NCBI GenBank assembly: GCA_025617745.1
Contig: CM046871.1
Span: 29,776,433 to 29,840,432, forward strand
Direction of reading: 5' to 3'
Length of the DNA stretch: 64,000 bases
DNA from: Heliocidaris erythrogramma
Taxonomy: Eukaryota; Echinodermata; Echinoidea; Camarodonta; Echinometridae
Shown here one piece after another: positions 1 to 64,000 of this stretch. The position numbers and the translations under genes were made by a program. Position 1 is the stretch's first letter, and each line of letters starts with the position of its first letter. Below the pieces are notes generated by a model that made no database searches, was not told where the DNA came from, and was given only the letters and a program-made list of their open reading frames with translations.

Positions 1-388
1 GCTAAGGCAATAAAACGCTTTATATACCTTACTTTAAGAATCTTTCCTAATCCTGTCATCTTATCGGTTGAAAGTGAGGTCGTGTTTTTAACCATGCCCG
101 CAAAAATGAACTATGCCCACGGGCATAGTTAAATTTTGCTGCGATCCCCATTGGTTTACGTGTAAAAAATTACTTTGTGCGAGCGCGGATACCATAATCG
201 CAGTGCGATTTGGTTGCTAAATTTATTTTACTTGCGACGAAGACCGGCAAACTATCTCGATTTATCTCCGATTGTTTAGTTTATTAACAGTTTGATGATG
301 ATTTTTAAATGTGAGAACCCCATGATTGGTAAGTCGCACATGTATTCTTTGACTCCTACCTGGCTTTGTTCGGTATATAAAATACATG

Positions 389-541
389 TTGACTGCTTCA
401 ATATTCGACAAACAGTTGTTTCTATGGGCTCTCGGGGACCTTACATCCTGCTGATGACCCCTCGGCGAACCTCGGGGTCATCAGCAGGATGTAAGGTCCC
501 CGAGAGCCTATATAAACAGCTATGCCTCTCATAGCAGTCAA
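389..541. repeat. Foldback hairpin with 35-bp perfect arms
   Basis: Perfect arms 427-461 and 474-508 with a 12-nt loop. The pairing continues imperfectly outward to ttgactgct (389-397) and agcagtcaa (533-541). It looks like a small foldback MITE; no target duplication could be fixed. Confidence 0.75.
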
Positions 542-545
542 TATA

Positions 546-1503
546 TCTATACTATAATTCGAAATTAATGAGACAGGGAACGAAAAAGAGAGAGGGGGGT
601 CACGCGCGCGTGCACACACACACGCACACACCCACACATTACCCACAGAGATGGAGAGAGAGAGAGAGGAAAATAATTTACAGGATGCAGAGAAGTGTTT
701 ATATTAGAAGAACAAGTTCAAGATAATATTCAATATGTTGGAATTAAGTCAAAACAATTATCGCATATGTGTAAAAATCTACATGATTAAGAAAATAAAT
801 ACTTTTGGTTCTCGTCGCGTCGGTGATTGTTCATTATTCCAGTATAATGAAATAAATGGGACATAATGATACTAATGTTCATCTTGGACCTGCCTCGATG
901 ATAGTATGAAAGCGTCTGGGAAAACACATTTTAGAATATAGGTTACCTTACAAGCCGCGACAGATTAAATGCCTTGTCAATTCACATAATTATCATACCT
1001 CCATCGTTCCAGATGAGACGGGTAGTAAATTTGATAATGTACGCATCAATCATACAGAGATCATACATCGGTGTCACATAATAGTCATGTGACATGATTT
1101 AATCTCACCCAGCTGGTGTAAAAAAGGGTTTGACGTGTAATCATCAGCAGAAGTAAAAGTGAAGAATGTTTTCGCGCTGTTCTTTCTTGTAACAGAACAT
1201 AACCTTAATATCGGATGAGGATTTATCAGTGGCGCGACTGATTTTTAAAAAATATTTTCGAATGAAATACTACTCCATGTTTAGAAATATGTTAATTTTA
1301 ATATATATGCGATAATATGTGTAATTAATTTACTTTTTCATTTTCGTTTAATTGAGAAGAGACCAATTCCCCCTATTTTTTGTGCTTAAAGCTCACATTA
1401 TTAGCTATGTTGGAAGTTGGATGTAAGCTTATAATTCAGATGAGCAGTTCCTAAGTAAACAATTTTCCATTGTAGTTTCAACAATTCAAATCCATATCAA
1501 TTG

Positions 1504-1535
<32 letters not shown>

Positions 1536-1550
1536 CGTGTGTGTGTTTAA
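546..1550. other. Intergenic, microsatellites only
   Basis: CA run about 611-637, GA run 650-668 and TA/TG run 1505-1548. Nothing else recognised. Confidence 0.6.
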
Positions 1551-1669
1551 CTGAATCCTAATCAACAAATACTGGTAGTATCTATTTGCCATGCTTACAT
1601 CTGCCCATGCACGTCAGCATTTACACGTGATGGTCAGCAAATATGTTTGGTTTGGTTTGGCGCCACGTA

Positions 1670-1830
1670 CCGTCTCTTCTATATCTCAGTCACACTGCCG
1701 AACCGACTTTCAAACCGACACCAATTTGATCACTTCTCGGCCATTCGCTGTAATGTATTTTGTTTGTTTGGCCTGTTGTCTGCCTGATGCCGGTCTCGTT
1801 GGTATGCCTGGGGTATAATGAGCCAGAAGC
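1670..1830. repeat. ccgac-rich dispersed repeat, copy 1
   Basis: Shares ctcggccatt...tgtaatg and cggtctcgttgg...ctggggt with 26080-26350; 3250-3520 is a third relative. Probably an old DNA element. Confidence 0.45.
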
Positions 1831-1975
1831 AGATGGCTCGATGCGTTTCTATTTTCGTCACCCAGTTTCTTTACAGTATCGTTATCGATGGGAACCACTC
1901 ATTCGTCAAATGTTTTCTCGTCTCACTGAGGGCCAACATGATGATGCGTGTAAAGTGTTCCATAATGTATGAGAA

Positions 1976-2141
1976 ATAGATATATTGATAGAAAGATAGA
2001 TGAATAGATATGTAGATTGTTAGAAATGTAGATAGATAGAGAGAGAGAGCGGGGTGAGAGGGGGAGATAGAGAGACTAGAGGAAAAAAAAAGAGAAGAGA
2101 GGGAGTGTGAGGGAGGAAGGGAGAGAGGGAGAGAAAGAGAG

Positions 2142-2174
<33 letters not shown>

Positions 2175-2182
2175 GGGGGGGG
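1976..2182. repeat. GATA/GA-rich tract ending in G22
   Basis: Grades from gata repeats to gaga repeats to a pure G run. Long antisense ORFs here come from the repeat. Confidence 0.9.
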
Positions 2183-3249
2183 CTTATGATGATTAGCATT
2201 TAGCAAGAAATTGTGTAGAGATGAAATGAAGGTAAAGTTCGAACAGGACATGGGGAAGGTTCTAAATTCGTGAATATAAGCTATGACCGGGGTAATAATG
2301 AAGCGCCAGGAGCGTCACAACGTGACGGACATGAGCGCTATACAAGAAGCCACCATTATTATTAATGAAGGACAGAATACATCAACGATTCGACAAACTA
2401 TAAAATGACCTCGAAAACAGACGGACGGGACAGCAAAACTTGACAGCTGTGTCCATCGTCCGTCATATCTCCCTGTTAATGTAATACATGTAACACCTTG
2501 ACGACCCATCAGCCTGATGAACTTCGACGAAAAATAAGGGCGATATTTATCGCGTGAGTGATTATGAGGAGGACGCAAATATCTCATTCACGCTGAGATA
2601 AGCTTGTGGAAAATATGATCATCCCTAGTTAGGAGCATTCATGTGTAATGAAATTGAATTCCAAGTTTACGAGACCATGATTTAGGGGTAAAAACAACGC
2701 ACATGCTATATATGAACTATGGAACCCGGAATACTATTTATGGGCGCTGGTATCATGGGGTGGAAGTTGGGATGGGGGGGGGGGGGGGGGGGGGCGCCGG
2801 TTTTGCTTGAACTTTTTGATGGATAATATGCGAATAAACAACGGAAACGATCAGAGGAGGGTTTTGGTGTCTTATCAATTTCTCTCTACTTATTTTTTCC
2901 GCCTCTCTCTCCTTTATATCCCACTTTCTATCTTGTATTTTTTTCCTTTCTTGGGGGGGGGGGGGGGGGGGGGGACATGCTTGTCCTGAGTGCCTACTGC
3001 CCCGTAGTTAATACGCCACTTTACTGGTGTATGTCAATGTTACGATATATTTTTGAGAACAGGCTTTTGTTACAGAAATCCTTTAGCCACTGTTTGTGAG
3101 TTACGAAGCATAGTCCTGTTTGTACCTCTGTTTTTAAATTTTTTATTGATGTAGGCCTACATAATAATTACTTAAACATCACGTGCAATTCAGCCCCGTA
3201 GCCCTCCGCGACATTGATTTCTTCTTGGAAATGAAGTGAATGTATTCAT

Positions 3250-3520
3250 TTACACGGCCAAACCGAGTTTGGGGTAATTTTTTGTTCAATCGGCCGTCGG
3301 TCTCATGGTCACGGTGGCATTCTCGTTTGTGTGGCTGGGGTATTAGTGTCTATATGATGTAGATATTCATACCACCGTCACACCATCAAGACCTACGTCA
3401 GACTGACAACAGGCCGAACAGAAAATTATATCATGAAGCTACATGATTATACTGCCACCGATGGCCAAGAATCGGTCGGTGTGGGGACGGTTTGGCGGTG
3501 TGACTGTGGCATTACTTCAC
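3250..3520. repeat. ccgac-rich dispersed repeat, copy 2
   Basis: ccaaaccgagtttggggtaa at the left and gacggtttggcggtgtgact at the right are partly inverse, so this may be a TIR element. Apart from this and G runs at 2776-2794 and 2954-2974, nothing was recognised in 2291-4422. Confidence 0.45.
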
Positions 3521-4422
3521 TTGCTTCAACATTAACATGACTAATGACGTATTGGAATGTTAAATAAACACATCATGACAATTACGTTGACATAGAGTGA
3601 CACATTCTCTTTAGCACCAGTTACCCATATATGTGACTACGGAGAAGCGGGATTTCATATAAATGACGTCATACACACATGATGGTACGGTTGGAAATTA
3701 AATTTGCAACGTGATAAAATTTCTTGCAGTGAATTCATCCACTTTGATGTTACTAGGTCTTGACAACATGCGGTGCGACGTTTCTAGATTATTTCCGAGG
3801 AACGCACGCGATCATTCTTCGACAGTGTCCAAGTTATATGAAAAGAAGACGACAGCTGAATAAAAAAAAAGCAATACTATATCAACAAGTTAATCTTTTA
3901 ATGGCGTTAGATGAGCTTCAGAATTTGTAAAGTGATAACATTGCGGTGAATCAGTCCACTTAATGTCATTACATTTTGACAACGTGTGAAGGACAAGTTC
4001 TAGGACATTTTCAGAGAAAGCACGCGAGCTATTCAATTTTTTAATAGACCAGTAGACGTTACCAAGAAAATAATAACGTTACCCAATTCAAACATCAAAT
4101 TTCATCAACGAGTTAATCTTTTCATGGTAGAAAAAAAAACAGCACGTAACAGAGTGAAATTTGCATTTCTCATGGGAAATCCCTCGAGGTAGATACCAGT
4201 TAGCGTGGACGACATGTCATAAGACATTTCGAGAACATTTTCATGAACACGTAAGCCCTCCGATTTATAAATAGATCAAGGAGTAATAGACATTACGAAA
4301 ACGGTAGTCCATTAAAAAAAGGCAAAATTATTGCATCAGACAGGATCGTCTTTTGATGACGCTATGAATTTTGTATTCACCTTTGAAAGTCTGTGAAGTT
4401 TCCACTCGTATTGAAACACTTA

Positions 4423-4617
4423 GGTCCGAATTCACAAACCATGGTTTAAACCCCCTCCTGGGGTTTTTAAGCGTACGTTCGCACGGAAGCCGATCCAATC
4501 ATATATTTTCTTTGAGCGCGCGCATAGGCAATGTGCGCTTATTTACGCTTATGTCAGTACGCTTACGGAGGTTTAAATCATGGTTTAGGTTTAAACCTCC
4601 TTTGTGAATTCGGGCCC
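4423..4617. mobile_element. Harbinger-like MITE (195 bp)
   Basis: TTA target duplications lie at 4420-4422 and 4618-4620. The ends ggtccgaattcacaaa and tttgtgaattcgggccc are inverted repeats. A second internal pair (catggtttaaa) strengthens the hairpin. The 3-bp target suggests PIF/Harbinger. Confidence 0.75.
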
Positions 4618-5157
4618 TTAATGTAACATTCAATCGCCACTTTCGTAATTTTAGTTGTGCTTGAGAAAAGTTAATACTTTTGCAGCTAAAATGAATCATA
4701 CTGTTTTATGCAAGTAATGTCTTCATCACAAAAGGCAGCATGTTATGTCTTAGTAATGATAGGAAAATGGCAATTTTGAAAATAAACCCTGTTTTTTTGC
4801 AAGCTGCAATACAAAATATGCCAACTTCTCTGAGTAATTCAGTTGGGACATTCATTTAATGTTAGAGCCTTCATTGTTTTGTTATAAATTTCTTATAAAA
4901 ATGCCATGCATATAGGAAGTGTATTTAACGATTAAAAAATTGTGGTATCAATGATGGGTCTTCACGCAAAATGGGGTGCTACGTGTATGTATAACTGTTG
5001 GTTTGTAGCTTCACGGTATAACGAATTAGGCTTAGAACAGCCAACATGGTCAAGCATTAAATCTTCGTAAGCATAGAAAAACGTGCTGAAGATTCCGGGC
5101 ACTCTATGATTATACTTAAAAAAAAATTGTGAGAAATTCAGGATATTTCCAAATTAA

Positions 5158-5694
5158 AGGGAAAGTCCACCCTGATATTACGTTGGTTTTAAGATAAGCA
5201 GAAAAATTAAAAAATCGAATCAGCGAAAGTTTGAGCAAAAGTCATGAAGTTTTGAAGTTGTAATCAATCAAACACAAATTGACAATTCCGTGACGTACCT
5301 TGTCAGCTCCTCTCCCATTCACCCGGTATACCCAAAATATCATTAATTTCCATTTTCTCTAAATAAAATATAATAAATAAAATATTAAATCATATACGCA
5401 GCTTAGATATGATCATTGCTTATAATGTTTTAACACAAAACCTGTATGAAACAAATATATTCCTTCATCAAAATATAAGAAAATGAAAATTTACAAAATT
5501 TTCTCACTGAAGAAATGGGAGAGAAGCTCCCAAGATACGTCACATAGTTGCCAATCTGTGTTTATTTGATTACAACTTCAAACATGCATAACTTTTTAGT
5601 TTCTTGTCGGATTTTGCCTAAACTTTCACTAATCTTCTTCTCTAATTTTTCTTCTTTTATTCCAATAAGCTTAATGCCAGGATGGACTTTCCCT
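5158..5694. mobile_element. Long-TIR MITE with TTAA target (537 bp)
   Basis: TTAA at 5154-5157 and 5695-5698. The ends agggaaagtccaccctg and its imperfect complement open an inverted repeat that continues with decay for about 150 bp on each side. Non-autonomous; a different family from the 327-bp MITE although both begin AGGGA. Confidence 0.85.
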
Positions 5695-5698
5695 TTAA

Positions 5699-6780
5699 CC
5701 CTTTCAGGACAGGAATTATTCAAGGGCTAAATTGATCACATTTCATCCTTCAAATTGGCAACAATAATATTTTTCTTTTAGTGCTACATGGTTCTAATAA
5801 GGTGTAACGTCTTTGAGAACAACATGGTTAGGAATTTTGTGGAAAAGTTTTAAAAATTGCCAATTTTTATAAAAAGCAATGATTTTGAATCTCTCAATGC
5901 ATTGCCAATTTCAGGATTTTAAAGCTTAATCTCTTTTTATAAATTCCTGGCATCAACGCAATTATGGTCATGCAACCAAAAAAAAAAATTAAAAAATTGC
6001 TCTTTCTACTCATGCATCTGGTATATTTTGTATAGCTCAGAATCAAAAGGGATTGAGCCAAACCACAAAATGTGGTAAAAGAGTTAAATCTCAGTTTCTA
6101 TACTGTTTTACTTATCTGACGCCTGTAAGGCTCGCTTTCCATTTCCCTGGTTAAACTAAGTAGAGGAATTAGCGAAAGGAAACCAAGTTGCCTTGGAAAC
6201 CTGTCATGTGATCCCGTCGCCCTATCTCATAAATCTTTCATGATCCCTTCACGCTTCGCTGAAGACATCTTCATGACCTTGCGAAAATTAGACATGCTTT
6301 GGGGTTTTATATTTTGCCAAAGTTTAGGAGTATAAATGGTTTTGATTGGAACAAAATGATTCCTGGCTATATGACAAATCGTATTGTTATTAACTTTGCG
6401 TATCAAGCTAAAATATGATTGATAGAAATTAAATCTTGCAGATAATACAAATCACGAAATGTATTTTTCATTTTTCCGTGACTCAATTCATTCAGTTTAA
6501 TATTTTTCTTGTTAAAAATTCCAATAATTTGTACGGAGTAGAGATGTCGCTGTATGGCGCTCCATAAATCAGTTTAGAAAATGATTAAAACCAGGTTTTT
6601 AGCTTAATAATTAACAGTCTGCCTTCTACGAGAACATCTTGAATATCTGAAATTTACGTTGCACCCTCGGTTATTTGAGCTGAAGACAGGTGAGCTTTTT
6701 CCCAGATCTCTATAATCCCAACGGATTATTATTTCAGAACTTGATACTGGCGAAAGGGGACAATCGCGGCATTAGTTACT
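5699..6780. other. Intergenic, no recognisable feature
   Basis: AT-rich with short A/T runs; no coding signature, RNA gene or paired ends. The same holds for 4621-5153. Confidence 0.55.
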
Positions 6781-6939
6781 TCCTAAGGGTTTTGGAGCGT
6801 GTGAAAGTTAATTAAGACGAAAATAAGGCACCGATTAGAACAAAATAGTGAAGTATCTCCCTCGGTAATGGAGCACCGAGGGCACCAAAAGTGACATGTC
6901 AATGACAAATTGTTATGTATATAGGCAGAGTGACTTGGG

Positions 6940-7120
6940 CAGAAGCAGACAAAAAAAAAAGAAGAGAAACGTGGAGAGATTGGGAGAGAGCAAGGAGCCT
7001 TCTTGGTCAGAGGGAGCAAATACAGAGATGCATGGTATGGGGAGAGGGAGAGAGAGATAGAGAGAGAGAGAGGGGGGGGGGGGAAGAGGGAGAGAGAGAG
7101 AGAGCGGGGGGGGGGGGGAT
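6940..7120. repeat. GA-rich tract with two G runs
   Basis: Purine-only stretches of GAGAGA with G10-13 runs at about 7072 and 7106. Confidence 0.85.
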
Positions 7121-7147
7121 ATGTTACATGCGTATGTGACATCAACA

Positions 7148-7290
7148 AAACTCAGTCATAAATTTTGATACAAATGTATTTCCAGTCATATTTGGAATGA
7201 TATGAGGGCATTTTTAGAGCAAAATTCGGTCATAAATTTTGACACAAATGTATTTCCAGTGCATATTTCGAATGATTATATGAGGGCAAT
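7148..7290. repeat. Local tandem duplication (about 75 bp, two copies)
   Basis: cagtcataaattttgataca... and cggtcataaattttgacaca... followed by tgtatttccagt and atatgagggca in both. Related sequence recurs near 8770 and 9370. Confidence 0.75.
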
Positions 7291-7539
7291 CCTTTTTTCG
7301 CATGAGATTTCTGCCATGATATCCTTCCTTATAGAAATAAAAAGAACTAGATGCTCACAGGTTTTTTTTAAAGACTATTATGAATCTTACTTCAATTTGG
7401 AGCCTATAAATTAACTCAAAAGCGTAGCTTTCTCCTCGATCAGGCTCCTCCATATTCACTTTTATTCTATCCCAGTCTTTTCGATTAATAATGCATGCAA
7501 ACGTATAGATATGAGGTACTCAGTCACCTTCGTTTATTT

Positions 7540-7645
7540 TATCTGACAATAGATTTCATGTTTGTTTGTACCATTTATATTGTTTATGTTAAACTGTAAA
7601 AGCACTGTAAATGTGAAATATGAAAAAATAAACTGAAACTGAAGT
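7540..7645 (+). mobile_element. Possible LINE 3' tail
   Basis: tatgttaaactgtaaaagca followed by aaaaataaactgaaactgaa resembles a non-LTR element end; no coding part. The rest of 7291-8576 shows nothing. Confidence 0.35.
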
Positions 7646-8764
7646 TATTTTTAGGCTTTACCTGAACACTTACCTCTCTTCAACATGTTTAATGAAATTA
7701 GGCATAGGTCTTGAATTGGTAAATGGAGATCAACCTCCAGAAAATGTTTTGATTTATTACCACAAGATATTTTGACAGTCACACCACTCATAAAAAATTG
7801 TTTATATGATAACTCTGAAAACGGCCACATGATTTCTTTCAATTTAGCCTTAAAGTCACAGTTTTCGAGGACAATTTTTTTCTTCCCATGAATCCAAGCA
7901 ATTACAATGATTTTATAAACCTCAAATTGAAAATTATGATAAAAGAGTGATACTTAAAAAAAAGAAGAGAACATAAATAGCAACATAATCATATATTTAT
8001 ATAAGAATGATGGAGATAAAGAGATCGGCCCTGGATCTGTGGATCAGACTTGTCGAATGTTTCGGCTTATATTTTGACACGATAGAGTCGGGAGATTTGC
8101 CTGGGTACGTGATGAAAGAGCAGGCATGTAACGTTATCGACCAACATGGTTACACTGACCAAGGAGGTACTACGTAAAGACGGTAGAGTTGATAAAGTTA
8201 TCCAAATGCAAACTGACTTAAAACTATGTTAAAATGGTGTCGTTGCTTCTCATTTCCAAGGTTTAGTCAGTGATTCTGTAATTTGATTTTTATTTGCATA
8301 ATTATATCTTGATGATATTGATATTGTCGTTTTGTCAGTTTACTTTCAATGAAAACGAAAAAAAGGAAGGTGTCTTGTTTTAACCTTTAAACGATGAGAT
8401 GGTGCCTTAACATAAAAGGTTAAGAGTCTGAATGTGACGAAGTAGGACCGAAAACGAAACTGACATGTGTATGGTGGATGTTTAGACAGGGCCGACGCAC
8501 AAAGGCGATAAAGTTATATCAGAAGAGATCTACCTGAACTTTCCCACGAAAGGAAGAGGAAAATTAGGCGTGAGCATTAAAGATAAAGTTGAGTTCTGCT
8601 CATGCGATTACGTTGTGAGAGAAACCGCCTCAAAGCTATTGGGAAAGGTTGATCATGTCTATATAAAAATGGGTGTATACTATAGGTTTTTGGAATCATC
8701 AAAGTGATAAGAAATTGACCCAGTCTCGCTGAAATGCAAATGCACTGCACACATAAATGGATAA

Positions 8765-9390
8765 AATGGGACTGCATGATGAGGGCATTTGAAGAGCAAT
8801 CCTTTTCAGGGGACATTTCTACTATGATGTTCTTCCAGACTGATATAAAAGAAATGAGAAAGCTCACAAATTTTATTTTCAGTTCCCAGAACTCAATCTT
8901 CTATTTAACTCAACTCATAAGTGCCATAGAAGAACTTAAGATGTACTTGAAATTCATCCAAATATAAACAAGACAGGAGCTAACAATCAGCATTTTATTT
9001 ATGGCTAACATGCAACAAAAAAGACTACGAGCGAGCCATTTGAAGTATTCATGAAAGTGTTTTCACTTTTGCCAGCAATGCATCTTAAGTGGTTAAAAGG
9101 AAGAAATGCATTAAACTTTGATAATTACAAAACACTTCGGTAATGAGCAGCACGGAAAGGAGGAGATGATCATGATGATGAAGAACACGAATAGGAAATC
9201 GTAAACAGAAATACGAGATGAGATCGGACAAAGTGATAAAGAAAATTAGGCCACAGATTGAGTTCTGGGAAGGTGAAAAATAATTTGTGATCTTTCTCAT
9301 TCCTTTTATGTCACTTTGGAAGAACATCATAGCAGAAATGTCCCCTGAAAAAAGATTGCTCTTCAAAAAGCCCTCATGCTCGAAATATGA
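8765..9390. repeat. Inverted pair of a dispersed repeat
   Basis: 8775-8905 (gagggcatttgaagagcaat to cagaactcaatct) is inverted at about 9255-9385. A weaker third copy follows 7275. Spacer about 350 bp. No coding sense. Confidence 0.75.
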
Positions 9391-9477
9391 TGAGAAATGT
9401 CATGAATGTGATGAAGATAACGTGGAAGTTTCTTGAATTTCTTAAAGTATATCTCATCAGATCTGTTACACATTTTG

Positions 9478-9690
9478 AAGGAGGTCTCATACATCATTGA
9501 GGCCTATATCTTAGGGGAAAGAGATTCATAACAATTATGTCAAAAATAAACGGAGCGCATACTCTATGCCAAGAACGCCTGAAAGGACTTGCCATGCATG
9601 CATGCTAGTGACAGAGTGATCGAGTAGAAATATCTAACATATTGTTGTAAGAGTTTCATATTCAGATCTGGCTCTATCAGTCTGCATAAT
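9478..9690. repeat. Dispersed repeat, inverted partner at 14662-14862
   Basis: ggaaagagattcataacaat and gacttgccatgc recur in reverse 5 kb away with about 20% difference. Family unknown. Confidence 0.65.
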
Positions 9691-9699
9691 TACAGTTGA

Positions 9700-10790
9700 G
9701 AACAGAACGATTGTAGTTAAATATATCAAAACTATTTGTCGAGGTCAGAAAATATGCATTCAGCACTCCTCATGATTAATGTGCACGAATAAAGCGCCCC
9801 TGGTTTGGTGGGGACATGTCGCCAGGTTCATTCCACTGGATAGCTGTATGTGAAACACAACTTTCCCTTCATGACATCTTCCCATGGAGTAAAAAAAAAT
9901 GGCGGCGGCTAACAGGGTGTGGCCAAGACGGTCACAGACGGAAACGATCCAAGAGGATGAGCAACGTGTCACGTGACATCTAAGCCGGCATCATTATCTC
10001 AGAGAAGCGCTAACACAGGGCTTTTGACATGCACTTATTTGCACCAAGCACTCACCAAGATCAATAACAGTCGAATGTTTAGGCTGTCTTTAGTCACGTG
10101 GAAAGTTGTTTATCCCTCGTGTGCATACCCCCTTTTCCATGCCGAATGAGTACATTTCATGGATACGACACGTAATGTGAAGGAAACAGTGATGTTATCA
10201 ACTTGTATAAATAAAGAGGAAATTAAGTATTAAATTAAGTATTAGAAGAGAATGAGATTATTTTTCAACGACGATGCGATTCTATTCAGTTGTCAGATTT
10301 TCATTTGATTTATCGGTCACGTCACTCATTCAATATCAGAATAGCGCGGTCCGGTTACAGTTTCTCTTCCGCAAACGGATATATCAAGATTACCAGGGGT
10401 TTTATATGAATATCAATTTTTAGGCAGCACGATATTCTTGCATGTGACACGATAGGGGTATTAAAATTGTTTCTGCGATTATAATACATGTATGAATTAA
10501 TAGGCCACAAATGTAGCACTCTCTGGGCTTCAGAACGAAAGCCTTCTGGGGCGTCGCGTCGAATAAGATTTACATATTTGAAACAAATAGAAGAATAATG
10601 TTAACACATTTGAAACAAGAAAAAGAAGAAGGAAACGAAGTGTTAGTTAAAACAAAAAGTTAGGTATACAACAGGGACAATAAGGTTTACATATATTTTA
10701 AAGAGGGGCACAGCGTACGGAATTTTAGGAATAGGGGAGTTTGGGGGCTCGTGGCCTCAAGGGATAAACAAGGTACGGAACGAAAGAAAA
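9700..10790. other. Intergenic, no recognisable feature
   Basis: AT-rich and unique-looking; no coding signal. Confidence 0.55.
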
Positions 10791-10890
10791 GGAGGGAGAG
10801 AGGGTGATAGGGAGAGAGAGAGAGAGGGAGACACGTGTGGAGAGGTGGTGAAAGAAAGGGAGGGAGAGAGAGAGAGAGAGAGAGAGAGAA
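10790..10890. repeat. (GA)n tract
   Basis: Interrupted gagaga next to the 327-bp MITE at 10938. Confidence 0.85.
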
Positions 10891-10937
10891 ATGTTGTCAA
10901 ATCATATCGTCATCTCCGCATTTATTTGTATGATTAA

Positions 10938-11264
10938 AGGGAGTGGCAAGTCGTAATCCATGGGCCTGACCAGTTGGCCTGACTCGGGGAAATTCGGATA
11001 CAATCAGGTCCAATCGTGCGCTACCGAAGGAATGTTATTGCCGGATTCCTCGCGCGATCGTTAACTCGAATCCCTCCATACGCAACCGACCAATGAGATT
11101 CAAATACTGGAATAAAGAACGCGCGATCTTGTTTACTCAAATTTGGGTCAATGTGCGAACTTTTATTAGCTGCGCACGATAAATTGAAGTCGCTTTGAAC
11201 TTTGATCCAGAGAAAGGAGCAGTTAACTGTAAAAGCGCCCATAGATTGCGACTTGTCGCTCCCT
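10938..11264. mobile_element. piggyBac-type MITE (327 bp), copy 1
   Basis: TTAA lies at 10934-10937 and 11265-11268. Terminal inverted repeats of about 27 bp, starting agggagtggcaagtcgtaat, differ at only a few positions between the ends. No transposase; ORFs inside are shadows. Confidence 0.88.
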
Positions 11265-11792
11265 TTAAACTGCAGGGAAATCCCCTTTACAATTACGATG
11301 CATTCATAATACATCATATCCAATTTAAATCGGAAGTAATATTTCACTTAAGAGCCGTGGTTACTGTCATTAACCACAACAAGCGGATCCAGGATAGGGC
11401 CGTTCCGGCAACCCCCCCCCCCCCCCCCCCCCCCCCCCAGGCATCCCTCAATTTTGTTTTCTTTTTAATATAAGCAGTATAATGAACATAGCATGCGTCG
11501 AAATCCATGACATTTGCTATACTTATTTTAATCACTTTCTCAGTCCCTTTACCGTTGGCATACGGCCACTGACACACCTTGGGCATTTACACCCTACCCC
11601 CGTTTATCAGTTTCCTGATACGCCACTCGCCCTCGTCACTCTGACAATGAAATCAAAAAATTAAGACTTTGATACAGGAAAATCGCACTTCAAACTTGAA
11701 GTGAGAAGATAGTGTATGAATGCCTGCAAAATGAATATCATAATATTAAATTGAAGCAAAAACGCGACTCCATTCATTTCCTCGTTTTTATA

Positions 11793-11880
11793 ATAATAAT
11801 AATAGTGGCTACTTGTATAGCGCGCAGGTCCGCCTTTCGACGCTCATGGCGCTGTATAGATAGGTATATATTATTATGAA
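11793..11880. repeat. (AAT)n-gcgc dispersed repeat
   Basis: taataataatagtggctact then tgtatagcgcgcagg and atggcgctgtata, the same layout as 22846-22975. Confidence 0.6.
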
Positions 11881-13431
11881 TTACCCACGAGCGTGGTGAA
11901 AAATGATATTGCCGTAATAATAATACGTAATAAAACTTTTTTGATATTCCGTGTTATTTTTTTCTTCATATCGTTCTTATCGTAATTACATCAACATTTC
12001 AGATTGATTGGCATCAAACTAAAAACTGCCAAACAATTGTACACTTAGGCATGAAACATGGCAATATAATACATCGTGAATAATATTAACAAGGGCCTTT
12101 CAATTCGTTGATTGCTTCTTCTAGATCGAAAAAATACTGCCAGGAGCTTCAACAAATATTGTTTCGATAGCATTGTCCCGTCCATTGAGGGGGGGGGGGG
12201 GGGGACCGGCTTCATGGAGGGGGAAGGGGTGCTAGGGTCTTACTGCAAAGAGCGATGAGACTAATCAAGAAAGATCGTGGAGGGGTCGGTTTCTCACCTT
12301 CCCTTTCGTTCTCTCTCGATCTCTCTTTCTCTTACCTTTACCCTTTCAATGATGGGGGGGGGGGGGTGGGGGAGTTGCCCCCATTTCTACGCCATTTTCT
12401 CTGAGAATATTTTATGACCAAATTTTACCGTCTTATAATAGAATAGGAGGAACACTCCTTCAAATAATTCGTCTCTCAACAAAAAACAAAGTTATCATGC
12501 TTACTATGGGAACAGACGATACTTCTAGTATCAATAGGGAGAGCTTTCCGAATATACAATTTTGAAAGCCACAAAAGGCACAAGTCAGTTCAGTCCTCTC
12601 TTGGGCGATTTAATTTTGTATCGCGGAGAGTGAATCCCCGATTAATTTTGTTTGCTCCCATCACTTCCTACACACCAACAGACGTCTGTGATTTCAGTTT
12701 CAGTTTCAAGTTGTAGGAAATAGGTCAATATATTCGAATTATTAATCAAATTATGCTACTGCAATACTACCCTGATAATAATATAAAATGATTAGGCCTA
12801 TCATCAAATTTAAAAAAGGACATAATCATGAAAGCATCAAACCATTACTGAATGTAACACAGACAAATAGTGTGTGTTTTATAAAGGACGACATCATTAT
12901 TTCGCTCGAGAACCCTCAATATTGATTTCTGTCAATAAGGACATAATCATTATTGATTTATGTACCAAGTGTACTGTGATAGGAACTCCCTTTTCGCGGG
13001 TGCAGTATTCGCGTTCAATGCTGAGCCAATGTTTGAATAGAGATCATTTAGACAGAGAGCGCACGCTTACGTCGTCGCATTTTCCATGACAAAACATTTT
13101 ACAGTGACACTCGCAAATTCGGACCCATCGAGCTGCAGAAGCGTGTTACTTGGTTTTCTCTGTACGTGTGGCGGAGTATTGTCATGATTGTTGATATTGA
13201 GATCCACCCATGTCTATCTGCTGAAAATAATTTGATTGTGTACTATGTGAATTAGTACAAGGAAGTCACCCGTCGGAACAAACAAGGTCAGATTGAGGAC
13301 GCTGCCAGAGACTTTTTGCCCAGTGTATAAGGGTATGTTTGTGTTTGTCTGCCACGAGTTCCATATTTCATTTCGTCTTAGTTGATGTGGTACATAAATT
13401 GATACAAAATCGTTAAACTGCTTCTGCTTTT
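11881..13431. other. Intergenic, poly-G only
   Basis: G runs at about 12188 and 12356; otherwise nothing. (A C28-like run lies earlier, at 11411-11438.). Confidence 0.5.
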
Positions 13432-13472
13432 ACTCTACCACTACTACTATACTACTACTACTACTACTACAT

Positions 13473-13535
<63 letters not shown>

Positions 13536-13554
13536 ACTACTAACTACTACTACA

Positions 13555-13600
<46 letters not shown>

Positions 13601-13698
13601 TACTACTACTACTACTATACTACTACTATAGTATACTACTACTATACTACGACTACTACTACTATAGTATACTACTACTACTACTACTACTACTACTG

Positions 13699-13762
<64 letters not shown>

Positions 13763-13866
13763 ACTACTACTACACTACTACTACTATTACTACTACTACT
13801 TCTACTACTACTACTACTACTGCTGATGCTGCTGCTACTAATACTACTACTGCTACTGCTACTCAT
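13432..13866. repeat. Long (CTA)n microsatellite
   Basis: About 430 bp, almost all CTA/ACT triplets with scattered phase shifts and a few CTG triplets at the end. Confidence 0.95.
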
Positions 13867-14661
13867 TCTGCTACTACCACGGGCTTAGACACGCATAATT
13901 AGAATGAATAGAATAGAATGCGTGTTCGTATCTACCCCACCGGCTACTACTCATAATCCTAATGTTATCCCATGTCTGTTCATGACATTTACTACTGATA
14001 CTGCTACTATTTCAGCTACACTAACACTTCACTTAATGTGTTAATGGATGCCGACAGTAGCTTGCACAAAAAGGTTTATGGGGCATAATTTAATTGTCAA
14101 ACTACTTGGAATGCCCACGCAAATGCAATGGCCTCTATCTATTGAAAAGTTAGTCTACTGGTTTTGTTCATTCCTTCTTTCAAAAACTCTTTCACAATAG
14201 ATGTTTTTGCTAATTGCCACAGTGCACATAAATAACAAAACCGTCTCATCAAACAGACAGCTCAAAACGGCCATGAATGGATCAGATATTTTTCAAATGT
14301 GCTTGTTACACTACATTGCTGAAGGCTGAGATCATTCTCTCTTCAGGAATTCGTGGGGTGTTTTTTTTATTGTTGCTGTTATTATTGTGTTTAGATTTTT
14401 GGCATTCGATTCGAGCTATAGAATTACGACCCACATGGGGGGGGGGGGGGGGGGGGGGGGTAATCTTTCATACTTAACTGAATGAGCTTGAGTATCGATT
14501 TAAGCTAGTTCGTACAACATTTGAATCAAAGACATTCGAAATTTTTGCAGCTTTCCAATGCATTTAAGAGCCTTTCTCCTCATCAATGTGTCTTAAAATG
14601 GAATCATTGATACTATCTGAAGCAAAATGTGTCTAAATTCAAGGCTATCACTTGAAATGTA

Positions 14662-14862
14662 TTCTGCAGAATAGAGCCCATTCTACAGATGAAACTTTTA
14701 CAACAATGTGTTAAATATATCTACTCGATCACAAGCATGACAAGTCCCTTCAGGCGTTCATTCCATATGGTATGCGCTTCATTTATTTTTTGACATAATT
14801 GTTATAAATCTCTTTCCCCGAAGACCTAAGTGCTGTATGAGATCTCCTTTGCCCGGCCATTT
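14662..14862. repeat. Dispersed repeat, inverted partner of 9478-9690
   Basis: Reverse complement of the 9478 sequence, including gttataaatctctttcccc. Confidence 0.65.
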
Positions 14863-15101
14863 GTACAAGACATTTGTTATTGATGAGGTTTTTAATAATA
14901 AACCAGAGGCTGTACATAAGTAGGCTTATATCGTGTACATTTTACAATGGATATTACCTGCAAAAGTGCAATTAATACAATAGGTTTCTATATGATTTCT
15001 ATGTCTGGTGATTGCTTTTGTTTGTTTGTATTTTGTTTAAAGAAGGATATAAAGGAAATGACTTTGTCAATCACGCTGCTGTTACAATTCTTATTTGTAC
15101 T

Positions 15102-15169
15102 CGCATCAGTGTAGAAAAGAATATAGCTCATTGGCACTACATGGATGCTATTCCAATTACACTGATGCG
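15102..15169. repeat. 12-bp inverted repeat beside SINE copy 1
   Basis: cgcatcagtgta (15102-15113) and tacactgatgcg (15158-15169), exact complements; the second abuts the SINE tail. Confidence 0.6.
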
Positions 15170-15356
15170 TGTGTGTGTGTAATGGGTTTTTACAGACGTG
15201 TATCGATCAGATATGATTATTTCCGTCTGGGACCGACCTTTTAACGTCACCATCCGAAAGACGTGACTCAGTCTCGAACCTGGGTCCGCTGAATCAGTTT
15301 ATAACTTCCGCTGGTAGCTGGATTACAGGCGCACGCCACAACGCCCAGTTGTGGCG
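15169..15356 (-). mobile_element. SINE with 7SL-like head, copy 1
   Basis: Read on the minus strand: gggcgttgtggcgtgcgcct, tgtaatccagctacc, box B ggttcgagact, then a body with tctttcggatggtgacgtta and a tail ending in CA repeats. The head matches the SRP Alu domain, including the UGUAAUCC element, at the right order and spacing. A degenerate further copy may lie at about 22497-22570. Confidence 0.75.
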
Positions 15357-15669
15357 ACGAAATGCACTTTTTTTCATACAGATAGCAAAGAGCATCTTTG
15401 CTTTGTTACTTGCTATAGTATTGTCGTCATGGTCATTCCCATTTTAGTTCTGGTCTTGTTTGATTCAATATGATATAAAGCAGTATTCATTAGCAAAAGA
15501 GGATTCGTAAGCCATAAAGTTTAGACATTGTCTGTTGTTCGTGCATAGATATATACATTTTTATTAAAAGAGTTTCGCTTGACTGCGCATAATGGATTAA
15601 GGCTAACACGTATAGCTGGCGTGATGTATTCAACGCGATAGTGGATAGCTTATGTAGACAGATTGGGAA

Positions 15670-16030
15670 GACAGACACACAGGGAGGGAAAGTAAAAGAG
15701 AGGGTTAGAAATTGAGAGATAGGGGTAAAGAAAGAAGAAAAATGTAGAGATAAACTGATGGTGTGAATTAGAGGGAAAGAGAGAGAGAGAGAGAGAGAGA
15801 ATCTAAATAACCAATAAAGAGCGAGTGTTCAACATGTTCAATAGGGAGATAGAGGGAAGTAGTGAGCCAATTGATTTTTTTAAAGGAGACATAGAGAATG
15901 AGAAAGAAACTAAAGAGAGAGAGGTGGAGAGTTAGGCATACATACAAAGGGGGCTAGTTAGACACAGAAAGAAAATACAGACAAAGAGAAAGAAATAAAG
16001 AAAGAGAGAGAAAGGGAGAGAGATAAAAAA
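15670..16030. repeat. Purine-rich GA tracts
   Basis: Dispersed gagagaga blocks over 350 bp. No gene. Confidence 0.75.
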
Positions 16031-17689
16031 TTCATCAGGACAGAGGTCATCTGCCTCATTCATCCCAAGTTGATTGACCAAAGCCATTTTGATGATCAAC
16101 GCTAACAGTTTCGAAATGAAGTTGGTCACTTATGACGTCATAATAAAACGAATTACTTTACTGTGACATTGACCTATACTGGAGTGTTCTAGCTTCTTTG
16201 TGGTAATCAGTCAGCGAAGTAAATTGAGCAATTATGTAGCAAAAAGAGTAACTTCAAAAATAATAACATAATGTACACAAGTAGGGATAATATATTGAAA
16301 GGTGCTGAATGATGATAGTTTCTAATTTTTTCTAAATCTAAAAGTTTTCGCTTCGTTAAAAAAATTAATCTTCTTAAAAATGAATTCACGCAATGATGTC
16401 ATACCGTTCAAAAATGTTTGAGCTTTGCAATCTAAATGGCACAAACGTATTCCTGTAATGATGATTGTATGGGTAGATACAGGATTTTTTAAAGAGAGAG
16501 GGATGAGGCACATTTGGGGGGGGGGGGATTTGTAATTACAACATATGCCTCTTGTGCAGGGGGACGGAGCCGGTCATGCCCCCCCCCCCCCCGCCAAAAA
16601 AATCAACCAGTAGACTCTTGACCATGTTAACCATGTTAACAATTACTTTCACGAGACTTTAAATCTAAGAAAATTTCTTTTTGTAAATTGAATGAAAGTT
16701 AAAACTTAAGAAAGAGTGCATGTAGGATCACGATGACTTTTATTTGCAGAATGATGTTGCACTCCTGTAGACCGTTGTGCACTTGGCCCATTTCAAGATT
16801 TTGCTCTATAAAGGCCCGAAGCTCAGATCTTTTGTATTCCAGAAATATTTCACTTTCTCAGTCATCGTACGTTGTGCCTTTGTATGGCTAAAATAGCCAC
16901 AACTCCGCAATATGGACATATTATACCCACAGATCGCAACTTATCTGTAATTATAGTAATTAGGGGTCAGATTGCCAGGAAATTATTTATGATACTGTCG
17001 TCATGGTTACGGGTAGCAAATCATCGATAAGTGATGAGGAATTCTGATCTCCTGCTGATTGGGCCAATCACAGATGAGGCATGATAAATTAGGAGAGTCG
17101 TTTGGGAATAACCAAGAGTATTTAATGGCTATATTAGGAAAAAGGGAAAAACTATAAGTTTCATAACTGTACCGTTATAACTGGATTTCTCAGAATGTCT
17201 GTACTCGCCTATTGTAGGGGATGATGAGTGGGAGCAATTTCATCCAGACATATCCCCTTTTTCGTCTTCTTTACCCTCTCAATGACGGGGGGCACTTCCG
17301 TTTCCACTTTTCATGTTCATGCACTCGGGCATACGATTACCCCATGGTAAGACGCATACCATGGGCGTTTTAGACAGTATTTTCAAATATATGAATGTTA
17401 GGGGGAGTATTTTGTTAAGATTAATGGGATTACTCTACCTTGAACCCTGCAAGCTTGCTCCCACTATCAGCTCTCCATGGGGTAGCTATGCTGGAATGAG
17501 CATCATCAACTTGGCGGCCGGCCGTCGGTGATTAATGGTGCATCAAGCGTACAGTATTTAAACAAACCCTGCAAGACATCCACTGTGAATCTAAAAATAA
17601 TGTGTAATTTAACAGCTAGAAAAGCCGATCAGAGCATTTTGAAACCGACAGGCGGCAACATCAAATTTTGATGCCTTCCAGGATAAGGA
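16031..17689. other. Intergenic, no recognisable feature
   Basis: A G12 and a C13 run near 16516 and 16580; no genes or paired ends identified. Confidence 0.5.
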
Positions 17690-17697
17690 TATAAATT

Positions 17698-18577
17698 GAA
17701 TGTATGACATTTGCTCCGGCGGCAATTGCTCCTGCGACAAATGCTCCTAAAACTACGACAATTGCTCCGCGACAATTGCTCCGCGATAATTGCTCCTGCG
17801 ACAATTGCTCCGTCGACATTTGCTCCTGCGATAATTGCTCCGACGACATTTGCTCCTGCGACAATTGCTCCGTCGACATTTGCTCCTGCGACAATTGCTC
17901 CGTCGACATTTGCTCCTGCGACAATTGCTCCGTCGACATTTGCTCCGATCGAGCGACAATTGCTCCGCGACAACTGCTCCGTCGATAGAAATGCAAATAT
18001 GCGACAATTGCCCCTGCGACAATTGCTCCGCGACATTTGCTCCGATCGATCGACAATTGCTCCGTCGATAAAATGAATATATGTGACAATTGCTCCGTCG
18101 ACATTTGCTCCGATCGAGCGACAATTGCTCCGTCGATAAAATGAATATATGAGACAATTGCGACAATTGTTTCTGCAACAATTGTTTTGTCGACATTTGC
18201 TCCGATCGAGCGACAATTACCTACTCCGCGACAACTGCTCCGTCGATAATAATGAATATATGCGACAATTGCTCCGCCGATAAAAATGAATATGCGACAA
18301 TTGCTCCGCGACAATAAACTCAGTAAATAGAAATAAATATTTGCTCCGTCGACATTTGCTCCGGCGACATTAGCTCCGGCGGAAAGCACTCGATCCGCCG
18401 ACATTTGTTTCATTCGAGCGACAATTCCTTCGCGACATTAGCTCCGTCAAATAAAATGAATATGTGACAATATCATTGGTCCGCAACAATTGCTCATGCG
18501 ACAACTAATTGTCCGCCGACATCTGTTCCGTCGGCCGTCGTTAATGCTTATGTATGTGACAATTGCTCCAACGACAA
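17698..18577. repeat. Left arm of TU-like element
   Basis: It runs from regular 15-bp units in the outer 300 bp to a longer module (units separated by AT-rich spacers like cgataaaatgaatatatg) and degenerate units at the inner end. Confidence 0.85.
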
Positions 18578-19001
18578 CCTTATATAAAATCCTCATCAAA
18601 AGCGAACACAACGAATTCAGAACAATAGCTGTTGTTGGTGTTTCGGGATTTGGAAATAAACCTTTTTAAAGATTTTTTCTACCACTTTCCCTTGTGATTT
18701 TGCCTATACCTATTAATTATTCATCTATATGTTTTATTATTTTGTTCCCCCCCCCCTCTCTCTCTCTCTCTCTCTTTCTTTATCTTGGGCATTTTTAACA
18801 CAACTGAGTAAATGATGGCGAACATTTATTTCTAAATTATAGCCATTCTATCTACTAGTCATGACACTTGCTGGTGGGGAAAACAAGCCAGTCCTGTATG
18901 TGGGTTGTTGCGAATTGCTAAAGTTCATAGGTTCAATTTAATATTGTAATAGTGCGGGGAAGGGAATATACGCCCAAAATATGGGGAATTGGTGGAATTA
19001 A

Positions 19002-19328
19002 AGGGAGCGACAAGTCGCAATCTATGGACGGTTTTACAGTTGGCTGCTCCTTTCTCTGGATCAAAGTTCAAAGCGACTTCAATTTATCGCGCGCAGCTAA
19101 TAAAAGTTCGCACATTGACCCAAATTTGAGTAAACAAGATCTCGCGTTCTTTATTCCAGTATTTGAATCTCATTGGTCGGTTACGTATGTAGGGATTCGA
19201 GTCAACGATCACGCGAGGAATTCGGCAATAACATTCCTTCGGTAGCGCACGATTGGACCTGATTGTATCCGAATTTCCCCGAGTCAGGCCAACTGGTCAG
19301 GCCCATGGATTACGACTTGCCACTCCCT
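19002..19328. mobile_element. piggyBac-type MITE (327 bp), copy 2
   Basis: Flanked by TTAA at 18998-19001 and 19329-19332. Terminal inverted repeats of about 27 bp start agggagcgacaagtcgcaat. It is the reverse-oriented partner of the 10938-11264 element and exactly the same length. Nested in the centre of the TU-like element. Confidence 0.88.
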
Positions 19329-20394
19329 TTAAGTGTTCGCCCGGGCTTCCCGCCACGTGGAGCTTGCATAATGCCTCGCAAACAAAACAAATTGACATAT
19401 ACATGTATTATACTTATTAATATGGCAGTACTCTATCAAACAGAAAATATCATAATAATACCTCTAACTTAATTGTACACTCACCATCTTCACTTTTTTG
19501 TGCAGGGGGGGGGGGGGGGTGCCCAGGGCTGATTGTCAGAGCCCCCATTCGCCCTGTCTAGCCATAAATACATTTTAAAAATAATCGCTTGTAGAGGTGG
19601 AAGAAGGGTGAATGGCGTGTAAAAAATATACCCCAATTTTTAAAGAAGAAATAATAATGGAAAAGAGAAAGGAAAAAGAGGAATGACAATGAAGGGAAAA
19701 CCTGAACGTGGCTGTCAAGACAAACCCACAAGGGTTTTTATACAGCAACCAGGTTCCTATTTTTATTGTCAGTCTTTTTTATGTTTTAATAATTACATGC
19801 AATTTTAATGACTATGCCCGTCTAAACACACTAAACTACATGTATATCATAATATCTTGCATGTTAATGTTAATGATACTCTTTTATATATGAATCTGAA
19901 TAAAGCTGAATTGAAAAGAATTGAATTTAATTTAATTTAAAGCGTTGCTCGCTTCGCTCGCTTGATTTCACTATCTTAACCTATGCCGGTTATATTTATA
20001 TTATCAAGAAAGGGAATAGGTTTGCATCTTGTCTTTTATCCAATATTTATGCTTAATTCTTTAACTCATAAAGTGATAGTTATGTCTGCAAGGATTCGAG
20101 CGGCAAGTTGACCTAAAATAGATGAATTTTCAAGACATGACCGCCTGTGACCATTAGCCTATTCATATCATCACACCCTGATCATACTCTCTGTGTGAAC
20201 GGAAGATGCCGATAAATGTACGTTACTTAAAATCACGAGAAGGGATTGTAACAATACACTTAAACCTGTTCTTAGTATTTAAAAAAAAATCAATATTTGC
20301 CCTCTTATAAAATCTAGAAACAAGACGTTTTCGATTAGCAATCATATTTATTCCAGCAGCGGATGCCCGCATATCATAATATTTTTCGCTGCGC

Positions 20395-20830
20395 TCACTG
20401 AAAAGCTAGAGTGAAACTTATTGGGAAGGCAAACAAATTGGGCATGCAACGGGAGGCGGACGAATATATTTTAGAAAGGTTATAGGCCTGTGGTGTATTT
20501 TGATGACGAAATGATACTTTATCCCAAGAGAGTGCCTTTTCCTTGCTCGCAATGTTTAGAAACAGTGTGGTTTTGGACAGCAAACATTTGCAACAGCGAA
20601 GTATGTAATATTTGGCAGTGAGGTAACCAAATATACCATTTAAATATCTTATAAGTCCAGAGTGTATTTTGACAAAAAAACGAGACTTCTTTTAAGGCAA
20701 GATATGGTAATTTTTGGCTCGCTCGCAAAATAAATAAAAGTATGTGTCTTGGGGTGTGTGGGTGAGGGGTGTGTATATTCAAATTAATGTGAGCAAGAAA
20801 TTTCGGCAAAATATTTTGTTCATTCCCCAT
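20395..20830. repeat. Diverged direct repeat in the foldback-element centre
   Basis: Two similar stretches of about 170 bp share the frame of ttataggcctgtggtgtatt against ttataagtccagagtgtatt and each ends near ggctcgctcgca or ccttgctcgca. No coding capacity. Confidence 0.4.
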
Positions 20831-20906
20831 CCCACTCCTCGAAACGGATTTACGCCAGTGTCATCGTACTCTCGTGGAATAAGCAGTTAGAGGTACGGTA
20901 GTAATT

Positions 20907-21829
20907 GTCTCGACATACATGTATTTCGAGATATTCGAGATATCTCGAGGCAATGATATTGTCGCATATTCATTTTCTTCGACGGAGCTAATGTCGCGGA
21001 GGAATTGTCGCTCAAATGGAGCAAATGTTGGCGGAGCAATTGTCGATGAGCAAATGTCGCATATTCCTTTTTATCTACCATGTCTACCGAGTTTATTGTC
21101 GCGGAGCAATTGTCGCATATTCATTTTTAACGACTGAACAATAATCATATTTTGGAGCAATTGTCGCAGGAGCAATTGTCGCATTTCTATCGACGGAGCA
21201 GTCAGTTGTCGCGGAGCATTTGTCGCTCGATCGGAGCAAATGTTGACGGAGCAATTGTCGCAGGAGCAATTGTCGCATATAAGCATTTCTGTCGACGGAG
21301 CCGTTGTCGCTCGATCGGAGCAAATGTCGACGGAGCAATTGTCGCATATATGCATTTCTATCGACGGAGCAGTTGTCGCGGAGCAATTGTCGCTCGATCG
21401 GAGCAAATGTCGACGGAGCAATTGTCGCATATATGCATTTCTATCGACGGAGCAGTTGTCGCGGAGCAATTGTCGCTCGATCGGAGCAAATGTCGACGGA
21501 GCAATTGTCGCAGGAGCAATTGTCGCATATATGCATTTTTATCGACGGAGCAGTTGTCGCGGAGCAATTGTCGCTCGATCGGAGCAAATGTCGACGGAGC
21601 AATTGTCGCAGGAGCAAATGTCGACGGAGCAATTGTCGCAGGAGCAAATGTCGTCGGAGCAATTGTCGCAGGAGCAAATGTCGCCGGAGCAATTATCGCA
21701 GGAGCAAATGTCGACGGAGCAATTGTCGCAGGAGCAATTATCGCGGAGCAATTGTCGCGGAGCAATTGTCGTATTTTTAGGAGCATTTGTCGCAGGAGCA
21801 ATTGCCGCCGGAGCAAATGTCGGTTCCCC
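20907..21829. repeat. Right arm of TU-like element
   Basis: Inverse of the left arm. Between about 21305 and 21560 an 83-bp higher-order unit (five 15-mers plus spacer) repeats about three times, so the arm has expanded independently of the left one. Confidence 0.85.
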
Positions 21830-21845
21830 TATAAATTACCTGGAT

Positions 21846-22013
21846 CAGGGACGGATCCAGAAATTTGTGAAAGAAGGGGCACAGAGCCGGAAAAATATAC
21901 AATAAAGGAGGCAATTTGTTTTCATAGTGTACTTAAGGTATGCCAGTTGGGTTTCAAAAGAGGGGGTGGGGGCGGGGGCGGGCCGGTTTTCCCCCTATGT
22001 AGATCCGCCACTG
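21846..22013. mobile_element. hAT-type MITE (168 bp) beside the TU-like element
   Basis: A perfect 8-bp duplication acctggat lies at 21838-21845 and 22014-22021. The ends are cagggacggatccag and agatccgccactg. A G-rich core lies near the right end. It starts immediately after the 8-bp duplication of the neighbouring foldback element. Confidence 0.85.
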
Positions 22014-22021
22014 ACCTGGAT

Positions 22022-23948
22022 AACGAAGTTATTCTGAAAATGCAAGCACTTGCAGAGTATCTTGAGATGATTAATAGAAGAGGAATTTTATTATGCGGTA
22101 TCGTATATGAAAACATTGCCGTACCTGGGGTGGCATCCTTTGCCGACGGGGAAGGGGAGGGTGGTGTTAGCCCCGCATGCCGTAGATCTACGACAAGTCG
22201 TTTTCAAATAATTTATAAACATTATCATAATATTAAAAATAAAATTTAGATTAATAAAGTTACATTGAATTTTTCCCTTGGTCATTGAATGTGTGTGGGG
22301 GAGGGGGTAGGGGTACGCGTTCTTCACTTTGTGCTGGATACACCGCCTCACTGTAGTGGCATCGAATGTTTAAAAGAGAAAACATGGATGCTTGAACGAG
22401 TCGTTCGAGTAAAATTAAAGCCTATTTATACCGAAGAATTACCCTTGAACATTGGTCGTTAATTTCAGTCGACGTGGGAAACGTTTTTATTAGAGACGTT
22501 TCACAACTAGATCTGATTATTAATGTCTGGGGAAACACCTGTGAGACCTGACTCGGAATCGAATGGGGCCGGTTGATAGGAATAGGAGAAAAGCTGCTCA
22601 CCCGATCAACTTTAATACAAATTTTCATTTTCGAGCAAAACTCATGTTATCACTTTTATAACATGTAACATAAAAAAATTATAAATATCAAAGAACGATT
22701 TTACTTTTTAATGAACGAAGAGATGAAAGTAATTTGAGCTGTAAGTGCATTTAGTTTATTACTGATTGCAAAATATTTCACCTACTGCTGTCTATGTTCC
22801 CTACGAATGGATGCCGGGGGGGGGGGGGGAGGGGGCTCACCTCTCGTAATAATAATAATAATAATAATACCTGGCATTTATAAAGCGCCTTTCCCAAACT
22901 GGCCCAAAGCCCTAGATATATATCATTACACCGGTCATTGGATTCTGGCACGCCCGGCTGGGGCTGGCGGGAGTTAAGAATAAAAAGAATGGAGATGGAA
23001 GTAAAAAAAATGTGTCGCGATTCTTGCTCATCCCCAAGAAAGGTGGAAATTTCTCGATGTTTAACCTTTTGGCCCTCTCCTTTCTGATAATAATGGATTC
23101 TCTCCCCTGTAATGAAGAACCTGCTAACCAGAATTCTTGTCCTTTACAAACCTTTTCTCTCTCAAAAAGAAAAATGCTTTCGAGCTAGGCATATATTTGC
23201 AATAAAGAGGGCGAACTTCTCATGAAACTGATGATTTTTTCATATCCATCGTCGTTATTCTACCCATTATTTTTATTTTCCATTAGCTTGAATGGTTTTA
23301 AGATTACATGATAAATTAACTGCGTTAATGCATGTATTTTTGTTTATTTTCCCGCAGATTTAAAGCGGATAAATGAGACGTCATTTACAAGCCAATCCAA
23401 CTTGGACTTTCCCGACAGAAATAAGCAACAACAACATATATTTTTCTACTCTACTGAGGCAACAGTGCTTGGAAAATGAAGACATCGAATGTTTCAGGAA
23501 GTTTAAACCGTTCTCATTGAAATGAAAACAAACCGTTCTTGATATTCAACTGGACGGTACTACTCTACCAGTAAAAAGTACAATGCCACAACGTCTTGCC
23601 GAATGATGCACGCCATCTACGTCAACTCTCTATCCTGTCCAGCTCTTGAGGGCATACTGTTGTCTCTATTGAATTGTGAATACAAATTTTGAAAGTGGGA
23701 AACTGAAAAATATTTTTTTCTCACGAACACTTAAATATTTCGATGGTGTTTCTTACTCTACTTAGAAATCCTGAAATTTAATGATATAAGTCTATCGTTA
23801 AGCCATTATTTTGTGTGAGCAAAATAATACTTTTATCTGACGCGGAAACTTGCATTCCAAGTGGAAACAAGAGCTGACTTGTTATAAAAAAAAAGCCTAT
23901 AGAACAGTTCTGTACTTTCATTTCCCTAGAAAGTATCACTTGGACAAA
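22022..23948. other. Upstream region of the GPCR gene
   Basis: Apart from the (AAT)n repeat and a G12 run, nothing clear. The GPCR 5' UTR and promoter must lie here, but no TATA box or start site could be assigned. Confidence 0.4.
22846..22975. repeat. (AAT)n-agcgc dispersed repeat
   Basis: AAT run followed by tttataaagcgcctttccca and a GC-richer tail. It follows a G12 run at 22818. Confidence 0.6.
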
Positions 23949-24131
23949 ATGGCGTCAGAAAGTGACGTCATGTTGAATTCGACCAATGGCAGTTTGGGTA
24001 TGGAGGAAACGACCGAAAGCAGTGGGAAAGTCTTCACCATTGTCTTGTACGTTCTGGTTGGCTCAGTAGGCATTGTGGGTAATTCGCTGGTATGCGTGGT
24101 CTTCAGCCTTGTGAGATCGAGAAGAAGTCAG
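23949..24131 (+). CDS. GPCR exon 1 (N-terminus and TM1)
   Basis: Residues 1-61: an extracellular tail with two N-glycosylation sequons, TM1 with GIVGNSLV, and a basic first intracellular loop (VRSRRSQ). The donor is CAG|GTGAGA. An intron just after TM1 is common in this receptor class. Confidence 0.9.
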
Positions 24132-25509
24132 GTGAGAGATAATACCTTTCATCAACCCTTTTGCTTTTCTTAGATTTGAATGAATTGGAATATGTCTTAT
24201 TATTTTGACCTGGAAGTGTTGTCTGTCGTGAAAAATACGATATCATTTTATTGAAAACTTTAATATAATAATTAACTAGGATTGGTGTTATAATTCCAGT
24301 TAGGTTCAAAAGACCAAGACAGAATCTGATCTAAGGATCACCAAACAGAATGCACAGCAGACCAAAGGACCCCAATACCTTGAATACTAAGGTTCACGTG
24401 ATTGAAATGTTTGGTCTAGTGGTCCTCACTGGTGATGTATCCCCCACCGAAGAATAACAACAAGGAAATAAACAACCTAATTTTTTTTTTTAATTTGTCT
24501 TTAGGTCAATCTTTTCATCCTTCACCAAGCCGTCGTTGACTTGTGCACATCATGCTTGCTCATCTTGTTTGGCCTCACGCAGTTATACCGAGATGAAATC
24601 ATGAAAACATCTTACAAACCTTTGAATTTTTCATGGTCATCACCCAACGAATCCGATTCCTTTTGCGACCCACAAGATGAAGAATGCGTGATAGTGGCCG
24701 ACATCCCTCTCCCGTTAGCCGAGTTCATGTGCAGGTTATGGTGGGCACGCGTATTCCTCTTCTCCATGTTTGCCATTTCGACTTTCAACCTGATGTCGAT
24801 GGCCATCGAGCGGTACATCGCTATCATGCACCCTTTCTTCTACGCCACCAAATTCAACAGACGACACGCCCTGGTTGTGATTACTTTCGCCTGGCTTTTT
24901 GCACCTGTTCTCCAGTACTTCCCACCAATATTCCAATACGATGCCATGGATGATACTCACGAGTGTGGCGTGCAGTCGGACTTTTCGGCGACGGCGCAGG
25001 CTGCTGTTGGTATTTGTCTTATCAGTTGGGAGTTCATCATGCCAAGCGTCGTTATGGGGTATTCGTCCATCAGGATCTTCAGAGAGCTTCGCTACCGTGA
25101 CAGTTACCTGGTGAAGGCCACCAATTACCTTATGGACAAGGAGAAGAAAGGGAATAATCAACCACCACCCGAACCAGAACCAGAGACCATGCGGGCCAAT
25201 CGTAACACAACAATGGTCGTCATTATCATCTTCGTCTTCTACATCATCTGTTGGGCGCCAAATCATTTCACGTTCCTTGGCTTTAATCTTGGCATGGAAC
25301 TCGATTTCACGGGGAAATGGTACCATACAACTGTGCTGCTCGCCTTCGTGAATTCATGTATAAACCCGTTCATATATGCAATCAGACTGAAGACCTTCCA
25401 GAGAGGATTCGTTCACATATGTCGCATTGGATGCACACCAATTTCATCTGCAAGATTCGACTCGACAGAAACTCTAAGTCGTTACAGAGTCAATGCATCC
25501 GTCTTGTGA
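23949..25509 (+). CDS. Class A (rhodopsin-type) orphan GPCR, two exons, 395 aa
   Basis: Seven-pass G-protein-coupled receptor of the plasma membrane; ligand unknown. Exons 23949-24131 and 24505-25509 join in phase 0 (CAG|GTGAGA to tctttag|GTC). The first ATG is 23949 (context acaaaATGg); the frame is open further upstream but without another ATG. Possible N-glycosylation: N10-S-T and N13-G-S. Hallmarks: GNSLV in TM1 (N45), D73 in TM2, ERY at 163-165 closing TM3, W191 in TM4, disulfide pair C137/C215, CWAP at 310-313 in TM6, NPFIY at 348-352 in TM7 and a helix-8 segment. ECL1 has an extra C115/C122 pair in an acidic loop. A Pro/Glu run sits in ICL3. It resembles the expanded peptide-receptor-like families of echinoderms (inference); no ligand class can be assigned. 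No clear poly(A) signal was seen within 250 nt of the stop. Confidence 0.93.
24505..25509 (+). CDS. GPCR exon 2 (TM2 to C-terminus)
   Basis: Residues 62-395, from TM2 (VNLFILHQAVVDL) to a short tail ending NASVL. The acceptor has a long T tract and ends ctttag. All conserved class A motifs from TM2 to TM7 fall in this exon with no breaks, so the gene looks functional. Confidence 0.93.
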   Translation, partial: VNLFILHQAVVDLCTSCLLILFGLTQLYRDEIMKTSYKPLNFSWSSPNESDSFCDPQDEECVIVADIPLPLAEFMCRLWWARVFLFSMFAISTFNLMSMAIERYIAIMHPFFYATKFNRRHALVVITFAWLFAPVLQYFPPIFQYDAMDDTHECGVQSDFSATAQAAVGICLISWEFIMPSVVMGYSSIRIFRELRYRDSYLVKATNYLMDKEKKGNNQPPPEPEPETMRANRNTTMVVIIIFVFYIICWAPNHFTFLGFNLGMELDFTGKWYHTTVLLAFVNSCINPFIYAIRLKTFQRGFVHICRIGCTPISSARFDSTETLSRYRVNASVL

Positions 25510-26162
25510 GAAGGTGTGGACTTCTTTTTAATTTAAGGGCGCTTCATTCTTCTAGTCACTGTAATAATTGCTTTCCTTATCTGAAATATTTATTTATAAA
25601 GGGTGTCGGAATGAAGTTCAGAGGATGTGAAACATTTTGGTGTATTGGTAACGCCAACAGACGGTTGTCTTCTTACGACTTTCAATAACAGACGAAGAAA
25701 ACGGGTTCATTGAGTAGGTCTTAGTCAAAGTTAGTTGCACCACTAGAAACTGATTTCACTATTTAAATCTATGACCTTGATGAACGCGGTATATTACCCT
25801 CATACATAGGCACATTTTTGCGAGGGGATAGGGGGGGGGGGGGGGGGGGGGTTGACGCCTTTCCGGAATATCAACTGTCCAGTTTGTTTTTTTTGCGAGC
25901 GAGCAAAACTTTTGATATATACTTTTTTATAGTGAAAATGACAGAAATTACATACTCGGGCACATCACGACCAAAATACCAGGAAATTCGGGCACTTTGC
26001 TGCCCGAATAATTATGAGTTGGTGGTTGCCCTAATATCGACAATTTCAAAATCCTCTGGGGTACTAGCCACCCGCGCCTATTCCCTTATACTTCACACTT
26101 CTTCCCGACTCCAAACCGACTGATCTCGGCCATTGAGTGTAATGCCATGTTTTGTTTCATAT
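25510..26162. other. GPCR 3' region and repeat
   Basis: 3' UTR of unknown length, a G21-like run at about 25831, then the ccgac-rich repeat (26080-26350) split by the MITE. 26350-26908 shows nothing. Confidence 0.45.
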
Positions 26163-26311
26163 GGACCCCGTTTCATAAAACTTATTATCAGTAACAACTG
26201 CCACATTTCTAAGACAAATTTGCTCTCAGCCAATCAGGTGCAAGGATTTCAGTAGCTTACAACAGTTATTGCAACTTGTTACTGATAACAAGTTTAATGA
26301 AACGGGACCCT
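26163..26311. mobile_element. MITE with about 35-bp TIRs
   Basis: Ends ggaccccgtttcataaaact and its imperfect complement, with ttatcagtaacaa inside each. It interrupts a dispersed repeat whose other copies lie at about 1670-1830 and 3250-3520. Confidence 0.7.
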
Positions 26312-26908
26312 GGTGTCGGTTTCGTAATTGGTGTGACTGGGGTGAAACTGTCCATATAAATTACGTTTGGAAGGGAGAGACTATTTAGGTTGAATAATAT
26401 TTTGCATTTATAAATATACTGCTGAAGGAAAAGTGGTGAAGTCATAAAAGATAATCAGTTTAGAGGCGTTCATTGTTTATTTACTCGAAAACAGCAAAAG
26501 TGGATTTAGCGCCTTTGGGAGTGAAACTGGTGTGGATATGGATTCGATTCTTGTTAGTTTACCTATACATTTCCATCCAACAAATATTAGTCTGAGATAT
26601 AGTTCATTTTAGCCCCTTGCAGGAAATTAGTATTTTAAACAAGAAAATAAATGTTAAAATATGGACTTCGCGCCTTTTGGAATCGTCCGCTTCATTTATG
26701 TTAGAAAGACGCTTTGAAATTCATCAGCTACTAATTAACACAGTTAGACAGCCCTTGCAGTTACCATTACATAATGACAAATTAAAATTTATTCTGAAAT
26801 ACTTATTTTGATGTAAATGTGTAAAGATAAGAAATGAATGCCACATTATGAACAAACCATTTCATTAAATAAGCTAGTATACGTAATCACAGTTTACGCA
26901 TGTGCAGA

Positions 26909-27275
26909 TAAAGTTCATTATAAAACGGGTTCAAGAATGTAGCCGTCCTGATTGGTCAAATAACACCACGTGACCGTGAAAAAAAGCCCTAACGCACGGC
27001 AAAAAGGCTCTAAAGCACGGCTGAGCTGCGCATACGCGTACCTCTGGTGCATGTAAACTTAAAACGCAATGAAATCGCGTAGTTTAATTGTCATTTTAGC
27101 GCAGGGATTACATGCGCGCACTGAAACGCGCATGACTTTTGTTGGCTGCGCTTATGTGATATCATCCAGGAAAGAAAATGGCAGCCTCCATAACTGTGCG
27201 ACTGTTGGCGTTTCTATGGGGTTCGTAACCATTTTTATAGACTTCATAATCATATTGCCGACCCGTTTTATAAAT
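26909..27275. repeat. Dispersed repeat, copy 1
   Basis: It starts taaagttcattataaaacgg and ends near acccgttttataaa, a short inverted repeat. The first 200 bp recur at 62105-62314 with few changes, including the gattggtcaaataacaccac block. Confidence 0.65.
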
Positions 27276-27277
27276 CT

Positions 27278-27418
27278 ATGGTTGTGAGTTCGTGCGTTAG
27301 TGCGATCCGGCACCACGCAGGTTTTTATCGTGGTGTCCAACACACTCGGCTTGCGCCTCGTGCGTATAATGTACACCAAATTTGTGTTGCCAGATCGCAC
27401 CAACACACTCCCAACCAT
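27278..27418. mobile_element. Short TIR element (141 bp), copy 1
   Basis: Ends atggttgtgagt and cactcccaaccat, followed inward by ttagtgcgatc and gatcgcaccaa. It recurs in reverse at 31907-32032. It has no coding capacity and is directly adjacent to the dispersed repeat on its left. Confidence 0.6.
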
Positions 27419-27666
27419 GTATCAATAGTATATTTATAGCTATGCCGAATAGGCCTATACAGTACAATTGACCTTTATACGCTGTCATTTTGTGCGCACT
27501 ATGATGCGCGCACCGGTATGATTTTCCGGATATTAACAAGGTGCGCGTCCACGAAAGACAAATCTTCCTGCGCGTACATAATCAAAGTTGGGACATTTCA
27601 GGGTCATCTGTACCATGAACTAATTACGAACTGGCTTATCGCTAGAGTATGAACTTATTGTCTTAC

Positions 27667-27820
27667 CAGGGCCCTCTTGCATAAATACTTGAGATTAAAC
27701 GCAAAAAACGCAAAAAATAAATGCAACTTGATTTCCAACGAATCAGGATCGCGTATTTGTGATTGCGTTAAATGTTTTAAGTTGCGTTTAATCGCAACTC
27801 TTTTATGCAAAAGGGCCCAG
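27667..27820. mobile_element. MITE with gggccct ends (154 bp)
   Basis: Ends cagggccctcttgcataaa and tttatgcaaaagggcccag, with gattaaacgcaa repeated inward on both arms. The target duplication was not resolved. Confidence 0.65.
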
Positions 27821-28134
27821 GATTGATTATTATTCAAGTTTAAAGGCCATTATCTTGCGATATTATTGTATACAGTACTACTTTGTTCGTCGGAATAGAT
27901 ATTATGAAGAAATGCTTAAAAATATTACTGAAAAGTTTATTGTACGTCTACGTTATGATTGTTGGTGGTGTTGTTTTTGTGATTGATGTGGGTTAGATGT
28001 TTCTTTGATCATTTAGAAACTTAGACTTGATTTCGGGCAAAAGTCGGGATGGACCCCTTCCTCTGAATTTCGAAATTACCAATATCCGGGCCCCGCCACC
28101 TCATATTTCGACAGCGAGGTGATCTTTTTCTAAT

Positions 28135-28240
28135 TTTTATATCTTATTTAGTATATTTTGATAATAAAATTACATTATACTCCCAGAAAGCGTCAAATTT
28201 GTGCTAGCTCGCTTCGCTTTCTCTCACATTTTACAATTGA
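28135..28240. repeat. Dispersed repeat shared with the window end
   Basis: tattttgataataaaatta through gctagctcgcttcgctttct matches 63925-64000 with few changes. Family unknown. Confidence 0.6.
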
Positions 28241-29610
28241 GAAAGTCATATTCGACAGTAAAAACCCCTAGCGACATTGTGCCCGCGCGCCTATGAACCT
28301 GTCCAAAATTCAATAATGATTTTCATTGCAGTCATAATTTATCCGTGTACACTCCCCAAAGAATGCATGTACTGATGTATCCGAACTATTAAAGTCGAAG
28401 ACAGTAAAGACAATATTGAGCATAAATTACGATATCCTCGGAGCCTAATTGCTTTTAAACTTCAAGGACAATTAACCCCACATGATATTCTAGATGCGGT
28501 ATTGTCTGCTACGTCTTTCCATGGAGGCTGCCATTTTGTGCATGACACGGATCATTAGGTACCATATGCATTGATAATAGCCTACCTTTACAACAGATAC
28601 GTCGCTTTGTTCTGATTTTATTACGATTGTTATTGGTCATGGGCCGTAGATAATTGACGACCATGAGTTCTAATAGCCATCCTGTAATGCAGATTCCTCG
28701 CTTTGTTTTGGTATTGTTACGATTGTCTCCGTCCTTGACGTCAATTCTCCGTCTCCACGTACAGAAAGTATATTTTTATGAACAAATTAAGACCTTTTAA
28801 AATATATATAAAACTAAACTTACATTTCAGAATATGTGACTATATCTAATATATATTTGTCCTCTAAAAATCAATTACAAGTTAACGATGAAGGAAATAT
28901 TACTTGGGATGAAAAATATTTTCGTGTACACATAAAGTAATGGCAGCCCCCTTATTATTGCTAGCAGACAATAACTTGGCTGGAAAATAGTGATTTATAT
29001 CTATATCCTGTGTTTTTACATGAAATTGCATGTATCAAATAAGAGGCATATACTACACCATTCAAAATAAGCTAGTTCATACGCTGAGGTTAATTTCCCT
29101 TTCATGTTACAAAGCGTGTATATACATAAACATTGATATAGCTACAAACCATGTTGAAGAAGCAGATTTCTTCAACGACATCAAAGGAAAACCCTGTGGC
29201 GGACCAAGGGGTACATGGTGGGGGGGGGGGGGGGGGGGTGTTACGCCGATTTCGGAAGAAAATTTAATAGCATTTGATATAAACATTAAACAAATAAAAT
29301 ATATTTATTGAGGTTCTGAATAGTGAAATCGAAATTACGGCCTATTGGGAGCTTTCTAGTCGGAGGAAACACCAAATCGTCTTCGAGTCGTAGTGACGTC
29401 AGAGCAGTCTTACGACTGTCTACGATTTGAAACTGATTTGACCCTTATTCCTTCTATAACGCTGGTACCCCACCAAAACCCCCATGTTTAGTATTCATGT
29501 TATTGTTCAGAATCTGAATCGGTATTCAGTGTTGACCTCGACCAAATAAAAACCCACAACAGGTCCCTAGACCAAGATAAAGTGCAAGAGGCTCCATATC
29601 AAGATCAAAC
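28241..29610. other. Intergenic, no recognisable feature
   Basis: G18 run at about 29218. A stretch at 29345-29430 (cggaggaaacac, cgattt words) is faintly like parts of 49850-49910 and 58330-58420. No gene. Confidence 0.45.
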
Positions 29611-29773
29611 CAGGGGCTGATCCGGCGGGGGGGGGGGGGGCAAATCCACCGCCCCCCCCCCCTTGAAATCCGACTGGCATACCTTGAGTACACAATAAAA
29701 AGAAATTGCCTCCTTAAATGTGTACTTTTCTGGCTTCGGCCCCCTCTTTTACAAAATCCTGGATCCGCCCCTG
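29611..29773. mobile_element. hAT-type MITE (gcggatcc family), reverse copy
   Basis: Ends caggggctgatccgg and ggatccgcccctg. The inner sequence (ggcataccttgagtacac, then acaaaatcctggatcc) matches the 21846 copy in reverse. G12 and C10 runs sit at the left. No exact flanking duplication was found. Confidence 0.7.
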
Positions 29774-29975
29774 AAGACCAAGACCAAGACATCTCGAGTC
29801 TGGAATCGAGACCGAGACCTACACAGATATGGCCGACGGCGACAATTTGTATACTACTATTATTATACCCTTTGAATGACTCCGGCCATGATCAAAGGGT
29901 TGGTCCCAAAATGACTGATAACGTTAACTATAACTATAGACCGGACTCCTGTTTTATGTATCACAGGTGAAGGAC

Positions 29976-30559
29976 CGTATCCGGACACCTACCCCCTGGA
30001 CAACCACCCCCCGGATAACCACCCCTAGGATAACCACCCTCTAGGACAACTACCCCTAGGACAACCACCCTCTAGGACGACTACCCCCTAGGACAAGTAC
30101 CCCCGGATAACTACCCCCCCAGACAACTACCCCCTAGGACAACCACCCTCTAGGACAACTACCCCCCGGATAAGTACCCCCCGGACAACTACCCCGGACA
30201 ACTACCCCCGGACAACTACCCCTGGACAACTACCCCCGGACAGCTACCCCGGACAACTACCCCCAGGGACAACTACCCTCCGTAGTTGTCCTAGGGGGTG
30301 GTTGTCCGGGGGGTAGTTGTCCAGGGGGTAGTTGTCGGGGGGTAGTTGTCCGGGGGGTAGTTGTCCTAGAGGGTGGTTGTCCTAGGGGATAGTTGTCTGG
30401 GGGGTAGTTATCCGGGGGTACTTGTCCTAGGGGGGTAGTCGTCCTAGAGGGTGGTTGCCCTAGGGGTAGTTGTCCTAGGGGGTAATTGTCCTAGAGGGTG
30501 GTTATCCTAGGGGTGGTTATCCGGGGGGTGGTTGTCCAGGGGGTAGGAGTCCTAGAACC
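29976..30559. mobile_element. 584-bp hairpin element made of short tandem repeats
   Basis: The left arm (to about 30276) is a run of 13-16-bp units like ggacaactaccccc, with variants aggacaaccaccctct and ggataactaccccc. The right arm (from 30282) is the inverse, and the order of variant units in the outer 200 bp matches between arms. The five-base centre is 30277-30281. The outer flanks share gtgaaggac (29967-29975 and 30560-30568), a likely target duplication. The architecture parallels the TU-like foldback, but the repeat unit is unrelated. Confidence 0.8.
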
Positions 30560-30837
30560 GTGAAGGACATCGGTGCTCCTGGTTCTGACTCACATATTTG
30601 TGTTAATGAGCCTTCAACACAATTTTTTTAAAGCTCAGATTTCATATAATTCACATCAACAACGATAACTGCATAACTATAAAAGAGTTTTCCTGGAGTT
30701 TATGTGGATAGGGTGCTGGATATCGGTGTTGCTCAACGAGTTAAGCTAATGATCATTCAGCACCGTTTTTCTCTCATCCTATAATTTTTCTCCAAAGACA
30801 GATTTTGTAGTTATAGTTATCTCCGTTGTTGTCGGTG

Positions 30838-30936
30838 TGTGTGTGTAATTGGGTTTTTACAGAAGTGTATCAATCAGATATGATTATTTACGTCTGGGAC
30901 AGACCTTTAACGTCACCATCCGAAAGACGTGACTCA
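30838..30936 (-). mobile_element. SINE copy 2, 5'-truncated
   Basis: Only the body and tail are present; the 7SL-like head is missing. A perfect 10-bp duplication gttgtcggtg (30828-30837 and 30937-30946) flanks it, as expected of target-primed reverse transcription. It lies 245 bp upstream of the laccase start. Confidence 0.85.
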
Positions 30937-31181
30937 GTTGTCGGTGATATGTGAACAGCCCTTTTATAGACCATGGTCAGAATCGCCTACAGATCTGTCA
31001 CTTGGTTGTCCTTGCACATTACCCTCCAATCGAGAGATATTTACATTATTTATTTTACCATTCATTGTGACAATGGTATAAATATTCACTTTTTATGCGA
31101 GCTGAAGCGAAGCGTGGATACACGGAGACGTGATTTCATTTTAGGTGCATTCAATCTACAGTGGAACACGCTTTCGAAATA

Positions 31182-31239
31182 ATGGCGAATACCCAACTGT
31201 TGGGGTATGCCCTGATGCTTCTTCTGGCTGTTACAAATG
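31182..31239 (+). CDS. Laccase exon 1 (signal peptide)
   Basis: Encodes [19 protein letters not shown] plus one base of the next codon: a short polar start, a hydrophobic core and a likely cleavage site near residue 19. The ATG follows an A/T-rich leader, and the donor is G|GTAAGT. The phase-1 end joins exactly to the exon at 47443 to make Gly20. The 5' UTR start was not determined. An upstream coding exon is possible but not needed. Confidence 0.82.
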
Positions 31240-34200
31240 GTAAGTGCATGTCTCCTGCTATATGTTACATGGCACACATTTAATGAACGACTAACTTTCG
31301 ATTTAGTTATCATGGTAATAGAAGTAGTTCTTGTATTGTGCTAATTACTGTTCTTACGGGGTTTTAGCATGTCAAGTAAGTAATTTCTCAAAAGTACCCA
31401 TTTATACCACCTGGATCTATTTTGCCGTGATAATGACAACCTCAAGTTAGTATTGCCAAGCATTTATAGGGGAACATTACATATCGGTGAAGGCTCTTGG
31501 CTCTCGTACGAGATGTCTGGGTTCGATCCTTTGCTCGGTGCTTGGATCATTGTACGAGTTGCTTTAAATCTGGCGTCCACTAGAGCGCCGACAAGATTAG
31601 GAAGTGTTGCGGAATCAAATTATGTTATTTCGGCATTCTTTCCGCGTCAGACGCAGAAAAAGTATGTGAATCATTGTTTCTTGGGACATTGCTACGTATC
31701 TCTGCGTATTGACTGCAGTCATACCTGGGAGTGTCCTAGGAATCAATCGGGAAGATCGCTATAAAATGCCGCGGAAAATGCTGGTCGTAGCATGGCACAT
31801 CTAGGATCACACCAGGAGTGGTAAAATCACGGACTAGGACAATGAGAATGATTTTTCGACAACCATTTACATAATTATGCGGATAATATTATACTATTAC
31901 TAATACATGGTTGGGAGTGCGTTGGTGCGATCTGGCAACACAAAGGTGGTGTACTATACGCACGAGGCGCAAGCCGAGTGTGTTGGACACCACGATAAAA
32001 GCATGCGTGTTGCCGGATCGCACTAACGCACGTGTGGCAAGCCTTATTACTATTTAAAGTGACTTTTTGATATCACGAATTCGAATTTGTGATATGACGA
32101 ATTAATTTTTGATATCACAAATCCCCACTGGTTTATCACATAAACCCAATTTTTTATATCAAGAAATCGAATTTGTGATATCACAAATCGCCACTGGTTT
32201 ATCACATAAGCCCAATTTTTGATATCAAGAAATCGAATTTGTGATATCACAAATTCAATTCGTGATATCACAAATTTACTTCGTGATATCACAAATTCGA
32301 ATTTGTGATATCACGAATTCCATTTTGTCTTATCACTAATTCCAATCTGTGATATCACAAAATGGCAAAGAAATTCTAGTACTCATGTTGTACAAAAAAT
32401 CACTTTGATTTCGAGCATTAGTTTTGTGCAGAAATTCAGCTAGGTATTCGAGCATTAGTTTTGTGCTCGAATTCACTTGGTATTCGAGCTTTAGTTTAGT
32501 GCAGAAATTCAGCTGTGTATTGGAGCGTGGGTTAAGTGCAATCAAATCATCTCACATGTCAATACACTCAGGGTCGGAGCACCCCAGGGTTGTGTGATTA
32601 CCCCACTCTATTTTCGTCAGTGACTACGCAGTGTCAGAATCTAGTTGTCCCATCTCTTTTTCAAAGTTCACAAAATAATGAATGACCCGACACACCCACT
32701 CCATACCTACTACAGCTTCAATCTCTCTGGTATTCGCCCTTGTGTTCCAAAGTCCACTCGCAATCGTTTCGGGTTTTCATCTGTTCCCAATGCGATTCAC
32801 ACCTTCAGTAACAATGTCACCAGATAACTAGTTTTTCTCTCCCCCTGAGCGACCTTCCTCGGCCGATCTTTTAAGTGTCCTAGGAGTTGGCCTTTTGTCT
32901 TTTAAATTTTCAGATTTTTGAATTATTCATGTACATGTGCAAAGTTTTTCAGCCAGTCGATGCTAATTTTCTATGTATTTTTTTAAATATATCATGGACC
33001 AATAAATTGAATAGAATGAACGGGGGGGGGGGGGGGGGGACAGAATAAACAACAAATGTAGCAAATGTGCTAACCGAGCAACCCTCCATCATGTCTTAAA
33101 CCATTGTCAAATCTCACTTGACCAAGGGAAATTCACCCGGCGTCATAACAACCTGTTTAATCATATACATTCTATATTGTGCTTGAAAAGGGAAATGGTG
33201 ACAGTCAAATCGACTGTGATCTTGGCTCTGAATCATTCGGGGGTTCACGTTGTAAATCACCACTCAAACTGACCTGATTCCAGATCTTTGCATTGTTTGG
33301 AAGGAAATGCTAATTCTCGAACTTACTGTTCCTTTCGAAACGAATATCGATAGAGCGCACAAATACAAAAGCAACAAATATTCTTCTGTGATTGCAGACA
33401 ATAGAAAGGAAAAATGTTTTTAAAATTTCCTTCCAATAGACCGCTTCTGTAATGTATACAAATTTATGAACTTATATTCTCTGAGCACCTAGTGACGAGC
33501 TATTCCATGAACCTGCTTTTTACAATTGAGCCTCAATGCTTGGATGCCAGTTTGCATACATTATTTGTTGCTATGTCCGGCAAGCTTTCAGGTTGTCAAG
33601 AACAACCTTTGTTTGAAAGGTATGCATACAATTTGCAACATTACCGAAGCGGTATTATTGCTCTGCTATTGCCAAAACCCAGCCTCAACCATAACTCTTT
33701 GCAAAGAGCTTTCAAAACTAGCCATCACTTCTCCGTTTGTGATCTATAAAGCCAATTAAGGAAGAATCTCAGTGGGGAACTGGGCGTTGTGGCGTGCGCC
33801 TGTTATCCAGCTACCAGTGGAAGTTATAAACTGATTCAGCGGACCCAGGTTCGAGACTGAGTCACGTCTTTCGGATGGTGACGTTAAAGGTCGGTCCCAG
33901 ACGTAAATAATCATATCTGATTGATACACGTCTGTAAAAACCCAATTACACACACACAATCCCAGTGGGAGTGTCGTCTACCTCTTACGTAGTGAATAAA
34001 TTAATGTATACATCTTTCGTGTGATATCCGTCATTTCTTGCCACTTATAGTTTATTGATACCGTATAATATGTATTCATTCTGTCGATGCCAAAACAAAC
34101 AAAACTTTCCTGTATTTATAATTCCAAATAAAAATGTTTTTTAGAATAAATAATATCTCCTTTTAAATACTACACTACATGTAATTAACTATTTGATATA

Positions 34201-37200
34201 TCTTTTTAATTAACAAGTGTGACTTTCAAGTTTACACCTCTATTCAAATTTTGGTTCCTTTCTGGATAGATCACGAAGATAAAGCCCGTGGGTGCGTCGC
34301 TGGGCTTAGCAGCCCTTGTCGTTCAGGACATTGTCTCCGTCCGGGTGTTCATTCATTCTTGTGATTGTTATATTCATACTTTGTCTATGACTTATTTTTC
34401 TCATGATCCCTGTATTCTAAGTATACCAATGCCCGAAACTTGAACGCCTATCTATATTTATTGAGATTCTCTATCGTATTTAAGTTATGTTGCCCTGCAT
34501 TTAATTAATCACTTCATGACCTGGGCGTATTCTTCTCTGTTCACTGCACATATCTATGTTCTTTTGATTTGAATGTTGAATAAAGTGATGAATTAAACGT
34601 AAAAAAGGTACAATGTGTCCGTAGTTGGGCTCAAAGTAAGGTCAAGAGCTGTATGGTATTAAGATGGTTAACAGAGTAAAAAGTACTTTAAACAGTTACT
34701 TCAGTCTAACAAGAAGAAAACACTACGGGAACAGTTTAATGACAAAGGGGAAATAATGAAAGAAATGAAAGTAATATTGCGGATATTTAGAGGGGTTTTA
34801 TGACAAGTTTTATTCAGAAAATTCAAATATAGAGGTTGACATAAATGATAATATGTTTTGTAAATATATACCCATTTTAAGTGTTGAAAGTATGAATCTA
34901 TGTGAAGGGAAAATTACCAAAGAAGAATGGCACGTAGCGCTAAAAAGTATGAAACTTAATAAGTCCCCTGGGAACGACGGCTTTATTGTTGAAATTATCT
35001 CACATTTTGGTCGCAGCTAAGAGGGTTACTGGTCGAAGTTTTCAATGAAGCAGTTAATAAAGGTTGTTTATCGACGTCTCAGAAGCAAGGTGTCATAACA
35101 CTGATCGAAAAAGATGGTAAAAGATCCTTTATATACATTGTTACACACGGACTATAAGACTATTTAAAAAGATAATGGCAAAACGAATAAAAGACGTTTT
35201 GAATTATATTATTAATTCAAATCAAGTGGGTTGCATAAATAATAGGCACATTATTGAATGACGAGCAGAAGCAGCCCGTGGACATCCACGGGCGCTAGCT
35301 GTGTTTATGATTAATCATCGTACCGTATATTTGTCACAATAATCGGGTGAATAAAAAGAAAAGTCGGCCGGGTAAAGGGTTAATTTTTTTTTACCAAGAA
35401 GTATTTATAACATGAAATACATTTTCATCTTGATGAAGACTAAATGACGATTGTTTTACTTTATGAATGACTTAATAATGATTTTATTTATGGTACGTCG
35501 GCCCTTTGGCCTGTGGATGACACACGATTTCATTTACACCAGGGCGGGATTCTCGTACATAGAGCATGGATAGATTTATAGTAGTATATCCATAGAATAT
35601 CCACAGGCGTAGACAGGAATTTTCAATAGGGGGGGGGGGGGGGCAGACGTGAAGGATCCAACCGCATAGCTAGGATTTCATTTTAGGGGCGGTTGTGAGC
35701 ACGCGAAGAGTGCGAAATTGGTGGTGAGCACCCAAACGGGTGGGTGCAGGGAGGGGGGAAGATTTCCCGCGCGAAAGCTCTGACGTTTTATAGCAAATTT
35801 GGCTCATAGCACTCTTTTTTAGGAGGAAAGTTATTTCAACGTCCGGATTGCTTTTTAGTTATGCTTTTTAGTGGCTGAATAGTAGGGGTCATGGCCCCCT
35901 GTGCCCCCTGTCTACGCCAGTGAGTATATCCATGCATAGAGCTAGAGGGAGCGATTTGATCTTGCCATGTCACTGTGGTTTACTACTCAAGAGAAATTAA
36001 GGCCATGAAAACATAACACGCATAATTAGCGGTACGTCCCTTGTGAAGGATACAAAAATGAGAAAAAATGAATTTATTGTCATTTTCTTTTTCAGGGGGA
36101 TTATTGCCCCCTTATATGGGTCTTGGCGTAGGGGCAGATGTTGATACCCTAAACAGGGAAACTCGTCTATCTCTGATTTTTATACCATTAACAGCGCTTT
36201 TATATCTTGCTTGGTATTTTACATCCTATTTAGGCCTATATCATCATCACAGACTTCTTTTTAGCCAAACTTGGAACACATTACCGAACTATTCCTCTAA
36301 GAACCATTCCCCGCCCGTGGGTACCAAAAGGTGGGGACCGAAGAGCCAAGGGAGGCGCCTATTCGAACCAAAAAAAAAAAGGCCCCAAATCCTTAGGGTA
36401 ATATATATGATGATGTGATAGTTCACTGTAATAATCACTATGAGGAAGATATATTTCTCATAGCAGATGATTTTGAGAAAGCTTTTGATTCTGTTTCACA
36501 TACATTTCTCTTCAAAGTCTAGAATTATTTGGGTTTGGATTGTCATTTTGTTATTGGGTTAAAACCATGTATAACGGAATTAGTAGTTGTGTTATGAATG
36601 GAGGTTTATGTAATGGTTATTTTAATATTAAGAGAGAAGTGAGGCAGGGTGACCCACTTTCACCGTATTTGTTTTTGCTAGTAATTTAAATTTTGGCTCA
36701 TTCTCTTAGAAACGATGATATTATTAAAGGAGTTAAATTTGGTAATTTTGAAGTTCGACAAATTTTGTCGATGATATGACTTTGTTCGTTAAAAATGAAA
36801 GAATGAAAAAAGAAGAAGCTAACGATCGAGATAGGAAAAAACAGAGGAGAGTCTGAAGCATTACCTATTAACGAGAATGAAAATCTTAGGAGTATATTTT
36901 TCATTGGGTATAAAAATGAGGGAAGAGGGTATTACATAGATACTTTGACTACAATTAAAAGACTTTTGGGATGGTGGAAACAGAGAGAAGTGACAGTACA
37001 TTTGCTTAAAACATATACTTTGTAAAAATTGAACTATGTTTCCTCCTCATTATTTGTTCCAAAGTGGGTAGTACCAGAGATTAAGAACATTTGTTTTGAT
37101 TTCATATGGAATGGAAAAGACCAAATTAAAAGATCTGCTACCAGGACTACTGGGATGACGGCTTCAGGATGATAGATTTTGAATTATTTGTGAAAACTCA

Positions 37201-38119
37201 AAGATTAATGTGGTTAAAACGGCTACTTTATGGGGAAAGGAAGATGCAATTGAAACTTTACTTTGACTATCGCTTTCGAAAAGTGGGTGGAAGGTTTATA
37301 TCCCTGTGTAATTGTATTGACTTTTAAAGCACCATTGTTTTATTTAGAGATTCTAAAGGCTTATTGGCAAGATATGGACATAAACATGAATGCCTTTGTA
37401 GAAAAAAGCTAATCCAGTCTGTTTCAAAAATAAAAATTACCTTTCTAAAAGTGAAATAATTTTTGATGAAGACTTACTTAAGAAAGAAATTTATCTAGTG
37501 AATCACATTTTAGAGAAAGAGCAGGTGAAAACAATTGATTATTTCTATAACTTAGGTTTAAGTAGTGAAAATATTGTGGAAATTTGGAAGATAAGTGATG
37601 CAGTTTTGAAAACGGAAAATATGAAGGGAACTTATACGATGTCTATTCTGTTGATGTAGACAAAAACAATATTTCGTTGAAGATTTTTGAAAATATCATT
37701 CTGTTGAAAGATGTACCATCCAGAAAGGTTTTAGGACTTATTTGTAACGAATCTACAACAATTATATACTCTACGAGTAAGAGATGGCCACAATGAGTTT
37801 GAGTACTCCAAGAAAGAAATCGCAGACATTTTCATAAGAACTATAGAATATCAACAATTTTTTTGAGTGGAAAGATGTATATGTGGGGATAACTGGAAAG
37901 GACCTTGTAATACAGTAATCTTTTAAATAAAATACATTATTTTCAGGTCATGGTCGGAGGGTGTAGTTCCTATTAAGGAGAGCATTTTCAATAGATAGAA
38001 TATCGAGATAAAGAAAAGGCAATAGTTATGAAAAGGAATAGGTTAGACAAGCATTAATTTGTTAAAGTGACAGAGGTTGTATGAAAACAGCATGACCGAG
38101 GGCGGTATCCATGAGTGAG

Positions 38120-38153
<34 letters not shown>

Positions 38154-41100
38154 CGTTTGTTTAGCATTATGTCCGAGGACATTTTCGGACAGAGAACAAA
38201 AAAAAATCATGACAACAATGGTCCTCGGAAGGCGGACAATAGTCCTCGAACGTCGAACAATGAATTTGTGCTTTATTCCGTCGACTGTCCGAGGACGAGT
38301 AACAATAGAGGAACAATAGTTGTCCTCGGAAGTAAAGCAATGTAAAGCTGTGTGTGTGTGTGTGTGTGTGTGTAAAGGAGGGGGAAGGGTGCAGGGAGGC
38401 CAGTACAGTGTATATGCAGCAATATGATAAATATCCCCCCTCGTTAATGGGGGGGGGGGGGCTATTTTATGAAAAGATTTCATTCAAACACGCTTTCTTT
38501 ACAGTTTTGAATTCTAGTTATTCATTTAGAGAAGACTTTACAATTGTTATAAACATTCATTGAAAAGATCGCAGACATTTTCATAAGACCTATAGAATAT
38601 CAACATTTTTTTTTGAGTGGAAAGATGTATATGTGGGGATAACTGGAAAGGACCTTGTAATACAGTAATCTTTTAAATGAAATACATTATTTTCAGGTCA
38701 TGGTCGGAGGGTGTAGTTCCTATTAAGGAGATCATTTTCAATAGATAGAATATCGAGATAAAGAAAAGGCAATAGTTATGAAAAGGAATAGGTTAGACAA
38801 GCATTAATTTAATTTGTAAACAAATTTTTAGGCATTTTACTCCCAGTGTTAAAGATCGTATGCTCGATCTGTAATGAAAAACACAAGTCAGAAAAAATTG
38901 GAACCAGCGGGATTCGAACCTGTCATCTACTGCTTGCCGGGCAGCGACTTAACCACCAGGCTATTCTGGTTCACGGCCAAGTCACGATGAACTGGAATCA
39001 AATACCCAAGATCCTCTTCTTTCTGACTCATTAATATTCAAACGGTCCGCCGTAGACAATGGTTAGTAAACGAAGAAGCTTGATGGGAGGAATTTTAATT
39101 TGTAAACAAATTTTTAGGCATTTTTCTCCCAGTGTTAAAGATCGTATGCTCGATCTGTAATGAAAAACACAAGTCAGAAAAAATTGGAACCAGCGGGATT
39201 CGAACCTGTCATCTTCTGCTTGCCGGGCAGCGACTTAACCACCAGGCTATTCTGGTTCACGGCCAAGTCACGATGAACTGGAATCAAATACCCAAGATCC
39301 TCTTCTTTCTGACTCATTAATATTCAAACGGTCCGCCGTAGACAATGGTTAGTAAACGAAGAAGCTTGATGGGAGGAATTTTAATTTGTAAACAAATTTT
39401 TAGGCATTTTACTCCCAGTGTTAAAGATCGTATGCTCGATCTGTAATGAAAAACACAAGTCAGAAAAAATTGGAACCAGCGGGATTCGAACCTGTCATCT
39501 ACTGCTTGCCGGGCAGCGACTTAACCACCAGGCTATTCTGGTTCACGGCCAAGTCACGATGAACTGGAATCAAATACCCAAGATCCTCTTCTTTCTGACT
39601 CATTAATATTCAAACGGTCCGCCGTAGACAATGGTTAGTAAACGAAGAAGCTTGATGGGAGGAATTTTAATTTGTAAACAAATTTTTAGGCATTTTACTC
39701 CCAGTGTTAAAGATCGTATGCTCGATCTGTAATGAAAAACACAAGTCAGAAAAAATTGGAACCAGCGGGATTCGAACCTGTCATCTACTGCTTGCCGGGC
39801 AGCGACTTAACCACCAGGCTATTCTGGTTCACGGCCAAGTCACGATGAACTGGAATCAAATACCCAAGATCCTCTTCTTTCTGACTCATTAATATTCAAA
39901 CGGTCCGCCGTAGACAATGGTTAGTAAACGAAGAAGCTTGATGGGAGGAATTTTAATTTGTAAACAAATTTTTAGGCATTTTACTCCCAGTGTTAAAGAT
40001 CGTATGCTCGATCTGTAATGAAAAACACAAGTCAGAAAAAATTGGAACCAGCGGGATTCGAACCTGTCATCTACTGCTTGCCGGGCAGCGACTTAACCAC
40101 CAGGCTATTCTGGTTCACGGCCAAGTCACGATGAACTGGAATCAAATACCCAAGATCCTCTTCTTTCTGACTCATTAATATTCAAACAGTCCGCCGTAGA
40201 CAATGGTTAGTAAACGAAGAAGCTTGATGGGAGGAATTTTAATTTGTAAACAAATTTTTAGGCATTTTACTCCCAGTGTTAAAGATCGTATGCTCGATCT
40301 GTAATGAAAAACACAAGTCAGAAAAAATTGGAACCAGCGGGATTCGAACCTGTCATCTACTGCTTGCCGGGCAGCGACTTAACCACCAGGCTATTCTGGT
40401 TCACGGCCAAGTCACGATGAACTGGAATCAAATACCCAAGATCCTCTTCTTTCTGACTCATTAATATTCAAACGGTCCGCCGTAGACAATGGTTAGTAAA
40501 CGAAGAAGCTTGATGGGAGGAATTTTAATTTGTAAACAAATTTTTAGGCATTTTACTCCCAGTGTTAAAGATCGTATGCTCGATCTGTAATGAAAAACAC
40601 AAGTCAGAAAAAATTGGAACCAGCGGGATTCGAACCTGTCATCTACTGCTTGCCGGGCAGCGACTTAACCACCAGGCTATTCTGGTTCACGGCCAAGTCA
40701 CGATGAACTGGAATCAAATACCCAAGATCCTCTTCTTTCTGACTCATTAATATTCAAACAGTCCGCCGTAGACAATGGTTAGTAAACGAAGAAGCTTGAT
40801 GGGAGGAATTTTAATTTGTAAACAAATTTTTAGGCATTTTACTCCCAGTGTTAAAGATCGTATGCTCGATCTGTAATGAAAAACACAAGTCAGAAAAAAT
40901 TGGAACCAGCGGGATTCGAACCTGTCATCTACTGCTTGCCTGGCAGCGACTTAACCACCAGGCTATTCTGGTTCACGGCCAAGTCACGATGAACTGGAAT
41001 CAAATACCCAAGATCCTCTTCTTTCTGACTCATTAATATTCAAACGGTCCGCCGTAGACAATGGTTAGTAAACGAAGAAGCTTGATGGGAGGAATTTTAA

Positions 41101-44100
41101 TTTGTAAACAAATTTTTAGGCATTTTACTCCCAGTGTTAAAGATCGTATGCTCGATCTGTAATGAAAAACACAAGTCAGAAAAAATTGGAACCAGCGGGA
41201 TTCGAACCTGTCATCTACTGCTTGCCGGGCAGCGACTTAACCACCAGGCTATTCTGGTTCACGGCCAAGTCACGATGAACTGGAATCAAATACCCAAGAT
41301 CCTCTTCTTTCTGACTCATTAATATTCAAACAGTCCGCCGTAGACAATGGTTAGTAAACGAAGAAGCTTGATGGGAGGAATTTTAATTTGTAAACAAATT
41401 TTTAGGCATTTTACTCCCAGTGTTAAAGATCGTATGCTCGATCTGTAATGAAAAACACAAGTCAGAAAAAATTGGAACCAGCGGGATTCGAACCTGTCAT
41501 CTACTGCTTGCCGGGCAGCGACTTAACCACCAGGCTATTCTGGTTCACGGCCAAGTCACGATGAACTGGAATCAAATACCCAAGATCCTCTTCTTTCTGC
41601 CTCATTAATATTCAAACGGTCCGCCGTAGACAATGGTTAGTAAACGAAGAAGCTTGATGGGAGGAATTTTAATTTGTAAACAAATTTTTAGGCATTTTAC
41701 TCCCAGTGTTAAAGATCGTATGCTCGATCTGTAATGAAAAACACAAGTCAGAAAAAAATCGTGACTTGGCCGTGAACCAGAATAGCCTGGTGGTTAAGTC
41801 GCTGCCGGCAAGCAGTAGATGACAGGTTCGAATCCCGCTGGTTCCAATTTTTTTAGTAAACGAAGAAGCTTGATGGGAGGAATTTTAATTTGTAAACAAA
41901 TTTTTAGGCATTTTACTCCCAGTGTTAAAGATCGTATGCTCGATCTGTAATGAAAAACACAAGTCAGAAAAAATTGGAACCAGCGGGATTCGAACCTGTC
42001 ATCTACTGCTTGCCGGGCAGCGACTTAACCACCAGGCTATTCTGGTTCACGGCCAAGTCACGATGAACTGGAATCAAATACCCAAGATCCTCTTCTTTCT
42101 GACTCATTAATATTCAAACGGTCCGCCGTAGACAATGGTTAGTAAACGAAGAAGCTTGATGGGAGGAATTTTAATTTGTAAACAAATTTTTAGGCATTTT
42201 ACTCCCAGTGTTAAAGATCGTATGCTCGATCTGTAATGAAAAACACAAGTCAGAAAAAATTGGAACCAGCGGGATTCGAACCTGTCATCTACTGCTTGCC
42301 GGGCAGCGACTTAACCACCAGGCTATTCTGGTTCACGGCCAAGTCACGATGAACTGGAATCAAATACCCAAGATCCTCTTCTTTCTGCCTCATTAATATT
42401 CAAACGGTCCGCCGTAGACAATGGTTAGTAAACGAAGAAGCTTGATGGGAGGAATTTTAATTTGTAAACAAATTTTTAGGCATTTTACTCCCAGTGTTAA
42501 AGATCGTATGCTCGATCTGTAATGAAAAACACAAGTCAGAAAAAATTGGAACCAGCGGGATTCGAACCTGTCATCTACTGCTTGCCGGGCAGCGACTTAA
42601 CCACCAGGCTATTCTGGTTCACGGCCAAGTCACGATGAACTGGAATCAAATACCCAAGATCCTCTTCTTTCTGACTCATTAATATTCAAACGGTCCGCCG
42701 TAGACAATGGTTAGTAAACGAAGAAGCTTGATGGGAGGAATTTTAATTTGTAAACAAATTTTTAGGCATTTTACTCCCAGTGTTAAAGATCGTATGCTCG
42801 ATCTGTAATGAAAAACACAAGTCAGAAAAAATTGGAACCAGCGGGATTCGAACCTGTCATCTACTGCTTGCCGGGCAGCGACTTAACCACCAGGCTATTC
42901 TGGTTCACGGCCAAGTCACGATGAACTGGAATCAAATACCCAAGATCCTCTTCTTTCTGACTCATTAATATTCAAACGGTCCGCCGTAGACAATGGTTAG
43001 TAAACGAAGAAGCTTGATGGGAGGAATTTTAATTTGTAAACAAATTTTTAGGCATTTTACTCCCAGTGTTAAAGATCGTATGCTCGATCTGTAATGAAAA
43101 ACACAAGTCAGAAAAAATTGGAACCAGCGGGATTCGAACCTGTCATCTACTGCTTGCCGGGCAGCGACTTAACCACCAGGCTATTCTGGTTCACGGCCAA
43201 GTCACGATGAACTGGAATCAAATACCCAAGATCCTCTTCTTTCTGACTCATTAATATTCAAACGGTCCGCCGTAGACAATGGTTAGTAAACGAAGAAGCT
43301 TGATGGGAGGAATTTTAATTTGTAAACAAATTTTTAGGCATTTTACTCCCAGTGTTAAAGATCGTATGCTCGATCTGTAATGAAAAACACAAGTCAGAAA
43401 AAATTGGAACCAGCGGGATTCGAACCTGTCATCTACTGCTTGCCGGGCAGCGACTTAACCACCAGGCTATTCTGGTTCACGGCCAAGTCACGATGAACTG
43501 GAATCAAATACCCAAGATCCTCTTCTTTCTGCCTCATTAATATTCAAACGGTCCGCCGTAGACAATGGTTAGTAAACGAAGAAGCTTGATGGGAGGAATT
43601 TTAATTTGTAAACAAATTTTTAGGCATTTTACTCCCAGTGTTAAAGATCGTATGCTCGATTTGTAATGAAAAACAAAAGTCAGAAAAGAATCGTGACTTG
43701 GCCGTGAACCAGAATAGCCTGGTGGTTAAGTCGCTGCCCGGCAAGCAGTAGATGACAGGTTCGAATCCCGCTGGTTCCAATTTTTTTAGTAAACGAAGAA
43801 GCTTGATGGGAGGAATTTTAATTTGTAAACAAATTTTTAGGCATTTTACTCCCAGTGTTAAAGATCGTATGCTCGATCTGTAATGAAAAACACAAGTCAG
43901 AAAAAATTGGAACCAGCGGGATTCGAACCTGTCATCTACTGCTTGCCGGGCAGCGACTTAACCACCAGGCTATTCTGGTTCACGGCCAAGTCACGATGAA
44001 CTGGAATCAAATACCCAAGATCCTCTTCTTTCTGACTCATTAATATTCAAACAGTCCGCCGTAGACAATGGTTAGTAAACGAAGAAGCTTGATGGGAGGA

Positions 44101-47100
44101 ATTTTAATTTGTAAACAAATTTTTAGGCATTTTACTCCCAGTGTTAAAGATCGTATGCTCGATCTGTAATGAAAAACACAAGTCAGAAAAAATTGGAACC
44201 AGCGGGATTCGAACCTGTCATCTACTGCTTGCCGGGCAGCGACTTAACCACCAGGCTATTCTGGTTCACGGCCAAGTCACGATGAACTGGAATCAAATAC
44301 CCAAGATCCTCTTCTTTCTGACTCATTAATATTCAAACGGTCCGCCGTAGACAATGGTTATTAAACGAAGAAGCTTGATGGGAGGAATTTTAATTTGTAA
44401 ACAAATTTTTAGGCATTTTACTCCCAGTGTTAAAGATCGTATGCTCGATCTGTAATGAAAAACACAAGTCAGAAAAAAATCGTGACTTGGCCGTGAACCA
44501 GAATAGCCTGGTGGTTAAGTCGCTGCCCGGCAAGCAGTAGATGACAGGTTCGAATCCCGCTGGTTCCAATTTTTTCTGACTTGTGTTTTTCATTACAGAT
44601 CCAGCATACGATCTTTAACACTGGGAGTAAAATGCCTAAAAATTTGTTTACAAATTAAAATTCCTCCCATCAAGCTTCTTCGTTTACTAACCATTGTCTA
44701 CGGCGGACTGTTTGAATATTAATGAGTCAGAAAGAAGAGGATCTTGGGTATTTGATTCCAGTTCATCGTGACTTGGCCGTGAACCAGAATAGCCTGGTGG
44801 TTAAGTCGCTGCCCGGCAAGCAGTAGATGACAGGTTCGAATCCCGCTGGTTCCAATTTTTTCTGACTTGTGTTTTTCATTACAGATCGAGCATACGATCT
44901 TTAACACTGGGAGTAAAATGCCTAAAAATTTGTTTACAAATTAAAATTCCTCCCATCAAGCTTCTTCGTTTACTAACCATTGTCTACGGCGGACTGTTTG
45001 AATATTAATGAGTCAGAAAGAAGAGGATCTTGGGTATTTGATTCCAGTTCATCGTGACTTGGCCGTGAACCAGAATAGCCTGGTGGTTAAGTCGCTGCCC
45101 GGCAAGCAGTAGATGACAGGTTCGAATCCCGCTGGTTCCAATTTTTTCTGACTTGTGTTTTTCATTACAGATCGAGCATACGATCTTTAACACTGGGAGT
45201 AAAATGCCTAAAAATTTGTTTACAAATTAAAATTCCTCCCATCAAGCTTCTTCGTTTACTAACCATTGTCTACGGCGGACTGTTTGAATATTAATGAGTC
45301 AGAAAGAAGAGGATCTTGGGTATTTGATTCCAGTTCATCGTGACTTGGCCGTGAACCAGAATAGCCTGGTGGTTAAGTCGCTGCCCGGCAAGCAGTAGAT
45401 GACAGGTTCGAATCCCGCTGGTTCCAATTTTTTCTGACTTGTGTTTTTCATTACAGATCGAGCATACGATCTTTAACACTGGGAGTAAAATGCCTAAAAA
45501 TTTGTTTACAAATTAAAATTCCTCCCATCAAGCTTCTTCGTTTACTAACCATTGTCTACGGCGGACTGTTTGAATATTAATGAGTCAGAAAGAAGAGGAT
45601 CTTGGGTATTTGATTCCAGTTCATCGTGACTTGGCCGTGAACCAGAATAGCCTGGTGGTTAAGTCGCTGCCCGGCAAGCAGTAGATGACAGGTTCGAATC
45701 CCGCTAGTTCCAATTTTTTCTGACTTGTGTTTTTCATTACAGATCGAGCATACGATCTTTAACACTGGGAGTAAAATGCCTAAAAAATTGTTTACAAATT
45801 AAAATTCCTCCCATCAAGCTTCTTCGTTTACTAAGCATTAATTTGTTAAAGTGACAGAGGTTGTATGAAAACAGCATGACCGAGGGCGGTATCCATGAGT
45901 GAGTGTGTGCGTGTGTGTGAGCGTGTGAGGGTTTGTGCTTGCATATTCGCTACCTAGTGGAGACAAATTTGAGTTCATCACCGACCTTATGGAGACTGAA
46001 TTTCTTGTGGAGACATCAAATCTTGTTCCATAAGGAAAAATAGCGTAGAATTACTTCACACACCTATTTGGTAGTGCCCCCCCCCCCTTTAGAGTGATGT
46101 CTCCAGAGAGCATGCCCTACGTTAGGATGAAGTGTGTGAGACAAATCTGTGCGAGTGTGAAAAAACTTTCCTGACAGTCACCGGCGAGGGCGCTCGTCGA
46201 ACGAACACCATATGTAGGATAAGTAGGAAAAATAGCCCCCGTACAGAAAATATTATTTTTTCCCCCTGACTAGTACTACTACTATTATTATTATCATCAT
46301 CATCATTATTAATGAATAGATACTATGAATAATAGATACACAAATGCATACACCTTGACTCCATAAGGATGATTCATAAGGATGGTACCGAACTCGTATA
46401 GATGTCTCCGTAGAGAAATGTTGCATAAGGTAGGGAATATGCGTATGCGTGTGTGTGTGTGTGTGTAAAGGAGGGGGAAGGGTGCAGGGAGGCCAGTACA
46501 GTGTCAGTTTCAGTTCAGTTTTTATTTTTTTTCATTTCCAACGAAAAGAAATATACAATTCACATACATCATTAAATCAACAAAGTAGGATACACGCAAT
46601 ACAACACATAAATATAACAGTATTGTAGATTAGATAAGATGTACCAAACTATTGCAGTATGAAAAATAATTTTATGAATGTTTGGTTGGAAATGGAGAGG
46701 TCCACTGTGAAGCTAAGCTTGTAAATTGTGGACCCCTCAGGTGAAAGTATTCAATAATAGTAATTTACATAACAAAAAATAACGAGAATAATGGCCAACA
46801 GAGAGGGGAAAGCATTATGATAAATATCCCCCCTCGTTAATGGGGGGGGGGGGGGGGCTATTTTATGAAAAGATTTCATTCCAACACGCTTTCTTTACAG
46901 TTTTGAATTCTAGTTATTCATTTACAGAAGACTTTACAATTGTTATAAACATTCATTGAAATATTGACTTATGATTCATGTATTATCCTTGTGTGAAATC
47001 AAAATAAAGATCATTGAAAATAAAAACGTTTATAAATTCCTACATTTTTTTCTAGCATTAAAATGGGGGTGGATGTGAGAAATTTCTTCCCTTTGATTTT

Positions 47101-50100
47101 TTTGTTTGTCTCTCAATATTATATCTCAAAAAGTGGGGCCTCTAGCATATTGCAAGTTTTTATTATTAAAAAAAAAGAGAGAAATCCTATTCACATAATT
47201 TTTTGCAAACATGGTATGCAGGATCCTGGATCTTGTCAATAATCTTCTTTTTTTAATGGTGTAACTAAACATGCATAAATGCTTTTGTAGACAAGGGAGA
47301 TTTGTCCAGAAATGTGCCCTAAACCTATTTACCCATAAGCTCCGTTGTCATCTATTAAAAAGTGGCGCTAAAGCCATTCACCCATATATCGACTGCCTAG
47401 AAGTAGGCGCTGTAATTACATTTTTTTTTAAAGACATTTCAGGCTACTGGCTGAACGACCTTGATCATCCATGTTTGAGAAAATGTAAGGCTGGTCGTGA
47501 GCCGATGACGTGCGAGTATGACTGGACTATTGAATCGTATTTTTCGATGTCACGTGCTTGCTACCAATGTCCTTTCGAAGAATACGACTGTCATCGGCCG
47601 CACTGTGTACCCATGGCCGGTTATGCCAGACCCGTCTACTCGGTCAACCGACGGCTACCCGGACCAAGTATCCAGGTAATGTTGTCTAAGGCCGGCATTA
47701 AGCTAAGATGACCGAAATATCTTTAGGCAAGGTGATAACCACAGCTTGGTGGATATAGAGTTATTGCAGTAAGTTATGGAGCATCAAGTGCAGCCTCCTC
47801 TTAATTCCATAGAGAAATTAGTATAATTCTGTATTAACTGTATTGTATGTATTGAATGATGCAGGTTTACTGGCCTTTCATGTCTAATGTTAATATGTAC
47901 AATAGAATATTATCGGAACCATGGACTGATATAACTGTATAATGAGCACACTTTTCCTCCAGGCCAGTATCACAAAAATCATGGGCTTTAGGGAAACTCA
48001 CTATTGGTGCTCAATGATCACTCAAGTTGATTATTTAAGGCGCTCAAACATTCAATATTTTTTCCTCCACCTTCACCTGGGTTGAGAGTGGCACACTAGA
48101 TTAGTGTCTTTCCTTAGGATGTTCTTGACGTGGCAGGACCCTTTATCTTTCGATCATTCCATCCAGAGTCTAGTGACTTATTCACTATTAAAACCTTGAT
48201 TATGATATAGATAGTAGTAGCCCTATGTGCAATCGTCTAATAAAATTTCTCCCCCCCCCCCCTCTCTCTCTCCAGGTGTGTGAAAATGACGTCATAAAGG
48301 TTCATGTACATAATATAATGGCGAATGAAGAGGCTGAGACTATTCATTGGCATGGGTCCCATATGAGAGGCACTCAGCATATGGATGGAGTATCCGCAGT
48401 TACCCAATGCCCCATCAATGCGGGCCATAAATTTACTTACGAGTTCACAGCCGAGCAGCCAGGTAAGTGCAAAAATCTATCTCAAGTGACTCTCGAAAGG
48501 TATTCTTGAAAACAGCGTTTCGAAAGGAACGTAGTGGCTTATTATACAACTGTCCTGTGCTTGGACTTTACATACTAGGCGGATCGAGGGGTCCCTGCAG
48601 AGCGCCCATATTGGAAAAAAAAGCATGGCAAACCAGCATTCTGTAGGAAAATGAAAAACCGGGGGCTCTCGTTTCAGACCGTAAAATAGATTTATGGGGT
48701 GAAACCGGGTGTTGAAAAATCGTTCTTCTCCTTGTCAGCTTTTTCTCACTTATGCCCCATAGGAGATGCTTATATAAGCAAAGTTACGAAAACAAGCATT
48801 ACAAATTGCATAATAGGCTTATACACTGAAGAGCATATTGGGCGACCTGACCGTTCGAATATCTTTAACTTTCTTTCCTGCCATTTGTCAGCTCAATGAT
48901 ATTTTCATCAAATTCCTATATCTTGATTTTAAGTCCTGAACAGTAAATATATAAGGATTCCGCTAGGTTTTGTGAAAATTTTCTTTGCTGTCATTAAACC
49001 ATACTTAACGTGAAAGTTTACGGGAAATTTCATTCCATCTTCAAATGCTAATTTTTCTTGGTGCATGTCTAGATACAGGGTTGGAAAAAAGTTTGGAATA
49101 TTTTTATTCCAAGAATTATTTCTTGTCTTAAACATATCCCTCGTCATTTTAAGTTCTTCTTTGAGGTTCAAATAAAAGATATGTGTCCCTTTTTAACTTT
49201 AAAAGCACAACATTAAAAATCAGGCTTATCACACAGTGCAGAGGTCCACTTGGAATTCGGAAGCGTATATTTGCTGTTTTTGCAAATGTCTAACGAAAAA
49301 GTTAAATAATCAGATACAGTTTAATTGCTATACCGAAGTCCTCAAAATGACTGCAAACTGCACGTAGCTTTTTCAAAATTCCACGTGAAGTACAGAAATG
49401 TATAACAAGATGTTCAAACACAAATAGAGCAAATCTGACAACATGTGGTTCATTGGTCAGCCATTGTAACATGTTTAACAATATTACGTAATCTTTGGTA
49501 CAAGATGGAACAGTAGACTTCATTCAACACAGTTAATCCGATTTAGATGAATTATTCATCACAATATAGTAGAAACTAGCATTTAAAATCAGACATACTC
49601 ATCGCCAAAAAAATATTCCAAACTTTTTTCCAACCCTGTAATAATAAATCCGAAGGAACGTCACATTCGACCTATGCACTCATCCGAACCGGCTTCGAAC
49701 AGATACCCCTTGCCCCACAGGTCCACCACATATATACGATCCAACTGCGACTCGATAAAAGAAAGCAATACAATTTATTTTAATACACGTGTAAAAATCT
49801 TGTTGAACTAGATTTCCAATTGTTATATGATTATTGTAGGTATTCCAGTCGGAGGAATTACAAAGTTGACTGCAAATCGTGGGCCGCTAGTCTCGCGATT
49901 GGTCTGATGACACTAAAATTTACAGCCGATCATTCTAAAACACAATAGCATGAATAAAGTAACTTTTGTTATTACTTTCTTTATCATGATTATTTTATCT
50001 TTTTGTTCAGAGTACACCGTACCTTTAGAGCTACCATGTTGATAATAAATCCGACGAAACTTTTGTTATGCACAACTGAATAATTGTCATCTTTGTACTT

Positions 50101-53100
50101 TTTATAATGTCAGGTACCCATTGGTGGCATTCGCACGCAGGCAATCATCGTGCAGACGGTGTGTTTGGTTCGTTTATTGTTCGGCAATCTCCGAAAGACG
50201 ATCCCAACCAAAAGCTTTACGATAAAGATGATCCGAGTCACGTGATCATCATCAGCGAATGGACGAAGCCCTTAATGAACACTATAGATCTCGCATATCA
50301 CCACGGTGTATCACTCAGTCAAAGTGACGGCATATTAATCAATGGAAGAGGTACTCTTTCAAAAAGTGGCCTTTCATACTTCTATTATGATAGGGGTTCA
50401 AGATGGTTCTTTTAATTATAAAAAAAAAGACAGTCTGACTCACTGATTTTTATTTTAAATTCAGGAAAGGTTAGAGCAATATACCGTATTCATATTCATT
50501 CAACATGATGTGTTTGCTATATAGCCATAATGTTCCGTGATATGTTACTAGTGTAATGATGTCACCGTTTTGTGCGGTTTTTTCTTTCGAAAATAAAAGT
50601 GTAATTTTTGATGGTTTTAAAGCTTCTTTATTTCCTCTTCGTTTCTAGGAACAAATCAAATTCTTACTAGCCCTGATAACATAACTGCAACTGTAGACCA
50701 CCATATCGTGTATGTCAGGTCAGGTCTCCGATACCGCTTCCGGGTCATAGGAGCCGCGGCCGGTGTTTGCCCATTGATTTTATCAATTGATGATCATCAG
50801 CTGACAGTGATTGCAATGGATGGTGCCCCAGTAATTCCGATTGATGTTGATATGATAGCAGTCTTCCCTGGCGAGAGATATGACTTTGTCTTAACGGCCG
50901 ACCAGCCACCTACTAATTACTGGATTCGGGTCGCAGGAGACCTAAACTGCGCCCAACACCAGGTTGTTCAACTATATGACTTTCTTTACAAAAGTATTAG
51001 TAGGGCTAATAGTGATTCCTGAGTACCTACCTCATGTGATCAATAGACTCTTACTGGAGAACATTGGAATATCACAGAAAATAATTTGTTTAACTTGTTT
51101 ATGCTGGGAGTAATGCAGAAATGTTCAGTTTCTTAATTCCAGCGCTTATTCATGAGGCAGCCTTGTAGTTCTTTGCAGGGGCGTATCCAGGGTTTTGTCA
51201 AAGAGGTGGGGGCGAAAAATAAAATTGTAAAAATGGTTATCAGATCTAAAAGGGGGCACAATTCCAGAAAGAGGGGGCACAATCACACTGTACACTTTTC
51301 TTTCAAGGGGGGGGGGGGGGGGTGCATGGTCCGGAACCCCCTCTAAATCCGCCACTGGTTCTGTGTCATGACTGATGAATGAATATCAACAATATGATAA
51401 AAATATACATAATACACAAATATCGACCCCAATGAATGAAGAGGGCGCATACCGATCGAGTCCTACTATTATTTTGGCTTCAGTCAAGATATTGTAATGC
51501 GCTGAAAGCATTCAAGGCTTTCCTTCATCCCATGCAATCATTCCCTACCTGGATTGAGAGTGGCATTTGCAGATTATGTCTTACCACAGGACATCCTCAA
51601 GATGTTTCAAGAGCTTATCCCACTACATTATATCAATATTAACGGATACATCCCACGAGACCGACATTGTCGATCTCGTGGGTTGTCGGTCTACGACGAC
51701 GTCCCCATGTCATCAATAATTGTATTATCATACCGGTTCCTGTTGTAGGAAGTTGGTATTCTACGCTATGCTGGTACACCCACGGGAACCAAACCAGATG
51801 CTGATAGGTCTACCAGGGCGCAAGGAAGAATTCTAAATAGTATTGACGGGGTTCGTGCCCCTGGCTCTATCCCGGTGTCGGACCTTACTGACGCTGGTAT
51901 GTATGAACCTAGCAGTGGTCATACGAAGAGGTTGGGGGGGGGGGGGGGGGAGAATCAGTGAAGTAATAATAGACAATTTATCAAAATATATAGGATATTA
52001 AAGGCTGCCGATTTTGTTGTAGTTGTTGCATATATAGTAGTTTTCACCAAAGAAATTATTCTTTTTCAAACAAAGTGTTCTGCCGGCAATTCAAGACGCT
52101 AAGAGCCATAAGTCTGGGGCCATCTTGTTTAACATCATCATCATCACCATCATCTTCTTCTTCTTCTTCTTCTTCTTCTTCTTCTTCTTCTTCTTCATCT
52201 TCTTCTTCTTCTTCTTCTCCTTCTTCTTCTTCTTTCTTTCTCTCTTTCTCTGTTGATTTTTCTTGGTATTCGTCTTTCTTCTTTTTTCCCATCGCATTTC
52301 AAGTCAGACATCATCCTATGTCTTGATCTAACCCTTCTGCCCTTTCCATCCATTTTCCATCCACATATATCTCGGGATGTTACCTCTTAAAATATAAATT
52401 TATTTTGAATTGGAAACTAAAGTCTGATTATATATTTTCTCCATTTACAGAAGAAAAGCAAGATGACCTTAGCCATGCTGACGTCACTCACTACCTGGAA
52501 TTGAATGGTATTGTTCGAAACGGGGCAAAAGGGCTTCACGACCCACATTTCTACCCATATGAACGAGCAGGAGACGATACATTTAGTTTAACTTTCCTTG
52601 CTGTCATCAATAATATATCCCTTGCATTACCTGCACTACCACTGCTAACTCACTGGCGCCAGGTCGACAGGACGTCCTGGTGCAACATGGACTCGCTGCG
52701 GAAATCGGGCAAAGACTGCATCAATGAAGCGTGCGAGTGTGCACATCGCATCGACATCAAGTATAATCAGGTGATGAACCATTCCGGTGCTCCGACATAT
52801 GCTCCGGCGACAAACGCTTCAGGATTTTAAACATTATAATCTCATGAATTTACGATAAATGTGAAAGTTACTTCGAAGACATTGAAATTGGCATGGGAAT
52901 AGATCTCTATGGTTAAGGAGTATTGGTTAAAGTTTTGATTACAGTTTAGATGCTAGAAAATCAAATAACACACAGAGAAAAATATTTTGGGGTGATCGGT
53001 CCCCTTTAAAACCATTGAAAGTTTTGTATACTGTGTAGATCTCTGTTCATGTTTCAAGAAAATGTTACTAAAACAAGTACCCCCTTCATCACTCTGTACC

Positions 53101-53350
53101 CTGTATCTCTCTCTCTCTCTCTGTGCCCCCCCCCCCCCTCTCTCCCCATGACTCTCTTTCATCCCACCCCAATTTCCCTCTTTCTCTCTTTCAACAACCG
53201 CAGGTAGTGGAGCTAGTATACGTGAATATACTTGCTATTTTGGCCCATCCCATGCATCTCCATGGGTACTATCTTGACGTTATTGGTATGGAGAAGATGT
53301 GGAATTATTTCACCATCGACGATTTTAAGCGACTAGATGCCCAAGGTATT

Positions 53351-53429
<79 letters not shown>

Positions 53430-55731
53430 GAATAATAAATGTAACTTATATAGCACCAAATCCACTCTGTGGAGTGCTCAAGGTGCGTGTAAGAGGTTGT
53501 GCGACACAATTTTGCTCCGAGGACAATTATTGCTCCGCGTCAATTTCGTACACGAACCGAATACCCTGAACTTTATCCTTGGATTTTCGCCAGACCTCCA
53601 AAATTCGCTCAGTGGGGGTGGGGGAGGGGGGGGGGGGGGGTTATGGGGTCCAGTTTTCCTCCATAATTCTCTGACCCAAAAAAAAGGTCATCATTCTAAA
53701 AGGGGGGCACCATCGAGAAAATGGCGGATCGTCTATGGTCAAGATGCATACTTTCTTCCAAAGGGGGGGGGGGGGGGGGGGACACGGGCCGGAAGTCCCC
53801 CCCCCCTGGATCCGCCAAAGGGAGGACCTATTAATATTGTTCTCAAAAACCTGATTCTAATCTTGTTTTACTTTGATTATGTTTCTCAGCCCTTACGGTT
53901 TAAGATCCGACACAACGTTTCTAACAGTAAGTCTGGAATAACTATTTCAAAAACGGCGTTTTGACGCTATTGTCCGTTAAATACCGAAAGGGGGCACATA
54001 TAACCCTTCTCCGCTTACCTTGTTTGTTTATTTTTTCCTTCCCCGTTTTTTTTTTCAGGCGGATGGCATACTGTCGCTGGTCTATGTAGGTCCAGTCGGG
54101 TTTACTATGATCGAGATAAGGCTTTACAAGAAACCGTTGTCATAATCTGTATTATTATTCACAATGTCAAATTAATTACTTCAATCCACAGGGAAAATCA
54201 AGCGCAACCTGAAGAATCCTCCCAGGAAAGACACGTTTATTGTACCGGAGGGAGGGTACACAATAGTCAGGTTCAGAGCCGATAATCCTGGCTGGTGGCT
54301 GATGCATTGCCATTTCGATGGCCATTTCAAGGTACAAATGTCCCCTTTGGATTCAGTCATCTAGTTAGTTCCGCGATGATTTTAAAATAACGTTTTTAAT
54401 GGTTGTGTCTTTTATTTTAACTGCGCTTCAATAAGCCAGTTCGTAATTAGAACATGTTACAAAATAATGACCCTAACAAAATTACCCCAATTTTTACGCT
54501 AAACTAAAATCATACTAGTGCGCTCATGACAGAATGACAGTGTATGAAGGTTAATTAATTCATGTATTCGGTACAAATGACCTTTATCTGCACGTGCGCA
54601 AAATGTAATTACGAACTGGCTTATTGATTAGACTTCATGAAATTATTTCTTAGGACTCATTAAATTGAATTATGATTTGACTAATAACAACAACTTTTTT
54701 TTAATTTCAAAAGTGTATCAAGAGAAATGAAAATCACCGTACATGTATACAGATAATGCACGGTAGCGAGTGCAATCGAGGCCAAATAATGCACGCTGTG
54801 CGAGAAGAGCCCCTGGATATATACCGTACCGAGGTCCGAAGTGCACGCGCAATGATGCTCGGATAACCAAATTCAGGAATGCCCTGCGCGTACTATAAAG
54901 CGCTTACGTCCTAATTTCTGCGCTGGCCTAGCCTGCATGTGTACTGTGAGACTATATTCATTGGCTTTTGGGGGCAGCTCAATAGGAGGGGAAAGTTGTA
55001 TAAAACAAACAATGCACGTTTGCTTGTGCATTTTTAGGCCGAACTAACGCACGCTGTGCTCGACTCGCCACCTGGATATACCGCGTAAACTTCGCGCAAC
55101 CTTTGACGCGCCCGGTCATTGCCACTCGCATTCATGACGTCATTCCGAGTGCAGGAAATTAACTATAACAAATGCACTATACCTGCACTCCGGCGAGTGC
55201 AGGTATAGTGCATTTGGATGCTACAGTGCATGCCACCGAATGTCATGTGACCCGATTTGAACCAATGAGATTACAGAACATTCTTGGAACTTGTATAAAA
55301 TGAAATATAGACCCTCTTTAATTTTGTTCCTTGCTTAAATACTGATGCCGACACTCGGATATTACCGTACAGGGGCGCTGATAAATTTCGTTAAGAGTGC
55401 TCATGTTAGGTAAGTTATCGTTTTAGACAGAACATAAACTTTTGTTTTTTAGTTCTGATTCTTATTACGATATAGGACTACTGATATTGTGAGTACAGAA
55501 TGTTTAACAAGAATAACCTATTTTTCCCGAAGATATAGGGCGTATTGGAATGAGAAGAATGACCGATTGGCACTATCCTGCATGGACTCTCTGCCTGAAG
55601 TGCTCCTTTATAATTTTCTAAAATGTTAACTTTCTCTCCGTTCTTTCCAGCTCGGTATGGGGCTGCTTTTCCACGTCGAGGGTGAGGTGCCGCCACCACC
55701 GGCCAACATGCCTGTCTGTACACAAACTTGA
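31182..55731 (+). CDS. Laccase-type multicopper oxidase (10 exons, 619 aa)
   Basis: Secreted blue copper oxidase of the animal laccase family, which oxidises phenols, catechols or metal ions and reduces oxygen to water. Coding exons: 31182-31239, 47443-47675, 48276-48462, 50114-50350, 50649-50962, 51749-51896, 52451-52770, 53204-53345, 54192-54331, 55651-55731. All introns are GT-AG, phases agree, and the total is 1,860 nt including the stop. Residues 1-19 form a signal peptide, followed by a Cys-rich segment (C30, C34, C43, C59, C62, C69, C74) typical of animal laccases. Copper motifs: HWHG 121-124, HWWHSH 162-167, HPMHLHG 514-520, HCHFDGH 585-591, axial M596. All ten His ligands and C586 are present, so activity is expected. 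Length is normal for the family. Intron 1 is 16.2 kb and full of repeats. The physiological substrate is unknown; a ferroxidase-like role is an alternative. Confidence 0.95.
31907..32032. mobile_element. Short TIR element, copy 2 (laccase intron 1)
   Basis: Reverse-oriented relative of 27278-27418, sharing ggtgtccaacacactcggct in the complementary strand and both gatcgcac ends. Confidence 0.6.
32065..32362. repeat. Palindromic gatatcac minisatellite, laccase intron 1
   Basis: About ten copies of tttgtgatatcacaaa-type palindromes, each centred on gatatc. Two copies of a longer unit carry ccactggtttatcacataa. Each palindrome can pair with itself or with any other. Confidence 0.85.
32402..32530. 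repeat. 37-bp tandem repeat (about 3.5 copies)
   Basis: Unit ttcgagcattagttttgtgc plus agaaattcagc, diverged between copies. It directly follows the gatatc minisatellite. Confidence 0.75.
32640..33020 (+). pseudogene. LINE 3' fragment (RT C-terminus and tail)
   Basis: Reads [20 protein letters not shown], then [12 protein letters not shown], the C-terminal style of Jockey/CR1-group reverse transcriptases, then a 3' UTR ending aataaattgaatagaatga before a G17 run. 5'-truncated. Confidence 0.6.
33777..33957 (+). mobile_element. SINE copy 3, full length
   Basis: The 7SL-like head starts near 33781, box B lies at about 33848-33858 and the CA tail ends at 33957. Flanking 12-mers aatctcagtggg (33765-33776) and aatcccagtggg (33958-33969) differ at one base. 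It sits in laccase intron 1. Confidence 0.85.
35258..36400. mobile_element. Unidentified 1.1-kb insertion within the LINE
   Basis: It breaks the LINE between the codons for NNRHIIE and YDDVI. It contains a nested TIR element at about 35602-35922 and an A11 run near its right end. No protein domain was recognised, and its own ends were not resolved. Confidence 0.45.
35602..35922. mobile_element. hAT-like MITE with G-run
   Basis: Ends cacaggcgtagacag and ctgtctacgccagtg are inverted repeats (14 of 15). Candidate flanking 8-mers agaatatc and agtatatc differ at one base, though the left one sits one base off. A G14 run lies near the left end. It is related in style to the gcggatcc-ended elements elsewhere in the window. 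Confidence 0.55.
37819..38566. repeat. Segmental duplication, copy 1 (empty site)
   Basis: About 750 bp starting atcgcagacatttt and ending near cattcattgaaa. It is repeated immediately downstream from 38568, where the second copy is split by the 7-kb array and continues to about 46961. Copy 1 carries aagcattaattt uninterrupted at 38049-38060. It also holds a private segment at 38152-38345 inside a GT tract. Confidence 0.9.
38152..38345. repeat. Insertion with repeated gtcctcgga/tccgaggac words
   Basis: This segment interrupts the GT tract of duplication copy 1 and is absent from copy 2. The word tccgaggac or its complement occurs at least four times in both orientations, near both ends and inside. 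It looks like a small, degenerate relative of the repeat-armed foldback elements. Family unknown. Confidence 0.45.
38799..38810. repeat. Left 12-bp flanking direct repeat of the tRNA-like array
   Basis: aagcattaattt abuts the first array unit. The same 12 bp follows the array at 45833-45844, and it occurs once, uninterrupted, in the paralogous segment at 38049-38060. This is the pattern of a target-site duplication. Confidence 0.85.
38900..38972 (-). tRNA. tRNA-like Pol III unit (first of 25 copies in the array)
   Basis: 73 nt on the minus strand. The acceptor arm GAACCAG/CTGGTTC pairs perfectly. The A box is TAGCCTGGTGG and the B box GGTTCGAATCC. An anticodon stem GCTGC/GCAGT encloses loop CCGGCAA, giving anticodon GGC (alanine) with C instead of U at position 33. 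A T6 run, a good Pol III terminator, begins two bases after the 3' end. The D stem has one mismatch and the T stem is imperfect, with the T loop one base out of register. It may therefore be a tRNA-derived transcript rather than a translating tRNA. The 18 forward copies are close to identical. Confidence 0.6.
41774..41845 (+). tRNA. Inverted tRNA-like cassette 1
   Basis: Within shortened unit 41671-41886, a segment of about 90 bp (tRNA-like sequence plus its 3'-side flank) is flipped and about 70 bp of unit is missing. The copy is 72 nt, one base shorter in the anticodon region than the standard copy. The left junction (agaaaaaa to tcgtgac) matches that of the array turn-around. Confidence 0.6.
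43706..43778 (+). tRNA. Inverted tRNA-like cassette 2
   Basis: Same architecture as cassette 1 inside unit 43603-43819. The 73-nt tRNA-like sequence is full length. The left junction differs by one base (agaaaagaa). The right junction again joins the T run to agtaaacgaag. Confidence 0.6.
44495..44567 (+). tRNA. tRNA-like copy at the turn-around of the array
   Basis: This copy sits in the turn-around unit 44392-44656. The flanking arms (about 85 bp each, one mismatch) are reverse complements, so it forms the loop of a very large palindrome: forward units to the left, reverse units to the right. Confidence 0.65.
44657..45832 (-). repeat. Reverse-oriented block of the array (4 units plus 32 nt)
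   Basis: Units 44657-44942, 44943-45228, 45229-45514 and 45515-45800 are reverse complements of the forward unit. tRNA-like copies at 44781, 45067, 45353 and 45639 are on the plus strand. The last carries a change in the 3' acceptor strand (gctagttcc). The block ends in agcttcttcgtttact, so the two array ends correspond to unit positions about 32 nt apart. Confidence 0.95.
45833..45844. repeat. Right 12-bp flanking direct repeat of the tRNA-like array
   Basis: aagcattaattt, identical to 38799-38810. The sequence then continues gttaaagtgacag exactly as the empty paralogue does after 38060. Confidence 0.85.
45941..46442. mobile_element. TIR element inserted in a GT microsatellite
   Basis: The ends gcatattcgctaccta and taggg(a)atatgc-like are inverted repeats (about 14 of 16 bases). 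The element sits where copy 1 of the duplication has a GT tract and has no coding capacity. A C11 run and a short AAT/ATC stretch lie inside. Confidence 0.55.
46504..46812 (-). mobile_element. LINE-like 3' tail, minus strand
   Basis: Read on the minus strand it ends aaaactgaactgaaactg, the tail style of many non-LTR elements. It is absent from the paralogous position near 38413, so it is an insertion. No protein domain is readable. Confidence 0.45.
47443..47675 (+). CDS. Laccase exon 2 (Cys-rich region)
   Basis: Residues 20-97. The acceptor is a T-rich tract ending tttcag, and the donor is CAG|GTAATG. It carries the [15 protein letters not shown] and DCHRPHC cysteine clusters and ends at the conserved NRRLPGPSI that opens the first cupredoxin domain. 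Confidence 0.95.
48074..48150. repeat. Dispersed repeat in introns 2 and 5
   Basis: cacctgggttgagagtggca here and tacctggattgagagtggca at 51551 share about 60 bp (also ttagtgtctttccttaggat against ttatgtcttaccacaggaca). Confidence 0.5.
48276..48462 (+). CDS. Laccase exon 3 (copper motif L1)
   Basis: Residues 98-159 plus one base. The acceptor is a C/CT tract ending ccag, and the donor is G|GTAAGT. It contains TIHWHG (H121, H123), binding the type 2 and type 3 coppers, and [11 protein letters not shown], a conserved animal-laccase segment. Confidence 0.96.
49076..49638. mobile_element. Tc1/mariner-type MITE in laccase intron 3
   Basis: TA target at both ends (49074-49075 and 49639-49640). 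Terminal inverted repeats are perfect for 30 bp, beginning cagggttggaaaaaagtttg. No transposase is readable in 563 bp. Perfect TIRs imply a fairly young copy. Confidence 0.85.
50114..50350 (+). CDS. Laccase exon 4 (copper motif L2)
   Basis: Residues 160-238 plus one base. It begins at [10 protein letters not shown] (H165, H167, type 3 coppers), followed by [12 protein letters not shown], which closes the first cupredoxin domain. The donor GTACTC is weaker than average, but the phase fits the next exon. Confidence 0.96.
50649..50962 (+). CDS. Laccase exon 5 (second cupredoxin domain)
   Basis: Residues 239-343. It includes [13 protein letters not shown] and the [10 protein letters not shown] block conserved in domain 2. 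It ends at GDLNCAQHQ with donor CAG|GTTGTT, which is not a strong donor; phase 0 agrees with the exon at 51749. Confidence 0.93.
51176..51357. mobile_element. hAT-type MITE in laccase intron 5
   Basis: Flanked by gttctttg and gttctgtg (7 of 8 identical). Ends are caggggcgtatccag and aaatccgccactg, with a G16 run inside. Same family as 21846-22013. Confidence 0.8.
51749..51896 (+). CDS. Laccase exon 6
   Basis: Residues 344-392 plus one base. It starts EVGILRYAG, the strand that ends domain 2 in animal laccases, then a linker rich in G, P and charged residues. The acceptor is ttgtag and the donor G|GTATGT. Confidence 0.92.
52133..52250. repeat. (TCT)n microsatellite, laccase intron 6
   Basis: About 115 bp of TCT/TCA triplets on the polypyrimidine strand, 200 bp before the exon 7 acceptor. 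Confidence 0.95.
52451..52770 (+). CDS. Laccase exon 7 (start of third cupredoxin domain)
   Basis: Residues 393-499. It includes [19 protein letters not shown] and a C-rich stretch [10 protein letters not shown]. The acceptor is tttacag and the donor CAG|GTGATG, with phase 0 at the end. Just inside the intron (52788-52820) is a short run resembling the foldback-element repeat described for 17698-21829. Confidence 0.94.
53204..53345 (+). CDS. Laccase exon 8 (copper motif L3)
   Basis: Residues 500-546 plus one base. HPMHLHG (H514 type 1, H517 type 2, H519 type 3) is intact. The donor GTATTG leads directly into an AAT microsatellite, so part of the intron 8 donor context is repeat-derived. Confidence 0.95.
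53346..53490. repeat. (AAT)n plus tatagcacc repeat, laccase intron 8
   Basis: An AAT run immediately follows the exon 8 donor, then taacttatatagcaccaaat. The same arrangement, (AAT)n then a tata(g/a)agcgc motif, is at 11793-11880 and 22846-22975, suggesting one dispersed repeat family. Confidence 0.7.
53590..53825. repeat. Poly-G-rich relic of the gcggatcc family, laccase intron 8
   Basis: G18-like runs near 53620 and 53766, a C11 run and ctggatccgcc near the right. Ends are decayed and no target duplication is visible. Confidence 0.5.
54192..54331 (+). CDS. Laccase exon 9 (copper motif L4)
   Basis: Residues 547-593. It contains [18 protein letters not shown]585 and H587 bind type 3 coppers, C586 is the type 1 thiolate and H591 binds type 1 copper. 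The intron splits motif L4 from its axial residue, M596 in exon 10. Confidence 0.96.
54430..54625. mobile_element. MITE in laccase intron 9
   Basis: Ends aataagccagttcgtaatta and taattacgaactggcttatt are exact inverse repeats. A lone half copy (aattacgaactggcttat) occurs near 27620. Confidence 0.75.
55170..55215. repeat. Perfect 21-bp palindrome, laccase intron 9
   Basis: Arms 55170-55190 and 55195-55215 (aaatgcactatacctgcact...) are exact complements around cggc. The surrounding 54750-55260 is a GC-richer stretch with repeated gcacgctgtgc words. Confidence 0.85.
55651..55731 (+). CDS. Laccase exon 10 (C-terminus)
   Basis: Residues 594-619 and TGA. It begins [12 protein letters not shown], with M596 as type 1 axial ligand, and ends in a proline-rich tail with VCTQT. 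There is no transmembrane segment or GPI signal, so the enzyme is probably secreted. Confidence 0.94.
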   Translation, partial: LGMGLLFHVEGEVPPPPANMPVCTQT

Positions 55732-56195
55732 AGCCCATCCATCGATCTCTACCACGATGAGCCCATTGCTAGTTTTAGCCCGCCTTCATTATTGCGTACT
55801 AACTTTAATCCGGGTCTAACTGGGTAGAGTTAGTCCACTGATTTACAGAGCACCCAGTGTCAGCACCCCATCCTGTAAACTACTATAATTCTCTAACTAA
55901 AAGAAGAAAAAAAATCATTCCAGCATCAAATCAATTTTCCACTTTCATTTCATTCCTGGATTCATTTCGTTTACTAGTATTCATTTTGTCACGGAATTAC
56001 AGTACTTTGTACAGAAAATTGTCGTCTAATAACGGCATTTTCTTCAACATAATGAAAAGGTTCACACTCTGTAATATTGTTTTTTGCCAATTGTGTCTAC
56101 ACGAGGACTTCGCGCACTATTTTGAGCTGAAATGAAACATGTTCGTCATACTATGCATGATATGAGCCTGTACCTGCAATCTGTTACCGACAGGA

Positions 56196-56201
56196 AATAA
56201 A
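56196..56201 (+). terminator. Putative laccase poly(A) signal
   Basis: AATAAA lies 465 nt downstream of the laccase stop in otherwise featureless sequence. I noticed no nearer one, so this is the best candidate for the 3' end. Confidence 0.5.
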
Positions 56202-56689
56202 GAATGATCAATATGATTCCTTATATTGAAAGGAACGATTATGCAATCGTTGTAAGGGTGAAAATCTAGAACCCATAGAAACTATGCAGCTTTAGGGATA
56301 ATGTACCGTCATATTGGAAGGAAAACTGCGAATTTGTCATGCAATAAGCTGCGGTATTTGATAGCATAAGCACTTTATGTTGTGCTGATCCTCGCTTGTG
56401 CACAGAGAAAATATCTAAGTCATGCATTATCCAAGAATTTCCCCCATATGCTTATAATCTTTATTGTGTTATCAGTCATTCAGGGCATTGCATTTATTTA
56501 TTTTTTAAATCTTTATATAGAATCAAATGATATGCAATCATAGATATAACAAATTTGCTTATTTTTCTTATACCAATTCTACCTCTCACCATTTAATTAA
56601 AATTCACACACGCTGTACAAAAATCTGCAATTCAGCCAGTTGGCTGCAAATGAATTTTATATAAACCATTACCATTACCATTACCTATA

Positions 56690-57447
56690 CCCCTCTCTCC
56701 TCATATTATTAAACCATTTTAACTTGCATTGGTTTTGTCTTTGGTATCATAAAACTTTTCCAAATTGCCTGACATATAAGATTTTTTACATAAGATTTTT
56801 TACTCTAATGCACATCACTATATTTCAAATAATTTTACTCGCTCTTCAAGTGTTCATAGGCATGACCCTAGAAATAGTCAATTTAATTTCGTAGTGCCTT
56901 AGCGGAAAGGTCAAATTGGAAATTCTTTTTATTTTAACGGTATTCTTTTCTGGAATTCCCTCCCAAATCATTTTAAGTCTGTTAAGAATTTTTTACATTT
57001 TAAAAGGGTATTGAAGCATCATCTGAAAAATGTGTCTACTCCATAACTATATTTCTCCTCTCCTTTTTGTAGCTCAGATGGTTTGTCTTATATTATATGA
57101 CTTATGTAACCAACGTTTATTATCGATAGTTTCATTATGATTTTCTGTATATAGTTTTTTCCGTTGAGTAAGTCTTGTTTTCACATTTATGTAATCTTCG
57201 CCTACTTTATAAAAATGTTATGTTTTATTTTACTACTTTTAATTAGTACATTCTTATTACTTGTCGTACGTGTACGATAGTCTTGTAGCCGTACTAATGT
57301 GTTTTCTTAGTGTATTTTTTAATCAGTTATTTAGGTAAGGACCCCACTGGAAATAAGCCATTTCGGCTTTCATGGGCTATCCTGTCATGGTACCTGGTTA
57401 TGTTTGTATTGCAATATACCTGACGAATAAAATAAAATCAAATCAAA
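56690..57447 (+). pseudogene. LINE 3' fragment downstream of laccase
   Basis: RHDPRNSQFNFV (about 56860), then GILFWNSLPNHFKS (about 56940) and FKRVLKHHLKN are typical of the C-terminus of CR1/Jockey-type LINE ORF2. At least one stop lies in frame. The tail ends in short repeats of aaatc/aataaa at 57425-57447. Confidence 0.65.
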
Positions 57448-58155
57448 TCATATCTTTTTTCCAAATGCAGTATAAAACGAGTAAAATACGAGCCTAAAGA
57501 AATTCACCATTGACCATGTTGACAGTATTTTGTCAGGCTGACTATTAAAATGGAAACATACAATTCCATCCCCAAAACTAGGTAAAGAAGGCAATGTTGT
57601 ACTGTATTCTAAATTCTGATTAATTATACTTTCTTTATTATGAACATTAAGATTATATGATTTAGATATACCAGATTTCATAATACAAATCTCCGCCATT
57701 ATTGGCCACTGTCACATTAAAAAAAATTGAATGTGGATTGTATGGTAAAATCTTATGTACAATAATTCAAAGTCATGCAAAATTTTAATTTTTCTTATAC
57801 ATGAATGCTGTATATTGTGTAAAGAAAAATGCAGTACTTATTCACCATAAATTCAATCATGGAATATATTGAGTGCTTTATTTTCCACTAGATTTCGTAT
57901 CGAATCGTGTAATTACAAAAATTCGTTTTGGAAAGAAAAGTGAGAAGTCATGAGAATTTTGGTGGAAAAAGGGGATTAAGCCATTGATCTAAATGAGTAA
58001 TGATAATATAGGTTCTCCAATTATAATGTTTACGTTTACTTTCATCAAATTTAACAAATGTTTATCACAACATTTACATGCATCTTATGCCTTTTTTATA
58101 TTCAAAAATATATTTATATTCAAAAATATAATCAAATATACAGATGTACCTGTAA

Positions 58156-58565
58156 AGCCCACCGCACACTGTTCGATCCCCTGCCATTCGATTTTAGAAA
58201 TAACTCGTATATAGCATAAAAATATGGGCGTTTTTTAAACAAATGAAATCTACCTGGGTTCTGGACAATAATTTGAATACTAATAGGATTTTGGTGCGCT
58301 CTCAGCCTTATACCCGGAATAAGGGCCGAATCGTTTTCAAATCGTAAACAATCGTAGGACTGCTCAGATGTCATTCCGACTCGGAGTCGATTTGGCCTTT
58401 TCGCCGACTGGAAAGCTTGCAGTTGGTCGTATTTTCAATTTTCACTATCGATATGACTATTCAGAACATTAATAAAAATATTTTACGTGTTTTAATTGTT
58501 ATATCAAAATGCTATTACATGTTCTTCTAAAATCGGATCGCAGACCGATTGTATTGCGGTGGGCT
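58156..58565. mobile_element. MITE with agcccaccgca ends (410 bp)
   Basis: TAA flanks both sides (58153-58155, 58566-58568). Ends agcccaccgcacac and attgcggtgggct are inverted repeats. A 3-bp target points to PIF/Harbinger, but TTAA with one side eroded is also possible. Confidence 0.65.
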
Positions 58566-59093
58566 TAATGTTTGGCATAGATGCTTGGCACACATTACAT
58601 GCATTATGCATAAATATATGAAGATGATGTAGATCAAAACGGCAATTGGTGAAACTATGTTTTGTTTGTTATTGTCACTATCCTGAAGTGTGTGAAAATG
58701 TTGGATGGTCGAAATGAAGTGCGCCTTCGTCATTTGAAAATGTGCTTCTGTTAAAAAAAATCAAATAAAAAAAAAAGTAAAAAAAAACCTTTCAAAACAT
58801 TAAAATAAAGAAAAAAATTCAGAGTATTGTAATGTATGAAATCATATTCAGAAGATTACGCAGTTTTTTTCTGGATTTTTGGAATTCAAGGGGATTAAAA
58901 TAGTTACAACATGGATATCATTACAGACGGCATATTTAATATTGCTGAACATTCTCTATGTTGTGTAGCCCCATCTTATGACAAGAACCCCGTAATGTCA
59001 TCTAGAAAACTGATTTCACCCTTGTTGTAGTCTCACAACTACCCCATGGACAACTCACAACTATCCCTGACAATGGGCGGTGATCCCGGTGGT

Positions 59094-59297
59094 GATTGTA
59101 CAGCAACTAAATGCAAGTCGCGACCGCGCATGTTGGACTTGATCCCGATGGAGGGAGGGTGGGGGATTTGCAGATTGTACAGCAACTAAAGGCAAGTCGC
59201 GACCGCGCATATTGGACTTGATCCCGATGGAGGGAGGGTGGGGGATTTGCAGATTGTACAGCAACTAAAGGCAAGTCGCGACCGCGCATATTGGACT
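59094..59297. repeat. 79-bp tandem repeat (2.6 copies)
   Basis: Units start gattgtacagcaactaaa at 59094, 59173 and 59252 and include gcaagtcgcgaccgcgcat and a G-rich ggagggagggtggggga. Near-identical copies. Confidence 0.9.
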
Positions 59298-60317
59298 TTG
59301 CCATTTTTTCGACATTCGCTGATCATTCGCGAATCGGTCGCGTGCCCCTTGAAAATCCACTTTTACTATTCCATTTCGCATCAGGGATCATAATTGGATC
59401 TGAGACCCCTGTTTAAAAGTCACAGAATTTGCAGAGCATAAGGACACAAAAATATATGCTCTCTTGTTTTGTTTTTGTTCACCTTTTCAAATTGTAGGCC
59501 TAAAAGGGCACCTGAAATCTTTCTTTAGGGTATTTAGTTTTTTGTCAAAGATCCTTTTCGGAATCTACCCCCCGCCTCTTTTGAAAGCATCCTTGATCCG
59601 CCCCTGAAGTGGATTGTTACACATAGTGGGCCGATGACGTATGTGATTATTGGGTTTAACATTCAGCATGCCACTCGTATATAGGCCAAACCTTGATCTC
59701 TCTCCGTTTGAGTTTTGGGCTTAGATTGTCATCGTTTTCTAATTAAGACATCTCTTACGCATCCACGCTGTGCGACGTTTGCATCCTTAAGAGATACTGT
59801 TCGATGTCTGCATGCACTGTAAACCATTATGACAAATCGTCAGTGGCTATAATGGTTGTTGAGCGTAGATGCATTAAAGCGAAGAAGAGAGAAAAATACA
59901 TAAATATTCTGTATCTCCATCCTGTATGCCCATCATGGCACAATGGACTCTTCTTAATGATGACGTCATTTTGATTAAGATGATGCTGGGGCTGTTCTGC
60001 TATGGATGGTGATGATGATGAAGATGATAATGATGATGATGAAAGTGCAAATACCGTTTAATATTATTGGTAGAAGGGGGTTAATTTATAGTCTATTGCA
60101 CAGCACTAACACCCCTATTGCTCTCAAATAATGATATTATGATGATGATGACGATGAAGATGCTGCAATTAGTTATGACACTGATGATGATAATAACGAC
60201 GAAATGCTATTACATGAGATGCTAGAAAACAATTATTTATTAGCATGAAAGCAACCAGGATATAAAGCGGCATGGCATGCTCTGTTAATTATTATGTCCA
60301 TGGACTATATTTCGGCA
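59298..60317. other. Intergenic, no gene
   Basis: gatgat-type triplet runs at about 60010-60045 and 60135-60200, and a short relic of the gcggatcc MITE near 59555-59606. Nothing else. Confidence 0.5.
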
Positions 60318-60384
60318 GCCTTATGCCAAAAGGGCCTTAAGGCCACAGACTTTATACAGTGATAAGGCCCTTTTGGCATAAGGC
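60318..60384. repeat. 22-bp perfect inverted repeat
   Basis: Arms 60318-60339 and 60363-60384 (gccttatgccaaaagggcct..) around a 23-nt loop. No gene nearby; possibly a tiny foldback element. Confidence 0.8.
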
Positions 60385-60958
60385 CGACGATTTTATCTAT
60401 TTCTATTCATTATACCAAAGGCACTATGTCCTATTTCAACGCCCGTCTGTCCCATATCCTTTAATTTTGAATAATAAAGAGAGCGTGGTCGTCATCGATT
60501 CGTGGAAAATTGTAATGGACATAATTATACTTGATAGATAAATATTGGAACATCATACAATATGGGAACATGCAATGAAGCATGTTAGGTATATAAATCA
60601 GCTGGGTAAGATCTAGCACCACCGAGTACAGACGTCAATTTCACATAATGATCTCTCCCTGCCTTGATCTCTACCCCTACTAAACCTGGGGCGCATGGAG
60701 AAAATAAAATGAGGCTGGGGTGGTAGTAGTGGTGGTGGTGGTATTCGTGGTATTCACGATATTACATTCAGGCACAACCATGATATAAAGGTGAATTGAC
60801 AGACAGAATAAATTAACACATGTAAATGGTAAATGTAGGTGTAAAAATGGATGCTACGCAGTGGAAGATTAGGGATTTTCTGGCGGGGGGGGGGGGGGGG
60901 GGGAAGGCATAAGTCCGTAAAACCTGTTACAAGGAAGTACACCCTCCCCCCCCCCCCC

Positions 60959-61146
60959 CAAAAAAAAAATAAATAAATAAATAAATAAAAAATAAATAAA
61001 TAAATAAATAAATAAAAATAAAAATAAAATAAAAAAAAAAAAAAAATAAAATAAAAAAATAAAAAATAAATAAATAAATAAATACATAAAAAAAAAAAAA
61101 AATTAAAAATAAATAAATAAATAAATAAATAACAAAATAAATAAAT
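60959..61146. repeat. (AAAT)n tract after a C13 run
   Basis: About 190 bp of aaataaat with pure A runs, preceded by C13 and, 60 bp earlier, a G18 run. Reverse-strand ORFs of F/I/Y/L come from it. Confidence 0.9.
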
Positions 61147-61576
61147 CTTAGGCACATTTATATTTCAAAATTCTCTGACTAAAAAGTAGGCTACTTTTCA
61201 TGTACCTCTTTGCTACCAGGGGCACACTTTTGGTGCATTGTTTTTAATTCTCTCATATATCTGTCATTACTCTGTATCTTTTTCTTAAAAGTTTAAATGT
61301 TTTACTGAGGGCGTACCTCCCGTGTCCGATCCCCCTTGCTCCGCAAATGCGGCAAAATTAATATTTATATATTCACCATTGTATTATTATCTACTTCGAG
61401 GGCTGACATGATAGTCACCTGTCAGATGTCATTTATCATTGACGAGATGATAGGCAACATGGTGCCTTCGACGAAAAGCATCAGGAAAATTGATTTAAAT
61501 TATTTCTTAATGAATCATCACGAAGTAGTCGGGATATTTAGACAAACAAATTTCCATTAAAAGTACTTGCTAGAAA

Positions 61577-61685
61577 CTCAACTGGCATAACTTAAGTACA
61601 CAATGAAAAAAAATTGCGCCCTTAATAACTGTGTACTTTTCTGGCTCTGTGCCCCCTCTTTTACAAAATCCTGGATCCGCCCCTG
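61577..61685. mobile_element. Truncated copy of the gcggatcc MITE family
   Basis: It reads actggcataacttaagtaca to ggatccgcccctg, matching the right part of 29611-29773 but lacking the opposite end and G-run. A still shorter relic (gatccgcccctg end) lies at about 59555-59606. Confidence 0.65.
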
Positions 61686-62716
61686 AAACCATGTTTAATG
61701 AAAACCACAACACACATGGAAATATACCATAATTATTCTAGCTCAACATGCAGCTGTCGGGACGACTTGCGAAATTTTCCTTAAAAGTAAGTCTTTAAAG
61801 CTCATCTTAAAGTGGTGGTAAGTAGTGTTAATGGAAATGCATATATGAAAAAAGTGGTTTAAGTAATCTAAGCGAACTTGAATGATGAAGACAGGTTGTT
61901 TAGACCGGCAAATGTACAAACACTAACAGAAATACCAAGTGTCTTCAAAGGTTTGATTAGCGTAGACATGCGTGCAGGTAGGTAACAATGCAATCCAAAT
62001 TACCCCTCATGGCCAATTGGCGTTTCATATTAATTTACCCGTATTCAGATAGTATTATTGTATAATGTGTTTTGCAAAAAAGAAAGAACATGTTGAGACA
62101 TTTATAAAGTTCATTATAAAACGGGTTCAAGAATGTAGCTATCCTGATTGGTCAAATAACACCACGTGACCGTGAAAAAAAAGCCTTAACGCACTGCAAA
62201 AAGGCTCTAAAGCACGGCTGAGCTGCGCGTACGCGTACCTCTGGTGCGTGCAAACTTAAAACGCAATGAAATCGCGTAGTTTAATTGTTTAATTGTCATT
62301 TTAGCGCAGGGATTTCTTTATGATATATTCAATTTACTTCAATCCTATCAATTATGATATTACACTGTTGGTCATAATGGTAGCATAATTTTTTTCTCTA
62401 CCTTTCGTACACTATTGACAACAATACGAGTCATTTTTTTGCAAAATAAAGCTTATATCTTCACGGATTTTATTGATAAATCTGTTCTCAACATATGAAA
62501 TAAAAAATATAAGACAAAAATTAATTCATACAAACCTTATACACTGGTTTAAACCACTTTTGACAAACACAATCATCCAGACCTTGGATTCCTTGAAAAA
62601 AAATGTATCGTTTTTGGTAAATGTTTAACCATGATAAGTTTATCGTGAAAAATACAATCTTGGGATCTTTTGATGATTGAAGGGAAGTGTTCCTCTTTTT
62701 AATCTTGTTGGGTCAC
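61686..62716. other. Intergenic, mostly unannotated
   Basis: Contains the truncated dispersed repeat (62105-62314). 62320-62716 presumably includes the 3' end of the Tc1-like element, but no terminal repeat was identified. 56202-56640, 57450-58150 and 58570-59090 are similarly empty. Confidence 0.45.
62105..62314. repeat. Dispersed repeat, copy 2 (truncated)
   Basis: About 205 bp closely matching 26909-27112. It stops at agcgcagggatt, where the first copy continues. Confidence 0.7.
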
Positions 62717-63694
62717 TTAGTACCTGGTATGGCCACCTGTGGGACGCACCAGTGCCTCCACACGCCGTGGCATACTGTCCACAAGGTTGTTGATGGTGTT
62801 CAAGGGCATGCATCCCACTCTTCGGTCAGTGCCTGGGCTAACTCCTGCACATTTTGAGGATGATTGTTTCTCTCACTGATGGGACGGCTCAATGCATCCC
62901 AGTCGTGCTCAATGGGGGTTCATGTCGGGGCAGGCCAAGGCATCTGCTGCACGTCCTCTGCGTCAAGGAATTCCCTGACCAGACGTGCCCTATGTGATCG
63001 AGCGTTGTCGTCTTGGAGCTGAAAGTTATTGCCATATACTCTTCTCGCGTATGGAAGACAATGGCGTTCCAGGATATCGCGGTACACGACGGCGTTGACG
63101 TTTCCTTCAGGTGCAGCCAATGGCGTTTTTCCGCCATAATGTATTCCGACCCATACCATCACTGAGCCTCCACCTGCTTGATTGGTTTCCTGGACACAGT
63201 CATTACGGAGGTTCTCGCCCCACAATCGTCGAACCCTCTGCCTCCCATCGGTGCGGTCAAGGATGTAACGGAGTGCCATCTCCTGTGGCTCCTAGCCCAC
63301 TGGAGTCGAGCAACCCGGTGGCGAACAGTGAGACGTGGAACCTTGGTCATTCGCCGAGCTCTGTAGCTATGTTGGACAAGTCTCCTGTTTACGGTTTCCC
63401 TTGAAACGTTCACTCCGAAGTGCCTCCTCCACAAGTGGCAAAGACGACTCGCTGGCATTCTCCGGTTCCTACGGCACATGTTCAGCAGTTGACGGTCATC
63501 CCGTGCGGATGTTCTTCGTGGTCGACCTGTAGATCTCTCTGGACTCAAAGTACCCGCCTCTCGATGTCTTCTGAGGATGCGGCACACACAACTCTGCGAT
63601 AGTCCAAGAATACCTGCAATCTGGCCTGTGTCCGTCCATTCCGTCGGAATGCAAGGACCCTCTGACGAATTACAAGTGCCGTTGGGCGAGGCAT
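62717..63694 (-). pseudogene. Decayed Tc1-like transposase
   Basis: The minus-strand start MPRPTALVIRQRVLAFRRNG is followed by a helix-turn-helix region (CRILRRHREAGTLSPERSTG), GRPRRT linker, SRETVNRRL, WARSHRRW, GGSVMVWVGI, and the DDE core LQDDNARSHRARLV. The C-terminal part IEHDWDALSRPISERNNHPQ ends near GGHTRY and a stop. Length (about 325 codons) is right for Tc1, but the frame shifts near 63590, between 63310 and 63160, near 62925 and near 62815. No terminal inverted repeats were seen. Inactive. Confidence 0.88.
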
Positions 63695-63817
63695 AGTGTA
63701 AGGAATGGTAAGTATTGGTAGGCCATTATATAGCGTACGCATGGAATTGGTATGGATGTACCCCCTACGCTCGATGGAAAGAGAGGGGCTATATGTGAGA
63801 TTGTTACTTCGACGGGA

Positions 63818-63889
63818 GCCCGGATAGCTCTGTTGGTAGAGCACTGGCCATGTAATCCAGGGTCCCGGGTTCGAATCCCGGTCGGGGCA
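63818..63889 (+). tRNA. tRNA-Thr-like sequence (anticodon TGT)
   Basis: Acceptor GCCCGGA/TCGGGGC (one mismatch), D stem GCTC/GAGC, anticodon stem CTGGC/TCCAG (last pair unpaired), loop CATGTAA, T arm CCGGG-TTCGAAT-CCCGG perfect. The A box TAGCTCTGTTGG and B box GGTTCGAATCC are good. A33 replaces the usual U33 and the variable loop has four bases. It could be a tRNA pseudogene or SINE head; a T4 run appears within 10 nt. Confidence 0.6.
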
Positions 63890-64000
63890 TTGTAATTTTC
63901 TCACATTTACTTTCTTTATGATATATATTTTGATAGTAAAATAACATTATACTACCGAAAAGCGTCAAATTTGTGCTAGCTCGCTTCGCTTTCTCTCAAA
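63890..64000. repeat. Dispersed repeat at window end
   Basis: From about 63925 it matches 28135-28240 (gcgtcaaatttgtgctagct, then cgcttcgctttctctca). It continues past the window. Confidence 0.55.

Follow-up and report, generated by a model that had tools for sequence, protein, structure and literature searches.

Organisation of the array and its flanks

The window, by which we mean the whole 64-kb stretch of Heliocidaris erythrogramma DNA that was analysed, contains multicopper-oxidase domains at 48.2-51.0 kb, as identified with Pfam. A putative exon at ~47.4 kb, upstream of these domains, was read from an open frame and matched no Pfam family. Further upstream lies a tandem array, which the first-pass annotation had placed inside a laccase intron; this placement is conjectural, and no laccase exon was found upstream of the array. 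The array itself, described there as ~7 kb of near-identical 286-bp units with 25 tRNA-like cores, was confirmed, and its interval coincides exactly with the span of an insertion (38811-45832, 7,022 bp). Full units had 0-3 differences from the consensus over their 286 positions, a range that excludes the unit at the array edge and three units at orientation switches, and the mean pairwise identity of 19 contiguous units was 99.64%. The interval is thus a long, homogeneous tandem array, as expected of satellite DNA. The only open reading frame of at least 90 codons listed inside it has 118 codons, and the frame of an autonomous Penelope-like element (PLE), encoding reverse transcriptase (RT) and GIY-YIG, was absent. 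An exact 20-base scan of IMG/VR gave no match. Other foldback-like repeats are present elsewhere in the window.

The 12-bp sequence AAGCATTAATTT lies on both sides of the array as a target-site duplication (38799-38810 and 45833-45844, plus strand). Between the two copies, a left arm on the minus strand (38811-44478) runs in 286-bp units from end site B (AATTTGTAAACAAATT; 38811-38826, minus strand), and a right arm of plus-strand units (44479-45832) has its last base at end site A (CGTTTACT; u14-21 in unit coordinates, 45825-45832, plus strand). Each end site would mark the start of one of two reverse-transcription products. The arms meet head to head at 44478-44479, where u189 on the minus strand abuts u98 on the plus strand. 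In a representative unit on the minus strand, a tRNA-like, Pol III-type module (u98-194; 39464-39560) carrying the A box, C33-GGC loop, B box and T6 is followed by the body and 3' region (u195-23; 39349-39463), which contains both end sites B and A, and a 74-bp leader or linker (u24-97; 39275-39348) completes the unit.

Mixed strand orientation had been missed in the first-pass annotation: 18 of the 25 cores are on the minus strand and 7 on the plus strand, with switches at 41757/8, 41853, ~43687-43690, 43786 and 44478/9. Two shortened units within the left arm, holding 2 of the 25 cores, have the u98-194 tRNA segment inverted. In the first (V1; 41758-41853, plus strand) the anticodon loop is one base short, and the second (V2; 43690-43786, plus strand) has the same inversion with extra changes by the junction. 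Both variants (41.8 and 43.7 kb) look derived from the inner junction at 44.48 kb, which is the simpler explanation because their junction is identical to 44478/9. For the same reason, reverse transcription of a Pol III transcript was abandoned as the source of the inverted piece. The internal strand switches of this array may be an assembly artefact, although 20 other two-armed copies speak against this as a general cause.

A copy of both flanks lacking the insertion, either paralogous or a mis-joined allelic copy, was found at 37819-38154 (plus strand), and here the target is present once, at 38049-38060. Taken together, the 12-bp duplication and this empty site show that the array at 38811-45832 is one discrete insertion.

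The tRNA-like module

Conservation of the A box, B box, acceptor pairing and T6 terminator in all copies, as reported previously, held for the two boxes, T6 and the 5' acceptor strand (exact in 25/25 cores), and the 3' acceptor strand was exact in 24/25. The GGC anticodon with C33 was also recovered, in a loop reading C32-C33-GGC, and the anticodon arm was exact in 23/25 cores. ARAGORN made no tRNA call in the array, and Rfam returned nothing there at the gathering cut-off and nothing up to an E value of 1. When a single unit was compared with Rfam, as had been suggested for checking tRNA character, the top match was tRNA-Sec at 19.4 bits (E 0.19), below the cut-off of 47. By these two programs, therefore, the array contains no recognised cloverleaf above a curated score, and with C33 and the weak stems the earlier view that the product may not be a translating tRNA stands; we consider a translating tRNA unlikely.

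The boxes were nevertheless the part with the lowest divergence across loci, with 7/826 cells changed compared to 201/6,895 outside the tRNA-like part. This constraint suggests, from sequence comparison, that the module was important in the lineage from which the copies stem. It could also be read as the mark of a tandem Pol III gene array, as first proposed, or of an array that binds TFIIIC, maintained in either case for a functional product or an effect on chromatin. Such a reading would accommodate the intact boxes and T6 in all 25 cores as well as the divergent copy L005, in which ARAGORN calls tRNA-Ala(GGC). However, the array represents one of many mobile insertions, it yields no tRNA calls, its cores have C33 and weak stems, and the constraint is equally explicable by the element's own life cycle, so that we regard a functional array of this kind as very improbable.

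As judged by the A and B boxes in 25/25 cores, the unit has a putative internal Pol III promoter of tRNA origin, as SINEs do. The T6 run is not 3'-terminal, as the terminator of a SINE would be, but lies in mid-unit (u189-194), with 115 bp containing both end sites downstream of it. The predicted Pol III transcript of the module, ~97 nt, would lack sites A and B and therefore could not itself be the template.

Dispersed copies and their insertion signature

Copies of the unit occur on many contigs, with 86 matches in the genome. The earlier interpretation as a tRNA-derived satellite rather than SINE scatter was right as to form, but the contrast it drew with scattered elements was wrong. A first look gave 84 candidate copies, 40 of which were scored. 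After removal of duplicates (L002, L020, L038 and one L034 block) and of one L035 block at a stretch edge, and after inspection, 35 distinct insertions remained, 21 two-armed and 14 one-armed, the array at 38811-45832 being L001. Counts of ends exclude L008, L010 and L012, in which the array ran off the fetched stretch, met a run of N (L012) or was complex; L008, outside the count, appears to end in a plus-then-minus order, unlike the 21 counted two-armed insertions.

All 21 two-armed insertions counted (L008 excluded) have head-to-head arms, and their inner junctions are all different. Outer 3' ends fell within the A or B windows in 43/56 cases (14% expected): 32/42 ends of two-armed copies lay at A or B and 10/42 at neither, and 11/14 one-armed copies had their 3' end at A or B, with varied 5' ends. 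The two sites are separated by 32-36 nt, and each of the 12 insertions that could be classed at both ends carries one A and one B (p 0.0015). Flank repeats of at least 10 bp were present at 14/39 insertion blocks compared to 4/1,482 mispaired controls, and 8 of these 14 are exactly 12 bp long. A target duplication was seen in 15/35 insertions, namely in 14/21 two-armed as opposed to 1/14 one-armed copies (Fisher p 5.6e-4), with no clear duplication in the other 7/21 two-armed copies. The target derived from the 13 sites that remain when L019 and L030, whose duplication register is unclear, are omitted is an AT-rich palindrome, TT|GTTT. The position of element ends varies by ~10 nt, the ends have bases in common with the duplication, and shared bases also occur at the junctions of copies. 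The dispersion, the inner junction peculiar to every two-armed copy and the ~12-bp duplication in 14/21 of them show that the unit is mobile and, in addition, forms arrays.

Could the copies have arisen without dedicated machinery, from an inert satellite of tRNA origin that spread via circular DNA and end joining? Identity is high within arrays and mostly lower between them, and shared bases at junctions would fit end joining. The ~12-bp duplications, the palindromic target and the two favoured outer ends point instead to an enzyme, and we find an inert satellite scarcely credible. A Helitron-borne satellite was rejected because a target duplication is present, and a DNA transposon with fixed ends because the end bases vary.

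A foldback-type DNA transposon, of which A and B would be the two distinct ends and the copies internal-deletion derivatives, would account for the pairing of one A with one B in 12/12 insertions, the palindromic target and the almost fixed duplication length; the foldback-like repeats elsewhere in the window are also in keeping with it. The ends A and B, TTAGTAAACGAA and TTTGTAAACAAA, agree at 10/12 positions. Against this, the terminal bases are not fixed but vary over ~10 nt and overlap the duplication, the inner junction is unique to every two-armed insertion counted, one-armed copies with a single end occur, and no transposase was seen between the arms in the copies mapped. Such a transposon therefore appears quite improbable.

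We also considered a tRNA SINE mobilised by a LINE, with two-armed copies formed by twin priming and followed by satellite expansion. The tRNA-derived part with its A and B boxes, the one-armed copies with 11/14 3' ends at A or B and varied 5' ends, and the junctions with shared bases would all be compatible with this. Twin-primed copies are, however, a minority of LINE products; in them the inverted segment starts at an internal position of the RNA, and the target duplications vary in length. Here the 3' sides face outward in 21/21 two-armed copies, 32/42 ends lie at two sites, the duplications concentrate at 12 bp and T6 is in mid-unit rather than 3'-terminal. Measured against this general pattern of LINE products, the insertion layout of the unit is unlike them, and LINE mobilisation seems unlikely.

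Relation to Penelope-like and other elements

In PLEs, according to passages of PMC11167929, both target strands are cleaved and extended from two start sites, leaving a tail of 30-40 bp. Insertions with an inverted pLTR and the tail on one arm are described in parts of PMC3846280. The copies studied here have inverted head-to-head arms, two putative start sites 32-36 nt apart with the tail on one arm, and the marks of both-strand cleavage at an AT-rich target with duplication. The head-to-head arms and two start sites one tail apart match the published Penelope signature. Two features do not fit as well: each insertion here takes one A and one B, whereas passages of PMC11167929 report start sites no different between strands, and the duplication of 12 bp differs from the 8 and 9 bp given for rotifer Penelope in parts of PMC3846280.

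On balance, the unit is probably a non-autonomous, Penelope-mobilised, non-coding retroelement of ~286 nt with a tRNA-derived module, which expanded locally to a satellite. A dimer of the PLE protein would nick both target strands 12 bp apart, and each nicked 3' end would prime reverse transcription within a multi-unit RNA, one at A and one at B. The two cDNAs would then join at a random inner junction, and the tandem could enlarge in place through unequal exchange, to 7 kb at 38811-45832. The tRNA-derived module may be a retained functional part, serving as promoter, RNA-binding or processing signal.

With PLEs, including Poseidon PAc and the rotifer Penelope families, the unit has in common the inverted head-to-head arm, tandem units, a presumed pair of RT start sites that leaves one arm with a 30-40-nt tail, probable priming of both strands, and an AT-rich target with target duplication (passages of PMC11167929 and PMC3846280). 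It differs in lacking an RT/endonuclease frame, in the tRNA-derived module and the ~12-bp duplication, and in that no hammerhead was found. Metazoan non-LTR retrozymes, as portrayed in parts of PMC7229834 and PMC7761336, are likewise non-coding, low-GC tandem units of 150-450 bp, forming dimers to large arrays, with a structured sense RNA and target duplications of >4 bp. In the unit, however, no type I hammerhead was found and the tRNA-like module stands in its place, and the unit has a head-to-head layout, whereas the word 'inverted' is absent from PMC7229834. A retrozyme proper was rejected, as neither a hammerhead core motif nor an Rfam match was found. PcH-Sat of Patella is also a satellite traceable to a SINE-like element, but in the available parts of PMC11121367 it is without A and B boxes, is ascribed to a truncated Nin-SINE and shows no PLE insertion signature. 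tRNA-derived SINEs share with the unit the A and B boxes of tRNA origin and are short, non-coding and dispersed with 5'-truncated copies; the unit differs from them in its mid-unit terminator, tandem multimers, two-armed insertions, near-constant duplication and PLE-type ends. Sm-alpha of Schistosoma carries Pol III-like boxes, as does the unit. It is a satellite called a non-autonomous retrotransposon and, unlike the unit, has a type I hammerhead (passages of PMC6155905).

The unit may represent a class of SINE partnered with a PLE and not a LINE, with two-strand priming, two internal starts, copies born head to head and the capacity to seed satellites, a proposition on which we are evenly divided. 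SINEs are generally regarded as dependent on LINEs, and such a class would link tRNA-derived repeats with a copying apparatus different from the usual one. An element with a tRNA module and a Penelope signature would widen the picture of both SINEs and retrozymes. It would also hint at how metazoan retrozyme-like repeats are mobilised; the machinery involved is considered not deducible from retrozyme sequence in the passages available of a 2020 review (PMC7761336). Little is known of the Penelope mechanism, with its both-strand priming, choice of tail and palindromic target; the copies, whose junctions are readable, would further provide a natural insertion set for studying it and show how Penelope-type insertions seed satellites. 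Among the matches listed, no title concerned a Penelope-mobilised tRNA-derived element, and we make no claim that such an element is unpublished.

The host genome has 121 GIY-YIG matches. When the unit was compared with 12 GIY-YIG loci, a small and partly redundant sample, the best similarity was E 0.46 over 20 bp, and no autonomous partner was found among them. Motif scanning and Rfam detected no hammerhead core in the unit; this test is weak, as Rfam hammerheads were found in 0/10 host GIY-YIG loci scanned as well. The 12-bp duplication was not seen in host PLE copies, which lie within or next to (TA)n tracts that make it unreadable. Second and third host PLE families were inspected and had no readable end pair, and L045 was dropped as a one-tail example because its left arm continues into family sequence. 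RT and GIY-YIG occur together in one frame at L047, and in one host PLE family the one-tail layout was present at 4/4 loci in which both arms could be seen (L046, L048, L049 and L050).

The insertion and its tandem units

Self-comparison of the window revealed near-copies of the two flanks of the array, at 37819-38060 for the left flank (97.9%) and 38049-38154 for the right (95.3%). The sequence AAGCATTAATTT is present once in this flank copy, at 38049-38060, and twice around the array, at 38799-38810 and 45833-45844. The array is therefore an insertion of 7,022 bp, bounded on both sides by AAGCATTAATTT, and the interval 38811-45832 proposed in the first-pass annotation proved exact. Whether the flank copy arose by tandem duplication or by mis-joining of an allele, it represents an empty site. 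The flanking duplication from which this site comes (37819-38565 and 38568-46961) consists of four blocks that are 95-98% alike, and could be a mis-joined haplotype pair.

The 286-bp tandem array was borne out as a real repeat block. The 25 tRNA-like cores reported in it were recovered, though on mixed strands (18 minus, 7 plus), and the module was exact in the A box, the B box and the T6 terminator (25/25) and slightly less complete in the 3' acceptor strand (24/25) and the anticodon arm (23/25). Leaving out the array-edge unit and three units at strand switches, each unit differed from the consensus at 0-3 positions. Two variant units within the array carry the inner junction seen at 44478/9, where the two arms meet, and are best read as descendants of it. 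Across the six arrays compared, units were 97.2-99.8% alike inside an array and 93.5-98.5% alike between arrays. Arrays change length after insertion, since L002 and L003, duplicated loci ~119 kb apart, share their left flank and inner junction but not their unit number.

Dispersed copies, target sites and outer ends

The unit gave at least 86 matches at E <= 0.001 in the 1.06-Gb genome (40 of 84 first-look candidates scored). With L001 (the array's own locus), L008, L010 and L012 set aside from the fetched loci, together with four duplicate-locus blocks and one at a stretch edge, mapping of the copies to the unit gave 35 distinct insertions, this array included, of which 21 were two-armed and 14 one-armed. 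In all 21 two-armed copies the left arm was minus and the right arm plus, with the 3' sides outward, and none was tail-to-tail. Their inner junctions were all mutually different (21/21), and each copy therefore arose separately rather than being copied from a fixed inverted element. At the uncounted locus L008, an array end at 1796-2070 has the plus-then-minus order, contrary to these 21 insertions.

The longest exact repeat between paired flanks was at least 10 bp in 14 of 39 insertion blocks, compared to 4 of 1,482 mispaired flanks, and 8 of these 14 repeats were exactly 12 bp. With L003 and L028 added by inspection (one mismatch) and L020 treated as a duplicate of L019, a target duplication was present in 15 of the 35 insertions (14/21 two-armed, 1/14 one-armed); 7 two-armed and 13 one-armed copies had no clear case. 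Lengths of 13 and 17, together with a length of 10 truncated by the test window, are compatible with a 12-bp duplication once shared bases are allowed for, and the duplication of L019 is 11 as it stands. At 13 target sites, a set without L019 and L030, the pattern was palindromic and AT-rich, with TT/GTTt at each nick (slash). T occupied 20/26 positions at -2, 20/26 at +2 and 21/26 at +3 when strands were pooled, and the 12 bp of target was 80% A+T. The two-fold symmetry of the site and the near-fixed stagger point to a dimeric endonuclease.

Outer 3' ends fell in windows around the two preferred end sites, A (u14-33 of the unit) or B (u259-279), in 43 of 56 cases against an expected 14%, a comparison whose nominal p value is too small because the windows were set after the ends were seen. 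All 12 insertions with both ends classed paired one A with one B, an outcome that random assortment of the 24 labels (12 A, 12 B) would give with p 0.0015, and 10 of the 42 ends of two-armed copies lay outside both windows. Ends read with target duplications were mostly near u21 for A and u271-275 for B, a spacing of 32-36 nt. The 5' ends of the right arm of L015 and the left arms of L021 and L036 lie at u24-26, adjoining site A, three cases only, hinting that a natural RNA 5' end lies at this position.

Comparison with Penelope-like elements

The Penelope-like element (PLE) protein of anole cuts both strands of the target and extends each of them, with a preference for AT-rich sites, and it begins reverse transcription at two internal sites, the spacing of which corresponds to the known 30-40-bp genomic tail (PMC11167929). 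In rotifers, Penelope copies carry an inverted 5' pLTR and have a tail on a single arm; their target duplications include lengths of 8 and 9 bp (PMC3846280). The features of the element match these except for the duplication length, which clusters at 12 bp here.

The host genome holds at least 121 matches to GIY-YIG, the PLE endonuclease domain (150 of 1,721 first-look candidates scored); these need not all be PLEs, and one such locus, L039, is not PLE-like in appearance. At L047 a single frame combines reverse transcriptase and GIY-YIG, both above Pfam cut-offs; the reverse transcriptase match of L050 is under its cut-off. At the four L047-family loci that show both arms (L046, L048, L049 and L050), a ~36-nt tail is found on exactly one arm (4/4), a layout equivalent to the A+B rule of the element. 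Unlike the element, this family is located in or beside (TA)n, as are the ends at all seven loci in view (L043, L044 and L046-L050). No Rfam hammerhead was detected in L041-L050, and no sequence likeness was seen between the unit and 12 GIY-YIG loci (best E 0.46). We infer that the element had a PLE partner.

The tRNA-like module, the template and neighbouring features

No tRNA was called on the array, and the tRNA likeness noted for the unit scored below cut-off in a covariance check of a single unit (best Rfam match tRNA-Sec, 19.4 bits; cut-off 47). L005, a divergent copy with a better T stem, was called as tRNA-Ala(GGC); the other ten loci scanned alongside it yielded no call on the unit. 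The A and B boxes were least changed, with 7 of 826 cells altered compared to 201 of 6,895 in the unit beyond the tRNA-like part (35 loci; L002, L020 and L038 dropped), and the p value of 1.4e-4 is a guide only, given the relatedness of the copies and the use of this array as reference. T6 lies at u189-194, ahead of the body carrying both end sites. A Pol III transcript that stopped at T6 would lack these sites and so could not serve as the template for mobilisation. Arms exceed one unit in length in some copies, which suggests a template of more than one unit. Compared with 60 shuffles, the sense unit folded better (z -4.1 linear, -4.6 circular), and the antisense unit did not (z -0.7 and -0.5).

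The array ends ~1.6 kb upstream of a cysteine-rich exon predicted from an open frame near 47.4 kb, itself upstream of multicopper-oxidase domains at 48.2 to 51.0 kb on the plus strand. It would lie in an intron if the gene had a first exon on the far side of the array. The window also contains a receptor gene with 84% identity to a Lytechinus variegatus galanin receptor 2a-like protein, which suggests a sea urchin host. Among other repeats are a foldback-like inverted pair of tandem arrays of the 15-bp motif GACAATTGCTCC (17706-18478 and 20951-21822, ~2.5 kb apart), and almost touching head-to-head inverted arrays of the 15-bp motif GGACAACTACCCCC (29983-30278 and 30282-30555). Tc1/mariner-type transposase frames occur in two pieces, at 62920-63725 (minus) and 63818-63889 (plus), beside a tRNA-Thr(TGT) (52.3 bits, Rfam). 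A palindromic stretch, TTGTAAAATCAGCACTGATTTTCTTATTTAC, is common to the right flank of L002 and the locus L055, and is perhaps another small transposon.
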